A DNA stretch of 64,000 nucleotides from Bradyrhizobium frederickii (GTDB lineage Bacteria > Pseudomonadota > Alphaproteobacteria > Rhizobiales > Xanthobacteraceae). The translations under genes were made by a program, and so were the position numbers. Shown in pieces: positions 1-64,000 of this stretch (position 1 is its first letter; each line of letters begins with the position of its first letter). The stretch lies in contig NZ_SPQS01000015.1 of the NCBI RefSeq assembly GCF_004570865.1, positions 1 to 64,000 of the forward strand, written 5' to 3'. The notes beneath the pieces were generated by a model. It saw only the letters and a list, made by a program, of their open reading frames with translations. It made no database searches and had not been told where the DNA came from.

Positions 1-492
1 GGCCTGCTGCGTGGCCGGCGCCGGAGCCGAAGGGGGGGCCGGCGGCGCGGGCGGCGGCAATACCGCGGTCTCGGCCGGCGCATTGCTGGCGGTTGGCGCC
101 GCGGGGGGAGCCGGCGGTGGCGCCACGGCCGCGGAGGCCGGCGCAGGCACTTGGGCAGCTGCAGGCGCTTGGGCGGCCGCAGGCGCTTGAGGAGCCGCGG
201 GCGCTTGGGCCGCCGCGGGCGGCGGGGCGATTGGGGCAGGTGCGGGAACTGGTGCCGCCGGCGTTTGCGGCTCGACCGTGGCTTGCTGGGGCGGCTGCTG
301 GCCCGGTGCCGTTTCGTTCTTCTTGGCCTTCTTGGCCTTGGTCTGGCCGGTGTTGTCGTACACGCCGGGGATCTGGACCGTGCCGCGGTCGGGGTCGATG
401 CGGATGGTGTGTCCGCCATATTCGAACGTGTACTGCGCCTGGGCAGCTGTGCTCGCCAACAAGAATGCGGCCGTGGCCAACAGCTTCCTCAT
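1..492 (-). CDS. Secreted Pro/Ala-rich hypothetical protein (C-terminus cut by window edge)
   Basis: Reads leftward and runs off the window without a stop, so the C-terminus is missing. The start at 492 is preferred over an in-frame ATG at 498 because an AGGAG-type ribosome binding site lies about 6 bases before 492 and touches 498. The first 20 or so residues (MRKLLATAAFLLASTAAQAQ) form a clear Sec signal peptide. A short ordered stretch follows (YTFEYGGHTIRIDPDRGTVQ), then a Lys-rich patch and more than 80 residues of Pro/Ala/Gln low complexity with repeated QAPAA units. It is probably periplasmic or cell-wall spanning. I do not recognise the family and infer no function. Confidence 0.7.
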   Translation of the reverse strand, partial: MRKLLATAAFLLASTAAQAQYTFEYGGHTIRIDPDRGTVQIPGVYDNTGQTKAKKAKKNETAPGQQPPQQATVEPQTPAAPVPAPAPIAPPPAAAQAPAAPQAPAAAQAPAAAQVPAPASAAVAPPPAPPAAPTASNAPAETAVLPPPAPPAPPSAPAPATQQA

Positions 493-759
493 TTCCATCT
501 CCTGAACAGGTGGTCCCCGCACCGACGCTTACGCATCGGTTCGATTGCAGAAAGTGATCTAGATCACTGTCTCGGTATGAGTCGCCGTCCTGCGGTTCAG
601 GGTTCAATAGGCGAGGGGCCGGTCCAAAGTTGGGCCGAGGCAAGCGACATGAGGACGCGGCCTGAAGCGCCATTCCAACGGAATCGGAACGGGATTCCAA
701 GGTCTGACCTTAGCGCGTCTTCTTGATGGCAGCGGTTCCTTGCCTCGCGCGACAACGCT

Positions 760-1539
760 CTAATCGAACCAGGCGGCGTAGATTTTCCTGTAGCTGCCGT
801 CTTCCATGGAAATGTGCAGCCATTGGTCGACGAAGGCCTTCAGCGCCATGTCGCGCTGGAGCCAGTAGGCCTTCTCGGAGAAATCGAACGGTTTTTCCGG
901 ATGCACCGCGCAGAGCACGCCTTGATGCTGCTTCTGCTGGTAGCGCGTCTCGGAGGCGTCCGTCATCATCAGGTCGGCATTGCCCTTGGCGATCTCGTCG
1001 AAGATCACGGTGTTGTCGGGGAAGACGGTGATGTCAGCGTCCTTGATGTTAGCGCGCGCGAAGCGCTCGTTGGTGCCGCCGGGATTGACGATCACGCGGG
1101 TGCCCTTCTTGTCGATGTCGGCGATGCTCTGGTACTTGCCGACGTCGGCGCAACGCGTGATCGGCGTCTTGCCCTCGCGCATGATCGGCGTCGAGAAGAA
1201 GCCCTTCTTCTGGCGGTCGAGCGTGACCGAGACGCCGCCCATCGCGATGTCGAACTGGTCGGCCTCGAAATCCTTCATCAGCTTAGGCCAGGCCGTGGCC
1301 ACGTATTCGACCTTGACGCCGAGCGCCTTGCCGAGCGATTCCGCCATATCGACGTCGAAGCCGCTGAATGTCTGTGTCGCCTTGTCCAGATAGGTGAAGG
1401 GCTTGTAGTCGCCGGTCATGCCGACCCGCAAGGTGCCGCGCTTGACGATCTCGTCGAGCCGCGAAGGCGCCTGCTGCGCTTGGGCCGAAAGGTTTGCCAA
1501 CAACGCCACGGCCAAAGCCAATGCGATACGCACGATCAT
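760..1539 (-). CDS. pheC: Periplasmic cyclohexadienyl (prephenate/arogenate) dehydratase, PheC-like
   Basis: A 259-residue protein with a signal peptide (ends near SAQAQQ) and a type-3 periplasmic binding-protein fold. It carries segments typical of PheC: GTLRVGMTGDYKPFTYL near the mature N-terminus, GFDVDMAESLGKALG, DIAMGGVSVTLDRQKK, IVNPGGTNERFA, LMMTDASETR and a C-terminal DQWLHI. PheC enzymes convert prephenate to phenylpyruvate or arogenate to phenylalanine in the periplasm. Ordinary amino-acid binding proteins share the fold but not this motif set. The start at 1539 is chosen for the GGAGAAGAG just upstream and the signal peptide; the reading frame stays open for 60 more codons. No transporter genes adjoin it, which fits an enzyme better than an importer subunit. 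Confidence 0.8.
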   Translation of the reverse strand: MIVRIALALAVALLANLSAQAQQAPSRLDEIVKRGTLRVGMTGDYKPFTYLDKATQTFSGFDVDMAESLGKALGVKVEYVATAWPKLMKDFEADQFDIAMGGVSVTLDRQKKGFFSTPIMREGKTPITRCADVGKYQSIADIDKKGTRVIVNPGGTNERFARANIKDADITVFPDNTVIFDEIAKGNADLMMTDASETRYQQKQHQGVLCAVHPEKPFDFSEKAYWLQRDMALKAFVDQWLHISMEDGSYRKIYAAWFD

Positions 1540-1642
1540 CTCTTCTCCACCCCTGCGTAAGCTGTCATTGTACAGCTCTTTACAGCGTGGATTTAAACCA
1601 GATGCGAGCTTCTGGCGAGGCGGAATTGAAAGGAATCTCGAC

Positions 1643-2152
1643 GTGACGATCTCGATGTACGAGGCCTCGGTCGGCCTCTTCGTGCCGTATTTGCGTAACC
1701 TCTCCGCGCTGCTCGACAAGGGTGTCGCCTATGCGGAGGCCCGCAAGTTCAACCCGGCGGTCCTGCTCGGCATGCGCCTTGCGCCGAACATGTACGACCT
1801 CGCGCAGCAGGTGGGCGAAGCCTGTCGCCACGCCGTCGTCGCGCCGGCCTTGCTGGCAGACTGCGAGCCCGTAGCGTTGCCGGCGCTGGAGCACGACATG
1901 GCCGGGCTCCAGGCGCGCATCGCGACCTCGATCGAGTTCATTGAAAGCCTGCCGCGCGCGGAGATCGAGGCGGCGGCGGAGCGCAATGTCTTCTTCAAGC
2001 TGAAGAACGGGACCGAGCTGCCCTTCACCGGGCGGACGCTGCTGCTGACGTTCAGCGTCCCCCAGTTCTTCTTTCACGTCACGACCGCCTACGATCTGTT
2101 GCGGCACGCGGGCGTCGAGCTTGTGAAAAAGGATTATCTCGGACGGAAGTAG
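1643..2152 (+). CDS. DUF1993 family protein
   Basis: A 169-residue protein starting at a GTG preceded by AGGA at 1631-1634. This start gives the N-terminus MTISMYEAS that is usual in the family. The body matches DUF1993 features: MYxASV at the start, a predicted all-helical fold, and a C-terminal segment FFHVTTAYDLLRHAGVE followed by a conserved K-K-D-x-LG ending. The fold resembles the DinB/YfiT four-helix group, but no catalytic activity is established. It is transcribed divergently from the pheC-like gene, whose start lies about 100 bases to the left, so the two share a promoter region. There is no signal peptide, so it is probably cytoplasmic. Confidence 0.8.
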   Translation: MTISMYEASVGLFVPYLRNLSALLDKGVAYAEARKFNPAVLLGMRLAPNMYDLAQQVGEACRHAVVAPALLADCEPVALPALEHDMAGLQARIATSIEFIESLPRAEIEAAAERNVFFKLKNGTELPFTGRTLLLTFSVPQFFFHVTTAYDLLRHAGVELVKKDYLGRK

Positions 2153-2170
2153 TTGCGGAGGCTGGTTGTG

Positions 2171-2195
2171 CACCTCTCCCCGACGGGGAGAGGTG
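2171..2195. repeat. Perfect 11-bp inverted repeat (hairpin)
   Basis: The arms CACCTCTCCCC and GGGGAGAGGTG flank a 3-base spacer. It lies 18 bases after the DUF1993 stop. No T-run follows, so a plain intrinsic terminator is doubtful. Similar CTCTCCCC...GGGGAGAG stems are common as dispersed intergenic repeats in Bradyrhizobium and relatives. Confidence 0.6.
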
Positions 2196-2222
2196 GACGG
2201 AGAACTCCAGGCGCAGCGCTAA

Positions 2223-2268
2223 AGCATGATCCGGAAAAGTGCGCAGCGGTTTTCCGAAAAGATCATGC
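2223..2268. repeat. Palindromic intergenic repeat (AGCATGATC...GATCATGCT type)
   Basis: The outer arms AGCATGAT and ATCATGCT enclose a second pair, CGGAAAA and TTTTCCG. Elements with this arrangement recur widely between genes of Bradyrhizobium and other Rhizobiales (recalled, not searched). It sits between convergent genes. Confidence 0.6.
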
Positions 2269-2281
2269 TCAAACAACAACC

Positions 2282-2322
2282 TAAAGCGCGATGACGATTC
2301 ATCCTAATCGCATCGCGCTTTA
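2282..2322. repeat. 12-bp arm inverted repeat overlapping the stop codon of the next gene
   Basis: TAAAGCGCGATG and CATCGCGCTTTA form perfect 12-base arms around a 17-base centre. The right arm contains the TAA stop of the minus-strand gene ending at 2320, so the repeat is part of its 3' end and may act as a transcript end or stabiliser. Confidence 0.6.
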
Positions 2323-2811
2323 GGCTTCGCCCTTGCGCTCGTAGTCGGCGAGGGAGCTGCGGCCGGCGATCTCGCTGCGAAGCAGCTCGAAGCGCCGATG
2401 CGCCTCGTCCTCCTGGGTGTCGACGAAATGCACCGCGGCCTCGCTCGTCATGGGGCCGCTGACCACGGGCGCGGATTGTTCGCCGATGGTCTCGTGGACG
2501 TAGTACTGGCCGTCGTCGCCGCGATGGACCGTCCATTTGAGACGGATCGCCACCATCGGTCCGGGCCCGACCTTGCTGTAGCCGTCGGCATCGGTGTGCT
2601 CCGGCACCAGCGGCTGCTCTTCGACGACAGGGTGTTGTTCGAGAGCCGGCTGCTCGTCGATGGCGGCCTGCTCGTCGGAAGCCAGATGCTCACGTTCTCC
2701 AGCGAACACGATTTCGGTCTCGGTCTGGCGGACCACGAGGACGGGCTCGGGGTGTTCCAAAATGCTGGCGATGGTCGCCAGCGCGTGGTCGGTCGGGTCG
2801 ATCTCTGACAA
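2320..2811 (-). CDS. Hypothetical acidic protein, Glu/Gln-rich linker
   Basis: A 163-residue soluble protein with no signal peptide. The N-terminal 40 residues include an ALATIASILEHPEPVLVV segment. Residues 45-75 are a Glu/Gln/Pro-rich linker (EQPALEQHPVVEEQPLVPEH). The C-terminal half is predicted beta then helical: it contains VAIRLKWTVHRGDDGQYYVHE and an AHRRFELLRSEIAGR helix. Codon use matches the neighbours and the frame is clean. I do not recognise a named domain. It lies 180 bases downstream of the dehydrogenase gene on the same strand but is probably a separate unit. Confidence 0.6.
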   Translation of the reverse strand: MSEIDPTDHALATIASILEHPEPVLVVRQTETEIVFAGEREHLASDEQAAIDEQPALEQHPVVEEQPLVPEHTDADGYSKVGPGPMVAIRLKWTVHRGDDGQYYVHETIGEQSAPVVSGPMTSEAAVHFVDTQEDEAHRRFELLRSEIAGRSSLADYERKGEA

Positions 2812-2991
2812 GGCTCCATCCTCCAGCTCGGCGCGGCCGGCCAGTTCTGTCCCACTGCCGCCGCGGCCGGGAACATTAGGCGCGCTTGATTAAGGCTGAG
2901 TTGGGGCCCGATCTGCGCCAAAATGGGACGCTTCCTGGCGTTCCGAAGGCGGGCGCTTCCGTCGCCCGCCAAGAGCTCAGCTTAGCTCAGC

Positions 2992-3981
2992 TCAGCCGAG
3001 CACGTCCTGATTGATCACGTTCTGCCGGATCGGATCGCCGTCGAGCACGCTCAGGATGTTGCGCGCGGTCTGCTCGCTCATGCGCTGGACCGCCTCGACC
3101 GTGACGCCGGCGACGTGCGGGGCGATGATGACGTTGGGCAGGGCGAACAGCGCGTTGCCGACCGGCGGCGGCTCCACCTCGAACACGTCGATGCCGGCGC
3201 CGGCCAGCTTGCCCGAGACCAGCGCGTCGTGGAGCGCGGCTTCCTTGACGATGCCGCCGCGCGCGGTGTTGATGAGATAGGATCTCGGCTTCATCCGGCC
3301 GATCCGCGCCGCATCGAACAGGTCGATTGTCTCCTGCGTCTTTGGGCAGTGGATGGTGACGAAATCGGCGTTCGGCAGCGCGGCGTCGAGGTCGGCGACG
3401 GGCTCGCAGCCGGCAGCCTTGATCTCGGCGGCAGGCTTGTAGGGATCGTAGACCTGCACCTTCATTTCCATCGCCAGGCAGCGCTTGGCGGTGCGGCTGC
3501 CGATGCGGCCGAAGCCGATCACCAGCACGGTCTTGCCGTAGAGATCGAACGGCAGCATGCCGAGCCGGTCGGCCCATTTGCCGTCCTTGACGCAGGCGTG
3601 CAGCTCCTGCGCACGCTTGGCCAGCGTCAGCATCATGAACAGCGCCGCTTCCGCGACCGAGGGCGAGTTTGCGCTGCCCGCAACCATCAGCGGCACCTTG
3701 CGGCGGGAGAGGGCGGGAACGTCGACGGCGTCGTAGCCGACGCCGATCCGGGTCACCACCTTCATGTCTCTTGCGGCCTCGAGCTCGGTCTCGCCGAAGG
3801 CGGTGGCGCCGAGCGCGACGCCGTGGACCGGCGCATGGCTCTTCAACAAGGCCTCGAAATCCCCAGCCGAGATCAGGTTCGGAAACTCGACGAGCTCGAT
3901 ATCGTCCCGCTGGTTGAGGAGGGCGCGTGCCCCTTGCGACAAAGTTTGCGTAACGAAAATCTTCTTCTTGTTGGTCGCCAT
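2992..3981 (-). CDS. D-isomer specific 2-hydroxyacid dehydrogenase (phosphoglycerate dehydrogenase-like)
   Basis: A 329-residue NAD-dependent dehydrogenase. The split substrate-binding domain is at residues 1-100 and 280-329. The Rossmann motif VLVIGFGRIGSRTAKR is near residue 150. The catalytic set is visible: Arg in NTARGGI, Glu in DVFEVEPP and His in APHVAG. Family members reduce or oxidise D-2-hydroxy acids such as 3-phosphoglycerate, glyoxylate or hydroxypyruvate. There is no ACT domain, so it is less likely to be the main SerA. It is the last gene of the ABC importer operon, 34 bases after the ATPase gene, so it may act on the imported substrate or a breakdown product. Confidence 0.85.
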   Translation of the reverse strand: MATNKKKIFVTQTLSQGARALLNQRDDIELVEFPNLISAGDFEALLKSHAPVHGVALGATAFGETELEAARDMKVVTRIGVGYDAVDVPALSRRKVPLMVAGSANSPSVAEAALFMMLTLAKRAQELHACVKDGKWADRLGMLPFDLYGKTVLVIGFGRIGSRTAKRCLAMEMKVQVYDPYKPAAEIKAAGCEPVADLDAALPNADFVTIHCPKTQETIDLFDAARIGRMKPRSYLINTARGGIVKEAALHDALVSGKLAGAGIDVFEVEPPPVGNALFALPNVIIAPHVAGVTVEAVQRMSEQTARNILSVLDGDPIRQNVINQDVLG

Positions 3982-4015
3982 CGTCCCCTGCCTGCGCGAG
4001 TTTCTTGAACCGGCG

Positions 4016-5116
4016 TCACAACACGGCGCCGGTCGCCTCGTTTAGCAGGTGCATATTGTTGAGGTCCATCGCCAAACGCATGGGAGCCCCGTCCTTGGCG
4101 CCGGCATTGGGATTGACGCGGCCGCAGACCGGTGTGCCCTCGAGTCCGAAATAGACCAGCGTCTCCATTCCCATCGGCTCGGTGACGTCGAGAACGGTGT
4201 CGAAGGTTTCGACGCCGGGCTCCAGATGCGCATGCGACTCCGTGAGATGCTCGGGCCGCAGGCCGAGCAGCAGCTTGTCGGTGCGCGGCAGCGAATTGTA
4301 GCGCGCGGCCCGGGCCGGCGGCAGCGGGAAGGCGATGCGGTCGGTGAGGCGGATCTGCAGCGTACCGCCGACGTCCTCGAGCCGGCATGGGATGAAGTTC
4401 ATCGCCGGCGAGCCGATGAAGCCGGCGACGAAGCGCGTCGCCGGCTTGTGATAGAGCTCGTTCGGCGTGCCGATCTGCTCGATCCGTCCCTTGTTCATCA
4501 CCACGACGCGGTCGGCCAGCGTCATCGCCTCGACCTGGTCGTGGGTGACGTAGACGGTGGTGGTGCGCACCTTCTGGTGCACCTTCTTGATCTCGATCCG
4601 CATCTGCACGCGCAGTTTCGCGTCGAGATTGGACAGCGGCTCGTCGAACAGGAAGACCTTCGGATTGCGCACGATGGCCCGCCCCATCGCGACGCGCTGG
4701 CGCTGGCCGCCGGAGAGCTGCTTCGGCTTGCGGTCGATCAGGTCGGTGATGTCGAGCAGGCGGGCGGCCTCCGTCACCCGCGCCTTGATCTCGGCCTTGG
4801 GATAGTGCTTCAGGCGCAGCCCGAACGACATGTTCTCCGCGACCGTCATGTGCGGGTAGAGCGCGTAATTCTGGAACACCATCGCGATGTCGCGGTCCTT
4901 CGGCGGCACGTCGTTGACGATGTCGCCGCCGATCATGATGTCGCCGTCGCTGATGTCCTCGAGACCTGCGATCATGCGCAGCGTCGTCGACTTGCCGCAG
5001 CCGGAGGGACCGACCAGCACGATGAACTCGTGGTCGGCGATGTCGAGATCGATGCCGCGCACGGCTTCGACATCGTCGTAACGCTTAACTACCTTCCGCA
5101 AAGCAACGTCAGCCAT
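4016..5116 (-). CDS. ABC transporter ATP-binding protein, MalK/UgpC type
   Basis: A 366-residue ATPase of the carbohydrate uptake (CUT1) class. It has Walker A (GPSGCGKST), a Q-loop (FQNYALYPHMTV), the ABC signature LSGGQRQRVAMGRA, Walker B (VFLFDEPLSNLD) and the H-loop (YVTHDQ). About 130 C-terminal residues form the OB/TOBE regulatory domain typical of MalK and UgpC. It energises the import complex made with the two permeases upstream; its start is 20 bases from the end of the second permease gene. The substrate cannot be read from the sequence; sugars, polyols and glycerol-phosphates are the family range. Confidence 0.92.
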   Translation of the reverse strand: MADVALRKVVKRYDDVEAVRGIDLDIADHEFIVLVGPSGCGKSTTLRMIAGLEDISDGDIMIGGDIVNDVPPKDRDIAMVFQNYALYPHMTVAENMSFGLRLKHYPKAEIKARVTEAARLLDITDLIDRKPKQLSGGQRQRVAMGRAIVRNPKVFLFDEPLSNLDAKLRVQMRIEIKKVHQKVRTTTVYVTHDQVEAMTLADRVVVMNKGRIEQIGTPNELYHKPATRFVAGFIGSPAMNFIPCRLEDVGGTLQIRLTDRIAFPLPPARAARYNSLPRTDKLLLGLRPEHLTESHAHLEPGVETFDTVLDVTEPMGMETLVYFGLEGTPVCGRVNPNAGAKDGAPMRLAMDLNNMHLLNEATGAVL

Positions 5117-5136
5117 CGAACTTCAGCTCCTCGCCA

Positions 5137-6048
5137 TCAACCCTTTGTCGCACCGGCGGTCAGGCCGGCAATGTAGTAGTCCATCAGGAAGGCGTAGATG
5201 ATCAGCGGCGGCGCCGCGCCGAGCAGCGCGCCGGTCATGATCTGTCCCCAGTTGAAGACGTCGCCCTTGATCAGCGTCGTGATGATGCCGACCGGCAGCA
5301 CGAGCTGGTCCGTGGAGGTGGTGAACACGAGCGGATAGAGGAACTGCGCCCAGGACACGGTAAAGGCGAAGATGGTCGCGGCGATCAGCCCCGGCAGCGC
5401 CACCGGAATGAAGATCCGGGTCAGCGTCTGGAACCAGGACGCTCCATCGATGATCGCGGCCTCGTCGAGCTCCTTGGGGATCGAGGCGAAGTAGCCGATC
5501 ATGATCCAGGTGCAGAACGGCACCGTCAGCGTCGGATAGATGAAGAGCAGCACGTACCAGCGGTTGATGAGCTGGATGCCGGTCCAGTCGCCGAACAGGG
5601 CGAACACCTTGAACAACGGAATGAACAACAGGCTGTCCGGAATCAGGTAGGTTAGAAACACGCCGGTCGCCAGCGTGGCCGAGCCCCAGAACCGCATCCG
5701 CGCAAGGGCAAATGCCGCAGGCACGCTGATCAGCATCGTGATGGTGACCACGAAGATCGAAACCAGCGCGGAATTCCAGAAGAACCGCAGGAACTGGTTC
5801 GACGTCAAGAGGCCGACATAGTTCTCGAGCGTCGGGTGGAAAACCCACCATGGATTGGTCGCCGCCGAGATTTCGGCGCTGCTCTTGAGCGAGGTGATCA
5901 GCATGTAAATCGGCGGCAGCAGCGAGAAGATCGCAAACAGCGTCAGAAAGAAGTACGACCATCGCAGCGCCCATTTGCGGTCGCGGCTCATGCTTCCATA
6001 CTTGACCGTGCGCGTCGGCGCGGCCTTGTCTATCGTGACTGAGCTCAT
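5137..6048 (-). CDS. Carbohydrate ABC transporter permease (MalG/UgpE type)
   Basis: A 303-residue membrane protein with about six membrane helices, the first near residues 30-55 (SYFFLTLFAIFSLLPPIYML). The EAA loop that contacts the ATPase is present as KELDEAAIIDGASWFQTLTRI near residue 200. Its ATG overlaps the stop of the upstream permease by one base (TGATG), so the two are translationally coupled, as expected for two subunits made in equal amounts. It belongs to the binding-protein-dependent inner-membrane permeases and forms the pore with its partner. Confidence 0.92.
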   Translation of the reverse strand: MSSVTIDKAAPTRTVKYGSMSRDRKWALRWSYFFLTLFAIFSLLPPIYMLITSLKSSAEISAATNPWWVFHPTLENYVGLLTSNQFLRFFWNSALVSIFVVTITMLISVPAAFALARMRFWGSATLATGVFLTYLIPDSLLFIPLFKVFALFGDWTGIQLINRWYVLLFIYPTLTVPFCTWIMIGYFASIPKELDEAAIIDGASWFQTLTRIFIPVALPGLIAATIFAFTVSWAQFLYPLVFTTSTDQLVLPVGIITTLIKGDVFNWGQIMTGALLGAAPPLIIYAFLMDYYIAGLTAGATKG

Positions 6049-6986
6049 CAGGCTTCATTCCCGCGCTTGTTGACGTCCCTCAGGATGAATATCGCTGCGA
6101 TCGCCAGGATTGGCACCATGAACAGGGAGACGCTGGCGCCCAGCGGAATATCGCTTCCTTCGATGCCGATCCTGAAGGCCCAGGTGGCGAAGATGTGGGT
6201 GTGGTCGAGCGGGCCGCCGGCGGTCAGGATTCGTACGATGTCGAAATTGGCGAAGGTCACGATCAGCGAGAACAGCGTCGTGATCGCGATGATGTTGCGC
6301 ATCATCGGCAGCGTTACGTACCAGATCCGCTGCCACCAGTTGGCGCCGTCGATGGCTGCGGCTTCGTAGAGCTGGTCGGGCACCGATTTCAGGGACGCCA
6401 GATACATGATCATGAAGAACGGCGCGCCGTACCAGACGTTGACCAGAATGACGGAGAAGCGCGCCCAGGCGGCGTCGCCGGTCCACGGGATCGGACCGAT
6501 TCCGAAGAACGACAGCGTATAGTTGAACGCGGAGTAGGAGGGATCGAACAGCCACAGCCATGCCAGGGTGCTCATGGCGGGTGGGATGACCCAGGGCACC
6601 AGCAGCATGCCGCGCCATTTGCGCTGGCCCTTGGCCGGGATGTTATGGACGAAGTGCGCGACGATGAATCCGATCAGCGCTTTGAACAGAACGGCGGTGA
6701 TGGCGAAGATGCAGGATTGCTTGACGACCAGCCAGAACGTGTCGCGCTTGAACAGGAATTCGAAGTTGCCGAGACCGACGAATCTCTGCATCGACTTGTT
6801 GAGGGTCGCCAGATGAAGCGAGTAGAACGCAGGATAAAGCACCAGAAGCGTGATCAGAATGATCAGCGGCAGCGTCATCAGGAACGCCGCGGTCGATTTG
6901 CGTTTGAGCGCCTTTTGCAGACTGGAGCGTTTTCGCGCCGGTTGCGCTGCGCCAACTCTGTTTGGCTGCAATGCGACATCCGCCAT
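6048..6986 (-). CDS. Sugar ABC transporter permease (MalF/UgpA type)
   Basis: A 312-residue inner-membrane protein. A basic N-terminus of about 30 residues precedes the first membrane helix (LMTLPLIILITLLVLYPAFY); six helices are predicted overall. The EAA-loop motif reads DQLYEAAAIDGANWWQRIWY near residue 210. It is the MalF-like partner of the next gene. The 140 bases between the binding-protein gene and this gene hold two hairpins, which would allow more binding protein than permease to be made. Confidence 0.92.
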   Translation of the reverse strand: MADVALQPNRVGAAQPARKRSSLQKALKRKSTAAFLMTLPLIILITLLVLYPAFYSLHLATLNKSMQRFVGLGNFEFLFKRDTFWLVVKQSCIFAITAVLFKALIGFIVAHFVHNIPAKGQRKWRGMLLVPWVIPPAMSTLAWLWLFDPSYSAFNYTLSFFGIGPIPWTGDAAWARFSVILVNVWYGAPFFMIMYLASLKSVPDQLYEAAAIDGANWWQRIWYVTLPMMRNIIAITTLFSLIVTFANFDIVRILTAGGPLDHTHIFATWAFRIGIEGSDIPLGASVSLFMVPILAIAAIFILRDVNKRGNEA

Positions 6987-7036
6987 GATGCATTTCCTCG
7001 CGCGGTTTGGTCGGTAAACCCGACTTTTGGAAGGTT

Positions 7037-7061
7037 CGAGAGCCGAAGCTGTCGGCTCTCG
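7037..7061 (-). promoter_or_regulatory. Intercistronic hairpin after the binding-protein gene
   Basis: A perfect 10-bp stem (CGAGAGCCGA with TCGGCTCTCG) closes a 5-base loop. A second stem, GCCGCGA/TCGCGGC at 7087-7113, lies nearer the binding-protein stop at 7127. Stems here in importer operons often protect the upstream message or partly terminate transcription, raising binding-protein over permease levels. No T-run follows, so stabilisation or attenuation is more likely than full termination. Confidence 0.55.
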
Positions 7062-7126
7062 TCACGTAAGTGAGACGGAGGACCCGCCGCGAGCGGCCTA
7101 AGACCGTCGCGGCGAGCCGTTCCGGC

Positions 7127-8467
7127 TTAGCTCCGCATGAAGCCTTCGCATTCGCCTTCGGCCCAGGCGAGCGTCTTTTCCATCGCTTCACCCTGATGAT
7201 ATCGCAAGCACATCTTGGTGAGAGTGGCCTGCGCATAGATCTGCTGCGCGATCTTCGGCGGCGCAGGCGAAGCCGCAATTGACAGCGTCTGATGCTTGTA
7301 GGGATTTGGATAGTGATAGAGCGTCCCCTTCGGCGGACCCTCTTCCTGCCAGACCTTCAGCGTTGTCAGCTTCTCATAGGCCGGCAAGTCGTAGCCGCCG
7401 CTGGCCGTGACCATCTTTTCGATCGCTGCCGGCTTCGACAGTGCCACCAGCAGGCTCTTCGCTGCTTCCTTGTTCTTGGAGAAGTTCCAGATGCTCCAGA
7501 AATACGGCAGGTAGGGTGCAAAGCGCCCCTTCGGCCCTGCCGGGAATCCGTGTGTCCAGCATTGCTCTGCTACCTGCGGCGCGTCGCGCTTGGCGACGGC
7601 CCAGGCGCTCGGCGGGTTCATGATCATCGCACCCCTGCCGGAGACCAGCCATTTGTTGTTGGATGCGTCGTCCCAGGCTGCGACATCGGGCGGCAGGAAG
7701 CCGATCAGCTTCTTGTAGAACTCGAGTGCCTGGCGAACCGCGTCGGTCTTGACGGTGAGATTGCCCTTGGCGTCGACGAGCTGGGCGCCGAACGACAGGA
7801 AGATCGCGCCCGCCGTATCGACATTGTCGGTGGTCTCGCCGAGGCCGATGCCGAAGGGGACGCCCGCCTTGTGACAGGCTTCGGCAGCCTTCAGGAATGT
7901 TTCCAGTGTCCAGTTGTCGGCCTTTGGTTCAGAGCCGGCCGGATACATCTCCTGGACGTCGATCCCCGCGTGCTTCTTCAGCAGATCGATGCGGGAGCAG
8001 GGACCCTTGATTTGACTGCCGACGCAGGCGGGAACGCCGAGCCATTTGGTCCCGACAGTGCCGAGATATTTGGCCGTGCCGTTCACCTCGCCGTTCTCCG
8101 CGATGATGGGGCCCATGAGGTCGGCAACGTTCTCCAGCTGGTCGGCATTGGAATGAGCCCACCACGTTGGCATCGCGAAGATATCATGGCCGGATTTTGC
8201 CTGCGCTTCGGCGGCAATGGTCAGCAGATTCTTGTTACCCTGGCTGGGGATGTAGTCGATGGTAACTTCGACCTTCTCCTTCGCGGCCCATTCGTTGACG
8301 AGGTCGGTCGAGGCCTTGTTGGCGCCTGGCACCCAATGGTCCCAGAAGCCGATCGAGAGCTTGCCGGCGGCGTAAGCGCCCCGGACATAAGGCGCTGCGA
8401 TCAGCGCCGCGGAGGACATTGCAGTGGCAGCCACAAATTGACGTCGCGTCAGTCTCTTGCGTGACAT
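7127..8467 (-). CDS. Extracellular solute-binding protein of a sugar-type ABC importer
   Basis: A 446-residue periplasmic binding protein, family 1 type. The start at 8467 has a GAGGAAACGAG leader and gives a Tat-style signal: RKRLTRRQFVAATA, a hydrophobic run, then a likely cut after GAYA. The frame is open for 161 further codons, but that stretch looks non-coding. The mature protein starts KLSIGFWDHWVPGANKA and has the aromatic-rich, two-lobed pattern of this class. It captures the ligand and delivers it to the two permeases and ATPase that follow. The ligand is unknown; a sugar, polyol or related polar compound is likely. Confidence 0.88.
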   Translation of the reverse strand: MSRKRLTRRQFVAATAMSSAALIAAPYVRGAYAAGKLSIGFWDHWVPGANKASTDLVNEWAAKEKVEVTIDYIPSQGNKNLLTIAAEAQAKSGHDIFAMPTWWAHSNADQLENVADLMGPIIAENGEVNGTAKYLGTVGTKWLGVPACVGSQIKGPCSRIDLLKKHAGIDVQEMYPAGSEPKADNWTLETFLKAAEACHKAGVPFGIGLGETTDNVDTAGAIFLSFGAQLVDAKGNLTVKTDAVRQALEFYKKLIGFLPPDVAAWDDASNNKWLVSGRGAMIMNPPSAWAVAKRDAPQVAEQCWTHGFPAGPKGRFAPYLPYFWSIWNFSKNKEAAKSLLVALSKPAAIEKMVTASGGYDLPAYEKLTTLKVWQEEGPPKGTLYHYPNPYKHQTLSIAASPAPPKIAQQIYAQATLTKMCLRYHQGEAMEKTLAWAEGECEGFMRS

Positions 8468-8942
8468 CTCGTTTCCTCGCTTGGGTGTTGTTGTTGGAGT
8501 TTCCTCTAAGACGTCTTTTTCCGAGTTTCTTGTTGTTCGATTTTCTTGTTGATGCCGTCGGCCCGATGGCAATTCACCGATGCCGCAGCAAATTGGTAGC
8601 GCGATCAGATCATGATTGATCGCGTCTGTCGAGAAACCCGATCGGCTCGCACCTAGAACTAACGTTGTGTCCTGAATGGTGGGCGTGCTGTGGCGGCCGT
8701 GAGCTGCGACCGCTTGTTTTTTGCGACGCACACTACGTCTGAACCGGCCGGGAACAATCCGTGCGCAATTACGCCGCAGTTTCGAATGAGCCTTCATAAC
8801 ATAACCGCTTCGCGCGAAAGACTTTTCGGGCGTGGACAGCGCCTGGCTGCGGCTGGACCGCGAAGCGGTGGAAACGATAGAGTTACGGCGGGCGGGTTGG
8901 CTGCCGCCCAACAGGCGAGCGAGATCGACGATGGAGACGAGA
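8468..8942. other. Non-coding divergent promoter region
   Basis: About 475 bases separate the leftward ABC operon from the rightward LTXXQ-family gene. Apart from the dyad at 8600-8624 I see no gene or recognisable element. The open frames that cross it lack ribosome binding sites and have odd composition. Confidence 0.5.
8600..8624. promoter_or_regulatory. Candidate operator dyad upstream of the sugar ABC operon
   Basis: Arms CGCGATCA and TGATCGCG (8 bp, perfect) are separated by 9 bases; the spacer itself contains the palindrome ATCATGAT. The centre lies about 145 bases upstream of the binding-protein start. Its size and symmetry suit a dimeric repressor of the LacI or GntR type, but no regulator gene adjoins the operon, so this is inference. 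Confidence 0.4.
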
Positions 8943-9728
8943 ATGATCAACCCGGTGCCGTCAGCGCGGCTTCACATGCGGCGATGCATCGCGCTCGGGG
9001 CCGTGCTCGCGCTGCTGCTCGGTGCCGCCGCCGTAGCCAATGCGCAAGGTCTGGTCAAAGGCGTTCAGGACGGCGCGGCCGCCGGCAACAAGGCGGCAGG
9101 TCCGGTCGGTGGCGTGCTCGGCGGCGCAATCGGCGGCGTCGTCGGCGTCTTCACCGGCGTGCTCGGCGTCGGCAACAACAATGGCGGCAATCCGCCGCCG
9201 GCCGCCAAGGAGTCCAGCAAGGACGCCAAGCAGCAGGGCGCGGCCAAGGACAAGGACGCCAAGACTGCCAAAGGGGGCAAGGGCGCCAAGGCGAGCAAGG
9301 AAGCCAAGAACGCTCCGCAGGGCAAGGACAATAAGGACGTCACCGTCCTCACCCAGCCCGGCGCGCCGCAGCAGACCGCCGAGCAGATCGTGGCTAACAG
9401 CGATTCCTATATCGAGCGGATCAAGACCGAGCTGAACCTCACGCCCGAACAGGAGAAGCACTGGTACGGCTTTTCGAGCGCGATGCACTACCTGGGACAT
9501 AATGGTGCAGAGCGGCTCAACTTGCGGGTTGCGCGCGCCAAGCGTGATCCGCCCGACGACATCATCGAGCAGATGCGCAACGAGGCGCAGTTCCTGATCG
9601 ACCGCGCCGCCGACCAGCGCAATGTCGCCGACGCCGCCGAGCCGCTCTATTCGAGCCTCGATGACAAGCAGAAGCAGGTCTTCATCCAGGAGATGGTGCG
9701 CCTGAGCCACGAACGCGGACTGGATTGA
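8943..9728 (+). CDS. Secreted LTXXQ-motif protein with Lys/Ala/Gly-rich linker
   Basis: A 261-residue exported protein. The ATG at 8943 is chosen because GGAG sits 6 bases upstream; an in-frame ATG at 8931 is possible. A signal peptide ends near AAAVANAQG. A glycine-rich hydrophobic stretch follows (GGVLGGAIGGVVGVFTGVLG), then about 45 residues of Lys/Ala/Asp/Gly low complexity. The C-terminal 110 residues are helical and carry LNLTPEQEKHW, the Spy/CpxP-related LTXXQ signature. Such proteins are periplasmic and some act as chaperones or stress sensors. The Gly-rich segment could insert in or associate with membrane. The function here is not established. Confidence 0.75.
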   Translation: MINPVPSARLHMRRCIALGAVLALLLGAAAVANAQGLVKGVQDGAAAGNKAAGPVGGVLGGAIGGVVGVFTGVLGVGNNNGGNPPPAAKESSKDAKQQGAAKDKDAKTAKGGKGAKASKEAKNAPQGKDNKDVTVLTQPGAPQQTAEQIVANSDSYIERIKTELNLTPEQEKHWYGFSSAMHYLGHNGAERLNLRVARAKRDPPDDIIEQMRNEAQFLIDRAADQRNVADAAEPLYSSLDDKQKQVFIQEMVRLSHERGLD

Positions 9729-9744
9729 TCAAGTTGAATCGGAT

Positions 9745-9771
9745 CGGGCGCCTCTGAATTAACGGCGCCCG
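9745..9771 (+). terminator. Hairpin after the LTXXQ gene
   Basis: An 8-bp stem (CGGGCGCC with GGCGCCCG) with a 11-base AT-rich loop begins 17 bases after the stop. No clear U-tract follows, so it is a probable rather than certain intrinsic terminator. Confidence 0.45.
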
Positions 9772-9839
9772 CCACGAATTCGTGTATCCTCTCCGCAATT
9801 GATGTATGGTTAGCTTCGCAAGCTGACTGCGGAGTTGAG

Positions 9840-10217
9840 ATGGCGGACGGACTCTCCGTTTTCCTGGTCGAAGACGAGGCGTTGATCCGGATGATGATCG
9901 CCGAGATGGTGGTGGAACTCGGCCACCACGTCGTCGCGGAAGCGGACAATGTTCGGGACGCGAGCGCGTTTGCCATGACCGCGCAATACGATCTGGCCAT
10001 CCTCGACATCAATCTCATGGGCGTCTACGTCGATCCCGTCGCCGACTTGATCGAACGTCGCGGCAAGCCGTTTCTGTTCGCGACCGGTTACGGGCCAGAA
10101 CTGCTGCCGTCCTTGCTCCGGCGCCGGCCGATCCTGCGCAAGCCGATCGCAATGGATCAGCTCAAGGCGATGATCGATTCGATGTTTCCTGGAGCCTCGG
10201 CCCAGGCGCCTCATTGA
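9840..10217 (+). CDS. Stand-alone response regulator receiver protein
   Basis: A 125-residue single receiver domain with no output domain. The acidic pocket is in FLVEDE (residues 8-13), the phospho-acceptor Asp is in LAILDINL near residue 55, the conserved Thr is in FATGYG, and the Lys is in RKPI near residue 101. GGAG at 9831-9834 supports the ATG at 9840. Receiver-only proteins of this kind act in phosphorelays or as phosphate sinks. No histidine kinase is adjacent, so its partner must be elsewhere. Confidence 0.85.
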   Translation: MADGLSVFLVEDEALIRMMIAEMVVELGHHVVAEADNVRDASAFAMTAQYDLAILDINLMGVYVDPVADLIERRGKPFLFATGYGPELLPSLLRRRPILRKPIAMDQLKAMIDSMFPGASAQAPH

Positions 10218-10272
10218 GCGACGGCGCCGCATTGTTGACGATGAAGACGCCTGACGACAAAGACGCCGCGGC

Positions 10273-10476
10273 TCAGCTGCGGCCGTTCTTCAGCACCCTG
10301 GCAATGGTGTGGGCCGTCATGGCCGCCCGGTCCGAGGCGCGCTGCGCGGCCAGCCGGTCTCGCGCCTTTTCCTCGATCAGGAGGTCGATCAGGGCCAGCC
10401 GCTTGTCCTCGTCGTCCGCCTCGCTCAGCAGGCGGTGATAGCGGTGATAGTCGAAACCCAGATCCTGCTTACGCAT
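10273..10476 (-). CDS. Small hypothetical protein, helical and highly charged
   Basis: A 67-residue protein starting at the ATG at 10476, with a G-rich sequence about 6 bases upstream; a TTG 15 bases earlier is also in frame. The sequence is mostly helix, rich in Arg, Asp, Glu and Ala: RKQDLGFDYHRYHRLLSEAD, then EKARDRLAAQRASDRAA. There is no signal peptide or membrane segment. It converges with the receiver gene. I believe it is a real gene because composition and codon use fit the neighbours, but I cannot name a domain. Confidence 0.5.
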   Translation of the reverse strand: MRKQDLGFDYHRYHRLLSEADDEDKRLALIDLLIEEKARDRLAAQRASDRAAMTAHTIARVLKNGRS

Positions 10477-10617
10477 GTCACGCCCCCGCAACTACGCCAC
10501 ACACGGTCTGATTGTTTCGCATCGGGAACATAGAGGCAAGCACGATCCTGCGTGGAACCGCGCGCTCGCCGCAATCACCTGTGAATATTGGAACGGCGCG
10601 GGGCGAGTTCCCGCAAC

Positions 10618-11604
10618 TCAATCCACATTATGGTCGGCAAACATCTTCAGGCCGACGAAGCTCGCATCGGGCTTGATCACCAGCCTGGTCGGGATGTTGC
10701 GCAAATAGTCCTGGAACCGGCCCTTGGCTTCGAAGCGCGGCCGGAACGCGGAGGCCGTCAGGAACTGGGGAAAGCGCGGCACGATTCCGCCGGCGACATA
10801 GACGCCGCCGCGGGCGCCGAACGTGACCGCGAGATTGCCGGCGACCGAGCCCAGGATGGCGCAAAACATCTCGAGCGTCGCCCGGCTGACGGGACAGCTG
10901 CCCTCCAGGGCCGCCTTGGTGATGCCGGCAGCATCGCGATGCGGCACCTGAGCGCCGTCAACTTCCGCCAAGGCTTCGTAGAGATTTTGCAGCCCGGAAC
11001 CCGAGAGCGCGCCGCGTTCGATGGAGACGTGGCCGAGGCGTCGGCGCAAGCACGCGATCACGCGTTCCTCGCGCTCATTCTCTGCCGGCAGGGTCGCGTG
11101 TCCGGCTTCGGTGACGACGGCGAGGCGAGCGCCATGGCGTTGGACCAGACAGGAGACGCCAAAGCCGGTTCCGGGACCGACCACCAGCAACGGCTCTCCG
11201 GGCAGGCCATCGCCGCCGCCGAGCGGGATCAGATCGGCAGGCTGCAAGGCGGGCAGGGACCAGGCGACCACCTCGAAGTCGTTGAGCACGTGGACGCTGT
11301 CGAAGCCCAGAGCCGGTTGCAGCTCGTTGCCGTCAATGACCCAGGGGCTGTTGGTCATGACGCAGCGGTTGTTGCTGACAGGACCCGCCACGGCCAGCAC
11401 GGCCCTTCGCGGCTGCTCGCCACCGGCCCGGCGCGCCAGGACGTCCGCGATGGCCTCCCGGACCGTCGGGAAGTCGGCGACCTTTACATAATCGATCGGT
11501 CCGGATTGATCGCCTTGGCCCAATTCGCTTCGGCTCAGCGCGAAGCGCGCATTGGTGCCGCCGATATCGGCGAGAAGAATCTGTCCTGTCTTGCCGATAT
11601 TCAT
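10618..11604 (-). CDS. glk: Glucokinase
   Basis: A 328-residue enzyme that phosphorylates glucose with ATP, the entry step to Entner-Doudoroff or pentose-phosphate breakdown. The N-terminal ATP motif is LLADIGGTNARFAL. The sugar-binding region includes LNDFEVVAWSLPAL with the catalytic Asp, and GPGTGFGVS follows. The typical EAGHATLPA (zinc-free glucokinase) and the late GGVYVAGGIVPRF motif are present. Length matches E. coli Glk (about 321). The frame extends 43 codons upstream of the chosen ATG without a convincing ribosome site, so the start is the least certain point. It stands alone on the minus strand, divergent from the nicotinamidase gene. Confidence 0.9.
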   Translation of the reverse strand: MNIGKTGQILLADIGGTNARFALSRSELGQGDQSGPIDYVKVADFPTVREAIADVLARRAGGEQPRRAVLAVAGPVSNNRCVMTNSPWVIDGNELQPALGFDSVHVLNDFEVVAWSLPALQPADLIPLGGGDGLPGEPLLVVGPGTGFGVSCLVQRHGARLAVVTEAGHATLPAENEREERVIACLRRRLGHVSIERGALSGSGLQNLYEALAEVDGAQVPHRDAAGITKAALEGSCPVSRATLEMFCAILGSVAGNLAVTFGARGGVYVAGGIVPRFPQFLTASAFRPRFEAKGRFQDYLRNIPTRLVIKPDASFVGLKMFADHNVD

Positions 11605-11862
11605 GATCTCGTGGCCGCCGCCGCCTTCCGGCCTCGGCAACCCTGTCCTCCGCGCCTTCGACCCCATCCACCCGTCACGAACAGTTTCGAGAATCCGCCC
11701 TCGGGTGCGCCTAGTCAACACGGACGAGGCCAAACCGTTGCATCCTGGCGCCCGTAGTGACCAATTCGCGCAGGCTCCGCAAGGTGGCGGCGGTTGCGAA
11801 GCTGGGCGGGAAGACCGACACTAAGGGCTCCTGTCCGGCGGCCGGCGCGCCGGGCACATGGA

Positions 11863-12501
11863 ATGAGACTGGCGATGAAGATTTCCGACCACGACGTGCT
11901 GCTGGCGATCGACGTGCAGAACGACTTCTGCACCGGCGGAGCGCTCGCCGTTCCCGGCGGTGAGAAGGTCGTCCCCGCGATCAACCGAATCGCCCAAAAA
12001 TTCGCCAATGTGGTGCTGACCCAGGACTGGCATCCGCGCGACCACGTTTCATTCGCGACGAACCATGCGGGCAAGCAGCCGTTCCAGACCATCGAACTCG
12101 ACTATGGCACCCAGGTGCTCTGGCCGGCGCATTGCGTGCAGGGCACCTCGGGCGCCGAATTCCATCGCGATCTCGACGTCGTCAGGGCGAGCTTGGTGGT
12201 GCGCAAGGGGTTTCGCCGCGGCGTCGATTCCTATTCGGCATTGTTCGAGAACGACCACAAGACGGCGACGGGCCTGCTCGGCTATTTGCGCGAACGTGAG
12301 CTGAAGACTGTCTTTGTCGCCGGTCTCGCGCTGGACTTCTGCGTCCGCTTCTCGGCGGAGGATGCGCGCAAGGCGGGGTTGGAGGTGGCCGTGATCGAGG
12401 ACGCCTGCCGCGGCATCGATCTCGACGGCTCGGTGGCCGCGGCCCATCGGAGCTTTCGCGAGCTCGGCGTCTCCGTCGTCAGCCTCGAGGCGTTTTTATA
12501 A
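11863..12501 (+). CDS. pncA: Nicotinamidase (nicotinamide deamidase)
   Basis: A 212-residue cysteine hydrolase converting nicotinamide to nicotinate for NAD salvage. The catalytic Asp is in LLAIDVQNDF (residue 17), metal ligands are in the DWHPRDHVSF stretch, and the nucleophile Cys160 is in LALDFCV. The neighbouring WPAHCVQGT is also typical of PncA. Start options are the ATG at 11863 or 11875; neither has a strong ribosome site and both give family-like lengths. Its stop overlaps the ribosome site of the next gene, so the two are probably co-transcribed. NAD synthetase, the last step of the same salvage route, lies two genes downstream. Confidence 0.88.
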   Translation: MRLAMKISDHDVLLAIDVQNDFCTGGALAVPGGEKVVPAINRIAQKFANVVLTQDWHPRDHVSFATNHAGKQPFQTIELDYGTQVLWPAHCVQGTSGAEFHRDLDVVRASLVVRKGFRRGVDSYSALFENDHKTATGLLGYLRERELKTVFVAGLALDFCVRFSAEDARKAGLEVAVIEDACRGIDLDGSVAAAHRSFRELGVSVVSLEAFL

Positions 12502-12511
12502 GGACCTCGTC

Positions 12512-13627
12512 ATGGTGGACAAGATCGGCAAACAGCCAGGCGGACCGGATCATGCTCCCGACGAGCCGCTGCTATGGCCGTTCACGGCAGCCCGGCTGGC
12601 CATGGACGCTTGCTTCTGGTGGGTCGAGCGCGGCCGGGCAGAGCAGAACGAGAGCAACCTGGCGTGGACGACGCCCAACCGCGTTGCGCTCGAGCTTGCG
12701 ACGATGCGCCTGCGCGATTGCTCGCAGCGCCGGTCAGGTCAGCCCGTGCTGGTCTGCGCGCCCTATGCGCTGCATCGGGCTTTGATCGCCGATTTCGCGC
12801 CCGGCCACAGTGTGGTGGGGTCCCTGCAAGACGGCGGCATCGATCGGATCTATCTCACCGATTGGCGCTCAGCCACCCCCAGCATGCGCTATCTCTCGAT
12901 CGACAGCTATCTCGGCGATCTCAATGTCGCCATCGACGAGATCGGCGCGCCGGTCGATCTGGTCGGCCTGTGCCAGGGCGGTTGGCTGTCGCTGCTCTAT
13001 GCGGCGCGCTTTCCCGCCAAGGTGCGGCGGCTGGTGCTGGTCGGCACCCCCGTCGACCTCTCGATCGATTCGCCGTTGTGCCGGCTCACCCGCAACGCGC
13101 CCGAGATGGTGTACGACCAGCTCGTCGCACGCGGTGGCGGCAATGTCAGCGGCGGGGAGATGCTCCGCTTGTGGTCCAAGGCGCCAAACCGCGATGATAT
13201 CGTGGCGGCGTTGCAGAGGGACCTGTCGGACGAGGAAGGCGCGGCGCTGCTCGCGCGCTTCGACCACTGGAACGCGGAGACGCTCGATCTGCCGGGTGCG
13301 TATTATCTGGAGGTCGTCAACCGGATCTTCCGGGAGAACCAGATCGCCGGCGGCAGCTTCAAAGCGCTTGGCCGCACGGTCGATCCGAAGGACGTCAAGG
13401 CGCCGGTTTTCCTGCTCGCCGGGCTCGACGACGACGTCGTGCCGGCTGCGCAGGCGCTCGCCACAGCTGGTCTCCTCGGCACGCCGCCGGCCTTCATTGC
13501 TGCGGCTTCCGAGCCGAGCAACCACCTTGGCCTGTTCATGGGGGCGCGCACCCACGCGCATGCCTGGCCGCGGATCGCAGAATGGCTGCGCGACGACCTG
13601 TCGGGCGTGCTGGCCCGCAGCGCATGA
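12512..13627 (+). CDS. PHA-synthase-like alpha/beta hydrolase (Cys nucleophile)
   Basis: A 371-residue alpha/beta-hydrolase-fold protein with the poly(3-hydroxyalkanoate) synthase box GLCQGGW at 152-158. The nucleophile is therefore Cys154, not Ser. An Asp in AGLDDDVVP (306-308) and His338 in SNHLG complete a Cys-Asp-His triad. The spacing is close to that of class III PhaC enzymes, as is the length (about 355). YLTDWRSATP upstream matches the PhaC YxxxWR region. It begins 10 bases after pncA and shares its message. Class III synthases need a PhaE partner, which is absent here. A different acyl-transfer or hydrolase role is possible. AAGGA precedes the ATG. Confidence 0.75.
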   Translation: MVDKIGKQPGGPDHAPDEPLLWPFTAARLAMDACFWWVERGRAEQNESNLAWTTPNRVALELATMRLRDCSQRRSGQPVLVCAPYALHRALIADFAPGHSVVGSLQDGGIDRIYLTDWRSATPSMRYLSIDSYLGDLNVAIDEIGAPVDLVGLCQGGWLSLLYAARFPAKVRRLVLVGTPVDLSIDSPLCRLTRNAPEMVYDQLVARGGGNVSGGEMLRLWSKAPNRDDIVAALQRDLSDEEGAALLARFDHWNAETLDLPGAYYLEVVNRIFRENQIAGGSFKALGRTVDPKDVKAPVFLLAGLDDDVVPAAQALATAGLLGTPPAFIAAASEPSNHLGLFMGARTHAHAWPRIAEWLRDDLSGVLARSA

Positions 13628-13766
13628 GCTCGTCGGGCGCGAACCGGCGGCCCTGCAAATCCGTTATGCATGACGGCGGATGGCCTGCACGCGCCCCGGC
13701 CGATGGGCTACATATGATCCGGAGCTGACGGCTTCGGCAGCGAAGAGACCAAGGGTACTGCGCTCG

Positions 13767-15800
13767 ATGACTTTCCACTCGATCTACGCCCACGGATTTG
13801 CGCGCGTGGCGGCCTGTGTCACCACGTCCCATGTCGCCGATCCCTCGGCCAACGCAAAGGCGGTGCTGGCGGCAGCCAACGCCTGCCACGAGCAGTCGGT
13901 GGCGGTCGCCGTGTTTCCCGAGCTGTGCCTGTCCGGTTACGCCATCGAGGATCTGGTCAAGCAGGACCCGCTGCTCGATGCGGTCGAGCGCGGCCTCGCC
14001 GGCCTGGTCGAGGCCTCCGCGGCACTGATGCCGGTCCTGATCGTCGGCGCGCCGCTGCGCTTTGGCCATCGCATCTACAATTGCGCCGTCGTCATACATC
14101 GCGGCAACGTTCTCGGCGTGGTGCCGAAGACCTATTTGCCGACCTACCGCGAATTCTACGAGGGCCGGCATTTCGCCTCCGGCGCCGGCATGGTCGGGGA
14201 AACGATCGCGTTCGGCGGGCTGCATGCGCCGTTCGGCGTCGACCTGCTGTTCTCGGCCGAGGACGTTCCGGGCCTCACCATCGGCGTCGAGATCTGCGAG
14301 GACATGTGGATCCCGGTAACGCCGGCCTCTGAGCTGGCGCTCGCCGGCGCGAGCGTGCTGATCAATCTCTCGGGCAGCCCGATCACGATCGGCCGGGCGC
14401 GCTCGCGCGCGCTGCTGTGCCAGTCGACATCGGCGCGCTGTCTCGCGGCTTATGTCTACTCCGCCGCCGGGGCGGGGGAATCGACCACCGATCTGTCCTG
14501 GGACGGCCAGACCTCGATCTACGAGAACGGCGTGCTGCTGGCCGAGGGCGAGCGCTTCCGGCAGAGCGGCCAGATCACCACTGCCGACATCGATCTCGAC
14601 CTGCTGAGGCAGGAGCGTGCGCTGATGGGCACGTTCGACGACAACCGCAGGCAGCGCGAGGCGTTTTTCCGCAAGGTGACATTCGCGTTGAAGCCACCGG
14701 CATCCGACATCGGCTTCCTGCGCAAGGTCGAGCGCTTCCCGTTCGTACCGAGCGACGAAAGCCTGCTCGAGCAGGATTGCTACGAGGCCTACAACATCCA
14801 GGTTGCCGGCCTCGTGCAGCGCATGCGCGCCACCGGCACCAAGCGGGTCGTGATCGGCGTCTCGGGCGGGCTCGATTCCACCCACGCTCTGATCGTGGCC
14901 GCCAAGGCGGTCGATCTGCTCGGCCTGCCGCGCGAGAACATCCTGGCCTACACCATGCCGGGCTTTGCCACCGGCAGTGAGAGCAAGACCCATGCGCTGG
15001 CGCTCATGCGGGCGCTGCACACGAGCTGGCAGGAACTCGACATCCGCACCACGGCGACGCAGATGCTGAAGGACATCGGCCATCCCTTCGGCCGGGGCGA
15101 GAAGGTCTACGACGTCACCTTCGAGAACGTTCAGGCCGGCCTGCGCACGGATTATCTGTTCCGGCTCGCCAACCATCACGGCGGCATCGTGATCGGTACC
15201 GGCGATCTCTCCGAGCTCGCGCTCGGCTGGTGCACCTATGGCGTCGGCGACCAGATGGCGCATTACAACGTCAATGCCGGCGTGCCGAAGACGCTGATTC
15301 AGCACCTGATCCGCTGGGTGATCTCGTCCAAGCAGTTCAGCGCCGACGTCAACCGCACGCTCGGCGCGATCCTGGCGGCCGAAATCTCGCCCGAGCTGGT
15401 GCCGGTGGAGGCCGGCCAGAAGCCGCAGAGCACGGAAGCGTCGGTCGGACCGTACGAGCTGCAGGACTTCAACCTGTTCTACACGCTGCGCTTCGGCATG
15501 CGGCCGTCGAAGATCGCCTTCATGGCGCAGCACGCCTGGAAGGACGTGGCCAAGGGCGACTGGCCGCCGGCCTTCCCGAGCGACCGGCGCAGGGCGTATG
15601 ATCTGCCGGAGATCCGCCGCTGGCTCGAAGTGTTCCTGCGCCGCTTCTTCGCCTTCAGCCAGTTCAAGCGCTCGGCGATGCCGAACGGCCCGAAGGTCTC
15701 GGCGGGCGGCTCGTTGTCGCCCCGCGGCGACTGGCGCGCGCCGTCGGATTCGAGCGCGGCGGCCTGGCTCGAGGATCTCGAGCGGAACGTGCCGAACTGA
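13767..15800 (+). CDS. nadE: Glutamine-dependent NAD+ synthetase
   Basis: A 677-residue two-domain enzyme that amidates deamido-NAD to NAD using ammonia from glutamine. The N-terminal nitrilase-like glutaminase domain has the triad Glu52 (FPELCLSG), Lys121 (PKTYLP) and Cys177 (GVEICEDMW). The C-terminal PP-loop ATPase domain has VIGVSGGLDSTHALIV near residue 375 and GTGDLSELALGWCTYG. Length and triad spacing fit the mycobacterial type (about 679 residues). The upstream in-frame start at 13680 adds 29 unlikely residues. With pncA two genes upstream it covers the first and last steps of nicotinamide salvage. Confidence 0.95.
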   Translation: MTFHSIYAHGFARVAACVTTSHVADPSANAKAVLAAANACHEQSVAVAVFPELCLSGYAIEDLVKQDPLLDAVERGLAGLVEASAALMPVLIVGAPLRFGHRIYNCAVVIHRGNVLGVVPKTYLPTYREFYEGRHFASGAGMVGETIAFGGLHAPFGVDLLFSAEDVPGLTIGVEICEDMWIPVTPASELALAGASVLINLSGSPITIGRARSRALLCQSTSARCLAAYVYSAAGAGESTTDLSWDGQTSIYENGVLLAEGERFRQSGQITTADIDLDLLRQERALMGTFDDNRRQREAFFRKVTFALKPPASDIGFLRKVERFPFVPSDESLLEQDCYEAYNIQVAGLVQRMRATGTKRVVIGVSGGLDSTHALIVAAKAVDLLGLPRENILAYTMPGFATGSESKTHALALMRALHTSWQELDIRTTATQMLKDIGHPFGRGEKVYDVTFENVQAGLRTDYLFRLANHHGGIVIGTGDLSELALGWCTYGVGDQMAHYNVNAGVPKTLIQHLIRWVISSKQFSADVNRTLGAILAAEISPELVPVEAGQKPQSTEASVGPYELQDFNLFYTLRFGMRPSKIAFMAQHAWKDVAKGDWPPAFPSDRRRAYDLPEIRRWLEVFLRRFFAFSQFKRSAMPNGPKVSAGGSLSPRGDWRAPSDSSAAAWLEDLERNVPN

Positions 15801-15830
15801 TCGGACGGCGGATCGGTGGGGGATGATCGG

Positions 15831-16208
15831 ATGTCGACGGTGGATGGAGCACAGGAGGAGGCCAGGGTCGTCAACGGCCTCTACATCTTCGACATCGAGA
15901 TGCGCGACGGCAAGCGCGGCCAGGCGAGGGGCGTCGTGGTGCTCTGCGACGGCCGCATCATGGGCGGCGACAGCTATTTCTATTACACCGGCAGCTACAC
16001 CTTCCGGAACGGCAAGTGGCGCGGCGACATGATCGTCAACCAGCACACCGAAGCCGTCGGCAGGACGCTCGCCTTCGGCGGCAGGGAGGTCACCTGCGGA
16101 TTCTCGGGCGACTATTCCGCCGGCGGCGCCGAGGTCGAAGGCATGGCGCTGGTCGGCAAGACCAGTGTGACATTCACAGCCCGCCTCACGCTCAAGGACG
16201 CGATGTAA
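15831..16208 (+). CDS. GrlR-like regulatory domain protein
   Basis: A 125-residue protein, all-beta in outline. The sequence VNGLYIFDIEMRDGKRGQA, then VVLCDGRIMGGDSYFYYTGSY and KWRGDMIVNQHTEA, is the pattern found in GrlR-family proteins. These are small beta-barrels named after a negative regulator of type III secretion in enteric pathogens; rhizobial copies are common and not tied to such systems. A GGGGG stretch 10-14 bases upstream supports ATG 15831. It follows nadE by 30 bases. There is no type III secretion gene in the window, so the regulatory label is by family only. Confidence 0.7.
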   Translation: MSTVDGAQEEARVVNGLYIFDIEMRDGKRGQARGVVVLCDGRIMGGDSYFYYTGSYTFRNGKWRGDMIVNQHTEAVGRTLAFGGREVTCGFSGDYSAGGAEVEGMALVGKTSVTFTARLTLKDAM

Positions 16209-16299
16209 GCCCGGTTTGATCGCCCTCGTTCCTCCTCAGGAACCTTCGCACCCACAGTACGTTTGCCTGTGTTGTTGCGAATTTTCGAGGAGAGGGACT

Positions 16300-17547
16300 A
16301 TGCGCAGGCACTTGATGCTATCGACTGCGGCTATCGGATTGATGCTTGCTTCCGGCGTCGCCTACGCCCAGGCGCCCGGTGAGCGCAGAGAGGAGCCGAA
16401 ACGGACCGAGGAGCCGGCGAAAGGCGCCGCGCCGCAGCGCGGCGGCGCCCAGGAACGTGTTCAAGAGCGCGCACAGGGCGCCCAGGAGCGACTGCAGGGC
16501 GCGGGCCGCGAGGAGAAGGGCGGCGCTGCCAAGCACGAGGCCAACGACGACAAGCGCCAGCCGGCCAATTCTGCCGAGCGTAACCAGCCGAAGGCCAGCG
16601 ATCAGGCACAAGAATCCCGCGAGCCTGCGCGTAATCGCAACCGTGAAGCCGAGAGCGCGAAACCGGGACGGGACGGCAAGAGCAGCGCTGAGACGAAGCA
16701 GGACAAGTCTGCGCCGCAGAAATCAACGGCCGAGACCGAGAAATCCAAGACCGGTCCCGCCGGCCAGCAGAACGAGCGGACTGGGGCTGCGACCAACCAG
16801 AAAGAGCAGAACCAGGCCCAGCCGCCGCGCAATGCTGCCGATCAGCAGCAGCCGGCGCAGCAGATCAACCGGCCAGCCACCGCGACGGACACGAGCCGGA
16901 CGGCTCCGACCAACAATGCGCAGACTGCGCCTTCTGGTACGCAAACCAATCAAGCCAACCAGACCACCCAGACCAATACGCAGGTCAATCAGCAGGCCCA
17001 GGTGACGTCCGAGAAGCAGGTGCGGATCTCCGAAACGGTGAGCAGGGCGCGCCTGGCCCAGCCGGAGCGCAATCTGAACATCTCGATCCGGGTCGGCGAG
17101 ACGATTCCGCCGCGCGTGCGTCTCCACCGGCTTCCGCCCGAGATCGTGTCGATCGAGCCGGCATATCGCGACTACGAATATTTCGCCACGGATGACGATG
17201 TCGTCATCGTGGAGCCGCGCACGCACCGCATCGTCAGCCAGGTGCCGCGCGATCCGTCGCGAGCCCGCGCGCAAATGGGCGGCGCCGCCTCATCGAGCAT
17301 GGCGGCGGCCGGCGCAAGTAACGTGAACTGCCAGATCATGCGGCGTGACGCGTCGGGCAATGTCGCCCAGGCAGAACCCTCAACCGTGGGATCGACCGCG
17401 CGCGGGGATTCCATGAGCGTGATTGTGCAGATGCAAGGCGGCGGCTCGTCCGCGCCGATCGCCCTCGGCGCTGCCGCGGGCAATATCCTGGTCGCAACAC
17501 AGGGGCAGGGCGACTGCACGGTGACGATCGAACCGCTGACGCGCTGA
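16300..17547 (+). CDS. Secreted DUF1236 protein with long Gln/Ala/Thr-rich region
   Basis: A 415-residue exported protein: AGAGGG ribosome site, signal peptide ending near SGVAYAQAP, then about 220 residues of low-complexity, strongly hydrophilic sequence rich in Gln, Ala, Lys, Glu and Asn. The DUF1236 domain follows near 265-330 (IRVGETIPPRVRLHRLPPE, then YRDYEYFATDDDVVIVEP). About 75 further residues include a Cys pair and a Ser/Gly/Ala-rich stretch. DUF1236 proteins are periplasmic and very common in Bradyrhizobium, with no known activity. The disordered region may let the domain span the periplasm. Confidence 0.8.
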   Translation: MRRHLMLSTAAIGLMLASGVAYAQAPGERREEPKRTEEPAKGAAPQRGGAQERVQERAQGAQERLQGAGREEKGGAAKHEANDDKRQPANSAERNQPKASDQAQESREPARNRNREAESAKPGRDGKSSAETKQDKSAPQKSTAETEKSKTGPAGQQNERTGAATNQKEQNQAQPPRNAADQQQPAQQINRPATATDTSRTAPTNNAQTAPSGTQTNQANQTTQTNTQVNQQAQVTSEKQVRISETVSRARLAQPERNLNISIRVGETIPPRVRLHRLPPEIVSIEPAYRDYEYFATDDDVVIVEPRTHRIVSQVPRDPSRARAQMGGAASSSMAAAGASNVNCQIMRRDASGNVAQAEPSTVGSTARGDSMSVIVQMQGGGSSAPIALGAAAGNILVATQGQGDCTVTIEPLTR

Positions 17548-17570
17548 GCGAAACACGACGCTGAAACGAC

Positions 17571-17612
17571 AACGCGCCGCCCGGATGCCCCAACCGGACG
17601 GCGCGTTCTTGC
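17571..17612 (+). terminator. Probable intrinsic terminator after the DUF1236 gene
   Basis: A 9-bp GC-rich stem (AACGCGCCG with CGGCGCGTT) encloses a smaller CCGG/CCGG pair and is followed by CTTGCGTT. It starts 23 bases after the stop codon. The U-tract is weak. Confidence 0.55.
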
Positions 17613-17995
17613 GTTCAATCTCAGAAAGTGTCGAGGTCCGGAGTGCCTAGGAGTCCGGACCGCGTCACCTTGCCCCAGCCTTCAATCCCCCGCCCCATGT
17701 GGTCCCCCAACCCCGTGGCGCGCGATCAGAGGGTGATGCCCGTGGTAGTGGCCGCCGATCGATGTCCCGCGATGTACGCGAAGCTTGGTTAGGATTCCAT
17801 TCCGGATCACTACGGACACGATAACGGTTGCGGTGTGTTCGTTCGGCATCGGCGCCGCGATCGCTGTCGTCTGAATCCGGAGCGCGCGGTCAGGATGTCC
17901 ACATCTCCCGGCGCTGCGAAACCTGCATTTCACCGGCCTGTCATCGAACTGGTCTAGCGCTGCTCCCGTCATCGCTGAAGGTCAAGGAGCAAGCC
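17613..17995. other. Non-coding stretch before the isomerase operon
   Basis: About 380 bases with no convincing gene. A minus-strand open frame (17682-17972) crosses it but has no ribosome site or recognisable domain. It probably carries the promoter of the operon that starts at 17996. Confidence 0.45.
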
Positions 17996-18811
17996 ATGTC
18001 GAAGCCGGTGCTGGGCGCCGCATTGTCCATCAAGTCGATACCCGCGCATCGCGACTGGCTTCTGGAGCGGCAGCGCGATCTCGAAATCCAGGATTTCTTC
18101 CGCGCCGATCTTCTCGACAGCGATTGGCGCAGCACCGCCGGCGAGATCAAGCAGATGCTGTCGGGCCATACCGGCCGGCTCGGCATCCACGGTCCGTTCT
18201 GGGGCTTCAAGATCGACAGCCACGATCCCATGATCCGTCAGGCGGTGACCAAGCGCCTGCTTCAGGGGCTGGATGCCGCCGAGTTCCTCGGCGCGACGCA
18301 GATGGTGATCCATTCGCCGTTCACGACCTGGGATCACAACAATCTCGATCTCTATCCGGACAATCGCAACAATCTCGTCGAGCGCGTCAAGGCGACGCTC
18401 GCCGAGGTCATCGCGCGCGCGGAAACCGTCGGCTGCGAGATCGTCATCGAGAACATCGAGGACAAGGATCCGCGCGACCGCGTTCGTCTCGCCAAGGCAC
18501 TCGAAAGCGCCAAGGTTCGCGTCTCGCTCGATACCGGTCACGCCAACTACGCCCACATCTCCACCGGCGCGCCGCCGGTCGACTACTACGTCGAGACCGC
18601 CGGCGACATGCTGACGCATGTGCATCTGCAGGACACCGACGGCTTTGCCGACCGGCACTGGGCCCCGGGCGAGGGCAACATCCCCTGGGTCGCCGTGTTC
18701 CGTGCGCTGGGACGGCTGACGTCCAACCCGCGCCTGATCCTCGAACTTCGTAATCACGACGACGTCCGCGCCGGCGCAGCCCATCTCGCCGCGCTCGGAC
18801 TCGCCGAATAG
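17996..18811 (+). CDS. Sugar phosphate isomerase/epimerase family TIM-barrel protein
   Basis: A 271-residue protein of the xylose-isomerase-like TIM-barrel (AP endonuclease 2) family. Visible landmarks are IHGPFWGFKI, MVIHSPFTTWD, EIVIENIED (metal Glu), VSLDTGHANYA (Asp and His) and a C-terminal LILELRNHDD. These provide the Glu/Asp/His metal site of the fold. AAGGAGC precedes the ATG by about 6 bases. It is the first gene of an operon with a peptide-type ABC importer, so it probably acts on the imported compound or its product. The exact substrate is not readable. Confidence 0.82.
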   Translation: MSKPVLGAALSIKSIPAHRDWLLERQRDLEIQDFFRADLLDSDWRSTAGEIKQMLSGHTGRLGIHGPFWGFKIDSHDPMIRQAVTKRLLQGLDAAEFLGATQMVIHSPFTTWDHNNLDLYPDNRNNLVERVKATLAEVIARAETVGCEIVIENIEDKDPRDRVRLAKALESAKVRVSLDTGHANYAHISTGAPPVDYYVETAGDMLTHVHLQDTDGFADRHWAPGEGNIPWVAVFRALGRLTSNPRLILELRNHDDVRAGAAHLAALGLAE

Positions 18812-18840
18812 CTGCATCATCCAGGGCAGGGGTTACCGCC

Positions 18841-20478
18841 ATGAGAAAATTTACCCGTCGCACCATCCTGAAATCCGGCGGCGCGGCCGCGAGCACATTG
18901 CTGCTGCCGCGCTTTGCCATCGCGCAGGGCGACAACCGTCCGTCGGTGACGATCGCCGTGCAGAAGGTCACCAACGCGAACGTGCTCGACGTGCTGCGCG
19001 AGCAGTCCAATGTCGGCGAGCGCGTGTTCTTCTCCTCGATCTGGGAAGGCCTGATCTCGAAGAACTGGCGCGGCAATTTGGAAGCCGTGCCGGGCCTTGG
19101 CACCGAATGGCGCCGCATCGACGACCAGACCGTCGAGGTGAAGCTGCGCCAGGGCGTCAAGTTCCACAATGGCGACGAGCTTACGGCCGAGGACGTCGTC
19201 TTCACCTTCAGCCGCGAGCGCATGTTCGGCGAGACCGAGGCCAAGAACCGCTCCACGATCAAAGCGTTCGAGAAGATCCCGACGCCGCGGCCAGGCAAGG
19301 AGTTGCCGCCTGATGTGCCGGCCGTCGCCCGCCGCATCTGGCCCGATCTCGTGCGCGTCGATGCTGTCGACAAGTACACCGTGCGCTTCTACAACGCGAC
19401 GCCCGACGTCACCATCGAGGGCCGGCTGTCGCGCTACGGCTCCGACATCATGAACCGCCGCGCCTGGGAGGAGTCCGCGAGCTATCTCGACTGGGCGCGC
19501 AAGCCCGTCACGACCGGCCCCTACAAGGTCGTCGAGCTCAAGCCCGATGTGTCGCTGACGCTGGAAGCGCACGACGAATATTGGGGCGGCCGTCCACCGC
19601 TGAAGCGCATCCGCTTCCTCGAAGTGCCCGAGGTCGCAAGCCGCATCAACGGGCTCCTGTCGGGCGAATACCAGTTCGCCTGCGACATCCCGCCGGATCA
19701 AATCGCCGGCATCGAGAAGAATTCGGCGTTCGAAGTGCAGGGCGGCACGATTCAAAACCACCGCCTGACCGTGTTCGACAAGAACCACGCCGTGCTCGGC
19801 AATCCGCTGGTCAGGCGCGCCTTCACCCATGCGATCGACCGCCAGGCCATCGTCGACAGCCTGTGGGCCGGCCGCACCCGCGTGCCGAAGGGCCTGCAAT
19901 GGGAGTTCTACGGCGACATGTTCAACGCCGATTGGAACGTGCCGGCCTATGATCCGAAGCTGGCGCAGGATCTGCTCAAGCAGGCCAATTACAAGGGCGA
20001 TCCGATTCCCTACCGCCTGCTCAACAATTACTACACCAACCAGGTCGCGACCGCGCAGGTGCTGGTCGAGATGTGGAAATCGGTCGGCCTCAACGTGCAG
20101 ATCGAGACCAAGGAGAACTGGTCGCAGATCATGGAGCGCGCGCCGACCCGCGCCGTGCGCGACTGGTCGAACTCGGCCGCCTTCAACGACCCGGTGTCGT
20201 CGCTGGTCGCCCAGCATGGGCCGAACGGCCAGCAGCAGCAGATCGGCGAGTGGACCAATGTCGAGCTGAACAAGCTCTCGGAATTCCTGGAGACCTCGAC
20301 CGACCGGGCCGCGCGCAAGAAGGCGTTCCGCCGCATGCTGGAGATCGCCGAGCGCGAGGACCCCGCCTACACGGTGCTGCACCAGAACGCGACCTTCACC
20401 GCCAAGCCGAAATCGATCAAGTGGAAAGCGGCGCCGGCCTTCGCGATGGATTTCCGCGCCGGCAATTTCGAGGCGTAG
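18841..20478 (+). CDS. ABC transporter substrate-binding protein, dipeptide/oligopeptide (DppA/OppA) family
   Basis: A 545-residue family-5 binding protein with a Tat-like signal (RKFTRRTILKSGGAAAS, cut near AIAQG). It has the classic pattern of the class: NWRGNLEAVPGLGTEW, VKLRQGVKFHNGDELTAEDV, TGPYKVVELKPDVSLTL, and AFTHAIDRQAIVDSLWAG. This class binds peptides but also opines, nickel, glutathione and some sugars. The pairing with a sugar isomerase/epimerase gene 29 bases upstream suggests a carbohydrate or amino-sugar-like ligand rather than a simple peptide. The protein would work in the periplasm with the four genes that follow. Confidence 0.88.
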   Translation: MRKFTRRTILKSGGAAASTLLLPRFAIAQGDNRPSVTIAVQKVTNANVLDVLREQSNVGERVFFSSIWEGLISKNWRGNLEAVPGLGTEWRRIDDQTVEVKLRQGVKFHNGDELTAEDVVFTFSRERMFGETEAKNRSTIKAFEKIPTPRPGKELPPDVPAVARRIWPDLVRVDAVDKYTVRFYNATPDVTIEGRLSRYGSDIMNRRAWEESASYLDWARKPVTTGPYKVVELKPDVSLTLEAHDEYWGGRPPLKRIRFLEVPEVASRINGLLSGEYQFACDIPPDQIAGIEKNSAFEVQGGTIQNHRLTVFDKNHAVLGNPLVRRAFTHAIDRQAIVDSLWAGRTRVPKGLQWEFYGDMFNADWNVPAYDPKLAQDLLKQANYKGDPIPYRLLNNYYTNQVATAQVLVEMWKSVGLNVQIETKENWSQIMERAPTRAVRDWSNSAAFNDPVSSLVAQHGPNGQQQQIGEWTNVELNKLSEFLETSTDRAARKKAFRRMLEIAEREDPAYTVLHQNATFTAKPKSIKWKAAPAFAMDFRAGNFEA

Positions 20479-20480
20479 CC

Positions 20481-21464
20481 GTGGCGCCGCTGGTCAACAT
20501 TGCAGGTCTCAGCGTCGCCTTCAGCGGCGTGCCGGTCCTGCGCGGCGTCGATCTCACCCTGCACAAGGGCGAGGCCCTCGGTCTCGTCGGCGAGTCCGGC
20601 TCCGGCAAGTCCGTGACCTGGCTCGCCGCACTCGGCCTCCTGCCGCGGCATGCGCAGGTCTCCGGCAAGGTGACCCTCGAGGGGCGCGAGATCCTCGGCG
20701 CGCCGGCCACCGAGCTCGACCGCGTCAGGGGCGGGCGTATCGCCATGATCTTCCAGGATCCGGCGAGCTCGCTCAACCCGGTGCTGACGATCCGCAGGCA
20801 GCTCTGCGAAGCGCTGGCGCTGCATCGGAATCTCCAAGGTATTGCCTTGAAGGCGGAAGCGCGGCGGCTGCTCGATCTCGTCGGCATTCCCGACGCAGGC
20901 CGGCGGCTGGACGCCTATCCGCACGAATTTTCCGGCGGCCAGGTCCAGCGCATCATGATCGCGATGGCGCTCGCGGGAAATCCGGACCTCCTGATCGCGG
21001 ACGAGCCGACCACGGCGCTCGATGCCACCATCCAGGCGCAGATCCTGGAGCTGCTCTCGACGGTTCGCCGCGAGCTCGGGATGGCGCTGGTCCTGATCAG
21101 CCACGATCTCGGCGTCGTCGCCGAGAACTGCGACCGCGTCGCGGTGATGTATGCCGGCCGCATCGTCGAGGAAGCTCCCAGCAACCAGCTCTTCGCCGAT
21201 CCCGCGCACCCCTATGCGCAGGGCCTGATCGGTGCGCTGCCGCCGCTCGACGGGCCCCGCCGGCGCCTCACCGCCATTCCCGGAACGGTGCCCGATCCCG
21301 CAAAAATGCCTGGTGGATGCGCCTTCGCGCCGCGTTGCGCGCTGGCGTCCGAGTCGTGCGGGCTCGCCGCGCCGAGCCTGGCGCCGATCGCGGATGACCG
21401 CCGCGTCGCCTGCATCCGCGCCGAGGCCTCCCGCCGCGCGCTGCTTGGGATCGCCGCCGAATGA
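20481..21464 (+). CDS. ABC transporter ATP-binding protein (DppD/OppD type)
   Basis: A 327-residue ATPase starting at GTG 20481, two bases after the binding-protein stop, with GAGG 7 bases upstream. Walker A is GESGSGKSV, the signature reads [15 protein letters not shown], Walker B is [12 protein letters not shown], and the H-loop is LISHDLGVV. The C-terminus has the oligopeptide-transporter extension with Cys residues ([15 protein letters not shown]) that can hold an iron-sulfur cluster in some homologues. It pairs with the next gene as the two ATPase subunits of the importer. Confidence 0.92.
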
Positions 21465-22447
21465 GCCCGCCGCTCGTCGAGGTGTCCGCGATCTCGCGCA
21501 GCTATGCGATGCGCTCGGGCATGTTCGGCCGGGCTACGGCCGTACACGCCGTCGACGGCGTGTCGCTCGCGATTGCCAAGGGGCAGACGTTGGGTCTCGT
21601 CGGCGAGTCCGGTTCGGGCAAATCGACAACGGGGCGTATCGTGCTCGGTCTCGAGCCGCCCGATCGCGGCGAGGTGCGGTTCGACGGCAAGCCGATGGCG
21701 ATGCCCGCAACGGCCGCATGGCGCGCGCAGCGGGCGCGCATGCAGATGATCTTCCAGGACCCGCTCGGCGCGCTGGACCGGCGCTTGCCGGTCGCAACTC
21801 AAATCCGCGAGCCGCTCGACATTCACGGCATCGGCACGCCCGCGGATCGCGAGGAGCGCGTCCGCGAATTGCTGCGCGCAGTCGAGCTGACGCCGGCGCA
21901 TGGCGCGCGCTATCCCGGTGCGCTGTCCGGCGGCCAGCGCCAGCGCATCGTGCTGGCGCGAGCGCTCGCCACCAAGCCCGATTTCCTCGTCTGCGACGAG
22001 CCGGTCAGCGCGCTCGACGTCTCGATCCAGTCCCAGGTGGTGAACCTGCTCTGCGATCTCCAGGCGGAGCTGTCGCTGACGCTGCTGTTCATCAGCCACG
22101 ATCTGCGCGTCGTCCGGCAGATCAGCAATGTCGTCGCGGTGATGTATCTCGGCCGCATCGTCGAGATCGGCAGTGCCGACGACCTGTTCGCGCGGCCGGA
22201 GCATCCTTACACGCAGGCACTGGTCTCGGCGTCGCCGGCACCTGGCCGCCGCAGTGCGGGCCGCATCGTGCTGGCGGGCGATCCGCCGAACCCGGCGGCG
22301 CGGCCGCAAGGCTGCGCCTTCCATCCGCGCTGTCCGCGCGCGATTGCGCGCTGTGCGAGCGAGGTGCCGGCGCTGTCGGTTGTCGGCGGCGACCGTCAGG
22401 TGGCCTGCCACCTCGTCACGGGCGCGCAAACGCGGGATGCGGCCTGA
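21461..22447 (+). CDS. ABC transporter ATP-binding protein (DppF/OppF type)
   Basis: A 328-residue ATPase overlapping the upstream gene by 4 bases (ATGA). Walker A is GESGSGKST, the signature is LSGGQRQRIVLARAL, Walker B is LVCDEPVSALD and the H-loop is ISHDLRVV. The C-terminal extension ends with GCAFHPRCPRAIARC, typical of OppF/DppF. It forms a heterodimer with the preceding ATPase. The overlap indicates translational coupling. Confidence 0.92.
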   Translation: MSPPLVEVSAISRSYAMRSGMFGRATAVHAVDGVSLAIAKGQTLGLVGESGSGKSTTGRIVLGLEPPDRGEVRFDGKPMAMPATAAWRAQRARMQMIFQDPLGALDRRLPVATQIREPLDIHGIGTPADREERVRELLRAVELTPAHGARYPGALSGGQRQRIVLARALATKPDFLVCDEPVSALDVSIQSQVVNLLCDLQAELSLTLLFISHDLRVVRQISNVVAVMYLGRIVEIGSADDLFARPEHPYTQALVSASPAPGRRSAGRIVLAGDPPNPAARPQGCAFHPRCPRAIARCASEVPALSVVGGDRQVACHLVTGAQTRDAA

Positions 22448-23376
22448 TGGGACGCTATTTCGCCGTCCGCATCGGCCGCGCCGCGCTCACGATCGTCCTC
22501 GTCGTCACCTTCGCCTTCATCGTGTTGCGGCTGTCAGGCGATCCCGCGCTGATGATCCTCGGACCCGAGGCGCCGCCCGAAGTGCTTGCGGCGTTCCGCA
22601 AGGCCTGGGGTCTCGATGATCCCATCTGGTTACAGTATCTCGATTATTTCGGCGCCATCGCCAAGGGCGAGCTCGGCCGCTCCATGCGCGACGGACGGCC
22701 CGCGATCGAGCTGGTGCTGGAGCGCATCCCGGCGACGCTTGCGCTGACCCTGCCGGCCTTCTTCTTCAAAGTCGCGATCGGCGTTCCCGCCGGCATCTAC
22801 GCCGCGCTGCACCGGGGCTCCGCCATCGATCGTGCCGTGATGACGACGGCGGTCGCGGGCTTCACCGTGCCGAGCTTCGTGCTCGCGCTGATCCTGGTCC
22901 TGGTCTTCGCCGTGCAGCTCGGCTGGCTGCCCTCGGGCGGGCAGGACAGCTGGCGCCATGCCATTTTGCCGATCACGACGCTGAGCTTAGGGGGCGCCGC
23001 CGTGCTGGCGCGCTTCACCCGCAGCGCCATGTTGGAGGTGCTGGGCCAGCCCTATATCCGCACCGCCTCGGCCAAGGGCCTGCCGTGGCGCAAGGTGGTG
23101 ACGTCACATGCGCTGCCGAACGCGGCGATCCCGACCGTCACGATTCTCGGCTTCATGGTCGGCACGCTGATCGCGGGCGCGGTGGTGGTTGAGAGCGTGT
23201 TTGCCTGGCCGGGAGTAGGGCGCCTGCTCGTCGTCGCCGTCGCCAACCGCGACCTTGCCGTCGTGCAATGCATCCTGCTGTTGGTCGCCATGACCATGGT
23301 CACGTCAAACCTGATCGTCGACTTCCTCTACGGCTTCCTCGATCCGCGCCTGCGCGCCAAGGGAGCGCATGCATGA
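22447..23376 (+). CDS. ABC transporter permease (DppB/OppB type)
   Basis: A 309-residue inner-membrane permease. The start is the ATG at 22447, sharing one base with the upstream stop (TGATG); the frame is open far to the left but that is another gene's territory. It opens GRYFAVRIGRAALTIVLVV, a basic N-terminus and first membrane helix. About six helices are predicted, and the EAA-type loop reads YIRTASAKGLPWRKVV. The N-terminal domain (SGDPALMILGPEAP) is typical of DppB. Confidence 0.9.
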   Translation: MGRYFAVRIGRAALTIVLVVTFAFIVLRLSGDPALMILGPEAPPEVLAAFRKAWGLDDPIWLQYLDYFGAIAKGELGRSMRDGRPAIELVLERIPATLALTLPAFFFKVAIGVPAGIYAALHRGSAIDRAVMTTAVAGFTVPSFVLALILVLVFAVQLGWLPSGGQDSWRHAILPITTLSLGGAAVLARFTRSAMLEVLGQPYIRTASAKGLPWRKVVTSHALPNAAIPTVTILGFMVGTLIAGAVVVESVFAWPGVGRLLVVAVANRDLAVVQCILLLVAMTMVTSNLIVDFLYGFLDPRLRAKGAHA

Positions 23377-24230
23377 CCGACGCCGCGTTGAAGGACACGA
23401 CCAGCCGCCGCATCAGCCTGCCGGCGATCCCGGTCTCGGTTGCGCTGGCGATTACCTGGATCGTCGCGATGCTCGTGATCGCCGCCTTCGCCGAGAAGAT
23501 CGCGCCCTACGGCTTCACCCAGCTCGACCTGCGCAACCGGCTGGCGGCGCCCGGCAATGCCGCACACTGGCTCGGCACCGACGAGCTCGGCCGGGACGTG
23601 CTGTCGCGGCTTCTCGTCTCGATCCGCATCTCGCTGCTGATCGCCTTCGGCGCGACCGCGATTTCGGCGATCGTCGGCACCATGCTCGGCTTCCTCGCCG
23701 CGCATTTCCGCGGCGCCGTCGAGCAACTCGTGCTGATGCTGACCGACTTCCAGGCCAGCATGCCGTTCCTGATCATGGCCCTCGCGGTGCTCGCCTTCTT
23801 GGGCAATTCGCTGCCGCTCTTGATCGGCTTGATGGGCCTGTTCGGCTGGGAGCGCTACGCGCGCATCGCGCGCGGCCTTGCCATCTCCGCCAACGCGCAA
23901 GGCTATGCCGCCGCGGTCCGCCAGCTGGGGGCGACGCCGCCGCGGATCTACCTCAGGCACATCCTGCCCAACATCGCCTCGACCCTGATCGTCTCGACCA
24001 CGCTGGTCTTTCCCGAGGTGATCCTGATGGAATCGGGCCTGTCCTTCCTGGGCCTCGGCGTGCAGCCGCCGATGACCAGCCTCGGCAACATGGTGGGCTA
24101 CGGCCGGGAATATCTGACCCGGGCGCCCTGGATCATGCTGGCCCCGGCCACCACGATCGTAATCACCACGCTGGCCGTCTCCGTGATCGGCGACTGGCTG
24201 CGCGACCGGCTCGATCCGACGCTGCAATAG
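23373..24230 (+). CDS. ABC transporter permease (DppC/OppC type)
   Basis: A 285-residue membrane protein joined to the previous gene by a 4-base ATGA overlap. The DppC hallmark HWLGTDELGRDVLSRLL is at about residues 65-80. The cytoplasmic loop GYAAAVRQLGATPPRIYLRH and late GLSFLGLGVQPPMTSLG are also typical. It completes the importer: binding protein, two ATPases and two permeases, in one operon with the TIM-barrel gene. Confidence 0.92.
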   Translation: MTDAALKDTTSRRISLPAIPVSVALAITWIVAMLVIAAFAEKIAPYGFTQLDLRNRLAAPGNAAHWLGTDELGRDVLSRLLVSIRISLLIAFGATAISAIVGTMLGFLAAHFRGAVEQLVLMLTDFQASMPFLIMALAVLAFLGNSLPLLIGLMGLFGWERYARIARGLAISANAQGYAAAVRQLGATPPRIYLRHILPNIASTLIVSTTLVFPEVILMESGLSFLGLGVQPPMTSLGNMVGYGREYLTRAPWIMLAPATTIVITTLAVSVIGDWLRDRLDPTLQ

Positions 24231-24247
24231 GGGCTCCGACGCCCCCG

Positions 24248-24356
24248 CCGTCATTCCGGGGCGCGCCGAAAGGCGCGAACCCGGAATCCATTTCGCCGCG
24301 CGCGTGCCGCCCGATGGATTCCGGGTTCGATGCTGCGCATCGCCCAGGAATGACGG
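24248..24356. repeat. REP-like palindromic intergenic repeat
   Basis: The outer arms CCGTCATTCC and GGAATGACGG enclose a perfect 15-bp pair, GAACCCGGAATCCAT (24277-24291) and ATGGATTCCGGGTTC (24314-24328). The whole unit folds as a long cruciform. This layout is a common dispersed repeat in Bradyrhizobium genomes (recalled). It follows the DppC-type gene and may end or stabilise the operon message. Confidence 0.65.
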
Positions 24357-24510
24357 GACGTAACGACGAAAACCCCGCGCCGGGAGCAGGGGAGCCCTGT
24401 CATGCCCAAGTTCCCGTTGCGCCCCGCGACCCCGTGCGCTATCCGGCCACAAAGGCCTGAGGCGGCACCAGATTTTCCCGCCCCGGCCCAAACCGAGGAC
24501 GGAAACCGCC

Positions 24511-26361
24511 ATGCCAGCCTATCGCTCCCGTACCACCACCCACGGCCGCAACATGGCCGGCGCCCGCGGCCTCTGGCGCGCGACGGGCATGAAGGACGGC
24601 GATTTCGGCAAGCCGATCATCGCGGTGGTCAATTCCTTCACCCAGTTCGTGCCTGGACACGTCCATCTCAAGGACCTCGGCCAGCTCGTCGCCCGCGAGA
24701 TCGAGCAGGCCGGCGGCGTGGCGAAAGAGTTCAACACCATCGCGGTCGACGACGGTATCGCCATGGGGCATGACGGCATGCTCTACAGCCTGCCGTCGCG
24801 CGAGCTGATCGCCGACAGCGTCGAGTACATGGCCAACGCGCACTGCGCCGACGGCCTCGTCTGCATTTCCAATTGCGACAAGATCACCCCCGGCATGCTG
24901 ATGGCAGCGCTCAGGCTCAACATCCCCGCCGTGTTCGTCTCGGGCGGCCCGATGGAAGCCGGCAAGGTCAAGCTGGCCGGCAAGACCAAGGCCGTCGACC
25001 TCATCGACGCCATGGTGGCCGCCGCGGATTCCAAGGTCAGCGACGACGACGTCAAGGTGATCGAGCGCTCGGCGTGCCCGACCTGCGGCTCCTGCTCGGG
25101 CATGTTTACCGCCAATTCCATGAACTGCCTGACCGAGGCACTTGGCCTCGCGCTGCCCGGCAATGGTTCGGTGGTCGCGACCCATGCCGACCGCAAGCGC
25201 CTGTTCGTCGAGGCGGGCCACACCATCGTCGATCTCGTCCGCCGCTATTACGAGCAGGACGATGCATCCGTGCTTCCGCGCAACATCGCGAACTTCAAGG
25301 CGTTCGAGAACGCCATGACTCTCGACATCGCGATGGGCGGCTCGACCAACACCGTGCTGCATCTGCTCGCCGCCGCCCATGAAGGGCAGGTCGCCTTCAC
25401 CATGAAGGACATCGACCGGCTCTCGCGCCGCGTGCCGGTGCTGTGCAAGGTCGCGCCGTCGGTCGCCGACGTGCATGTCGAGGACGTTCATCGCGCCGGC
25501 GGCATCATGGGCATTCTGGGCGAGCTCGATCGCGCCGGCCTGATCGACACCTCGGTCTCGACCGTGCACGCGCCGACCATGAACGAGGCGCTGGAGCGCT
25601 GGGACATCAAGCGCACCAAGAGCGAGTCGGTGCGCACGTTCTTCCGCGCCTCGCCCGGCGGCATCCCGACCCAGGTCGCCTTCAGCCAGGAGCGCCGCTA
25701 CGACGAGCTCGATGCCGATCGCGAGAAGGGTGTGGTGCGCGATCTCGACCACGCCTTCAGCAAGGACGGCGGCCTCGCCGTGCTCTACGGCAACCTCGCG
25801 CAGGACGGCTGCATCGTGAAGACCGCCGGCGTCGACGCCTCGATCCTCAAATTCTCCGGCCCGGCGCGCGTGTTCGAAAGCCAGGACGCGGCGGTGGACG
25901 GCATTCTGGGTGGCAAGGTCGTTGCCGGCGAGGTCGTGGTCATCATCTACGAAGGCCCGCGCGGCGGTCCCGGCATGCAGGAGATGCTCTATCCGACCAG
26001 CTATCTGAAATCGATGGGCCTCGGCAAAGCCTGCGCGCTCGTCACCGACGGCCGCTTCTCCGGCGGCTCGTCCGGCCTATCGATCGGCCATTTGTCGCCG
26101 GAAGCCGCCGAAGGCGGCAATATCGGCCTGGTCCGCACCGGCGACATCATCGCCATCGACATCCCGAACCGCAGCATCACGCTGGAAGTCTCCGACGAGG
26201 AGCTGGCCAGGCGCCGCGCCGCCGAGGAGGCGAAGGGCGATGCCGCCTGGCAGGCAGTGGGCCGCAAGCGTAACGTCTCGACTGCGCTGCAGGCCTACGC
26301 CGCACTCACCACCAGCGCCGCGCGAGGCGCGGTGCGCGAGGTCAAGCGGCGCTTGAGGTAG
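24511..26361 (+). CDS. ilvD: Dihydroxy-acid dehydratase
   Basis: A 616-residue iron-sulfur enzyme of valine, leucine and isoleucine synthesis; it dehydrates 2,3-dihydroxy-isovalerate and 2,3-dihydroxy-3-methylvalerate. The length equals that of the E. coli enzyme. Cluster ligands are seen in [14 protein letters not shown] (near residues 119-132) and [13 protein letters not shown] (near 189-201). The family signatures [15 protein letters not shown] and the C-terminal [19 protein letters not shown] are intact. It is monocistronic, flanked by a palindromic repeat and a long AT-rich spacer. Confidence 0.96.
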
Positions 26362-26769
26362 GCGCCTAATCGGCGGCGCCGCAAGGCTGGATCGCAAGGC
26401 TGGATCGATTGCTCCGGAGCGGATGGCGATCCGCCAGCGCAGACGCTGCACTGTTGCAGGACAGTGTGGGGCCGGAGGTCTGCAAAGAAACGGCCCCCGC
26501 CGTCCGGGGTGTGGGCTATTGGGGGGTGGAGGCGAGAGCCGTTTGCGAAGTGGGCACCCGACAAGCGGGCTCGCCCGCCAGGCATCATCAACCTAATGCA
26601 TTTGTCCACATCCCGCTATTTAAATCTCATTAATTTTTATTTTATTTATAATTTAATCGTGCCATCCTCTGGATAATGGCCGAAATCCATTTTTCCGAAT
26701 TCGGCCCGAGGCCGTGGCATATTCGAAATCCGTCCGCAACGGTCCGGATTGTCAGTAGCGGAGTTAGCC
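26362..26769. other. Intergenic spacer with an AT-rich block
   Basis: About 400 bases without a supportable gene. At roughly 26618-26660 the sequence becomes almost pure A/T (TATTTAAATCTCATTAATTT and on), in sharp contrast to the surrounding GC-rich DNA. It probably carries the promoter of the gene at 26770; it could also be an UP-element or a nucleoid-protein binding site. Confidence 0.5.
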
Positions 26770-27087
26770 ATGAGTTATGCTCCATCACTCGTGCCGCAAG
26801 TCACGACAGACCGCGACGTCTATCTCGTGCTCGATGACTTCGGCCGGCGGCTGGGCCGCGCCTGGTGTGAGACGGCCGAGGAGGACGCCAATCGCGCGAC
26901 CCTGCTCAGACATCTCGCCGAAGGCCAATATCTCCATCCGGTACGTATCGTGGCCTTCAATACCGCGGAGGGATGGTCGCGAGATGCCACCGCAGATGTC
27001 GCCGACGAGCTTCGTCGCCGCTTTGTCGAACTCGAGGAGACCGATCCCTCGCTGCTGGAGTTCTTGGAAAGAGCTGCGAGGCATTGA
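26770..27087 (+). CDS. Small conserved hypothetical protein
   Basis: A 105-residue soluble protein. GGAG at 26760-26763 fixes the ATG at 26770. It starts MSYAPSLVPQVTTDRDVYLV, has a LDDFGRRLGRAWCE stretch, then a mixed alpha/beta middle and an acidic helical end (RRRFVELEETDPSLLEFLER). I recall similar short proteins as common in Bradyrhizobium, without a known role. It is preceded by the AT-rich block and stands alone. Confidence 0.65.
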   Translation: MSYAPSLVPQVTTDRDVYLVLDDFGRRLGRAWCETAEEDANRATLLRHLAEGQYLHPVRIVAFNTAEGWSRDATADVADELRRRFVELEETDPSLLEFLERAARH

Positions 27088-27279
27088 GCTCGGCCATCGG
27101 AGGCGGATGAACGAAAGACGCCACGTCGCGCGTTGACGGGCGTGGTCAATGAGTTCTTACCGGCCGGCCATGATCGGCTGTTAGCATTAAGGATGCCCTG
27201 ATGAACTTCAGCGGCCCTGGATTTTGCGGCGTATAATGCGCCACCTTCGCAAATCCATTTCGGGCAACTGGGGCACCAC

Positions 27280-27657
27280 ATGATGTCGCGTACTCTTGCT
27301 GTTGTTTTCTCGACCGCCGTCGCCGCGATGTCCATGACGGGCGCAGCCTCCGCCGGCTGCTACAATTGCTACACGCCGCCGCCGTGCCAGACCTGCTATC
27401 AGCAGCAATACGTGCCGCCCCAGTACCGCGCCGTCGACGAGACCGTGATGGTGTCGCCCGGCGCCGTCGTCGCACATCGCACACCCGCGCAATACCGCAC
27501 CGTGATGGTGCCGCAGACCGTGATGGTCGCGCCGCCCAGCGTCCAGTACCAGCAGATCCCGCCGCAATACGCCACGCGCCAGCGCGTCGAGATGGTCTCG
27601 CCCGGCTACTCCTATTACGCCCCGGTGCAGATGAACTGCGCGTCCTGCGGGTACTGA
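27280..27657 (+). CDS. Secreted Cys/Pro/Tyr/Gln-rich small protein
   Basis: A 125-residue exported protein with a signal peptide ending near GAASAG. The mature part starts with closely spaced cysteines (CYNCYTPPPCQTCYQQQ) and ends with CASCGY. The middle carries repeats built on YRxVMVP and YxQIPPQYATRQ. Such Tyr/Pro/Gln-rich exported proteins are probably disordered and may bind metal or cross-link. Start is ATG 27280 or 27283. A strong terminator follows. Function unknown. Confidence 0.65.
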   Translation: MMSRTLAVVFSTAVAAMSMTGAASAGCYNCYTPPPCQTCYQQQYVPPQYRAVDETVMVSPGAVVAHRTPAQYRTVMVPQTVMVAPPSVQYQQIPPQYATRQRVEMVSPGYSYYAPVQMNCASCGY

Positions 27658-27683
27658 GCCGGACACAGCTGCGAACGGTTTCG

Positions 27684-27717
27684 AGCGGCGCTCCTCACGG
27701 GCGCCGTTTGCTTTTTT
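27684..27717 (+). terminator. Intrinsic terminator after the Cys-rich gene
   Basis: A CGGCGC/GCGCCG stem with a 9-base loop is followed by a T-rich run (TTTGCTTTTTT). It lies about 30 bases beyond the stop. Confidence 0.7.
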
Positions 27718-27800
27718 CCAAATGCGAGAGGCCGGTCGCCTTCAAGCCCCTGGATGAGGCTGAGCAGCATCGGCGCTCATTGAAACTGCGGCCGCGCCCA

Positions 27801-27848
27801 CGGTCCTCATCCTGAGGGCCCGCCGCCGGCGGGCGTCTCGAAGGATGG
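27801..27848. repeat. Dispersed intergenic repeat (GGTCCTCATCCTGAG type)
   Basis: The sequence contains GGTCCTCATCCTGAG, a GC-rich palindrome CCCGCCGCCGGCGGG, then TCTCGAAGGATGG. I recall this arrangement as a frequent intergenic repeat in Bradyrhizobium and Rhodopseudomonas. It lies between a terminator and tRNA-Ser. Confidence 0.5.
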
Positions 27849-27967
27849 CCACAGGCGGGACCACTCCCACATGCCATTGCCCGGCCTGACGGGGCCAGAG
27901 GCAAGGGCGCCCAACTTCGCGTTGCCTTGCGCCGTCGACTGCGTTAAGCGACAGCCATTCCGCGCTT

Positions 27968-28057
27968 GGAAGGGTGGCCGAGTGGTTTAAGGCACCGGTC
28001 TTGAAAACCGGCGTGCCCGCAAGGGTACCGTGGGTTCGAATCCCACCCCTTCCGCCA
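27968..28057 (+). tRNA. tRNA-Ser (anticodon UGA), with encoded CCA
   Basis: The 90-base gene has a 7-bp acceptor stem (GGAAGGG with CCCTTCC), discriminator G and an encoded CCA at 28055-28057. The anticodon loop CTTGAAA (28000-28006), between CCGGT and ACCGG, places anticodon TGA at 28002-28004. A long variable arm (GCGTGCCCGCAAGGGTACC) is typical of serine tRNAs. The TΨC arm reads GTGGGTTCGAATCCCAC. Its 3' end is the left border of a duplicated segment found again at 29787. Confidence 0.97.
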
Positions 28058-28148
28058 GCACAGCCTCACCCTTTCTTTGGGACCACCCCGAACTTCACAG
28101 CGAAATCAGCTGGTTGGATGGAAGGGCTCGACGTTCCTCATGGAGGCC
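28044..28148. repeat. Left copy of a 105-bp direct repeat (tRNA-Ser 3' end plus flank; att-like)
   Basis: It begins 14 bases inside the tRNA 3' end and continues about 90 bases downstream. The second copy is at 29787-29891 in the same orientation, offset by 1,743 bases, with about seven mismatches. Direct repeats that include a tRNA 3' end are the usual scar of site-specific integration. Confidence 0.75.
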
Positions 28149-28174
28149 CGTAACCTCGACCATGCGTCCACCGA

Positions 28175-28567
28175 TCACTTCCGGTTTGGCCGGTCGCGTC
28201 GAATGCTCTGAAATTCCTCCGGCCCTTTGACGAGGCGCCGCTTACGGCTGACTTGGGCCTCTGGGCTGGCTGCCGTATCGGCGATCTCGTTGATCGCATC
28301 GGCTGCTAGTTCGCGAGCGCGTTGCTTGGCATCTCGGCGCCCCTTCATGTCTTCGCTTTTGCCCTGACTTTCGATCTTGATCCTAAGGCCAATCGCAACG
28401 AGCCGGCGAATAGCATGCGCTCGGGTGAGGGTCTTGTCGCGCGATGATGCGATCCATGCATCTATCGCCGCAAGCTCGGAAGGATGCCAGCGCTCGCCAA
28501 CCTGGATCCCCTTACCAGTCGGCGGCGGGCCTCGTTTCTTCTTTGGTACCACACGTGTCTTAGCCAT
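28175..28567 (-). CDS. Ribbon-helix-helix-like small DNA-binding protein (candidate)
   Basis: A 130-residue, very basic protein. The N-terminus MAKTRVVPKKKRGPPPTGKG resembles a family of rhizobial proteins in which a Lys/Arg/Pro tail leads into a ribbon-helix-helix-like unit, here GERWHPSELAAIDAWIA and HAIRRLVAIGLRI. A C-terminal helical basic region follows (RRDAKQRARELAADAINEIA). The ATG at 28567 gives the family-like start; one at 28582 is also in frame. Neither has a clear ribosome site. It lies inside the tRNA-bracketed segment and may be a leftover element regulator or accessory protein. Confidence 0.6.
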   Translation of the reverse strand: MAKTRVVPKKKRGPPPTGKGIQVGERWHPSELAAIDAWIASSRDKTLTRAHAIRRLVAIGLRIKIESQGKSEDMKGRRDAKQRARELAADAINEIADTAASPEAQVSRKRRLVKGPEEFQSIRRDRPNRK

Positions 28568-28731
28568 AAACCATGGTACCATAGAAACAAGCCGAGGGGA
28601 AGCTGCTCCCCCAATGGTTTTAAGAATGTTCGCACGCAACCACATTTGCTGGCGGGTCACATTTTCCGACTTTTCCAAATCTCCGTTTATGATCCGGGGG
28701 ATCGATTCGGCAGCATCTCGGTTAGACGAGG

Positions 28732-28959
28732 ATGTGCATCCAGGCGACGACGCGGGCGGTATTGGTCGGCCTTGCTGGCCTACTTGTCTCTGCTTGCGCG
28801 AGCTCCGATCACGCCAACTCCGGCGCGACGGTTCGATCCGGCGCACGATGGGCACGAGACCTTGGTGAACCGCCCCCAAGCCGACCATCCGCCGATGCAG
28901 CAGCAATCCCTGCGACCAAAGCGGATCTTAATGCTGCTCGCGAGAGGGCGCGGCGATAG
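28732..28959 (+). CDS. Small putative lipoprotein
   Basis: A 75-residue protein with a short N-terminus, a hydrophobic run (AVLVGLAGLLVSAC) and a lipobox-like LVSAC, predicting a lipid-anchored Cys near residue 22. The remaining 50 residues are hydrophilic with a Pro-rich centre (LGEPPPSRPSAD) and a helical end (KADLNAARERARR). GAGG lies directly against the ATG, a poor ribosome-site spacing, so the start or expression is uncertain. Small lipoproteins of this size occur in phage lysis cassettes, which would suit a phage-derived segment, but no partner endolysin or spanin gene is visible. Confidence 0.5.
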   Translation: MCIQATTRAVLVGLAGLLVSACASSDHANSGATVRSGARWARDLGEPPPSRPSADAAAIPATKADLNAARERARR

Positions 28960-29216
28960 GGCTCGGGAGGACACGCTTGAGCCCGCCGGTTCAAGCAGGA
29001 AAGCCGCACCAACGAAAAAATGCCCCAGCCGCTGTCTGGACGCTGGGAGGTACCTTCGTCAGATGTGAGAGGCTAACCGTCGCGACGGGGTCACGTTCCT
29101 AGACGAGTGCCTGGGCCGCGCCAAACGTTGTCGCAACTGTGATCTTGGCGTGTAGCCACTTAGGGTAGTATGACAGCGGTTCTCACCTATGGTTTTTTTT
29201 GGCAACGGAGCCCGAA

Positions 29217-29393
29217 ATGATTACCGCCGCAGCCTGCCAAGAAACAGCAGAGCGCTACAAAGCACTTTCCAGAGGTCCAGGTATTTCAGCCTCGCGGGCC
29301 TCCCTTTTGAAGAACATCGCAAAGAGCTTCGCCGGCTTGGCCACCCAGTTGGACAGACTAGCAGCACTCACGAGAGACGAAGGTCGTCGGTAA
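29217..29393 (+). CDS. Small conserved hypothetical protein (MITAxxC type)
   Basis: A 58-residue helical protein. GGAG at 29207-29210, six bases before the ATG, fixes the start. The sequence MITAAACQETAERYKALSR, then LLKNIAKSFAGLATQLDRLA, resembles a family of short helical proteins that I recall as abundant in Bradyrhizobium, often in mobile or low-conservation regions. There is no signal peptide. Its role is unknown. It lies within the tRNA-bracketed segment. Confidence 0.65.
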   Translation: MITAAACQETAERYKALSRGPGISASRASLLKNIAKSFAGLATQLDRLAALTRDEGRR

Positions 29394-29403
29394 ACGGTCC
29401 GCC

Positions 29404-29720
29404 TCAGTGGGCGGCGTCTTTCGCGCCTATGATCGCAAGCTTTGGATTCCCCCGCTCGAAGTCCGGCCGCACGTCGGCGCCGCGACATCCGCAGCCCTGG
29501 CAGACGAAGGCAGCCCTGGCAGACGAAGCATGGCTCCAGATCGGACAGCCTCATGTCGTCCGGCCCCCCATCCGCATCAAGAGCGACGTTATGCGCGCAA
29601 TGGCAATAAACCAGCACGCCGCGAAACGCCCATGCCGCGCATCTCGCCGAAGGTGATCTTGAGCGGTCGACCGTCGGGGTGCGTGAGCGTGTGGCGGCGC
29701 GCAGGGCGAACTACGTCGGG
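29404..29720 (-). pseudogene. Broken zinc-ribbon-like small protein gene
   Basis: Reading leftward, one frame gives HPDGRPLKITFGEMRGMGV. A second continues as RGVLVYCHCAHNVALDADG and LSDLEPCFVCQGC. A third gives GCRGADVRPDFERGNPKLAI and ends at a stop at 29404. Together they form one protein with a CxC...CxxC pattern that I recall in rhizobial genomes. Two frameshifts break it: one near 29622-29630, and one caused by an exact 19-base tandem duplication at 29491-29528 (unit GCAGCCCTGGCAGACGAAG). Removing one unit restores the last frame. The true 5' end is unclear. Confidence 0.65.
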
Positions 29721-29786
29721 AGGCCGCTCGGCTTTACCGTGGCTAGGACCGTAGATTGCTCGCTGATTACAGTAGGGTTGACAGGA

Positions 29787-29891
29787 CACCCCTTCCGCCA
29801 GCACAGCGCCCCCCTTTCTTTGGGACCACCCCGAACGTCACAGCGAAATCAGCTGGTTGGATGGAAGGGCTCGACGTTGCTCATTGAGGCA
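29787..29891. repeat. Right copy of the 105-bp tRNA-Ser-derived direct repeat (att-like)
   Basis: It starts with CACCCCTTCCGCCA, identical to the tRNA-Ser 3' end, and continues with about 90 bases matching the flank after the tRNA. The rest of a tRNA is absent here, so this is not a second gene. It closes the 1.74-kb segment that starts at 28044. Confidence 0.75.
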
Positions 29892-30000
29892 CGGACGATC
29901 GGATGCGCCGTAGAGAGCGCGTGAGCCAAGCCTGGCTCGCAGCCGGGCCCCGCGTGCTCCTCCGTCCGCCTCGTTTTGGCTGGCGCGTTTGCGAACCGGC

Positions 30001-30609
30001 TCAGCTCTTTGGACCGGCACCCTTCAGCGCGTTCCAGGCAGCCTGGTTCGCCTGATCGAACGCCTTGCGGGATTCGGCGAGGGCGGCGCTCAGGACCGAC
30101 CAGGATTCGCTGCCGGCTTGCTTCAGCTTCTGCAGACGCGCTTCAGCTTCGGATGCATCCGATTTCATCTGCTTGAGCGCGGCATCGACATCGACGGTGC
30201 GGGCTGTTGCGACTTTGCCGGCGGCTTCGCGGAATTTGTCCGCGGCTTCGCGCCAGGCCTTGGCCTGTGCCGCCGCAACGTCCTTGAACGTGGCCTGTTG
30301 CTGCTCGAACTGTTTGCCTGCGCCCTCGAAGTAGGTCTTCATCTGGGCTTCGAATCCGGCCCATTGCTTTTCCAGGTCGGCCTTGGCGTCCGTCCAGGCG
30401 GCTTCGCCTGCTTCCGCCTGGGTCTTGAGCATCGCCTGAAATTCGTCACGGCGCTTGGTCAGGTCGGACAGCAGTTGATCCGTCTTCACCTTGGACTCAG
30501 CCTTGGCCTGGCCGGCTTTGACCTCGAACGAGGCCAATGCGGCGTCCATCTCGTCGATCCGCTCCTTGGCCCAATTGAGATAATAGTGCACGCTGCTCTG
30601 CTGTGACAT
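30001..30609 (-). CDS. Coiled-coil hypothetical protein
   Basis: A 202-residue, almost wholly helical protein. GGAG six bases upstream supports the ATG at 30609; the frame is open 23 codons further. Heptad-like patterning runs through most of the chain (RIDEMDAALASFEVKAGQAK, KAWREAADKFREAAGKVA), rich in Ala, Lys, Glu and Gln, with few Pro or Gly until the end. There is no signal peptide or membrane helix. It may be structural or a stress-related scaffold. It is divergent from the PLD-VTT gene and lies just right of the tRNA-bracketed segment. Confidence 0.65.
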   Translation of the reverse strand: MSQQSSVHYYLNWAKERIDEMDAALASFEVKAGQAKAESKVKTDQLLSDLTKRRDEFQAMLKTQAEAGEAAWTDAKADLEKQWAGFEAQMKTYFEGAGKQFEQQQATFKDVAAAQAKAWREAADKFREAAGKVATARTVDVDAALKQMKSDASEAEARLQKLKQAGSESWSVLSAALAESRKAFDQANQAAWNALKGAGPKS

Positions 30610-30857
30610 GGCCGTCTCCATCTGCTTGCCGACGCCAGGTTCCCAGAGCTTGATCCAGCCCGTATTGACCTGTCTCAATCATGTTGCGGTCTCACGACAT
30701 TGCGATTGCGGAGCCGCGCCGTGCAAAGCCGCGCCCCGTGCCGGGGGGAGCACAAGGTCGGCGCTCTGATCGAGGGCCTTATCTCCGGCCCTCGCACGCA
30801 GAACCGTATCCCTGTAGCGTGGAACCCCTTGAGTGTTCAGCGCGTTTAGACGCGAAC

Positions 30858-32975
30858 GTGATTTGCGAGGTCCACCTGCTTCAGAGTTCATCGACCCTGG
30901 TTCCCGGCGACACCGTCTGGCGACGGTGCGAGGCGCGGCGCGTGGCGGTCTTGAACGACGCGGCCGCTTATTTCGCGGCCCTGCGCGAGGCGCTGCTCGA
31001 GGCTCAAGATCTCGTCTACATCGTCGGGTGGGATATCCATAGCGAGACCAGGCTGGTCGGAGCTTCCGGACGGGCGGATGACGGTCTGCCCGAACAACTC
31101 GGCCCATTCCTGCGCGCACTTGTGCACCGCCGGCCGGGCCTGCGGATCAACATTCTGGTCTGGGACTTCGTCTCGTTCTACGCCTCGGAAAGGGAATGGA
31201 ATTCCGCGGCCAAATTCACCGCCGACACCGACGGCCGCGTCCAGTTCGAGCTGGATTCGACGCTTCCGTTCGGTTCGGCCCAGCACCAGAAGATCGTCTG
31301 CATCGACGGTGCGCTGGCCTTCGTCGGCGGGCTCGATCTGACGATCAGGCGCTGGGACACGAGCGAGCATTGCGCCGATCAGCCGTTGCGCTGCGACCCT
31401 CAGGGTAAGCCATACAAGCCGTTTCACGATGTTCAATGCCTGGTCGACGGGGATGCTGCCGCCTCGCTGTTCGAGCTGGCGGAGGAGCGCTGGCGTGCAG
31501 CAGGCCAACAGACGCATGATCGCCGCGCGCTGAAGAGCATGCGCTGGCCGTCGCATGTGCCGGTCGAGGCCGAGCAGATGCCCGTGGGCATCGCCAGGAC
31601 CGAGGTCGTTTGCCCCCTGGGTTCGACCATCAGGGAGGTCGAACGCTCGCTGATTGCAGCGATCCGGTCCGCGACGAACTTCGTCTACATCGAGAACCAG
31701 TTCACCAGCGCCATCAAGATCGCGCGTGAGCTGGCGGAGCAGATGAAGCGCGTGCCGTCGCTGCGGGTTCTGGTCGTCGCTCCGAAACTGCATTCCTCGT
31801 GGCTGGAATCCCAGGCCATGCAAAACGGCCGCGGCGCCTTCATCGATTGCTTCAGCGAGGCGGGTGTGGCCGATCGAATCCGCTTCGTCTACCCGGTCTC
31901 GCGCGACGGGGAGGGGGAGGCTGCCGTGATGGTGCACAGCAAGCTCATGATCGTCGACGATCGGATCTTGCGAATCGGATCGGCCAATTTGAACAATCGG
32001 TCGATGGGCGCCGATAGCGAATGTGACCTGATCTTTGAAGCCGCATCCGATGAGCACCGGGAGTTCATCGCTTCGGTTCGCCGACGCCTGATCGCGCACT
32101 TCTGTGGGCTCGACGAACGCAGCGTCAGGCAAGACGACGATCGCCTTCTTGGTCTTCTTGACGAGGTGTCGAGAGCCGATCGGGCGAAGGCGCTGCGGCA
32201 AGTAGAGTCCTCGATCCTGACCAGCACTCTGGCCACGATGGTTCAGCCGGTGGCGGACCCTGAGCGGCCTCTTCACCTCGAGCGGGCGGCATCGCGCATG
32301 TGGAGCACCAAGACCATCATCGGGATCGTATCGATCGCCTTGGCGCTTTTTGGCTTGGCAATAGCCTGGTCCTACACGTCCTTGAGCGGTTTCGCCGACA
32401 CCGGGCGCGTCTCGAATTTGCTGTCTGCCTATTCGCAGTCGGGCTGGGGGCCGCCGTTCGCGATCGCGGCTTTTGTCGTCGGCGGGCTGGTGGTATTTCC
32501 GGTGCTGGTGCTCATTGCAGCAACGGCGGCCGCGCTCGGGCCTTGGGTGGGTTTCGTCACGGCGAGCGCCGGTGTCCTGCTCAGTGCCTTCGTCCTTTTC
32601 GTGATCGGGCGGGCACTCGGACGACAGCGGCTCCAGCAATTGCTCGGACGGCGTGCGGCGCGGATCCAGGACCGCGTTGTCGGCAAGGGCATCCTGGCTG
32701 TCGTCGTGATCCGGATGATTCCCATCGCACCGTTCTCGATCGTGAATGTCGTGGCCGGCGCGAGCACGCTGCCTCTGCGTGACTTCCTGATCGGAACCGC
32801 GCTGGGCATGACGCCAGGTAACCTTGCCATGGCGGTTCTGGGAGCTCAGATCGCGGATGTCGCCCGCAATGCGTCCTGGAGCAGCATGTTGCTGCTCGTG
32901 CTGGCGTTCCTGGGCTGGCTCGGCATCTGCGCCGGCGCGCAATTCCTGGCCACCTGGCTCGCCGGGAGGCGCTGA
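30858..32975 (+). CDS. Phospholipase D-like protein fused to a VTT (TVP38/DedA-like) membrane domain
   Basis: A 705-residue fusion. The N-terminal two thirds is a phospholipase D-type domain with two HKD motifs: HQKIVCIDGALAFVGG (His143) and HSKLMIVDDRILRIGSANL (His360). The last 210 or so residues form a membrane domain of the SNARE-associated/VTT type, with several hydrophobic helices and the GxxxG-rich segment LGPWVGFVTASAGVLL. PLD domains hydrolyse or exchange phosphodiesters, often phospholipids, so cardiolipin-type synthesis or phospholipid turnover at the membrane is plausible. The start is uncertain: GTG 30858 is given; the frame is open to 30681. The next gene overlaps its stop. Confidence 0.82.
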   Translation: MICEVHLLQSSSTLVPGDTVWRRCEARRVAVLNDAAAYFAALREALLEAQDLVYIVGWDIHSETRLVGASGRADDGLPEQLGPFLRALVHRRPGLRINILVWDFVSFYASEREWNSAAKFTADTDGRVQFELDSTLPFGSAQHQKIVCIDGALAFVGGLDLTIRRWDTSEHCADQPLRCDPQGKPYKPFHDVQCLVDGDAAASLFELAEERWRAAGQQTHDRRALKSMRWPSHVPVEAEQMPVGIARTEVVCPLGSTIREVERSLIAAIRSATNFVYIENQFTSAIKIARELAEQMKRVPSLRVLVVAPKLHSSWLESQAMQNGRGAFIDCFSEAGVADRIRFVYPVSRDGEGEAAVMVHSKLMIVDDRILRIGSANLNNRSMGADSECDLIFEAASDEHREFIASVRRRLIAHFCGLDERSVRQDDDRLLGLLDEVSRADRAKALRQVESSILTSTLATMVQPVADPERPLHLERAASRMWSTKTIIGIVSIALALFGLAIAWSYTSLSGFADTGRVSNLLSAYSQSGWGPPFAIAAFVVGGLVVFPVLVLIAATAAALGPWVGFVTASAGVLLSAFVLFVIGRALGRQRLQQLLGRRAARIQDRVVGKGILAVVVIRMIPIAPFSIVNVVAGASTLPLRDFLIGTALGMTPGNLAMAVLGAQIADVARNASWSSMLLLVLAFLGWLGICAGAQFLATWLAGRR

Positions 32976-33685
32976 TGCGCTTCATGACCTGGAACGTGCA
33001 TGGCACGTTCAACCTCAATCCGAAATTCGATCTGGAGGGTGTCTGCTCCATCCTTCGCAAATGGTCCCCTGATGTCGTCGCGCTTCAGGAGGTGGATTCG
33101 CGGTCGAGGTCGGACGATCCGTTCGCGAAACTGGCGAGTGTCGTCGGAGATCACCGCGTTCACGCCAAGTCGATCGTCACCGAGGATGGCGAGTACGGTC
33201 AGATGCTCCTGAGCCGCTTTCCGTTCTCCGCTGTGCCGGAGATCGTCGACGTGTCGTATCGGGAGCGCGAGCCGCGCCGAGCCATTGCGACCAGCCTGCT
33301 GACGCCGGCCGGGGACGTGCGCGTGGTCGCCACGCATCTGGGCTTAAGCATCCACGAGCGCTATGCGCAGGCTCAGGCCCTGGTGAACCTGGTCAAGCCA
33401 GCGAGGACCGTCGTCCTCGGCGATTTCAACGACTGGTTCTGGGTCAAGTCGGTGCGGCGGGTGCTCGCGCAGGTCTGCCCGAACCGTACGCGGCTGCGAA
33501 CTTTCCCGTCGCGTCTCCCCCTGATGCGGCTTGACCGGATCTATGCGACCTCCGACAGCCCGATCCGGAAAGTGTGGACCGACGAGGCGGCGCGAGCCTT
33601 CTCGGACCATCTGCCCGTCATCGCCGAGATCGAGCTCAAGGGCCTTCCCGGGCCCATGGAAAAGCTCTGTTCTTCAACGGCATAG
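32975..33685 (+). CDS. Endonuclease/exonuclease/phosphatase (EEP) family protein
   Basis: A 236-residue phosphoesterase fold protein. MTWNVHG at the start, a metal-binding Glu in VVALQEVDS, VVATHLGLS with the active-site His, VVLGDFNDW, and the late FSDHLPVIAEI give the complete EEP set. Family members cleave phosphodiesters in nucleic acids, phospholipids or inositol phosphates. Its ATG shares one base with the stop of the PLD-VTT gene (TGATG), so the pair is co-translated and probably works on the same membrane lipid or headgroup. There is no signal peptide. Confidence 0.85.
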   Translation: MRFMTWNVHGTFNLNPKFDLEGVCSILRKWSPDVVALQEVDSRSRSDDPFAKLASVVGDHRVHAKSIVTEDGEYGQMLLSRFPFSAVPEIVDVSYREREPRRAIATSLLTPAGDVRVVATHLGLSIHERYAQAQALVNLVKPARTVVLGDFNDWFWVKSVRRVLAQVCPNRTRLRTFPSRLPLMRLDRIYATSDSPIRKVWTDEAARAFSDHLPVIAEIELKGLPGPMEKLCSSTA

Positions 33686-33709
33686 CTACTGTGCATGGGG
33701 TTGTTTTTC
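33685..33709 (+). repeat. 25-bp dispersed repeat, copy A
   Basis: It begins at the stop codon of the EEP gene and contains TGTGCATGGGGTTGTTTTTC. The same 25 bases occur in the opposite orientation at 52261-52285. Both are followed, with a small difference, by GATTTTG. I recall this motif as a frequent intergenic sequence in Bradyrhizobium; its T-run may help terminate transcription. Confidence 0.6.
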
Positions 33710-33775
33710 GGGATTTTGTTTGAAGGCGGGTACGGGGGGCGAGGAACTCTTTCCTCGCAGCCGCGTTATGTCGCC

Positions 33776-33967
33776 ATGACTGAGGACGTTTCCTTCCGAC
33801 GCAAACCCCTGACCCCCGAGCAGCGCCAGGCGCGTGATGCGGCACGCCGGATCGAGGCCGAAAAGGCCATGCGCGACCATGAAGCGGCGCAGAAGGCGTT
33901 TTACGCCAACAAGGAGCGGCTCAGAGCCGAGCGCCTTGCGCGCGAAGCCGCCGCGGCCAAGGGCTGA
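33776..33967 (+). CDS. Small basic helical hypothetical protein
   Basis: A 63-residue protein, highly charged: FRRKPLTPEQRQARDAARRI and KERLRAERLAREAAA. It is predicted as one long helix with a high Arg/Glu/Ala content. No ribosome site of note precedes ATG 33776, and no known domain is seen. The helix resembles short proteins that are common in Bradyrhizobium and lack assigned roles. Confidence 0.6.
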   Translation: MTEDVSFRRKPLTPEQRQARDAARRIEAEKAMRDHEAAQKAFYANKERLRAERLAREAAAAKG

Positions 33968-33984
33968 GCGAAGAGCTGAGCCAA

Positions 33985-34024
33985 CGCGCTCATCCAGCCA
34001 GATCCGCGCTCATCCAGCCAGATC
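33985..34024. repeat. Exact 20-bp tandem duplication
   Basis: The unit CGCGCTCATCCAGCCAGATC occurs twice, back to back, in the spacer after the small helical gene. It changes no reading frame. Confidence 0.8.
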
Positions 34025-34042
34025 GCTGAATTGATCCCAGAC

Positions 34043-34076
34043 GCGCCCGCCGGCCTTTCCTGCCGGTGGGCGCTTT
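34043..34076 (+). terminator. Probable terminator before the DUF1476 gene
   Basis: A 12-bp stem (GCGCCCGCCGGC with GCCGGTGGGCGC, one G-U pair) has a 7-base pyrimidine-rich loop and is followed by TTTCG. It lies 75 bases after the upstream stop. Confidence 0.5.
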
Positions 34077-34209
34077 CGCGTTGTGCCGCGCAACGGGTGG
34101 CTTGACGGCCTTTGCCGTCCGGGAGGAAGCTTCAGATGAATCTGAACCGCGGAGACGTTCGCAACCAGCCAGTCCGATTCCCATCAGCGAAAGCGCAATG
34201 GAGCTGACC

Positions 34210-34530
34210 ATGACCACGTTCGACAAGCGCGAGCAGGGCTTCGAGGCCAAATTCGTCCACGACGAAGAACTCATGTTCAGGGCCACGGCCCGGTCCAACA
34301 AGCTGCTCGGCCTCTGGGCCGCAGGCCGACTTGGCCTGAACGGCGATGCCGCTGACAATTACGCAACGACGCTGGTGACGGACTATTTGCAGAACCAGAC
34401 GATGAACGACGTGGTGGACAAGGTATCGGCCGATCTTGCCGCCAGGGGCGTCGCGCGTGAGCAGGTCGCGCAGAAGCTCCAGGAGTGCCTGCATCAGGCG
34501 CTCGCGCAGCTCGAAGCAGACAAGCAATAG
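34210..34530 (+). CDS. DUF1476 family protein, F1-ATPase zeta inhibitor type
   Basis: A 106-residue helical protein. GGAG at 34200-34203 gives the ATG at 34210. The N-terminus MTTFDKREQGFEAKFVHDEE is the hallmark of the DUF1476 family, whose studied members are the zeta inhibitor subunit of the alphaproteobacterial F1-ATPase. Further landmarks are KLLGLWAA and NDVVDKVSADLA. By family, it would block ATP hydrolysis by ATP synthase when the proton gradient falls. Paracoccus zeta is about 104 residues, matching this. It is monocistronic. Confidence 0.88.
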   Translation: MTTFDKREQGFEAKFVHDEELMFRATARSNKLLGLWAAGRLGLNGDAADNYATTLVTDYLQNQTMNDVVDKVSADLAARGVAREQVAQKLQECLHQALAQLEADKQ

Positions 34531-34698
34531 ACGGCGATCCGCTGCCTCTCACGCGGCGTGCGTGCGCCGGATGCCGCTTTCCTCCAACCCGACAAGACGC
34601 CGGTGGAAGCGCTGCGCAACTCGCGCCTTCCGCGCGCCATTTCGTGCTACCGTTGTCGTGGGCCGTCGCATGGCGACGCGGATCGGGAAGGCGGGCGA

Positions 34699-34989
34699 GT
34701 GACGCGAAGCGGCTTCGGCAGATGGACCGGTCGGATGGCGCTCGCCGGCGCGATCATGGTGGGCGCCGGCTCCGCGGAGGTCTTCGCGACACCGCTGACG
34801 CCGTTTCGCTACGAGGCGCAGGCGCAGCGTCATTGTCCGCAAGACAAGGTGGTCTGGCTCGATTTCAGGAAGGGCGTCTACTACCGCAAGGGTCAGAAGC
34901 GGTACGGCGAGGGCTTCGACGGCAGCTTCGTCTGCCAGAGCGAGGCCCGCGGCGGCCTCTATCGCCGCTCCCTGCTGGGCCTGCGCTGA
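34699..34989 (+). CDS. Small exported hypothetical protein
   Basis: A 96-residue protein with a basic start and a hydrophobic stretch (MALAGAIMVGAGSAEVFA) that looks like a signal peptide with cleavage near VFA. The mature part holds two cysteines (HCPQDKVVWLDFRKG and GSFVCQSEARGG), which could form a disulfide in the periplasm, and an aromatic/basic centre (GVYYRKGQKRYGEGF). The start is taken as GTG 34699 with a GGAAGG-rich leader; ATG 34735 and 34558 are alternatives. Function unknown. Confidence 0.6.
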   Translation: MTRSGFGRWTGRMALAGAIMVGAGSAEVFATPLTPFRYEAQAQRHCPQDKVVWLDFRKGVYYRKGQKRYGEGFDGSFVCQSEARGGLYRRSLLGLR

Positions 34990-35014
34990 GTGCGCGGGAA
35001 GGAGAGGGTGGCCC

Positions 35015-35113
35015 TCAGGCGAAGGCCAGGGCCACGAGGCTCGAGCAGAGCAGGACCAGGCCGCCGGCGGTCAATGCCAGGAAGCCGTCAGATACCAGGT
35101 CATGATTGCGCAT
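35015..35113 (-). CDS. Candidate 32-residue single-helix membrane micro-protein
   Basis: An open frame reading MRNHDLVSDG followed by FLALTAGGLVLLCSSLVALA and a short tail. A single hydrophobic segment spans about 20 residues. AGGTG precedes the ATG by about 4 bases. Evidence is limited to the membrane-helix pattern, the ribosome site and its place beside another such frame, so it is offered as a candidate only. Confidence 0.4.
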   Translation of the reverse strand: MRNHDLVSDGFLALTAGGLVLLCSSLVALAFA

Positions 35114-35217
35114 GGGACACCTGCCGCTCTCGTCTTTGATGCTCGATCGGATCGACTAAAATTGTCCGAACGCGCCGCCTTGAAAGAGGTGATGCTTGCC
35201 GTCCCGCGCGAGTGCCG

Positions 35218-35307
35218 TCAGGCCCTCGTGCGGTAGCCTTCAAACGCATGGGCCAGGAAGATCCCCGCGCTTACCAGACCCATCAGTGCCGAAACCGTCT
35301 CGATCAT
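35218..35307 (-). CDS. Candidate 29-residue membrane micro-protein
   Basis: It reads MIETVSALMGLVSAGIFLAH and ends AFEGYRTRA: one membrane helix with a basic C-terminal tail. GGA lies 8 bases before the ATG. I recall very similar short sequences (xxALMGLVSxGIFLAHAxxGY) in other Bradyrhizobium genomes, which raises my confidence. The open frame extends upstream, but that part is not protein-like. Its role is unknown; small helices of this kind often modulate larger membrane proteins. Confidence 0.55.
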   Translation of the reverse strand: MIETVSALMGLVSAGIFLAHAFEGYRTRA

Positions 35308-35665
35308 CGTTAAATTCCAAATCCCGCCCTTGCATCCGAGAGAACGCGGGCGGCCTTGCACAGTCAAAAGAATTCCCGTGAGCGGCGCGACAATGGGGAT
35401 GGAGTGAGGATTTGGCGCAACAGAATGTCCAGCTGTGGCACAGCGCAGGCGCCCTCGTTCCGTAGAACAACGGAAAAATGCGAACGTCCCGTTTACCATC
35501 CCGGCGGGATCGCCGTGGGCTCCCCATTTCCGCCGTGTTCGGGTTGCGTTATCGTTACCGCTTCCGAGACGGTGGTGGGCCGCTTCGGATCAGATGACCG
35601 GACAGAGCGCTTCCCGTAGCCAAAGCGGGTTGGGTACGCCTCCGGCAAAGTGGTATTTGGGGCGA

Positions 35666-36583
35666 ATGGGGATCCGACGGTCAGATTCGGTTTTGCGGGC
35701 CGCGCGTGGTGTTGCGGCGGTCGCAGCCTGCGTTGCGCTGGCCAATTGCGCCTCCTCCAACAAATTCGCCAGCCGCGTCGATCCGAAATACGGCGTGTCG
35801 TCGAGCCCCCGGGTTGTGGCCTTCGGGGACCCTGTTCCGAAGGGCGGCGGCACCTACCGCGTCGGCAAGCCCTATGTCGTGGCGGGCCGCACCTACGTGC
35901 CGGAGGAGGACGTCAACTATCGTGCCGAGGGCATGGCGTCCTGGTACGGCGACGATTTCCACGGCCGCCTGACCGCCAATGGCGAAGTGTTCGACATGAC
36001 CTCGCTGACCGCGGCGCATCCGACCCTGCCGATGCCGTCCTACGCCCGAGTGACCAACATCTCGAACGGCAAGTCGCTGATCGTCCGCGTCAATGACCGC
36101 GGGCCCTATCACGGCAACCGTCTCATCGACGTCTCGAACAAGGCCGCCGAACTCCTTGAATTCAAAGGAAATGGTGTTGCCAAGGTCCGCGTCGAATATG
36201 TCGGCAGGGCGCCACTCGAAGGCTCCGACGACCGCCAGCTTCTGGCGACCCTGCGCACCGGCGTTCCGGCGCCGTCGCCCTCGATGGTCCGGGTCGCCTC
36301 GGCCAAGCCTTTCGTGCCGGAATTGCCGGGGGCGAGCCGCGGTGCCATTCGCGGCGACGTGCCGATGCCGGAGGGGCGGCCCTATAATCTCGGCAGCACC
36401 TCGGCCGACATGGCCTCGCTCAATGCGACCTCGGAGATGTCGGCCTCGAGCCGCAGCCGGGGCCGGGCGCTCCAGAACGCCCGCGCCGTGTCCTACGACG
36501 AGGACGGCCGCTTCGCGACGGACACCGCGTCCGACGGTGCCGCCGAGGCGCGCAACATCCTGAGCGGCCGCGGGCTCTACTAG
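35666..36583 (+). CDS. rlpA: RlpA-like septal ring lytic transglycosylase / lipoprotein
   Basis: A 305-residue lipoprotein. A hydrophobic N-terminus leads to a lipobox LANC, so the protein is predicted to be anchored to the membrane by its Cys. The double-psi beta-barrel domain is at about residues 85-185: GMASWYGDDFHGRLTANGE, then MTSLTAAHPTLPMPSYARV, and VNDRGPYHGNRLIDVS. RlpA proteins cleave denuded peptidoglycan glycan strands and help daughter cells separate. The C-terminal 100 residues are low complexity; no SPOR domain is visible. Start is ATG 35666 (35594 also possible). Its stop overlaps the stop of the convergent gene in CTAG. Confidence 0.82.
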   Translation: MGIRRSDSVLRAARGVAAVAACVALANCASSNKFASRVDPKYGVSSSPRVVAFGDPVPKGGGTYRVGKPYVVAGRTYVPEEDVNYRAEGMASWYGDDFHGRLTANGEVFDMTSLTAAHPTLPMPSYARVTNISNGKSLIVRVNDRGPYHGNRLIDVSNKAAELLEFKGNGVAKVRVEYVGRAPLEGSDDRQLLATLRTGVPAPSPSMVRVASAKPFVPELPGASRGAIRGDVPMPEGRPYNLGSTSADMASLNATSEMSASSRSRGRALQNARAVSYDEDGRFATDTASDGAAEARNILSGRGLY

Positions 36584-37533
36584 CCCGCGCTCTCCCTCAG
36601 GAAAGCCACCAGCGCCGCGTTCACCTCGTCGGGCCGTTCCTGCTGCACCCAATGGCCGGCGCCCTCGATGATCAGCTTTTGCTTCAGATTCGGCAGCACG
36701 CGTTCGAGCTCGTTGACGCGCTTGGCGCCGATCAGACCGGTGATGACGGCGTCCCTGGAGCCTGCGATGAACAGCGAAGGCTGACGGATCTGCGCGTCCT
36801 GCCAGGGCGCCGTCAGCTCCCAATTGCGATCGATGTTGCGGTACCAGTTCAGCCCGCCGCGAAAGCCGGACTTGCGGAAGCTCTCGGTGAAATAGGCTAG
36901 ATCCGCCTCGCTGAGCCAGCCGGGCAGCGGTTCCTCGGCGGTCGCGTGGCTGAGAAAGCCCTTGCCCTCCTGCACGAACATCGCGGCGGTTGGGTCGGCC
37001 AGGCCACGTCCCCCAAGCACGATGCGCATGGTGCGGGCAACGTCGCGCTCGAGCTCGGCCTCGGCGACACCCGGCGCCTGGAAATACTGCCAGTAAAAAT
37101 TGGTGACGCCGCCCTGGCGGAGCAGGTCGAGCGGCTTGCCGCGGCCGCGGAACGGCGGCGGCACGCTCAGGCCCGCGACCGCCGTGAAGATGTCGGGCCG
37201 GAACAGCGCCGCATGCCAGGCGACCGGCGCGCCCCAATCGTGGCCGACCACCATCGCCCTGGTCTCGCCGAGCGCCTGCACCAGGCCGACCACGTCGCCG
37301 ACCGTGTCGAAGATCGAATAGGCATTCACGTCAGGCGGCGCGGCGCTCTGGCCATAGCCGCGCATGTCGGGGGCGACGACATGAAACCCCGCGGCGGCGA
37401 GCGCGGGGATCTGGTGGCGCCAGGAATAGGACAGCTCCGGCCAGCCATGGCATAGCACCACCAGCGGACCCTGGCCGGCTTCGCGGATGAAGAGATCGAT
37501 GCCGTTGGCCTTGATCGTGCGGGTGGAGGACAT
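36580..37533 (-). CDS. Alpha/beta hydrolase, epoxide hydrolase-like
   Basis: A 317-residue enzyme. The oxyanion motif HGWPE, the strand-end APDMRGYGQS, the nucleophile elbow GHDWGA (Asp nucleophile) and the late GAGHWVQQERP with the catalytic His are in place. Tyrosines that position epoxide oxygen in the family lie in the cap region (FYWQYFQ and LNWYRNID). An Asp nucleophile distinguishes epoxide hydrolases and dehalogenases from esterases. It would open epoxides to diols; the natural substrate is unknown. The start at 37533 has an AAGG leader. It converges with rlpA, their stops overlapping by four bases. Confidence 0.85.
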   Translation of the reverse strand: MSSTRTIKANGIDLFIREAGQGPLVVLCHGWPELSYSWRHQIPALAAAGFHVVAPDMRGYGQSAAPPDVNAYSIFDTVGDVVGLVQALGETRAMVVGHDWGAPVAWHAALFRPDIFTAVAGLSVPPPFRGRGKPLDLLRQGGVTNFYWQYFQAPGVAEAELERDVARTMRIVLGGRGLADPTAAMFVQEGKGFLSHATAEEPLPGWLSEADLAYFTESFRKSGFRGGLNWYRNIDRNWELTAPWQDAQIRQPSLFIAGSRDAVITGLIGAKRVNELERVLPNLKQKLIIEGAGHWVQQERPDEVNAALVAFLRESAG

Positions 37534-37685
37534 CGCTTTTCCGCCTTGTTTCAGGGATTTGGTCGGCAAAGGTGAGGTGCCACGATAGGGGTAGGGCGAG
37601 AATCGTGCAATCTCTGGGCAGGCGTCCAACGTCGCGTTGTTCGCGCCGATTCCAGCTGTTAGAACGCTGCTCTCAGGGCTTGGCC

Positions 37686-38948
37686 ATGGCATGTCGTCTT
37701 CTTTCGCTACGTCGCACCCGGTTCACCGCCGGAGCGCTGGCGCGCGGCCTGATGGCGACGATCCTGGTGGCAAGCGTCGGCTGGAGCGGGGCGCTTCTGG
37801 CCGCCAACCAGAGCGTCCAGGGCGCCAAGAAGGCCGACGATGCCGGCTTCGACGGCGATGCTCCGACCGCGATCCTGATCGAAGCCACGAGCGGCAGCGT
37901 GCTGTTCGAGAAGAACGCCGACGAGCTGCGCGCGCCCTCCAGCATGATGAAGCTGATGACGGCGGAAGTCGTCTTCAATGCCGTCAAGAAGGGCGACATC
38001 AAGCTGACCGACGAGTACCGGATCAGCGAGAATGCCTGGCGGCGGGGCGGTGCGCCCTCGGGCGGCTCGACCATGTTTGCCGCCATCAACAGCAAGGTCT
38101 CGGTCGACGATCTCCTGCGCGGCGCGATCATCCAGAGCGGCAACGACGCCTGCATCGCGCTCGCCGAAGCCATGGCCGGCAACGAGAAGATCTTCGCGGC
38201 CGACTTCATGACCAAGCGCGCCCGCGAGCTCGGCATGACCAGGTCGACCTTCGGCAATTCCAACGGGCTGCCCGACCCCGCCAACAAGATGACGGTGCGT
38301 GAGCTCGGCATGCTCGCCCGGCACATCATCCTGGACTTCCCCGAATTCTACAAACTGTTCGGCGAGAAGGAATTCACCTGGAACAAGATCCGCCAGCCCA
38401 ACCGCAATCCGCTGCTCAATTCGATGGAAGGCGCCGACGGTCTGAAGACCGGCTACACCAAAGAAGGCGGCTACGGCATGGTCGGCTCGGCCGTTCAGAA
38501 CGGCACGCGGCTGATCGTCGTCGTCAACGGACTGGACGACCCCGACGATCGCGCCACCGAAGCCAAGAAGATGCTGGAATGGGGTTTTCGCAATTTCGAG
38601 ACACGCACGCTGATCGCGGCCGACCAGCCCGTCGGCTACGCCAAGGTGTTCGGCGGCGAGAGCCGCTCGGTCAAGCTCGTCGCCAAAACTCCGGTGAAGG
38701 TGATGGTGCACAAGAACGGCAGCGACAAGCTGATCGCGCGCGTCGTCTACAGCGGCCCGGTGCGGGCGCCGGTCGAAGCCGGCCAGAAGGTCGGCGTGGT
38801 CAGGGTCTGGCGCAGCGGCAACATCGCGGTGGAGACGCCGGTCTATGCGGCCGAAGCGATCGGCACCGGCTCGACCGTGCGGCGCGCGCTCGACGGCGCC
38901 AGCGAGCTCGTGATCGGCATGTTCCGCGCAGGCGCCGAGAAGCTCTGA
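37686..38948 (+). CDS. D-alanyl-D-alanine carboxypeptidase (penicillin-binding protein, DacA/DacF type)
   Basis: A 420-residue serine peptidase exported by a signal peptide (uncleaved start MACRLLSLRR, hydrophobic run, cut near LLAANQ). The active-site motifs are SSMMK (SxxK, near residue 88), SGND (SxN, near 154) and KTGYT (KTG, near 255). The C-terminal 120 residues form the PBP5-like domain. The enzyme trims the terminal D-Ala from peptidoglycan stem peptides. Two bases separate it from tmk, so it leads a run of essential genes (tmk, holB, metG, tatD). Confidence 0.92.
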   Translation: MACRLLSLRRTRFTAGALARGLMATILVASVGWSGALLAANQSVQGAKKADDAGFDGDAPTAILIEATSGSVLFEKNADELRAPSSMMKLMTAEVVFNAVKKGDIKLTDEYRISENAWRRGGAPSGGSTMFAAINSKVSVDDLLRGAIIQSGNDACIALAEAMAGNEKIFAADFMTKRARELGMTRSTFGNSNGLPDPANKMTVRELGMLARHIILDFPEFYKLFGEKEFTWNKIRQPNRNPLLNSMEGADGLKTGYTKEGGYGMVGSAVQNGTRLIVVVNGLDDPDDRATEAKKMLEWGFRNFETRTLIAADQPVGYAKVFGGESRSVKLVAKTPVKVMVHKNGSDKLIARVVYSGPVRAPVEAGQKVGVVRVWRSGNIAVETPVYAAEAIGTGSTVRRALDGASELVIGMFRAGAEKL

Positions 38949-38950
38949 TC

Positions 38951-39637
38951 ATGAGTGAGAGCGCGGGACAGCGACCGTCCGGACGCGGACGCTTCATCAC
39001 CTTTGAAGGCGGCGAGGGCACCGGCAAGTCGACCCAGATCAAGAAGCTCGCCGACCGCCTCAAGGCGGCCAAGCTCCGCATCCGCGTCACGCGTGAGCCG
39101 GGCGGCTCGCCGGGCGCCGAGATCATGCGTCACCTGGTGCTGTCGGGGATGGGCAGGCTGCTCGGCCCGGAGGCGGAGACGCTGCTGTTTGCCGCCGCGC
39201 GCGACGATCATGTCCGCACCGTGATCCTGCCTGCGCTCAACCAGGGTGTCTGGGTGCTGTGCGACCGCTTCGCCGATTCGACGCGGGCCTATCAGGGCAG
39301 CCTCGGCCGCGTGCCTGAAGGCCTGATCAATGCGATGCAGCGGGTCACGATCGGCGATCTCAAGCCGGATCTCACCATCATCCTCGACCTGCCGGTCGAG
39401 ATCGGCCTCCAACGCGCCGCCGCGCGCCGCGGCAACGGCACGCCCGATAGGTTCGAAAGCGAGCAGCTCAGCTTTCACCAGGGCCTGCGCGAAGCCTATC
39501 GCAAGATCGCTGCGGATGATCCGGCGCGCTGCGTGCTGATCGACGCCAATTCCGACCCTGACACGGTCGCGGCCCGGGTCTGGGCTGCGTTGCGCGATCG
39601 TCTCCTTCCCACACCGGCTTCGGTGATTTCAGCATGA
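38951..39637 (+). CDS. tmk: Thymidylate kinase
   Basis: A 228-residue kinase making dTDP from dTMP. The P-loop FEGGEGTGKST is at residues 18-28, the DR(Y/F) motif reads LCDRFADST, and a lid follows with RRGNGTPDRFE. The family's TREPGGSPGAE is intact. Its final base pairs overlap the start of holB by 4 bases, a pairing seen in many bacteria. It supplies dTTP for DNA synthesis. Confidence 0.95.
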   Translation: MSESAGQRPSGRGRFITFEGGEGTGKSTQIKKLADRLKAAKLRIRVTREPGGSPGAEIMRHLVLSGMGRLLGPEAETLLFAAARDDHVRTVILPALNQGVWVLCDRFADSTRAYQGSLGRVPEGLINAMQRVTIGDLKPDLTIILDLPVEIGLQRAAARRGNGTPDRFESEQLSFHQGLREAYRKIAADDPARCVLIDANSDPDTVAARVWAALRDRLLPTPASVISA

Positions 39638-40680
39638 GCCCGCGCCAGTCCGAGCGCGAAAGCGCCATTCCGCATCCGCGCGAGACCAGCCGCCTGTTCG
39701 GTCATCGCGAGGCCGAGACGGCGCTGCTGACGGCCTATCGCAGCGGGCGGATTCCGCATGCCTGGCTGATCGGCGGGCCGCAAGGGATCGGCAAGGCGAC
39801 GCTGGCCTATCGCATGGCGCGCTTCGTGCTCGCCCATGGCCAGCCGCTGGCGCCCGCCGTGCAGCACGCCCAAGACCTTGCGATCGATCCGGATGACGCC
39901 GTGGCGCGGCAGGTGGCGGCCGGCTCGCATGGCGGCCTCTTGTCGCTGGAGCGGACCGCCAATGATCGCGGCGTGATGCGCACCGTGATCACCGTGGACG
40001 AGACCCGCGAGACGATCGGCTTCTTCGGCTCGACGGCGGCGGCCGAAGGCTGGCGGGTCTGCATCGTCGACACCGTCGACGAGCTCAATCCAAACGCGGC
40101 CAACGCGCTTCTGAAGATTCTCGAAGAGCCGCCGCAGCAATCGCTGTTCCTTCTGGTGAGCCACGCGCCGGCGCGCGTGCTCGCCACGATCCAGTCGCGC
40201 TGCCGCAAGCTGCGCCTGCGGCCGCTCGCAACCGACGACGTGATCGAGGCTGCGGCTGCGGCCGCCGAACTCGATGCGAGCGATCCCGCGCTGCGCGAGG
40301 CGGCGGAGGCCTCCGAGGGCAGCGTTGCACGGGCCCTGACTCTGCTCGGCGGCGATGCGCTGAAGCTCCAGCAGCGTACGGCCGCGCTGCTGGCGCGCCT
40401 GCCGCAGGTCGACCCGCGCGAATTGCACACGCTCGGCGATTCGCTTCCCACCAGCGACCGCGTCGCGCTCGCCGCCTTCATCGACGGCATTGATCGCTGG
40501 ATCGCCGAACGCCTGTATGCGGACGAGGCCAATGCGAACCAGAACCTGCCGCGCCTTGCGCGCTTAAGCGAGGTATGGGAAAAGATCGTCCGCGCCGCGC
40601 GCGACACCGAAACCTACAATCTGGAGCGCAAGCCCTTGGTTTTCTCGGTGTTCGGCTGGCTGGCGGACGCAACGCGCTAG
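39634..40680 (+). CDS. holB: DNA polymerase III delta prime subunit
   Basis: A 348-residue AAA+ clamp-loader subunit. The degenerate P-loop GGPQGIGKATLAYR is at about residue 48. VDELNPNAANALLKILEEPP and ATIQSRCRKLRL are the sensor and SRC motifs. The second half is helical. The four Cys zinc module of some homologues is not apparent. It overlaps tmk by ATGA and leads into metG. Confidence 0.92.
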   Translation: MSPRQSERESAIPHPRETSRLFGHREAETALLTAYRSGRIPHAWLIGGPQGIGKATLAYRMARFVLAHGQPLAPAVQHAQDLAIDPDDAVARQVAAGSHGGLLSLERTANDRGVMRTVITVDETRETIGFFGSTAAAEGWRVCIVDTVDELNPNAANALLKILEEPPQQSLFLLVSHAPARVLATIQSRCRKLRLRPLATDDVIEAAAAAAELDASDPALREAAEASEGSVARALTLLGGDALKLQQRTAALLARLPQVDPRELHTLGDSLPTSDRVALAAFIDGIDRWIAERLYADEANANQNLPRLARLSEVWEKIVRAARDTETYNLERKPLVFSVFGWLADATR

Positions 40681-40725
40681 GCGCAGGTTCGTTTCCAAAT
40701 TTTCGAGAAGCCGGTAAAGGAATTC

Positions 40726-42738
40726 GTGGTGGCAACGCGAGCTAAGAAGACCGTCAAGCGCAAGAGCGGCAAGAAGGCTGCGAAGAAGGCCGTCAAGACT
40801 GCCGCGAAGAAAGCGACGAAGGCCCGTGCGCGCAAAGCTTCCAAGAAGGTAGCCAAGACCAAGACGTCCGGCGTGACGAAGAGCGCAGCGAAGACGTCGA
40901 AGAAGGCTAACAAGAAGGCTGCGAAGAAACAGGTCGTCGCCAAGAAGGCGGTGAAGAAGGCGGCCAAGACGGCAGCCAAGACGCCAGCCAAAAAACCAAC
41001 CAAGGCTCCGGCGAAGAAGGTATCCGAGAAGCCCAGGGTCATTCCGCCTGCGGCGATCGCGGCGCCGGCTCCCGTCGTGGCGCCGCCGAAAGCTGCCAAG
41101 CCGAAGGCGCCGCGCGCGCCGAAGCCCGCCGCAACTCAGCAACCCGCAGCGCCCGCAGCTGCACCAAAGGCTGCCGCGCCCGTTGCCGCCCCCGCGCGCG
41201 ACAACGTCTTCTACATCACGACCGCCATCGCCTATCCCAATGGCAGCCCCCATATCGGTCACGCCTATGAGGCGATCGCGACCGACGTGCTGGCGCGTTT
41301 TGCGCGGCTCGACGGCAAGGACGTGTTCTTCCTGACCGGGACCGACGAGCACGGCCAGAAAATGGTCCAGACGGCGGCCGGCGAAGGCATGTCCGCCGCC
41401 GCGCTCGCGACCCGCAACGCCGGCCGCTTCAAGGAAATGGACGAGCGCCTGAACGTGTCGTTCGACCGCTTCATCCGCACCACAGAGGAGCAGCATCATC
41501 GCTCCAGCCAGGAGATCTGGCGGCGCATGGAGGCGAACGGCGACATCTATGCCGACACCTATGCCGGCTGGTACTCGGTGCGCGACGAGGCCTATTACGC
41601 CGAGGACGAGACGCGCCTGAACGATGACGGCGTGCGGCTCGGACCGCAGGGCTCGCCGGTCGAATGGGTCGAGGAGAAGAGCTACTTCTTCCGCCTGTCG
41701 GCGTACCAGGACAAGCTGCTCAAGCTGTATGCGGATCATCCCGATTTCATCGGGCCGGATTCCCGCAAGAACGAGGTGGTCAGCTTCGTCAAGGGCGGCC
41801 TGCGCGATCTCTCGATCTCACGCACGACGTTCGACTGGGGCGTGAAGGTGCCCGGCGACGAAGAGCACGTGATGTATGTCTGGGTCGACGCGCTGACCAA
41901 CTACATCACCGGCGTCGGCTTCCCCGACGAGAGCGACAAGAACTGGCGCTACTGGCCGGCCGACGTGCACATCATCGGCAAGGACATCATCCGTTTCCAC
42001 GCCGTGTACTGGCCGGCATTCCTGTTGTCGGCCGGAATCCCGCTGCCGAAGCGGGTCTATGCCCACGGCTTCCTGTTCAACAGGGGCGAGAAGATGTCGA
42101 AGTCGGTCGGCAACGTCGTCGATCCCTTCAACCTCGCCGACCAGTACGGCGTCGACCAGATGCGCTATTTCTTCCTGCGCGAGGTGCCGTTCGGACAGGA
42201 CGGCAACTACAATCACGAGGCCATCGTCGCGCGCATCAACGCCGACCTTGCCAACGATCTCGGCAATTTGGCGCAGCGCTCGCTGTCGATGATCGCCAAG
42301 CAGCTCGGCGGCGTGCTGCCCGAGCCCGGTGAGTTCAGCGACAACGACAAGGCGATGCTCGCGATGGCCGACGGCATGGTGGCCGCGTCACGCGAAGCCA
42401 TGGCGACGCAGCAGATCCACCAATGGCTCAACGCCGTCTGGGCCGTGGTCGCGGAGGCCAACCGCTATTTCGCCGGCGAGGCGCCGTGGGCGCTCGCCAA
42501 GACCGATCCGGCCCGGCAGAAGACGGTGCTCTACGTCACCGCCGAGGTCGTGCGCCAGATCGCGATCCTGGCTCAGCCGGCGATGCCGGCCGCTTCCAGC
42601 AAGCTGCTCGACAGCCTCGGTATCCCCGAGGGAGAGCGCAGCTTCGCCATGCTCGGCGGTGCCAAGCGGATCGCGCCGGGCTCGACGCTGCCGGCTCCGA
42701 CGCCGGCGTTTCCGCGCTACATCGAGCCGGCGGCCTAG
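40726..42738 (+). CDS. metG: Methionyl-tRNA synthetase with histone H1-like N-terminal extension
   Basis: A 670-residue protein. About 158 N-terminal residues are almost wholly Lys, Ala, Pro and Thr ([18 protein letters not shown] and later [15 protein letters not shown]), like a histone H1 tail. The synthetase starts at [14 protein letters not shown], with HIGH at 176-179 and KMSKS at 456-460. The zinc-knuckle cysteines of the E. coli enzyme are absent from the connective peptide region. There is no C-terminal tRNA-binding domain. The start is GTG (40726 or 40729), behind AAAGGA. The frame is unbroken, so the tail appears to be translated. Confidence 0.9.
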
Positions 42739-42750
42739 AGGCATTCGCCG

Positions 42751-43527
42751 ATGCTGGTCGACAGCCACTGCCATCTGGATTTTCCCGACTTTGCGGAAGA
42801 TCTCGACGGGATCGTGTCGCGGGCACGGGCGGCCGGGATCGGGCGCATGGTCACGATCTCGACTCGGGTTCGCAAGCTGCATCAGCTTCTTGCTATCGCC
42901 GAACGCTACGACGACGTCTATTGCTCCGTCGGCACCCATCCGCACCATGCGGATGAGGAGGACGGCATCGCGCCGGACGAGCTGGTTGCGTTGACGGAGC
43001 ATCCCAAAGTCGTCGCGCTCGGCGAGGCCGGGCTCGACTATTTCTACGATAACGGCTCGCCGGAGGCGCAGGCGAGGGGCTTTCGTGCCCACATCGCCGC
43101 CGCCCGCGCCACCGGCCTGCCGCTGGTGATCCACACCCGCGAAGCCGACGAGGACTGCGCCCGCATCCTGGAAGACGAGGCGGCCAAGGGATCGTTCCGT
43201 GCCGTGCTGCATTGCTACACGGGCGGGCGCGAGCTGGCATTGAAGGCGGTGTCGCTCGGGCTCTATATCGGTTTCACGGGCATCCTGACTTTCAAGAAGT
43301 CGGAAGCCCTGCGCGCGCTCGCGGCCGAACTGCCGTCCGATCGTATCCTGGTCGAAACCGACTCGCCCTATCTTGCGCCGGGCAAGTTCCGCGGCAAACG
43401 CAACGAACCGGCCTATGTGGTGGAGGTCGCAAGAGTCCTGGCCGAGACGCGCGGGGTGTCGGTCGACGAGATCGCGCGCCAGACCAGCGAAAACTTCTTC
43501 CGCTTGTTCTCGAAGGTGAAGGCTTGA
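42751..43527 (+). CDS. TatD family metal-dependent hydrolase
   Basis: A 258-residue TIM-barrel hydrolase. The motif DSHCHLDFPDF near residue 5, ALGEAGLDYFY near 90, LPLVIHTREAD near 130, LHCYTGG near 155 and VETDSPYLAP near 205 provide the metal and catalytic His/Asp/Glu residues. TatD proteins act as 3'-5' DNA or RNA exonucleases and in proofreading or repair. It is 12 bases after metG and part of the tmk-holB-metG run, a conserved order in many bacteria. Confidence 0.92.
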   Translation: MLVDSHCHLDFPDFAEDLDGIVSRARAAGIGRMVTISTRVRKLHQLLAIAERYDDVYCSVGTHPHHADEEDGIAPDELVALTEHPKVVALGEAGLDYFYDNGSPEAQARGFRAHIAAARATGLPLVIHTREADEDCARILEDEAAKGSFRAVLHCYTGGRELALKAVSLGLYIGFTGILTFKKSEALRALAAELPSDRILVETDSPYLAPGKFRGKRNEPAYVVEVARVLAETRGVSVDEIARQTSENFFRLFSKVKA

Positions 43528-43540
43528 GACTGGGAGCCGC

Positions 43541-44338
43541 ATGACGCTGACATTGACGATCCTGGGCTGCGGCTCCTCCGCCGGCGTGCCGCGCCCGGCG
43601 CTCGGCTGGGGCGCCTGCGATCCCGACAATCCCAAGAACCGCCGCCGCCGCTGCTCGCTGCTGGTCGAACGGAAATCCGAGCACGGCACCACGCGCATCC
43701 TGATCGACACTTCGCCGGACCTGCGCGAGCAATTGCTCTCGACCAATGTCGATCACATCGACGCGGTGTTCCTGACGCATGAGCACGCCGACCAGACCCA
43801 CGGCATGGACGATCTGCGATCGGTCGTGATGCACATGCGCCGCCGCATCCCGACCTATTTCAACCAGTCGACCGCCAAGGACATCCTGTCGCGCTTCTCC
43901 TATTGCTTCATCTCGCCGGAGGGCAGCGACTATCCGCCGATCCTGACGCGGCATTCGATCGAGGCCGGCGAAAGCCAGACCATCCTGGGGAAGGGGGGCG
44001 CCGTGACGATGACGGCCTTTCTGGTCCAGCATGGCAACATTCCCGCGCTGGGCTATCGCATCGGAAATGCAGCGTACACACCCGACCTCAACGACATCCC
44101 GCGCGAGAGCTGGGATGCACTGAAAAATCTGGACCTCTGGATCGTCGACGGCCTGCGCTACACCAGCCATGTCAGCCATTTCAGCATCAACGACGCGCTG
44201 TCCTGGATCGAGCGGTTCAAGCCAAAGCGCGCCGTCATCACCAACATGACCGCCGACGTCGATTACGAGGTCATCCGGCAATCGCTGCCCGCGGGCGTCG
44301 TGCCCGCCTTTGACGGGCTGCGCCTGGAGACGCATTGA
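43541..44338 (+). CDS. MBL-fold metallo-hydrolase (PhnP-like phosphodiesterase)
   Basis: A 265-residue metallo-beta-lactamase-fold protein with the zinc motif THEHADQTHG near residue 80 and later His residues in SHVSHFS. The N-terminus LTILGCGSSAGVPRP is shared with PhnP and cAMP/cyclic phosphodiesterase relatives. PhnP hydrolyses phosphoribosyl cyclic phosphate, but no other phn genes lie nearby. It follows tatD by 13 bases in the same order seen in many alphaproteobacteria, so a general RNA or nucleotide phosphodiesterase role is likely. Confidence 0.82.
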   Translation: MTLTLTILGCGSSAGVPRPALGWGACDPDNPKNRRRRCSLLVERKSEHGTTRILIDTSPDLREQLLSTNVDHIDAVFLTHEHADQTHGMDDLRSVVMHMRRRIPTYFNQSTAKDILSRFSYCFISPEGSDYPPILTRHSIEAGESQTILGKGGAVTMTAFLVQHGNIPALGYRIGNAAYTPDLNDIPRESWDALKNLDLWIVDGLRYTSHVSHFSINDALSWIERFKPKRAVITNMTADVDYEVIRQSLPAGVVPAFDGLRLETH

Positions 44339-44517
44339 ACCCGCGGTGGAAATTCCGCCGCCGGCAGGCATAGTCCTTGCTTGCGTCGGCTCCATCATGT
44401 TGATCTAACGTCTGAAAGACAGGGCGTTGGCCAAGGGCGATATTGAGGCAGGATCGGCGATGCGCGATATGCGATCGCCGGGCCCGCCGAAACGCCTCCG
44501 TGTGAGGATGGGATTGC

Positions 44518-45099
44518 GTGGCAGGGGACGACGTAACGGCTGGGGGACTGGTGCGGCGCGCGCTGGATCTTCTTTATCTCGGGGCAGGCTACGCCGCCGG
44601 CGTCTTCCTGGTTGCGATCTTTGCCATCATGATGGTCATGTCGGTCGGACGCCAATTTGCGATCAACATTCCGGCCGGCGATGATTTCGCGTCGTGGTGC
44701 ATGGCCGCGATGGCTTTCCTCGGCCTTGCGCATACCTTCAAGCGCGGAGAGATGATCCGCGTCGGCCTGCTGCTGGAACGGTTGCACGGGCGAACCAAGC
44801 AGGCTGCTGAGATCGTGGCGCTCGGTATCGCCACCGCCTTCATTCTCTATTTCACCCGCTTTGCCGTGCAGATGACCTACGATTCCTGGCGCTTCAACGA
44901 TATGGCGCAGGGCGTGGTCGCGCTTCCGCTCTGGATTCCCCAGCTCGGCTTCGCCGGCGGGCTTGCGATCCTGTCGATCGCGCTCATCGACGAAATGGTC
45001 AATGTCGTCGGCGGCGGCCGCCCAAGCTACGAGAAGGGCTCGCCGGACGAGACGCCGGACGAATTCATCGAGCGCATCTCGCAGGGCGGCGGAGGTTGA
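44518..45099 (+). CDS. TRAP transporter small permease (DctQ type)
   Basis: A 193-residue membrane protein starting at GTG 44518. Four hydrophobic helices are visible (near YAAGVFLVAIFAIMMVMSVG, AMAFLGLAHTFKRG, IVALGIATAFILYFTRF and LGFAGGLAILSIALI). The last 30 residues are an acidic cytoplasmic tail. It forms the Q subunit of a tripartite ATP-independent importer with the large permease whose start is two bases away. Such systems take up organic acids using an ion gradient. Confidence 0.85.
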   Translation: MAGDDVTAGGLVRRALDLLYLGAGYAAGVFLVAIFAIMMVMSVGRQFAINIPAGDDFASWCMAAMAFLGLAHTFKRGEMIRVGLLLERLHGRTKQAAEIVALGIATAFILYFTRFAVQMTYDSWRFNDMAQGVVALPLWIPQLGFAGGLAILSIALIDEMVNVVGGGRPSYEKGSPDETPDEFIERISQGGGG

Positions 45100-45101
45100 C
45101 C

Positions 45102-46415
45102 ATGGCCAATCTCGGCATGATCGAGCTGTCCTTCATCCTGCTCGGCGTCATGATCGTGCTGCTCGGAAGCGGCGTCTGGATCGCGGTCTCGCTCGGGCTC
45201 GTCGGCTTCGTGGCGATGGCGTTGACCACGAGCCTGCCGCTCGGCGCGGTGCTTGCGACCACCACCTGGAGCGCCAGCTCGTCGTGGACCTTGGCCGCGC
45301 TGCCGCTGTTCATCTGGATGGGGGAGATCCTCTTCCGCACCAAATTGTCGGAAGAGATGTTCCGGGGATTGTCGCCCTGGGTCCAATGGCTGCCCGGGCG
45401 CCTCACTCATGTCAACGTGATCGGCTGCGGCATCTTCGCGGCAGTGTCGGGCTCTTCGGCGGCGACCTGTGCGACGATCGGCAAGATCGCGCTGCCCGAG
45501 CTCGACAAGCGCGGCTACGACAAGGGCCTGAGCCTCGGATCGCTCGCAGGCTCGGGGACGCTCGGTCTCCTGATCCCGCCCTCGATCCCCATGGTGGTCT
45601 ACGCGGTCACGGCCAATGTCTCCGTGCTGCAGGTGTTCCTCGGCGGCTTCCTGCCGGGCGTGCTGGTGATGGCGCTCTATTCCGGCTACATCATCATCTG
45701 GTCGCTGCTGAACCCGACCAAGATTCCACCGCGCGATCCGCCGATGCCGTTTCGCCGGAAGCTGCAGGAGTCCGCCAAGCTCGTACCGTGCCTGTTGCTG
45801 ATCTTCGCGGTCTTCCTTTCGCTCGTGCTTGGCTTTGCGACCGCAACCGAATGCGCAGCCTGGGGTGTCACCGGCGCATTGCTGCTGGCCTGGTGGAGCG
45901 GCACGCTCACGCGGAAAAACTTCCTCGAGAGCATCATGAGCGCCACGCGCCTGACCTGCATGATCATGCTGATCCTGGCAGGCGCCGCCTACACCACGGC
46001 TGCGATGGCCTATACGGGCATTCCGGCGGCGCTCGCCACCTGGGTGCAGGGGCAGCAGCTCACACCGGGGATGCTCGCGCTTTATCTCAGCATCATGTAC
46101 ATCATCCTGGGATGCCTGATCGACGGCATCTCGATGATCGTCCTGACCGCGGTCATCGTGCTGCCCATGGTCAAGCAGGCCGGCCTCGATCTGGTCTGGT
46201 TCGGCGTCTATCTCATCATACATGTCGAGATGGCGCAGATCACCCCGCCGGTCGGCTTCAATCTGTTCGTGCTCCAGAACATGAGCGGCCGCGATACGTT
46301 CACCGTCGCACGGGCGGCCTTCCCGTTTTTCGTGCTGCTGCTCGCCTCCGTGTTCATCATCACGGAATATCCGCAAATCGTGATGTTCCTGCCCAAGCTC
46401 GCTTTTCCAGACTGA
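45102..46415 (+). CDS. TRAP transporter large permease (DctM type)
   Basis: A 437-residue protein with about 12 membrane helices. GGAGG 6 bases upstream fixes the ATG at 45102. The SGSSAATCATIGKIALPE stretch, GSGTLGLLIPPSIPM and ITPPVGFNLFVLQN are signature segments of the DctM translocation channel. It is coupled to DctQ by two bases and to the binding protein 30 bases downstream. Confidence 0.92.
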   Translation: MANLGMIELSFILLGVMIVLLGSGVWIAVSLGLVGFVAMALTTSLPLGAVLATTTWSASSSWTLAALPLFIWMGEILFRTKLSEEMFRGLSPWVQWLPGRLTHVNVIGCGIFAAVSGSSAATCATIGKIALPELDKRGYDKGLSLGSLAGSGTLGLLIPPSIPMVVYAVTANVSVLQVFLGGFLPGVLVMALYSGYIIIWSLLNPTKIPPRDPPMPFRRKLQESAKLVPCLLLIFAVFLSLVLGFATATECAAWGVTGALLLAWWSGTLTRKNFLESIMSATRLTCMIMLILAGAAYTTAAMAYTGIPAALATWVQGQQLTPGMLALYLSIMYIILGCLIDGISMIVLTAVIVLPMVKQAGLDLVWFGVYLIIHVEMAQITPPVGFNLFVLQNMSGRDTFTVARAAFPFFVLLLASVFIITEYPQIVMFLPKLAFPD

Positions 46416-46447
46416 CGAAGCCACAATTTGACCGGGAGGAGAAGTCA

Positions 46448-47425
46448 ATGAAGTCTCGTTTCATCGGTGCGGGCCTGATGGCCTGCGCAATTCTGGCGGC
46501 AACGCCCGCCTTGGCCCAGACCAAATGGAATCTGCCGGCGGCCTATCCCGCCGACAATCCGCACTCCGAGAACCTCGTCGCCTTCGCCAAGGACGTCGAG
46601 GCCGCAACGTCGGGCAAGCTGCAGATCACCGTCCATCCCGGCGCCTCGCTGTTCAAGGCACCCGACATCAAGCGCGCGGTGGTCACCGGTCAGGCGCAGA
46701 TGGGCGAAGTGCTGCTCTCGATCCACGAGAACGAGGATCCACTGTTCGGCATCGACGTCGTGCCGTTCCTGGCGACCAGCTTCCCGGACGCGATGAAGCT
46801 GTATCAGGCCTCCAAACCTGCGATCGTCAAGAAGCTCGATGCGCAGGGCCTCAAGCTGCTGTTTGTCGTGCCGTGGGCGCCGCAAGGCGTCTATGTCAAC
46901 AAGCCGCTCGCGACGATCGAGGACATGAAGGGCCTGAAATGGCGCGCCTATAACGTCGGGACCGCGCGCATCGGCGAGCTGGTCGGCGCGCAGTCTGTCA
47001 CGATCCAGGCTGCCGAACTGCCGCAGGCGCTGGCGACCGGCGTGGTCAATTCCTTCATGTCGTCGGGCGGCACGGGCTACGACGCGAAGGCCTGGGAGTC
47101 GCTGAAGTATTTCTACGACGTTCAAGCCTGGATTCCCAAGGACTACACCTTCGTCAACAAGGCCGCGTTCGACGCGCTCGACAAGCCGACCCAGGAGGCC
47201 ATCCTCAATGCGGCGGCAACGGCCGAAACCCGCGGCTGGAAGGCCTGGCAGGACAAGAGCACCTGGTACCTCGACCAGCTGAAGGCAAAGGGCATGAATG
47301 TCGAGCCGCCGAGCCCGGCGTTGAAGGCCGGCTTCCAGAAGCTCGGCGAGCAGCTCACGGCCGACTGGCTCAAGAAGGCCGGCGCCGACGGTCAGGCGAT
47401 CGTCGACGCCTACAAGAAGATGTGA
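46448..47425 (+). CDS. TRAP transporter solute-binding protein (DctP type)
   Basis: A 325-residue periplasmic binding protein. A good ribosome site (GGGAGGAG) and a signal peptide ending near PALAQTK are present. The mature region begins KWNLPAAYPADNPHSENLV. The conserved ligand Arg of the family is within GLKWRAYNVGT, near residue 160. It delivers the ligand to the Q and M subunits. The ligand is not deducible; C4-dicarboxylates, keto acids and aromatic acids are the family range. Confidence 0.9.
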   Translation: MKSRFIGAGLMACAILAATPALAQTKWNLPAAYPADNPHSENLVAFAKDVEAATSGKLQITVHPGASLFKAPDIKRAVVTGQAQMGEVLLSIHENEDPLFGIDVVPFLATSFPDAMKLYQASKPAIVKKLDAQGLKLLFVVPWAPQGVYVNKPLATIEDMKGLKWRAYNVGTARIGELVGAQSVTIQAAELPQALATGVVNSFMSSGGTGYDAKAWESLKYFYDVQAWIPKDYTFVNKAAFDALDKPTQEAILNAAATAETRGWKAWQDKSTWYLDQLKAKGMNVEPPSPALKAGFQKLGEQLTADWLKKAGADGQAIVDAYKKM

Positions 47426-47433
47426 GGATGAGG

Positions 47434-47470
47434 CCTTCCGCCCGCCGCCTTCAGGTGTGCGGGCGGAAGG
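47434..47470. terminator. Bidirectional terminator between the convergent TRAP units
   Basis: A perfect 12-bp stem (CCTTCCGCCCGC with GCGGGCGGAAGG) with a 13-base loop sits between the two gene ends (stops at 47425 and 47486), so it can stop transcription from both sides. A clear U-run is lacking. Confidence 0.65.
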
Positions 47471-47485
47471 TATTCCGCAATCAGC

Positions 47486-49135
47486 TCAGGCCGAGATCGC
47501 CTTCGCCGATCCGACCGCGTTGCGCAGCAGGAATTTCTGGATTTTGCCGGTCGAGGTCTTCGGGATCGGTCCGAACACGACGGCCTTCGGCGTCTTGAAG
47601 CCGCTCATGTGCGAGCGGCAGAAGGCGATGATGTCGGCTTCGCTGGCGCTGGCGCCGTCCTTCAGCTCGACGAAGGCGCAGGGCACTTCGCCCCATTTCG
47701 GATCGGGCTTTGCGACCACGGCGGCGAACAGCACGGCCGGGTGCTTGTAGAGAATGTCCTCGACCTCGACGGAGGAGATGTTCTCGCCGCCGGAGATGAT
47801 GATGTCCTTGGAGCGATCCTTGATGATGACGTAGCCGTGCTCGTCGAGCACGCCGAGATCGCCGGTGTGAAACCAGCCGCCCTCGAACGCTTCCCTCGTC
47901 GCCTTCTCGTTCTTGAGATAGCCCTTCATCACGATGTTGCCGCGGAACATGACCTCGCCGATGGTCTCGCCGTCGCGCGGCACTTGCCTCATGGTCTGCG
48001 GATTGATGACGGTGACGCTCTCCTCGAGCGGGTAGGGCACGCCCTGCCGGCGCTTCATGCGCGCGCGCTCGGGCGCGGGGAGCTCGTCCCAGCCGGGCTG
48101 CTCGGCGCAGACGGAGGCGGGGCCGTAGACTTCGGTCAGGCCGTAGACATGAGTGAGCTTGATGCCGATGCTTTCGGCGCCTTCCAGCACGGCGACCGGC
48201 GGCGCGGCGCCGGCAATCAGGCCGACGACGCGGCGGGCCCCGCTGCCTTTGGGCGCATCGGGCGCGTTGATCAGCGTGTTGTAGACGATCGGCGCGCCGC
48301 ACATATGGGTGACGCCGTGCGCCTTGATCAGCTCGAAGATCTTGCTCGGCTCGACCTTGCGCAGGCAGACATTGATGCCGGCGGCGGCCGCTAGGGTCCA
48401 CGGGAAGCACCAGCCGTTGCAATGGAACATCGGCAGCGTCCAGAGATAGACCGGATGCTGGCCGAGACCACCGGCAAGGATGTTGCTGACGGCGTTCAGA
48501 TAGGCGCCGCGATGATGGGTGACGACGCCCTTGGGATTGCCCGTCGTGCCCGAGGTGTAGCTCAGCGCGATCGCGTCCCATTCGTCGTTTGGCGTGATCG
48601 CGGCGAAGTTCGGATCGCCCGCGGCGACGGCCGCTTCATATTCGATCTCGCCGATGCGGCTGCCGCCTTTGAACGATGCATCGTCGACGTCGACCACGAG
48701 CGGCTTGGGGCCCGTCATCTGCGCCAGCGCGTCGGTGATGACACCCGAGAACTCGGGGTCGACCAGGATGATCTTCGCGCCGCCATGGTCGAGCTGAAAC
48801 GCGATCGACGGCGCATCGAGACGGATGTTCAGCGCGTTGAGCACGGCGCCGGTCATGGGCACGGCGAAATGCGCCTCGTTCATCGCCGGGATGTTCGGCA
48901 GCATCGCAGCGACGGTGTCGCCGACGCCGATGCCCTTGCGCGCGAGCCAGGACGCAAACCGCCGGCAGCGCTCATAGGTCTCAGCCCACTTGAAGCTGCG
49001 GCCCTCATAGACCGTGCTGACATGATCGGGATAGACGGCGGCGCTGCGCGCGAGGAAGCTCAGCGGGCTCAGCGGCACGTAATTGGCGGGAGTCTTGTCG
49101 AGGCCGATATCGTACTGGTTCTGCCGCTCGCTCAT
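47486..49135 (-). CDS. AMP-forming acyl-CoA ligase
   Basis: A 549-residue acyl-activating enzyme. The AMP-binding core YTSGTTGNPKGV is near residue 192; the A4-type HCNGWCFPW stretch, YGLTEVYGP, and the later WFHTGDLG and DRSKDIIISGGENIS are typical. The active-site Lys is in STGKIQKF near the C-terminus. The closest family resemblance is to medium-chain and methylmercaptopropionate-type ligases. It is the last gene of an operon with a QM-fused TRAP importer, so it probably activates the imported acid as a CoA thioester. A TAAGGAGG ribosome site precedes ATG 49135. Confidence 0.9.
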   Translation of the reverse strand: MSERQNQYDIGLDKTPANYVPLSPLSFLARSAAVYPDHVSTVYEGRSFKWAETYERCRRFASWLARKGIGVGDTVAAMLPNIPAMNEAHFAVPMTGAVLNALNIRLDAPSIAFQLDHGGAKIILVDPEFSGVITDALAQMTGPKPLVVDVDDASFKGGSRIGEIEYEAAVAAGDPNFAAITPNDEWDAIALSYTSGTTGNPKGVVTHHRGAYLNAVSNILAGGLGQHPVYLWTLPMFHCNGWCFPWTLAAAAGINVCLRKVEPSKIFELIKAHGVTHMCGAPIVYNTLINAPDAPKGSGARRVVGLIAGAAPPVAVLEGAESIGIKLTHVYGLTEVYGPASVCAEQPGWDELPAPERARMKRRQGVPYPLEESVTVINPQTMRQVPRDGETIGEVMFRGNIVMKGYLKNEKATREAFEGGWFHTGDLGVLDEHGYVIIKDRSKDIIISGGENISSVEVEDILYKHPAVLFAAVVAKPDPKWGEVPCAFVELKDGASASEADIIAFCRSHMSGFKTPKAVVFGPIPKTSTGKIQKFLLRNAVGSAKAISA

Positions 49136-49161
49136 CGACACCCTCCTTAAACCGCCGCGCC

Positions 49162-51051
49162 TCAAAGGAATCCGATCGAGATCCAGGGGAAGATCGCGAC
49201 GATGATCAATCCCGCCAGCAGCGCCAGCAGATAGCCCCAGATCGGCCGGATACCCTCGGCCGGGTCGACGCGTCCGATGGCGCAGGCGGCATAATAGCCG
49301 ACGCCGAAGGGCGGCGCGAATAGTCCGATGCCCATGGCGAGGATGATCACCATGGCGTAGTGCACCTCGTGCACGCCGACAGCCCGGGCGATCGGAAACA
49401 GCAGCGGTCCGAACAGCACGATCGCCGGAATGCCTTCCAGCACGCTGCCGAGGATGGTGAAGGCCAGGATCGAGACGGCGATGAAGGTCGCAGCTCCCCC
49501 GGGCAATCCGGTCATGGCCGCGGCCAGCGAGCGCGAGAACCCGGATTGGGTGAGGCCCCAGGCCATGCCGGTCGCCGTGCCGATGATCAGCAGGATCGCG
49601 CCCGACAGCGCCGCGGTCTCGACCAGCATCGGAAGCAGCCGCCGCCAGTCGAACCGGCGGTAGACGAGGAGGCCGACCAGGGCACCATAGACGATGCCGA
49701 TGGTGGAGACCTCGGTCGCGGTCGCGATGCCCTCGACCACGGCATAGCGGATCACGAAGGGCAGTGCGAGCGCGGGCAGGGCGACGACGAAGGTCCTGCC
49801 GATCTCGCCACCCGTGGCGCGGCGGACGTGGCTCATGTCCTCGTGGCGGTAGCGCCACCACACCAGCATGCAGAGGGTGATGGCGAGCACGACGCCGGGC
49901 AGAAGGCCGCCGGTGAAGAGGGCGGCGATCGACACGCCGGTGACCGAGCCGATCGTGATCAGCACGAGGCTCGGCGGAATGGTCTCGGTCTGGGCGCCGG
50001 TCGCCGCCAGCAGCGCGACGAGGTCGCCGGGCTTGGCGCCGCGCTGCTTCATCTCCGGAAACAGCACGGGCGCGACGGCCGCCATGTCGGCGGCCTTGGC
50101 GCCTGATATGCCCGAGACCAGGTACATGGCGCCGACCAGTACATAGTGCAGGCCGCCCCTGATATGGCCGAGCAGGCTCGCCAGGAACGCCACCATGGCC
50201 CGCGCCATGCCGGTCATCTCGATCAGCAGCCCCAGGAAGACGAACAGCGGCACCGAGAGCAGGATGAGGTGACTCATGCCCTCGTCCATCCGCCCGACCA
50301 AGACCATCACGGGCGTGCGCGTGGTCAGCGCGAGATAGCCGAAGATCGCCAGGCCGAAGCCGAACGCAATGGGAACGCCGGCAAAGACGCAGAAGCCGGC
50401 GACGCCGACGAAGAAGATCACGAGGTTGAGATTGCCGAGCGGCCGCAGCGACGGCTCGGCGAGCCAGAACAGGCCGATCACGACGGCAACCGTGGCGACG
50501 GCCGCCGCGACCATCCGCCAATCGGCCGCGCGCAGCAGCCGCAGCAAGGCAAAGGCCGCCATCAGCCCGATGCCGGCCGGCAGCGCGGCGGCGCGCCACA
50601 TATTGGAGATCTGGAGCGCCGGCGTCGTGATGTAGCTTTCTTCATAGGCGTAGTCGCAGGCGGGCCAGACGATCAGGAGCAGGAACGCCAGGGCCGCAGC
50701 GGTCGCGACCAGATCGAGATAGGCCCGCATGGCCGGCCGCGCGCTGGCGACGATTGCGGTCATGCGCATGTGCTCGGAGCGGCGGAACGCAACCGCCGCA
50801 CCCAGCATGGCAAGCCACAGGAACAGGATTGAGGCGAGCTCGTCCGACCAGATCAGCGGCCGGTGCAGGCCGTAGCGCGCGACCACGCCGGCAAACAGGA
50901 TCACGATCTCGGCGACGACCAGGATCGCGGCGGGGATTTCGACGACGAGACCGAGCAGGCGCTCGAGCGAAGCCAGCAACGATGGTCGGCGAGGGGGCTC
51001 AAATGCCGCCTCGCCCACCACTGCGATCATCTCGACCTCGACACGAGCCAT
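49162..51051 (-). CDS. TRAP transporter fused permease (DctQ-DctM fusion)
   Basis: A 629-residue membrane protein uniting the small and large TRAP permeases. Residues 30-190 give the DctQ part (VVEIPAAILVVAEIVILFAG, LIWSDELASILFLWLAMLG). The remaining 430 give the DctM channel (VSGISGAKAADMAAVAPV, TIPPSLVLITIGSVTG, LFAPPFGVGYYAACAIG). The start ATG 51051 lies 17 bases from the binding-protein stop. Separate Q and M genes exist in the other TRAP system 5 kb away, so the two systems are distinct lineages. Confidence 0.9.
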   Translation of the reverse strand: MARVEVEMIAVVGEAAFEPPRRPSLLASLERLLGLVVEIPAAILVVAEIVILFAGVVARYGLHRPLIWSDELASILFLWLAMLGAAVAFRRSEHMRMTAIVASARPAMRAYLDLVATAAALAFLLLIVWPACDYAYEESYITTPALQISNMWRAAALPAGIGLMAAFALLRLLRAADWRMVAAAVATVAVVIGLFWLAEPSLRPLGNLNLVIFFVGVAGFCVFAGVPIAFGFGLAIFGYLALTTRTPVMVLVGRMDEGMSHLILLSVPLFVFLGLLIEMTGMARAMVAFLASLLGHIRGGLHYVLVGAMYLVSGISGAKAADMAAVAPVLFPEMKQRGAKPGDLVALLAATGAQTETIPPSLVLITIGSVTGVSIAALFTGGLLPGVVLAITLCMLVWWRYRHEDMSHVRRATGGEIGRTFVVALPALALPFVIRYAVVEGIATATEVSTIGIVYGALVGLLVYRRFDWRRLLPMLVETAALSGAILLIIGTATGMAWGLTQSGFSRSLAAAMTGLPGGAATFIAVSILAFTILGSVLEGIPAIVLFGPLLFPIARAVGVHEVHYAMVIILAMGIGLFAPPFGVGYYAACAIGRVDPAEGIRPIWGYLLALLAGLIIVAIFPWISIGFL

Positions 51052-51068
51052 GATGGCCCCAACGCGCG

Positions 51069-52100
51069 TTACGACAGCTTGCCGACGGCCTTTTCCAGGA
51101 GATCCCAGGCCTGATCGCCATACTTGCCCTTCCACTCGGCATAGAAGCCGGCGGACCGCAGCTTGTCGCGGAAGGGCGCCACCGCAGGCTGATTGAAGGT
51201 CAGGCCCTTGGTCGCGAGCTCCTGTTGCAGGTTGGCATTGAGCTTGGCGGTATCGGCGCGCTCGTTGACCGCGGCGGCGTTGATGTTCTTGGCGACGATG
51301 GTGCGCACGTCCTGCGGCAGCTTTTCCCAGGCTCTGCGGTTGGCCAGGAACCAGAAGCCGTCCCACATGTGGTTGGTCAGCGAGCAGTACTTCTGCACCT
51401 CGTAGAGCTTGGCGGTCGAAATGATCGCCAGCGGGTTCTCCTGGCCTTCGACGATCTTGGTTTGCAGCGCCGAATAGACCTCGCTGAAATTGATCGAGGC
51501 GGGCGCGGCGTCGAACGCCTTGAACATCGAGGTCCACAGCGGCGACACCGGCACGCGGATCTTGAAGCCCTTGAGGTCGTCAGGACCGGTGATCGGCTTG
51601 GTCGACGACGTGGTCTGGCGGAAGCCGTTGTCCCAGATCTTGTCCATGACCTCGAGGCCGGCCTTCTTGATCTCGCCGCGAACGAAGCCGCCGAGATCGC
51701 CGTCCATGGCCTTCCAGACCGTGTCGTAGTCCGGGAACGCGAAGCCGATGCCGTTGATGGACGCGGCCGGCACCAGGGTGGACAGAATCAGGCCCGACAA
51801 CGTGAAGAACTCGACGCCGCCGGAGCGGATCTGGCTCAGCATGTCGGTATCCGAGCCGAGCTGGTTGTTCGGGAAGATCTGGAGGTCGAACTTGCCGTTG
51901 GTCTCGCTCTTGATCGCCGCGGCCATCTCCTTGGCGCGGACGTTCAGCGGATGGGTGTCGGGCAGGTTATTGGCGTATTTGTAGGTGAACTCGGCGCTCT
52001 GGGCGCGGGCCACATGGGGCGCACTGAGGCCGCCCAGGACCGCAGTCGCGGCGGAGGCCTTGAGAAGCGTGCGTCGGGAAAAGCGCGTCGAAAAGACCAT
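51069..52100 (-). CDS. TRAP transporter solute-binding protein with Tat-like signal
   Basis: A 343-residue binding protein. The N-terminus TRFSRRTLLKASAATAVLGG is a Tat-type signal, with a cut near HVARAQSA. The DctP core follows (YKYANNLPDTHPLNVRAKEM, NQLGSDTDMLSQIRSG, and the ligand-Arg region GFKIRVPVSP near residue 180). It leads the operon with the fused permease and the acyl-CoA ligase. Folded export is unusual for an apo binding protein and may suggest a cofactor or fast folding. Confidence 0.9.
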   Translation of the reverse strand: MVFSTRFSRRTLLKASAATAVLGGLSAPHVARAQSAEFTYKYANNLPDTHPLNVRAKEMAAAIKSETNGKFDLQIFPNNQLGSDTDMLSQIRSGGVEFFTLSGLILSTLVPAASINGIGFAFPDYDTVWKAMDGDLGGFVRGEIKKAGLEVMDKIWDNGFRQTTSSTKPITGPDDLKGFKIRVPVSPLWTSMFKAFDAAPASINFSEVYSALQTKIVEGQENPLAIISTAKLYEVQKYCSLTNHMWDGFWFLANRRAWEKLPQDVRTIVAKNINAAAVNERADTAKLNANLQQELATKGLTFNQPAVAPFRDKLRSAGFYAEWKGKYGDQAWDLLEKAVGKLS

Positions 52101-52580
52101 GGGTCTGCTTCCTCGGAAGGTTTGTTGTTGTTCTGAGACGCAAACCTATACGGACGGAAGGCCAGAAGGTCATCTGCGATCTCGCGAGGTCCTGCTTATT
52201 GCAGCCGGCCATGGTCACGGCAATATCAGCCTTCGCAGAGATCGAGCCGATTCAAAATCTGAAAAACAACCCCATGCACAGTAGCCGCCGAGGACCGGGA
52301 CCAGGCTTCGAGACCCGGACCGAAAGCCGGCGGCAGTGAAGGCGAAATGGCAGGAGTTTCGTGTAAATAATTGATCTGATTGTACATAAAGATATTCCAT
52401 AATATACCTTATGCGAATTACGGATTGGGCGTGAGGTGGATCGACCGGCCGGCTGCTTGAGCCATTAGGAACCCTCCTTCCAGCCCACATCTGGAGCCAA
52501 CCGACCATCCGGCGGTTAACTCGGAGGTCGCGGACAGGAATCCAAGAAAGATCAGATCAGCGGCGACCCGGAGGTCCGTC
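52101..52580. other. Non-coding divergent region between TRAP operon and M24 peptidase
   Basis: About 480 bases. It contains copy B of the 25-bp dispersed repeat (52261-52285, minus orientation) and an AT-rich stretch near 52380-52415 (AAAGATATTCCATAATATAC). No gene is supported. Confidence 0.55.
52261..52285 (-). repeat. 25-bp dispersed repeat, copy B
   Basis: The minus strand reads the same 25 bases as 33685-33709 and continues similarly (GATTTTG). The copies are on opposite strands and in unrelated gene contexts, so this is a dispersed element and not part of a gene. Confidence 0.6.
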
Positions 52581-53777
52581 ATGCAGGAAACTGTTGCTCG
52601 TGCCGCCTCGCGCGCCATTCCGTTCGATACCGCCAAGCTTGACCGTCTCATGGAGGCGGCTGGCCTCGACGTCCTGATCGCGACTTCCAAGCACAACGTG
52701 CAATACTTGCTGGGGGCCGAACGGGCGATCTTCTTCGACTACATGGATGCCTTGGGCGTCAGCCGCTATCTGCCGGTGCTGGTCTATGCCAAGGGCGCTC
52801 CGGAGAAGTCGATCTATGTCGGGCACCGGCTGGAAACCCACCAGCGCACCGTCGCGCCGCCTTGGGTACCGCTGGTCCGGACCGAATCGAATGGCTCAAC
52901 GGACGCCGTCCAGCGCGCCGCAGAGCTAATGCGTCAGGCGGGCGTGCCCTCGAAGCGGGTCGGGGTCGAGATGCCGTTCATGCCGATGGATGCAGGAAAG
53001 GTGCTGGCCGACGCCCTGCCCGGCGCCGAGCTCAAGGACGCGGTGTTGGTGCTGGAGCGGCTGCGAGCAGTCAAATCGGCGGAGGAATTGGCGAAGTTGA
53101 AGACGGCGTCCGAGCTCGTCATTGCATCCATGTTGGCAGTGATCCGTGGTCACGGTCGGGGTACGACCAAACAGCAATTGTCGGATGCGTTGCGCCTTGC
53201 GGAAGCCAACCGCGGCCTGACCTTCGAGTATTGCCTGCTTGCATGCGGCAGCAGCCATAATCGGGCCCCGTCATCGCAGCGCTGGGAGCACGGCGAGGTG
53301 TTGTCGCTGGATTCCGGTGGCAATTATCGCGGCTATATCGGCGACGTCGCGCGCATGGCGGTTCTGGGCGAGCCGGATGCCGAGTTGAAGGACTATCTGG
53401 CCGAGATCGAGGCGGTCCAGCGAGCCGCCTTTGCTGCGGTCAGACCGGGCGCGATGGGCGGCGACATCTATGTTGCGGCCGAACGCCAGCTTGGGCAGAT
53501 CACCCAACGCGACTGCACGGATTTCCTCGCCCACGGCATGGGCCTCGTCAGCCACGAGGCCCCTCGCCTGACCGCAACGGGTCCGGTTCCCTATGACGAC
53601 AGCGACGCCCGCCGCCCTCTCGAAGCCGGCATGGTGATCTCAATCGAGACCACGATGAAGCATCTAAAGCGCGGCTTCATCAAGCTCGAGGATACGGTTG
53701 CCGTGACGGATAGCGGCTACCAGATTTTCGGCGAAGGTGGACGCGGATGGAATCTGGGCCGGAACGCCGCCGCCTAA
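52581..53777 (+). CDS. M24 family metallopeptidase (Xaa-Pro dipeptidase-like)
   Basis: A 398-residue protein with an N-terminal creatinase-like domain (residues 1-150) and a pita-bread catalytic domain. Metal ligands are seen in LSLDSGGNYRGYIGDVARMA (two Asp), LAHGMGLVSHEAP (His), VISIETTM (Glu) and IKLEDTVAV (Glu). Such enzymes cleave Xaa-Pro bonds or related amides; creatinase-like ones lack the metals, whereas this one keeps them. No ribosome site of note precedes the ATG. It is not clearly part of the TRAP operons. Confidence 0.85.
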   Translation: MQETVARAASRAIPFDTAKLDRLMEAAGLDVLIATSKHNVQYLLGAERAIFFDYMDALGVSRYLPVLVYAKGAPEKSIYVGHRLETHQRTVAPPWVPLVRTESNGSTDAVQRAAELMRQAGVPSKRVGVEMPFMPMDAGKVLADALPGAELKDAVLVLERLRAVKSAEELAKLKTASELVIASMLAVIRGHGRGTTKQQLSDALRLAEANRGLTFEYCLLACGSSHNRAPSSQRWEHGEVLSLDSGGNYRGYIGDVARMAVLGEPDAELKDYLAEIEAVQRAAFAAVRPGAMGGDIYVAAERQLGQITQRDCTDFLAHGMGLVSHEAPRLTATGPVPYDDSDARRPLEAGMVISIETTMKHLKRGFIKLEDTVAVTDSGYQIFGEGGRGWNLGRNAAA

Positions 53778-53791
53778 ACGGCGCAGCTAAA

Positions 53792-53809
53792 CCCGCCGTG
53801 AGCGGCGGG
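53792..53809. terminator. Short GC hairpin between convergent genes
   Basis: CCCGCCG and CGGCGGG form a 7-bp stem with a 4-base loop, between the M24 peptidase stop (53777) and the ferritin-like gene end (53816). Probably a bidirectional terminator; no U-run. Confidence 0.5.
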
Positions 53810-53815
53810 CTGCCG

Positions 53816-54682
53816 CTAATCCATCGCAAGGGATCGCAGCCAGGCCAGTCTTGAGATCGCGCGCTCGGCAAGCTGCTGCAGGCTTTCGAGATGGGCCGCG
53901 TCGTTCGACCGCTCGGCGGCATCGAGGTAGCCGTCGACGAGCGCTTCGGCGATCTCCAATGGGCCTTTGCGTTCCATGGACGCCGGAAAGCCCCCGACAC
54001 CCGCGGCGGCGTCGACCATCTCGACCGTCTGTTGGCGGAGGTCCCGGATCCGGACCGCCGCCGGCCCGCTCAGGCGTTGTTCCATATCGCCGAGTTGCGC
54101 AACCAGGCGACGTTCGAGCCGCGGCGCGTCGATTTGAGGCAACGCCGTCTCGACATTGCTCCGTTCGTGCTCGCGATGATAAGCGCGCCGCCGCTCCTTC
54201 CGCAGCGTGGCAACATGGCCGAGTTCCTCCTTGGCCATCGCCTCGGACGCCTTCTTGACCTCGGGGTCATGCGAGTAGGCCGCCAGATAGGACCAGAAGG
54301 CGAAGGCGCGCTCCTCGTTGCGGACTGCGATGGCGAGCGCGCGGTACGGCGTCATCAAGCGTGATGTCTTCACCTCGGCGGCAGCGTCCGCGGCGAGCGC
54401 TTCCGGCGCCTCCCAGCGCACCATGGCGGGATCCGGGCGTTTGCCGCGGCGCGATTGCGACCACTGCGTCACACTGTCCACGTGCTCGCGCTCGGCGGCG
54501 GCGAGATGTGTGAACACCACTGCCAGATCATCCTTGCCCTGCCCGCGCATGTCTTCGGCAAGAGAATCGTACTTGTCGGCGGCCTCCTGCTCCATTGCAT
54601 GCGCTAGCGCAAAGAGCTCGTCGAGAGACTCCAATACACCAGCAGGCTCAGCGCTGAGCAATGAAGTGCGCAAAAGCGGCAT
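53816..54682 (-). CDS. Ferritin-like / rubrerythrin-type di-iron protein
   Basis: A 288-residue protein. The first 170 residues have two Glu-rich helical pairs typical of ferritin-like di-iron sites: ALAHAMEQEAADKYDSLAED with AAEREHVDSV, and AIAVRNEERAFAFWSYLA with AKEELGHVATL. The ExxH spacing of each pair is right for metal binding. The last 100 residues are helical without metal motifs. There is no rubredoxin Cys domain. ATG 54682 is chosen; the frame is open for 35 upstream codons. It is divergent from nosR, with about 185 bases between the starts. A role in oxygen, peroxide or iron handling during denitrification is inferred only. Confidence 0.75.
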   Translation of the reverse strand: MPLLRTSLLSAEPAGVLESLDELFALAHAMEQEAADKYDSLAEDMRGQGKDDLAVVFTHLAAAEREHVDSVTQWSQSRRGKRPDPAMVRWEAPEALAADAAAEVKTSRLMTPYRALAIAVRNEERAFAFWSYLAAYSHDPEVKKASEAMAKEELGHVATLRKERRRAYHREHERSNVETALPQIDAPRLERRLVAQLGDMEQRLSGPAAVRIRDLRQQTVEMVDAAAGVGGFPASMERKGPLEIAEALVDGYLDAAERSNDAAHLESLQQLAERAISRLAWLRSLAMD

Positions 54683-54752
54683 GGCGAGGGTTCCCGATGC
54701 AAACGGATGATTTGGTTCCACGAGGACACAAATACAAATATCTTGGTTCGGC

Positions 54753-54766
54753 TTGACAGAGGTCGA
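54753..54766. promoter_or_regulatory. Possible FNR/FixK/NnrR-type box between the ferritin-like gene and nosR
   Basis: TTGACAGAGGTCGA approximates the TTGAT-N4-ATCAA dyad, with one mismatch in symmetry. The centre is about 108 bases before the nosR start and about 78 before the ferritin-like start, which suits activation of either gene under low oxygen or nitrogen oxides. The match is imperfect, so this remains tentative. Confidence 0.35.
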
Positions 54767-54867
54767 CGTGCGCGATGAGTGTGGCACGTCAGCGGCGACA
54801 AATCATCGAAGAAGAATCACAAGGCATGCGCGGTCCGGGTGGCCGCGCAGATGGCATTTGAATCGAC

Positions 54868-57162
54868 ATGTCGAAGCGACCGGGTAACGAGATCGCCTTC
54901 GCGAATCTTGCAGCGTTAGCGCTCGCCGGCTTGCTGCTGATGTGTCTGACATATATTTCGCCTGTCTACGCCGCCGGTGATTTGCCGACATATCTGCCGA
55001 AGCTTGCGCCTGCGGACTTTTTCCCGGGAGCGGATCGCTTCGGTCCCCCGCAAGGCGATCCGCCGATCGTGCCGGTGTACCGCGGCGACCAGCTGCAGGG
55101 GTTTGTCTTCCTCAACTCCGATTTCGCGAACTCTGTCGGCTATTCTGGCAAGCCCATTCACCTGCTGGCCGGGATCGACCCGAAGGGTGTCATCACCGGC
55201 ATCAAGCTGGTCGATCACAAGGAGCCGATCGTGCTGGTCGGCATTCCGGAAGCGCGCATCGTCGCGGCCGTGAATGGTCTGATCGGCAAGGACATGAAGC
55301 CTGTCGCAAGTGGGGCCGAGAGACCGCCGCAGGTCGATATCGTGAGCGGCGCAACCGTCACCGTGCTGGTGATGGGCGACAGTATCGTCCGCGCGGCGTC
55401 CAAGCTCATCCGAAGCGGTCGCGTTGGCGGCGGCGACGCCGCTGCGGCTTCGGCAGCCTTGCCCCCCGTCATCAAGACGCTCGATCTCGAACAGAGCGAA
55501 GTCCGCGACTGGGAGAGTCTCGTCGGCGACGGATCGATACGCCGGCTTCATCTCAGCATCGGCGACATCAACGACGCCTTTGCAAAGTCCGGCAGCGCGG
55601 CGGCGGCCCAGTACCCCGAACCAGGTGAGGCCAGCAACACCTTCATCGACCTCTATGTCGCGCTCGTGAGTGCGCCCACAATCGGCCGCAGCCTGCTCGG
55701 CGAAGACGGCTATCGACGGTTGAAGGACGGCCTGAAGCCCGGTCAGCAGGCGATCATCGTCGCAGGCAACGGTCCCTACTCTTTCAAGGGTTCGGCCTAT
55801 GTCCGCGGCGGCATCTTCGACCGCATCGAGATCCTGCAGGAAGGCAACAGCACCCGCTTCCGCGATCGCAACCATACACGCCTTGGTGCAGTGGACGCGA
55901 TCGGCGCGCCCGAGTTCAGGGAAATCGGCCTGTTCGTCACCCCTCCCGAGTTCACCCTCGATCCGACGCAGCCGTGGCAGGTTCAGCTGCTGGTGCAGCG
56001 GAGCCTCGGCGGCCGCGACAAGGCATTCCTGACTTTCGACCTCGGCTACGCCCTGCCCGACAGCTACATACGTCGCGAGCAGCGCGCGGTGACGGTGCCG
56101 GAGAGTGCGGCGCCTCCGGCCTCGCAAGCAGGCGCTGCGGCCGCACCGGCCACGGAGGCAGACGAGCCGCTCTGGATGCGGATCTGGCGGTCGAGCACGG
56201 TCTCGATCGGCATCACTGCATTCATGCTGGCCGCCCTCACCGGCATCTTCTTCTTCCAGAACCTGCTGGTGGCCCGCCCGGTGTTGTACACATGGGTGCG
56301 ACGAGGCTATCTCGCCGTCGTTCTGGTCTGGCTTGGCTGGTACGCCAACGCGCAGCTCTCCGTCGTCAACGTCGTCACCTTCATCAATGCGCTGGTGACC
56401 GGCTTCCGCTGGGAGTTCTTCCTCGCCGCTCCCCTAATCTTCATTCTGTGGGCCGCTACCGCCGGCGGGCTTCTGTTCTGGGGCCGCGGTCCGTTCTGCG
56501 GCTGGCTGTGTCCCTTTGGCGCGCTCCAGGAGCTCACCAACACGGCCGCCAAATGGCTGAAGGTGCCCCAGATCACGGTGCCGTGGGGACTGCACGAGCG
56601 GCTGTGGCCGATCAAGTACATCATCTTCCTCGGGCTGTTCGGCCTGTCGCTCTACTCCGTTGAGATGGCCGAGCGCTTTGCCGAGGTCGAACCGTTCAAG
56701 ACGGCGATCATCCTGAAGTTTTCGCGCAGCTGGCCGTTCGTCGCCTACGCCGTCGCCCTTCTCGTCATCGGCCTCTTCATCGAGCGCTTCTTCTGTCGCT
56801 ATCTGTGCCCGCTCGGCGCGGCGCTTGCCATTCCCGGCCGCCTGAGGACGTTCGAATGGCTGCGGCGCTGGGAAGAATGCGGATCTCCCTGCCAACGCTG
56901 CGCCAAGGAATGCCCGGTGCAGTCGATCCATCCCGAGGGGCACATCAACGTCAATGAGTGCATCTACTGCATGCACTGCCAGGAGCTCTATTACGACGAC
57001 CACCGCTGCCCGCACATGATCCAGGTGCGGCTGAAGCGCGAGAAGTTCGCGGCCATGTCCTCGCCCTCGATGCGCTCGAGCGGCAAGGGTCCCGCGACCG
57101 TCATCACCGCCGGCGGCAGACCTGTCGGTGCGTCGGCAGTCATCTCTCCACCACCCAACTGA
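54868..57162 (+). CDS. nosR: NosR, membrane flavo/iron-sulfur protein for N2O respiration
   Basis: A 764-residue polytopic membrane protein. A signal/first helix (residues 10-35) leads to a periplasmic FMN-binding domain with SGATVT (residues 160-165; the last Thr carries FMN in relatives). Five or six membrane helices follow, then two CxxxCP motifs ([18 protein letters not shown]) and a ferredoxin-like part with [15 protein letters not shown] and [11 protein letters not shown]. NosR is needed for nosZ expression and activity and probably passes electrons from the quinol pool to NosZ. It is the first gene of the nos operon. The length is slightly above the usual 700-730. Confidence 0.95.
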
Positions 57163-57184
57163 ACCGAAAGCCGAGGAGGCTATC

Positions 57185-59131
57185 ATGAGCGAGAACGAGC
57201 AGGCAAAGGGCGTCAGCCGACGAACAGTGCTGGGAACGACGGCGGCCGCAGCGGGCGTGGGCCTTGCCGGCGGAGTCGCGATGAAGGATGGCGGCTTCGT
57301 CTCGTCCGCGGACGCGCAGACCAAGAATGCTGCGCCGAAAGCGCCCGCGGCCCGGCCAGCGGTGCAGAAGACCGACGTCGCACCGGGAGAGCTCGACGAA
57401 TACTACGTGTTCTTCTCCAGCGGCCAGTCCGGCGAGATGCGCATCATCGGCCTTCCTTCGATGCGCGAACTGATGCGCGTGCCGGTGTTCAACCGTTGCA
57501 GCGCGACCGGATGGGGCCAGACCAACGAGAGCCTCAAGGTTCTGACCGAGGGGATGCAGCCCGCGACCCGCGAATTCCTCAAGAACCGCGGCGGCACGTT
57601 CCTGAACGGCGATCTCCACCACCCGCACGTTTCGTTCACGGACGGCACCTATGACGGTCGCTATGCCTTCATGAACGACAAGGCCAACAGCCGCGTCGCG
57701 CGGGTGCGGCTCGACATCATGAAATGCGACAAGATCATCGAGCTGCCGAACCAGCACACCGTCCACGGCCTGCGCCTGCAGAAATATCCGCGCACGGGAT
57801 ATGTCTTCGCCAACGGCGAGGATGGCGTGCCGCTGCCCAACGACGGCAAGATCCTCGACGATCCCAAGCAATATCGCTCCATTTTCACGGCGATCGACGG
57901 CGACACGATGAAGGTGGCCTGGCAGGTGATCGTCAGCGGCAACCTCGACAACGTCGATGCCGACTACCAGGGCAAATACTGCTTCGCGACCTGCTACAAC
58001 GGCGAGGAAGGCGTCACCCTCGCGGAAATGACCGCCAGCGAACAGGACTGGGTCGTCATCTTCAACATCAAGCGGATCGAGGAAGCCCTGAAGAAGGGCG
58101 ACTTCAAGGAAATGAACGGCGTGCCCGTCATCGACGGCCGCAAAGGCTCAGCCTACACCCGCTACATTCCGGTCTCGAACAATCCGCACGGCATGAACAC
58201 GGCTCCCGACGGCATCCACATCGTGGCGGCCGGAAAGCTCTCGCCGACCGTGACCGTGATGGACGTGCGCAAGTTCGACGATCTGTTCGACGACAAGATC
58301 AAGCCGCGCGACGTCGTCGTCGCCGAGCCCGAACTTGGCCTCGGCCCGTTGCACACCGCCTATGACGGCAAGGGCAACGCCTACACCACGCTGTTCCTCG
58401 ACAGCCAGGTCTGCAAGTGGAGCATCGACCTCGCCAAGCGGGCCTTCCAGGGTGAGAAGGTCAATCCCATCCTCCAGAAGCTCGACGTGCACTATCAGCC
58501 CGGTCACAACCACACCTCGATGGGGCAGACCAAGGAGGCGGATGGAAAGTGGCTCATCTCGCTGAACAAGTTCTCGAAGGATCGCTTCCTGAACGTCGGG
58601 CCGCTCAAGCCGGAGAACGATCAGCTGATCGATATCTCAGGCGATCAGATGAAGCTGGTGCATGATGGCCCCAGTTTCGCCGAGCCGCATGACGCCACCA
58701 TCGTCCACCGCTCCAAGATCAACCCGATCTCGATCTACGACCGCGCGGATCCGATATTTGCGGATGCGGTCAAGCAGGCCAAGGCCGACGGCATCGACCT
58801 CGAGGCGGATTCGAAGGTCATTCGCGACGGCAACAAGGTGCGCGTCTACATGACGTCCACCGCCCCCGCCTTCGGCCTCGAGCAGTTCCAGGTCAAGCAG
58901 GGCGAGGAGGTCACCGTCTTCATCACCAATATCGACGCGGTCGAAGACCTCACGCACGGCTTCTGTATCGTCAACTACGGCATCAACATGGAGATCGGGC
59001 CGATGGCCACCTCGTCGGTGACCTTCACCGCCGACAAGCCAGGCGTCTATTGGTACTATTGCTCCTGGTTCTGCCACGCCATGCACATGGAGATGAAGGG
59101 CCGGATGTTCGTCGAGCCCAAATCGGTTTGA
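57185..59131 (+). CDS. nosZ: Nitrous oxide reductase (clade I, Tat-exported)
   Basis: A 648-residue periplasmic copper enzyme reducing N2O to N2. GAGGAGG precedes ATG 57185; the Tat signal has [14 protein letters not shown]. Seven CuZ histidines are all visible: His145 and His146 in DLHHPH, and one each in [29 protein letters not shown] and AEPHDAT. The CuA site in the C-terminal cupredoxin domain is intact: [12 protein letters not shown] (Cys626, Cys630, His634, Met637) plus the His in THGFCIV. The twin-arginine signal and gene order place it in the typical (clade I) group. It lies 22 bases after nosR. Confidence 0.98.
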
Positions 59132-59166
59132 AGTCGGTCTGAAGTCGATCTGATCGGAGCGACCTC

Positions 59167-60522
59167 GTGGGTCCATTGTTGCGCATGTTTCCGGCGGCGC
59201 TGGTCGCCGCCGGATTGTCTGGCTTCGCCAGTGCGGAGACGTTGACGGCTGCGCCTGGCCAGTCGCTGCAAGCTGTGCTGGATGGCGCGCGTGCCGGCGA
59301 CGTCGTCGAGCTTGCGCCTGGCGAATACCATGGTTCGATCCAGATCGACCGTCCCCTGCAGCTGGTCGGGAGTCGCGAGGCGGTGCTCGACGGCGACGGC
59401 TCGGGCAACGTCATCACGGTCAGCGCCCCCGACGTCACCGTCCGCGGTCTGACCATCCGGGCGTCCGGTCGCGACCTGCAGACGATGAATTCCGGGATCT
59501 TTCTGCAGAAGACGGCCGAACGCGCGACCATCGAGGACAACCGGCTGGTGGGCAACCTGTTCGGCGTCTATGTGCATGGCGCCCAGGGCTCACGGGTCGT
59601 CGGCAACGAGATCGAGGGACTGCGTGGCGGCCGGCTCAGCGAGGCCGGGAACGGCGTCTCGCTGTGGAATGCGCCCGACGTCACCATCGCCAACAACAAG
59701 TTCCGCTACGGCCGCGACGGCATCTTCACCATTTCAAGCCGAAAGGACCGCTTCGTCGGAAACCGCTTCGAGCAGGTCCGCTTCGCGATCCATTACATGT
59801 ACACCAACGACAGCGAAGTGAGCGGCAACGTTTCGATCGGCAACCATGTCGGTTACGCCATCATGTATTCGAACCGGCTGGTGATCCGCGGCAACGTCTC
59901 CGATCACGATCGCGACTATGGGATGCTCTTCAACTACGCGAACTATGCCCAGATCGAGAACAACCGGGTGACCGGCGGCCCGCTGAACGCGACGATACTG
60001 AGCACGCAAGATAGCCCCGACGACGAGCGAGGCATGCTTCCGCAGCCGAAACGGGAGAGCACTCTGAAGAGCGGCCCGGAGAAATGCGTGTTCATCTACA
60101 ACACCAATCACAACAAATTCCGCAACAACTGGTTCGAGCGTTGCGCCATCGGCGTGCACTTCACGGCCGGCTCCGAAGGCAACGAAATCACCGGCAATGC
60201 CTTCGTCAGCAATGCCAACCAGGTGAAATATGTCGGCACCCGGCACCTCGACTGGTCGACCGGAGGGCGCGGCAATTACTGGAGCGATAATCCGGCATTC
60301 GATCTCAACGGGGACGGCATAGCCGACACGGCATATAGGCCGAACGACCTCATCGACCGCGTGCTGTGGACGGCGCCGGCTGCGAAGGTCCTGATCAACA
60401 GCCCCGCCGTCCAGGTGATCCGCTGGGCGCAGGCGCAGTTTCCGGCGTTGCTCCCCGGCGGCGTGGTCGACAGCCATCCACTGGTATCGCCGCCGCAGAG
60501 CACGCCGAAGGAGACGCGATGA
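59167..60522 (+). CDS. nosD: NosD, periplasmic copper-site maturation protein
   Basis: A 451-residue exported protein starting at GTG 59167 with GGAG upstream. The signal peptide ends near GFASAET. The mature protein is a right-handed parallel beta-helix with many short repeats (DNRLVGNLFGVYV, NNKFRYGRDGIFT, GNVSIGNHVGYAIMY), as in the carbohydrate-binding/NosD family. It works with the NosF/NosY ABC exporter in CuZ assembly and sulfur supply for NosZ. It overlaps nosF by 4 bases. Confidence 0.95.
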   Translation: MGPLLRMFPAALVAAGLSGFASAETLTAAPGQSLQAVLDGARAGDVVELAPGEYHGSIQIDRPLQLVGSREAVLDGDGSGNVITVSAPDVTVRGLTIRASGRDLQTMNSGIFLQKTAERATIEDNRLVGNLFGVYVHGAQGSRVVGNEIEGLRGGRLSEAGNGVSLWNAPDVTIANNKFRYGRDGIFTISSRKDRFVGNRFEQVRFAIHYMYTNDSEVSGNVSIGNHVGYAIMYSNRLVIRGNVSDHDRDYGMLFNYANYAQIENNRVTGGPLNATILSTQDSPDDERGMLPQPKRESTLKSGPEKCVFIYNTNHNKFRNNWFERCAIGVHFTAGSEGNEITGNAFVSNANQVKYVGTRHLDWSTGGRGNYWSDNPAFDLNGDGIADTAYRPNDLIDRVLWTAPAAKVLINSPAVQVIRWAQAQFPALLPGGVVDSHPLVSPPQSTPKETR

Positions 60523-61439
60523 CCGGCACGGTACGCGTCAGCGACGTCACCAAGAGGTATGGCCGGGTCGAGGCCGTGCGCGATGCCTCGTTCTCGCTTG
60601 GAGAAGGCGAGCTGGTCGCCTTGATCGGTCATAACGGCGCCGGCAAGACCACGCTGTTGAAGCTCATGCTGGGGTTGATCCGGCCAACCAGCGGCGCCAT
60701 CGAGGTTCTCGGAGACAATCCGGCCGCCGGCGAATTCGCCGGCCGGCGCCAGCTCGGCTATCTCCCCGAAAACGTCTCCTTCGACCCTGCCCTCACCGGC
60801 CGCGAGACGCAGGCCTTCTACGCCCGGCTGAAGCGGGAGCCGGTGGCCAAGGCCCTCGGTCTGCTCGACACCGTCGGGCTCGGCGCCGCCAGCCGCCGCC
60901 GGGTGAGCACCTATTCGAAGGGCATGCGCCAACGGCTGGGCCTCGCGCAGGCGCTGCTTGGGGCGCCGCGCGTGCTGCTGCTGGACGAGCCGACCACCGG
61001 CCTTGATCCTGAGCTGCGGCAGACCTTCTACGACATCATCGCGCGGCTCGCGGCCGGGGGCGCAACGGTGCTGCTGTCATCGCATGCGCTGACCGAGCTC
61101 GAGGAGCGCGCCGGCCGGGTCATCATCATGAACCGCGGCATCAAGGTCGCGGACGGATCGATCGACGAGCTGCGTCGTCTCGCCCGGCTGCCCACCAGGA
61201 TCCGTCTCAAGGTCGCAGGCCTGGCCCCGAGCGAGATGCCGGACTGGGCGCCGCAGGATGCGACCTGCCGCCGCTTGAACGGCCACATCGTCGAGATCGA
61301 CGCCGCGCCGGAGCGGAAGATCGAGCTGCTGCACCGCGCGACGGCCGCCGGCAATGCCGTGGAGGATGTCGACGTGGTCCCGCCGACCCTCGACGAGCTC
61401 TACGCTCACTTTCTTCGGCAATCGGAGCGGGCGCCATGA
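60519..61439 (+). CDS. nosF: NosF, ATPase of the CuZ-maturation ABC transporter
   Basis: A 306-residue ATPase. Walker A is GHNGAGKTT, the signature YSKGMRQRLGLAQAL, Walker B VLLLDEPTTGLD, and the H-loop LSSHALTEL. The C-terminal 80 residues are the family's extra domain. It powers NosY and partners with NosD. ATGA overlaps on both sides indicate tight coupling with nosD and nosY. Confidence 0.95.
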   Translation: MTGTVRVSDVTKRYGRVEAVRDASFSLGEGELVALIGHNGAGKTTLLKLMLGLIRPTSGAIEVLGDNPAAGEFAGRRQLGYLPENVSFDPALTGRETQAFYARLKREPVAKALGLLDTVGLGAASRRRVSTYSKGMRQRLGLAQALLGAPRVLLLDEPTTGLDPELRQTFYDIIARLAAGGATVLLSSHALTELEERAGRVIIMNRGIKVADGSIDELRRLARLPTRIRLKVAGLAPSEMPDWAPQDATCRRLNGHIVEIDAAPERKIELLHRATAAGNAVEDVDVVPPTLDELYAHFLRQSERAP

Positions 61440-62263
61440 ACGTCCTGATCATCGCCGCCAAGGAAATCCACCAGGCCATCCGCAATCGCTGGGTGCTTGC
61501 CGCAACGCTCCTGCTCGCCGGGCTTGCTTTGTCGCTGACCTTTCTCGGCAGCGCGCCAACCGGCAACGTGGGCGTTCGTACGCTGGACGTGGTCGTCGTC
61601 AGCCTGTCGAGCCTGACGATCTTTCTCGTTCCGCTGATCGCGCTTCTGATCTCCCACGACGCCATCGTCGGCGAGATGGAACGGGGGACGATGCTGTTGC
61701 TGCTGAGCTATCCGGTGGCGCGATGGCAAGTGCTGCTCGGCAAGTTCCTGGGCCACCTCGCCGTGCTCGCCTTTGCGACCTGCCTCGGTTACGGCGCGGC
61801 GGTCGGAGCGCTGGCGGCGACCGGCAGCCAGATCGATAGCGATAGTTTCCTGGCGTTCGCGGCCATGGTGGGTTCCTCGGTGCTGCTCGGCGCAGCTTTC
61901 GTCGCCATCGGATATCTGGTCAGCGCGCTCGTGCGCGACCGCGGAACGGCGGCCGGCATCTGCATCGGATTGTGGCTGCTGCTGGTGCTGATCTACGACA
62001 TGGCGCTGCTGGGCGTGCTTGCGCTCGATCAGGGACGCAGCATCTCGGCGGCCGCGCTCAACGCCATGCTGTTGGCGAACCCGACCGACGCCTACCGGCT
62101 GATCAACCTGACCGGCTTTGCCAATGTCAGCACCTTCGCCGGCATGGCCGGTCTTGCCCAAACCACGTCCCTGACGATACCGGTCCTGCTGACCGCCCTG
62201 CTCGGCTGGACGCTGCTGCCGCTGGGGCTGGCCGCGCTCGCCTTCTCGCGGAGGGAGCTATGA
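61436..62263 (+). CDS. nosY: NosY, membrane subunit of the CuZ-maturation ABC transporter
   Basis: A 275-residue membrane protein with six hydrophobic helices (for example WVLAATLLLAGLALSLTFL and TIFLVPLIALLISHDAIVG). ISHDAIVGEMERGTMLLLLS is the ABC-2 family's coupling region after helix 2. It forms the complex with NosF and NosD. It overlaps nosF and nosL by 4 bases each. Confidence 0.94.
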   Translation: MNVLIIAAKEIHQAIRNRWVLAATLLLAGLALSLTFLGSAPTGNVGVRTLDVVVVSLSSLTIFLVPLIALLISHDAIVGEMERGTMLLLLSYPVARWQVLLGKFLGHLAVLAFATCLGYGAAVGALAATGSQIDSDSFLAFAAMVGSSVLLGAAFVAIGYLVSALVRDRGTAAGICIGLWLLLVLIYDMALLGVLALDQGRSISAAALNAMLLANPTDAYRLINLTGFANVSTFAGMAGLAQTTSLTIPVLLTALLGWTLLPLGLAALAFSRREL

Positions 62264-62832
62264 AGCGCCGAATGTTGCTTCTCGCCCTGCTCGTGCCGCT
62301 GGCGCTCGCCGGCTGCAACGACAAGCAGGTGGCGAAGGTCCCGCCGCCGCATCGGATGACGGCGGAAGACATCGGCCATTATTGCGGCATGAACGTGCTC
62401 GAGCATCCGGGACCGAAGGGCCATATCTTCGCCGCGAGCCTGATCGCGCCGGTGTGGTTCTCGTCGGTGCGCGACACCATCGCCTTCACCATGTTGCCGG
62501 ACGAGCCGAAGGACATTTTGGCGATCTACGTGTCCGACATGGGCAAGGCGTCGGGCTGGGACAAGCCCGGCGCCGACAATTGGATCGAGGCGCGCAAGGC
62601 GCTGTTCGTGATCGAGAGCCGGGTCAGGAGCGGCATGGGCGGCGACGAGGCCGTTCCGTTTTCGGACCGAGCGGCGGCGGAGAAGTTCGTCGGTGAAAAC
62701 GGCGGCCGGATCGTCGGCTTCGACGAGGTGCCGCAGGACTACGTCCTGGCGTCGGCGAATGCCACCGGCGCCGCTGCGGCCGACGAAGCGGCCGAGGGCC
62801 CGCCAGGCGAACGACCGAGGAGGACGCCATGA
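62260..62832 (+). CDS. nosL: NosL, outer-periplasmic copper(I) chaperone lipoprotein
   Basis: A 190-residue lipoprotein. The lipobox LAGC anchors it at Cys18 or thereabouts. The copper-binding signature YCGMNV follows soon after, as in other NosL proteins, which bring Cu(I) to apo-NosZ. The last 25 residues are Ala/Glu-rich and probably disordered. A GGAGGGAG ribosome site precedes it. It overlaps nosY and nosX by 4 bases. Confidence 0.94.
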   Translation: MKRRMLLLALLVPLALAGCNDKQVAKVPPPHRMTAEDIGHYCGMNVLEHPGPKGHIFAASLIAPVWFSSVRDTIAFTMLPDEPKDILAIYVSDMGKASGWDKPGADNWIEARKALFVIESRVRSGMGGDEAVPFSDRAAAEKFVGENGGRIVGFDEVPQDYVLASANATGAAAADEAAEGPPGERPRRTP

Positions 62833-63824
62833 CGCGCACCCTGACGCGCCGACGCTTCATCCGGATCAGCGCGGCGACAGCGGGCCTCGGCGCGCTGGCC
62901 CCGCGACATCTCGTTCGTGCAGAGGTCGCGCCGGTGACCTGGCGCGGCACGATGCTGGGCGCGGTCGCGACGATGGAGATCCACGACGAAGATCGCAGCC
63001 GGGCGGAGCGACTGATCGTGCTGGCCTGCGCCGAGGCGCGGCGGCTCGAGCGGCTGTTCAGCCTTTACCTTGAGGATTCCGCCCTGGTCGCGCTGAACCG
63101 GACCGGTATCCTGATCGATCCCGCCGCCGAGATGGTCGATCTGCTATCGGCCGCGCAGCGCTATGCCACGCTGACGGGCGGCCTGTTCGACGTCACGGTG
63201 CAGCCGCTGTGGGAGCTCTATGCCGGCCATTTCGCGCGAGATGACGCCGATCCCGCGGGTCCTCCGCCGGCCGCGATCGCGGCCGCGCTGGCGCGGGTCG
63301 GCAGCCACCGGCTGTCGGTCAGCCGCGACCGCATCGTGATGCCCAGGGGCATGGCCGTGACCCTGAACGGGATCGCGCAAGGCTACGTCACGGACAAGGT
63401 GGTGGACCTACTCCGGGCGCACGGCGTCACTCACAGCCTGGTCGACATGGGTGAAGCGCGCGCAATCGGCTCGCGTCCGGACGGACGCCCCTGGGAGGTC
63501 GGCATCGCCGATCCGGACGTTGTCGGCCAGACGAAAACCGTGCTGCCGATCGTCGATCGCGCCGTCTCCACCTCGGGCGGTTACGGCTGCCAGTTCGATG
63601 CCGACGCGCGCTTCAACCATTTGTTCGATCCCAGATCGGGTGGCTGTGCGCGCCGCTATCGCAGCGTGACGACGGTTTCCCGCAGCGCGACCGCCGCGGA
63701 TGCATTGTCGACGGCGTTCAGCCTGATGCCGGAAGACGAGATTCGATCGTTGCTGCCGCGCGCCGACATCGACCGCGTGCACCTGATCGATGAGGCCGGC
63801 AAGGCGGTCGAATTGTCGGCGTAA
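62829..63824 (+). CDS. nosX: NosX, ApbE-type FAD:protein FMN transferase
   Basis: A 331-residue exported enzyme. The N-terminus RTLTRRRFIRISAATAGLGA is a Tat-like signal. Typical ApbE segments are seen: GTMLGAVATMEIHD, LFDVTVQPLWELYAG, VTLNGIAQGYVTDKVVDLL, and a late HLFDPRSGG followed by ATAADALSTAF with the metal Asp/Thr region. It is expected to attach FMN to the NosR Thr, linking it directly to the first gene of the operon. No nosC or other gene follows; the next gene is convergent. Confidence 0.94.
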   Translation: MTRTLTRRRFIRISAATAGLGALAPRHLVRAEVAPVTWRGTMLGAVATMEIHDEDRSRAERLIVLACAEARRLERLFSLYLEDSALVALNRTGILIDPAAEMVDLLSAAQRYATLTGGLFDVTVQPLWELYAGHFARDDADPAGPPPAAIAAALARVGSHRLSVSRDRIVMPRGMAVTLNGIAQGYVTDKVVDLLRAHGVTHSLVDMGEARAIGSRPDGRPWEVGIADPDVVGQTKTVLPIVDRAVSTSGGYGCQFDADARFNHLFDPRSGGCARRYRSVTTVSRSATAADALSTAFSLMPEDEIRSLLPRADIDRVHLIDEAGKAVELSA

Positions 63825-63832
63825 GCTGCGCT

Positions 63833-64000
63833 TTAGCGCAACGGCAGCAGATCCAGTTGGCTCTGCGCCTTCTTCACGGCCGCCGCGTACCAGCTCTGGC
63901 TCGGCGCTTCCTTGGCGAAGCATCTGGTGTAGGCGTCCATCGCCTGGTCTTCCCTGGCCATGTCGCCGCGCGGATCCTTCTTGTTGACGGGCTTCGCCAT
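63833..64000 (-). CDS. Small hypothetical protein, at window edge
   Basis: A minus-strand frame ending at 63833 and reading MAKPVNKKDPRGDMAREDQA, then AMDAYTRCFAKEAPSQSWYA, then KKAQSQLDLLPLR. An ATG coincides with the last three bases of the window, so 55 residues may be the full protein or only its C-terminus. It is basic and helical, with one Cys. It converges with nosX; eight bases separate the stops. No family is recognised. Confidence 0.55.
   Translation of the reverse strand: MAKPVNKKDPRGDMAREDQAMDAYTRCFAKEAPSQSWYAAAVKKAQSQLDLLPLR

Follow-up and report, generated by a model that had tools for sequence, protein, structure and literature searches.

The gene at positions 12,512–13,627 (+ strand) of the window, the 64,000-nt stretch of Bradyrhizobium frederickii DNA analysed here, encodes a Cys-Asp-His alpha/beta hydrolase of the PhaC/PhaZ superfamily (hereafter X), which falls into a separate, unnamed clade. 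Judged from sequence comparison, X is most likely an intracellular (R)-hydroxyacyl ester or thioester hydrolase/thiolase and not a class III PHA synthase, a reading to which we assign a probability of roughly 0.45. This reading is the simplest, because the protein is a Cys hydrolase outside the synthase clade, occurs beside PhaC, phasin or Pta-AckA genes in several lineages, and has a likely ortholog that is dispensable for PHB synthesis and, like phaZ1, under PhaR repression in microoxia. Genes of this kind, catalogued as spare PHB synthase genes, are probably better read as encoding polyester breakdown or transfer enzymes.

X encodes a conserved Cys-Asp-His hydrolase

X has an ATG start and encodes 371 aa with a GLCQGGW box, in agreement with an earlier reading of the window made from the sequence alone (the sequence-only reading). 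The presumed nucleophile C154 in the GLCQGG elbow (codon at 12,971–12,973, + strand), the presumed triad acid D307 (13,430–13,432, +) and the presumed triad base H338 (13,523–13,525, +) are invariant in 15 orthologs, and every PhaC, PhaZ and DUF3141 row has its Cys at the position of C154. The acid had earlier been placed at D306-308; among these three residues D307 alone is invariant, and D306 and D308 vary among the 15 orthologs. A further His, H88 (codon at 12,773–12,775, +), lies in an APYxxH motif.

The gene is under purifying selection, with a median dN/dS of 0.185 against the window copy (80 loci); the corresponding medians of its neighbors are 0.118 for pncA and 0.083 for nadE. The glk values (stops in 49 of 80) were set aside because the frame used may take in sequence upstream of the true start. 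By the median of X, a decaying pseudogene is ruled out for the Bradyrhizobium group. Exceptions among the 80 loci are L105, where the contig stops within X, and L109, where its length is not a multiple of three and a frameshift is likely.

X differs from class III synthases in profile scores and residue spacing

The likeness of X to PHA enzymes exceeds chance, as seen in its matches to Pfam PHB_depo_C (5e-11, 42.9 bits, above the cut-off of 27, profile positions 82–200 of 203) and to TIGR01836, the class III PhaC family (3e-30, 105.4 bits, under the cut-off of 365.3), and in the purifying selection. Pfam Abhydrolase_1 also matches. The score against TIGR01849 (PhaZ) is 55.3 bits, under the cut-off of 300.75, and that against PF11339 (DUF3141) is 29.5, just below the cut-off of 29.7, which three X orthologs tested exceed (L174, 69.1; L234, 67.4; L166, 39.0). 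Membership of the PhaC/PhaZ superfamily with Cys triad residues, as first proposed, is thereby upheld.

The nucleophile elbow (GxCxGG) reads GLCQGG in 23 of 25 aligned X rows and GICQGG in the other two. The sequence-only reading had described the triad spacing as that of class III PhaC. For the Cys-to-Asp distance this holds (153 in X, 153–164 in class III, 172–177 in PhaZ, 160 in DUF3141), but the Asp-to-His distance is 31 in all 25 X rows versus 29 in all ten class III rows, 28–29 across PhaC, 33 in PhaZ and 39 in DUF3141. A His directly follows the triad Asp in 20 of 22 PhaC rows (8 class I, 10 class III, 3 class III-like and 1 class IV), a criterion drawn from these very rows, and in none of the 25 X rows, nor in PhaZ or DUF3141. 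Conversely, the H88 position is His in 24/25 X, 10/10 PhaZ and 3/3 DUF3141 rows and in 0/22 PhaC rows, the surrounding motif being APYxxH in X, APMSGH in PhaZ and DPRAGH in DUF3141.

X thus shares with class III PhaC the alpha/beta hydrolase type, the GxCxGG box, a Cys-to-Asp distance near 153 and a length of about 355–370 aa, but differs in lacking the Asp-His pair, in having an Asp-to-His distance of 31 instead of 29, in lying outside the PhaC clade and far below the TIGR01836 cut-off, and in that no PhaE was found: neither PhaE nor phasin was detected among 11 ORFs (X, pncA, nadE and eight neighbors) in a Pfam scan of 7.1–20.5 kb, which bears out the earlier remark that no phaE is nearby. 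With PhaZ (TIGR01849) it has in common the Cys triad, CQ at the nucleophile, APxxxH, an Asp-Asp at the acid and a PHB_depo_C match above cut-off; it is nevertheless shorter, lacks the CQP elbow, scores below the TIGR01849 cut-off, has a Cys-to-Asp distance of 153 instead of 172–177 and forms its own clade. The GLCQGG of X is nearer to the class III GICQGG than to the PhaZ CQP, a point against reading X as a hydrolase or thiolase. DUF3141 proteins (PF11339) share the Cys triad with CQ, an xPxAGH motif and a location beside pta-ackA(-fabI), but are about twice as long, have distances of 160 and 39, and form a clade of their own. In excerpts of the literature, one DUF3141 protein is given as a PHB depolymerase (PMC8050969), and DUF3141 proteins are placed with PHB polymerases (PMC11878206).

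X forms a clade outside the PhaC clade and is modeled with an alpha/beta hydrolase fold

Tree 1 was built from 62 rows and 350 columns, comprising 25 X rows hand-picked from a larger set, 10 PhaZ, 3 DUF3141, 22 PhaC and Ser-type rows; among the PhaC rows class II is absent and class IV is one long-branched row. The X rows form a single clade (support 97/94), PhaZ and DUF3141 form clades at 100/100 each, and the class I, III, IV and class III-like rows together with two Ser-type rows form one clade (100/99) that leaves X outside. Grouping X with class III is rejected in the AU test (p = 0.0037; with the class III core, p = 0.0006). The test does not reject a union of X with PhaZ (p = 0.47), whose clade leaves X outside, or with all PhaC (p = 0.35), and the best tree pairs X with DUF3141 on a branch of 70/30. 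In these alignments X is a separate clade whose sister could be PhaZ, DUF3141 or all PhaC.

Class III membership, suggested by the earlier comparison of spacing, was not sustained. A class III PhaC working without PhaE is ruled out by the profile score (105.4 bits against 365.3), the tree, the AU test (p = 0.0037), the missing Asp-His pair and the Asp-to-His spacing of 31.

A first AlphaFold2 model, from 29 close rows (28 of the 80 Bradyrhizobium loci and the window), reached a pLDDT of 36.7 and was dropped. The second, from 17 rows that include 11 of the 80 Bradyrhizobium loci and five viral-contig sequences, reached a pLDDT of 81.4 and a pTM of 0.82 and, in line with homology, gives X an alpha/beta hydrolase fold. 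Among solved structures, PHA synthases come closest to the model (Z 33.9, 2.8 Å over 306 residues, 22% identity), which speaks against X as a hydrolase or thiolase; gastric and lysosomal lipases are the next family (Z 25.9), and Foldseek likewise places PhaC structures nearest. The sole PhaZ by title among the best 50 structure matches is that of B. thuringiensis (Z 21.8), which is Ser-type, since its S102A mutant is also among the matches. Because no Cys-type PhaZ or DUF3141 chain was recognized among the matches listed, this ranking cannot weigh PhaC against either of them.

The likely Bradyrhizobium diazoefficiens ortholog is classed as a PHB synthase paralog

Excerpts of published work describe five phaC paralogs in B. 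diazoefficiens USDA110, among them phaC5, also called phbC4 or bll4548 (PMC10888616, PMC4029623, PMC6201568), and identify bll4547 as nadE (PMC5996035). As its locus tag adjoins that of nadE, bll4548 is very probably the ortholog of X, an assignment drawn from locus tags and not from the sequence of that strain; the two tags carry the same strand letter, and the product is short, PhaC-like and weakly similar to PhaZ, as X is. In those excerpts bll4548 is classed as a PHB synthase paralog, unlike our reading of X. According to the part of PMC10888616 consulted, PHB polymerization requires PhaC1 only, and PhaR represses phaC5 in microoxia, as it does phaZ1, with phaC5 showing the lowest expression among the PhaR-regulated genes; a portion of PMC6201568 reports low phbC4 expression in TY medium both with and without PhaR. 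Very low expression of bll4548, which stays low on PhaR loss in TY in these excerpts, counts against X as a hydrolase or thiolase. If that reading is true, a soybean-symbiont gene counted as a PHB synthase paralog is none, which fits the PhaC1-only report.

The name PhaC5/PhbC4 implies that X is a genuine PHA synthase, which would then belong to a new class independent of PhaE. We regard this as improbable. The TIGR01836 match (3e-30), the GxCxGG box, the solved PhaC structures as nearest folds and the failure of the tree test to reject X as sister to all PhaC (p = 0.35) are in its favor. It conflicts, however, with the 105 bits against a TIGR01836 cut-off of 365, with the position of X outside the PhaC clade (100/99) and the rejected class III grouping, with the Asp-His pair (0/25 X rows versus 20/22 PhaC rows), with the lack of PhaE among the scanned ORFs, and with the two class I-type PhaCs that the genome already encodes, of which one exceeds the class I cut-off and the other does not; the available text of PMC10888616, where B. 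diazoefficiens PHB needs PhaC1 alone, also disagrees with it.

NAD genes surround X in one Bradyrhizobium group

X lies between pncA, encoding a nicotinamidase (11,875–12,501, + strand; NF008623, 203.8 bits, cut-off 174), which ends 10 nt upstream, and nadE, encoding a long-type glutamine-dependent NAD+ synthase (13,770–15,800, +; NF002730, 1,088.6 bits, cut-off 473), which begins 142 nt downstream. The run of pncA, X and nadE on one strand noted at first is confirmed, and glk lies upstream of it in the opposite orientation. The genome, 8.29 Mb in size, carries a second pncA (G000:C36:34105-34710, also above the NF008623 cut-off) and a shorter second nadE of 585 aa (G000:C91, 356–357 kb, above the NF010588 cut-off).

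This arrangement is kept in many relatives, as a co-occurrence check proposed earlier now reveals. glk, pncA and nadE surround X at 77 of the 80 named loci; a single one of the 80 has a title that names neither Bradyrhizobium nor Bradyrhizobiaceae. Among 117 genomes of the genus, 66 have a long nadE above cut-off, 116 have pncA and 107 have X (E up to 1e-60). The long nadE is present in all 60 genomes whose X is at least 75% identical, versus 6 of the other 57. X and nadE lie within 300 nt on the same strand in 55 of these 60 genomes (55/117 of the genus); in the remaining five the gap is 869–1,824 nt (four genomes) or the genes are split over contigs (one). Of the six other long-nadE genomes, two lack X at the threshold and four have X at 59–61% identity on another contig. 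Chance adjacency of X and nadE is ruled out inside the Bradyrhizobium group by the 55/60 count.

A record titled Frankia sp. RB7 (L084) has the Bradyrhizobium arrangement at 80% identity and is perhaps mislabeled or a mixed assembly. In another genus of the same family (L028/L126, genome G077), a Ser-type PhaC-like gene that is not an X ortholog lies near a long nadE on the opposite strand.

The spacer between X and nadE contains a strongly conserved block around ATGCAT (13,652–13,691, + strand; alignment of 76 spacers, the window included), a possible nadE regulatory site, suggesting that nadE may have its own control. Neither a sigma-70-type promoter match in 11,400–16,300 nor an Rfam match in 9,500–18,000 was found, and two terminator-like sites lie inside X and nadE, with 2.3 expected by chance. 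The pattern TGC-N2-6-GCA, which we take to be a loose form of the PhaR site, is present in the glk-pncA interval of 34 of 79 sequences, the window not among them.

The sequence-only reading had seen in this context a hint of a link between acyl-CoA or polymer metabolism and NAD supply. An acyl-CoA or polymer role fits the contexts described below. The NAD link, drawn from synteny, is weak, because it appears in one Bradyrhizobium group only, the genome has a second pncA and nadE, and neither gene was found near X at 30 other loci. It is very improbable that X is itself an NAD-supply enzyme, for example one that hydrolyzes a nicotinate ester or conjugate to feed PncA and NadE. The conserved glk, pncA and nadE (77/80 loci) and the long nadE in 60/60 genomes with an X of at least 75% identity versus 6/57 others would suit such an enzyme, but pncA or nadE was found near X at 0/30 other loci, the spacer before nadE carries a separate conserved block, and the sequence family points to acyl esters.

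X is patchily distributed and lies beside acyl-CoA or PHA genes at some loci

The distribution of X is patchy. Within the order, 16 of 199 genomes have matches of at least 40% identity; there are matches to the X model (A1) of at least 385 bits in 10/385 genomes of the class and 18/398 of the phylum. Further A1 matches listed, one in the class and five in the phylum, score 140–151 bits, and two of those checked are class III PhaC, by TIGR01836 or by a PhaE-like neighbor seen by eye.

At 30 other loci, all outside the Bradyrhizobium arrangement and searched by tblastn in stretches of at most 19 kb, neither pncA nor nadE was found near X (at L127, where the contig ends within X, one side was seen). 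Within 5 kb of X, pta and ackA are present at 6/30 loci, a class I-type PhaC at 4/30 and a phasin at 1/30, together 9/30; the PhaC directly adjoins X at three loci, and PhaC and phasin lie near it at a fourth. These nine loci make an acyl-CoA or polymer role fitting, and are compatible with the early suggestion of a different reaction on the same scaffold. Because some loci share one genus, these counts are not independent; they also stand without matched control loci and ignore PhaC matches below 35% identity and P-type ATPase or CoA-transferase matches below 30%. Scores of the neighbors exceed the family cut-off for pta, ackA, phasin, citryl-CoA lyase and fabI and fall below it for CoA-transferase and hydratase; two neighboring PhaCs that were scanned match class I best, with 520 and 523 bits against a cut-off of 623.

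The other 21 loci comprise two with an enoyl-CoA hydratase-like gene, three (one genus) with a CoA-transferase and a citryl-CoA lyase, one with a CoA-transferase alone, one with a P-type ATPase and 14 with no sought gene within 5 kb. Both the 21/30 loci without pta, ackA, PhaC or phasin and the 14/30 without any sought gene are points against X as a hydrolase or thiolase of hydroxyacyl compounds.

The main rival to that reading is an acyl-CoA thioesterase or acyltransferase acting on a non-PHA acyl group (a citrate-, mesaconate- or branched-type acyl-CoA, or lipid), with only the scaffold in common. We consider it unlikely, since class I-type PhaC adjoins X at three loci, with PhaC and phasin near a fourth, and the families nearest to X in sequence are PHA enzymes and DUF3141. 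Several contexts would nonetheless suit it: X follows the CoA-transferase and the citryl-CoA lyase (over cut-off) at L119–L121, all of one genus, where a tricarboxylate transporter look-alike was also seen by eye, with no family match; the enoyl-CoA hydratase-like gene (below cut-offs) adjoins X at L173 and L175; fabI lies beside X at L233; and at the 21/30 loci no pta, ackA, class I-type PhaC or phasin gene lies closer than 5 kb to X.

DUF3141 genes occur in similar surroundings. The DUF3141 paralog in this genome (L179, G000:C3) is followed by pta, ackA and fabI. These three genes lie beside DUF3141 at three of four loci, with none of them at the fourth, and L264 and L265 have an operon-like DUF3141-pta-ackA-fabI series, in which fabI precedes ackA at L264. 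At one Burkholderia locus the order is pta-ackA-X-fabI. With pta-ackA(-fabI) beside both, X and DUF3141 occur in the same kind of operon. Among the literature titles and abstract openings searched, none was found to treat the pncA-X-nadE order or a link of X or DUF3141 to pta-ackA, and the portions of the B. cenocepacia low-oxygen literature consulted yielded nothing on X.

X also occurs on large plasmids of Burkholderia vietnamiensis (pBVIE02, L234) and Paraburkholderia (pBN2, L235), one of them typed conjugative, near MFS, ftsH, UbiB-like and P-type ATPase genes, a setting that we presume to resemble a stress-tolerance island. On a Microvirga terrae plasmid (L236:6917-7882), the X copy is shortened, without the region that would contain D307 and H338, and has pta and ackA at a distance of 3–4 kb.

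X may release acyl groups from stored polyesters

The substrate, the reaction direction and every regulatory link of X are predictions. If X is a hydroxyacyl ester or thioester hydrolase/thiolase, candidate substrates would be PHA, PHA oligomers and hydroxyacyl thioesters. H338, oriented by D307, would deprotonate C154, to which the acyl group would move, and release would be by water or CoA. In other species, in some of which X lies near PhaC and once near phasin, the product could feed Pta-AckA, with acyl-CoA converted through acyl phosphate to acid and ATP. In one Bradyrhizobium group X has ended up in the pncA-X-nadE cluster, and a possible NAD+ demand during PHA mobilization would make sense of that cluster.

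Relatives of X are present on viral contigs

Relatives of X were found on six IMG/VR viral contigs of 6.9–101 kb (L252–L256 and L262), the same protein being on two. They are about 300–336 aa long, are 29–31% identical to X and have the triad residues and H88. In a PHROG scan, six neighbors on two of these contigs are SSB, helicases, exonuclease, RNA ligase and homing endonuclease. In tree 2, to which five viral rows were added and from which two Ser-type and seven other rows of tree 1 were omitted, the five viral relatives form a clade (99/99) beside X, and the joint clade with X has support of 75/13. Queries for PhaZ and class III, with two short patterns each, found no viral contig, which is no proof of absence given so few patterns. 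Both phaC and ackA are reported as phage auxiliary genes in an excerpt of PMC12013262.

A broader and rather speculative possibility is that X and DUF3141 share one unrecognized step, the release of acyl groups from stored polyester, probably onto CoA, for passage to Pta-AckA, which would yield ATP from PHA without respiration; phages would carry the gene to drain the store in infection, and one Bradyrhizobium group would have tied the gene to a spare NAD-making pair. If this is true, PHA stores may feed substrate-level ATP formation, and, as members of the clade turn up in pta-ackA operons as well as on plasmids and viral contigs, the function of X would extend to many genomes.

A phbC gene is also given in two records named Acinetobacter phage MD-2021a (H101 and H102), whose lengths of 232 and 306 kb suggest a possible bacterial origin.
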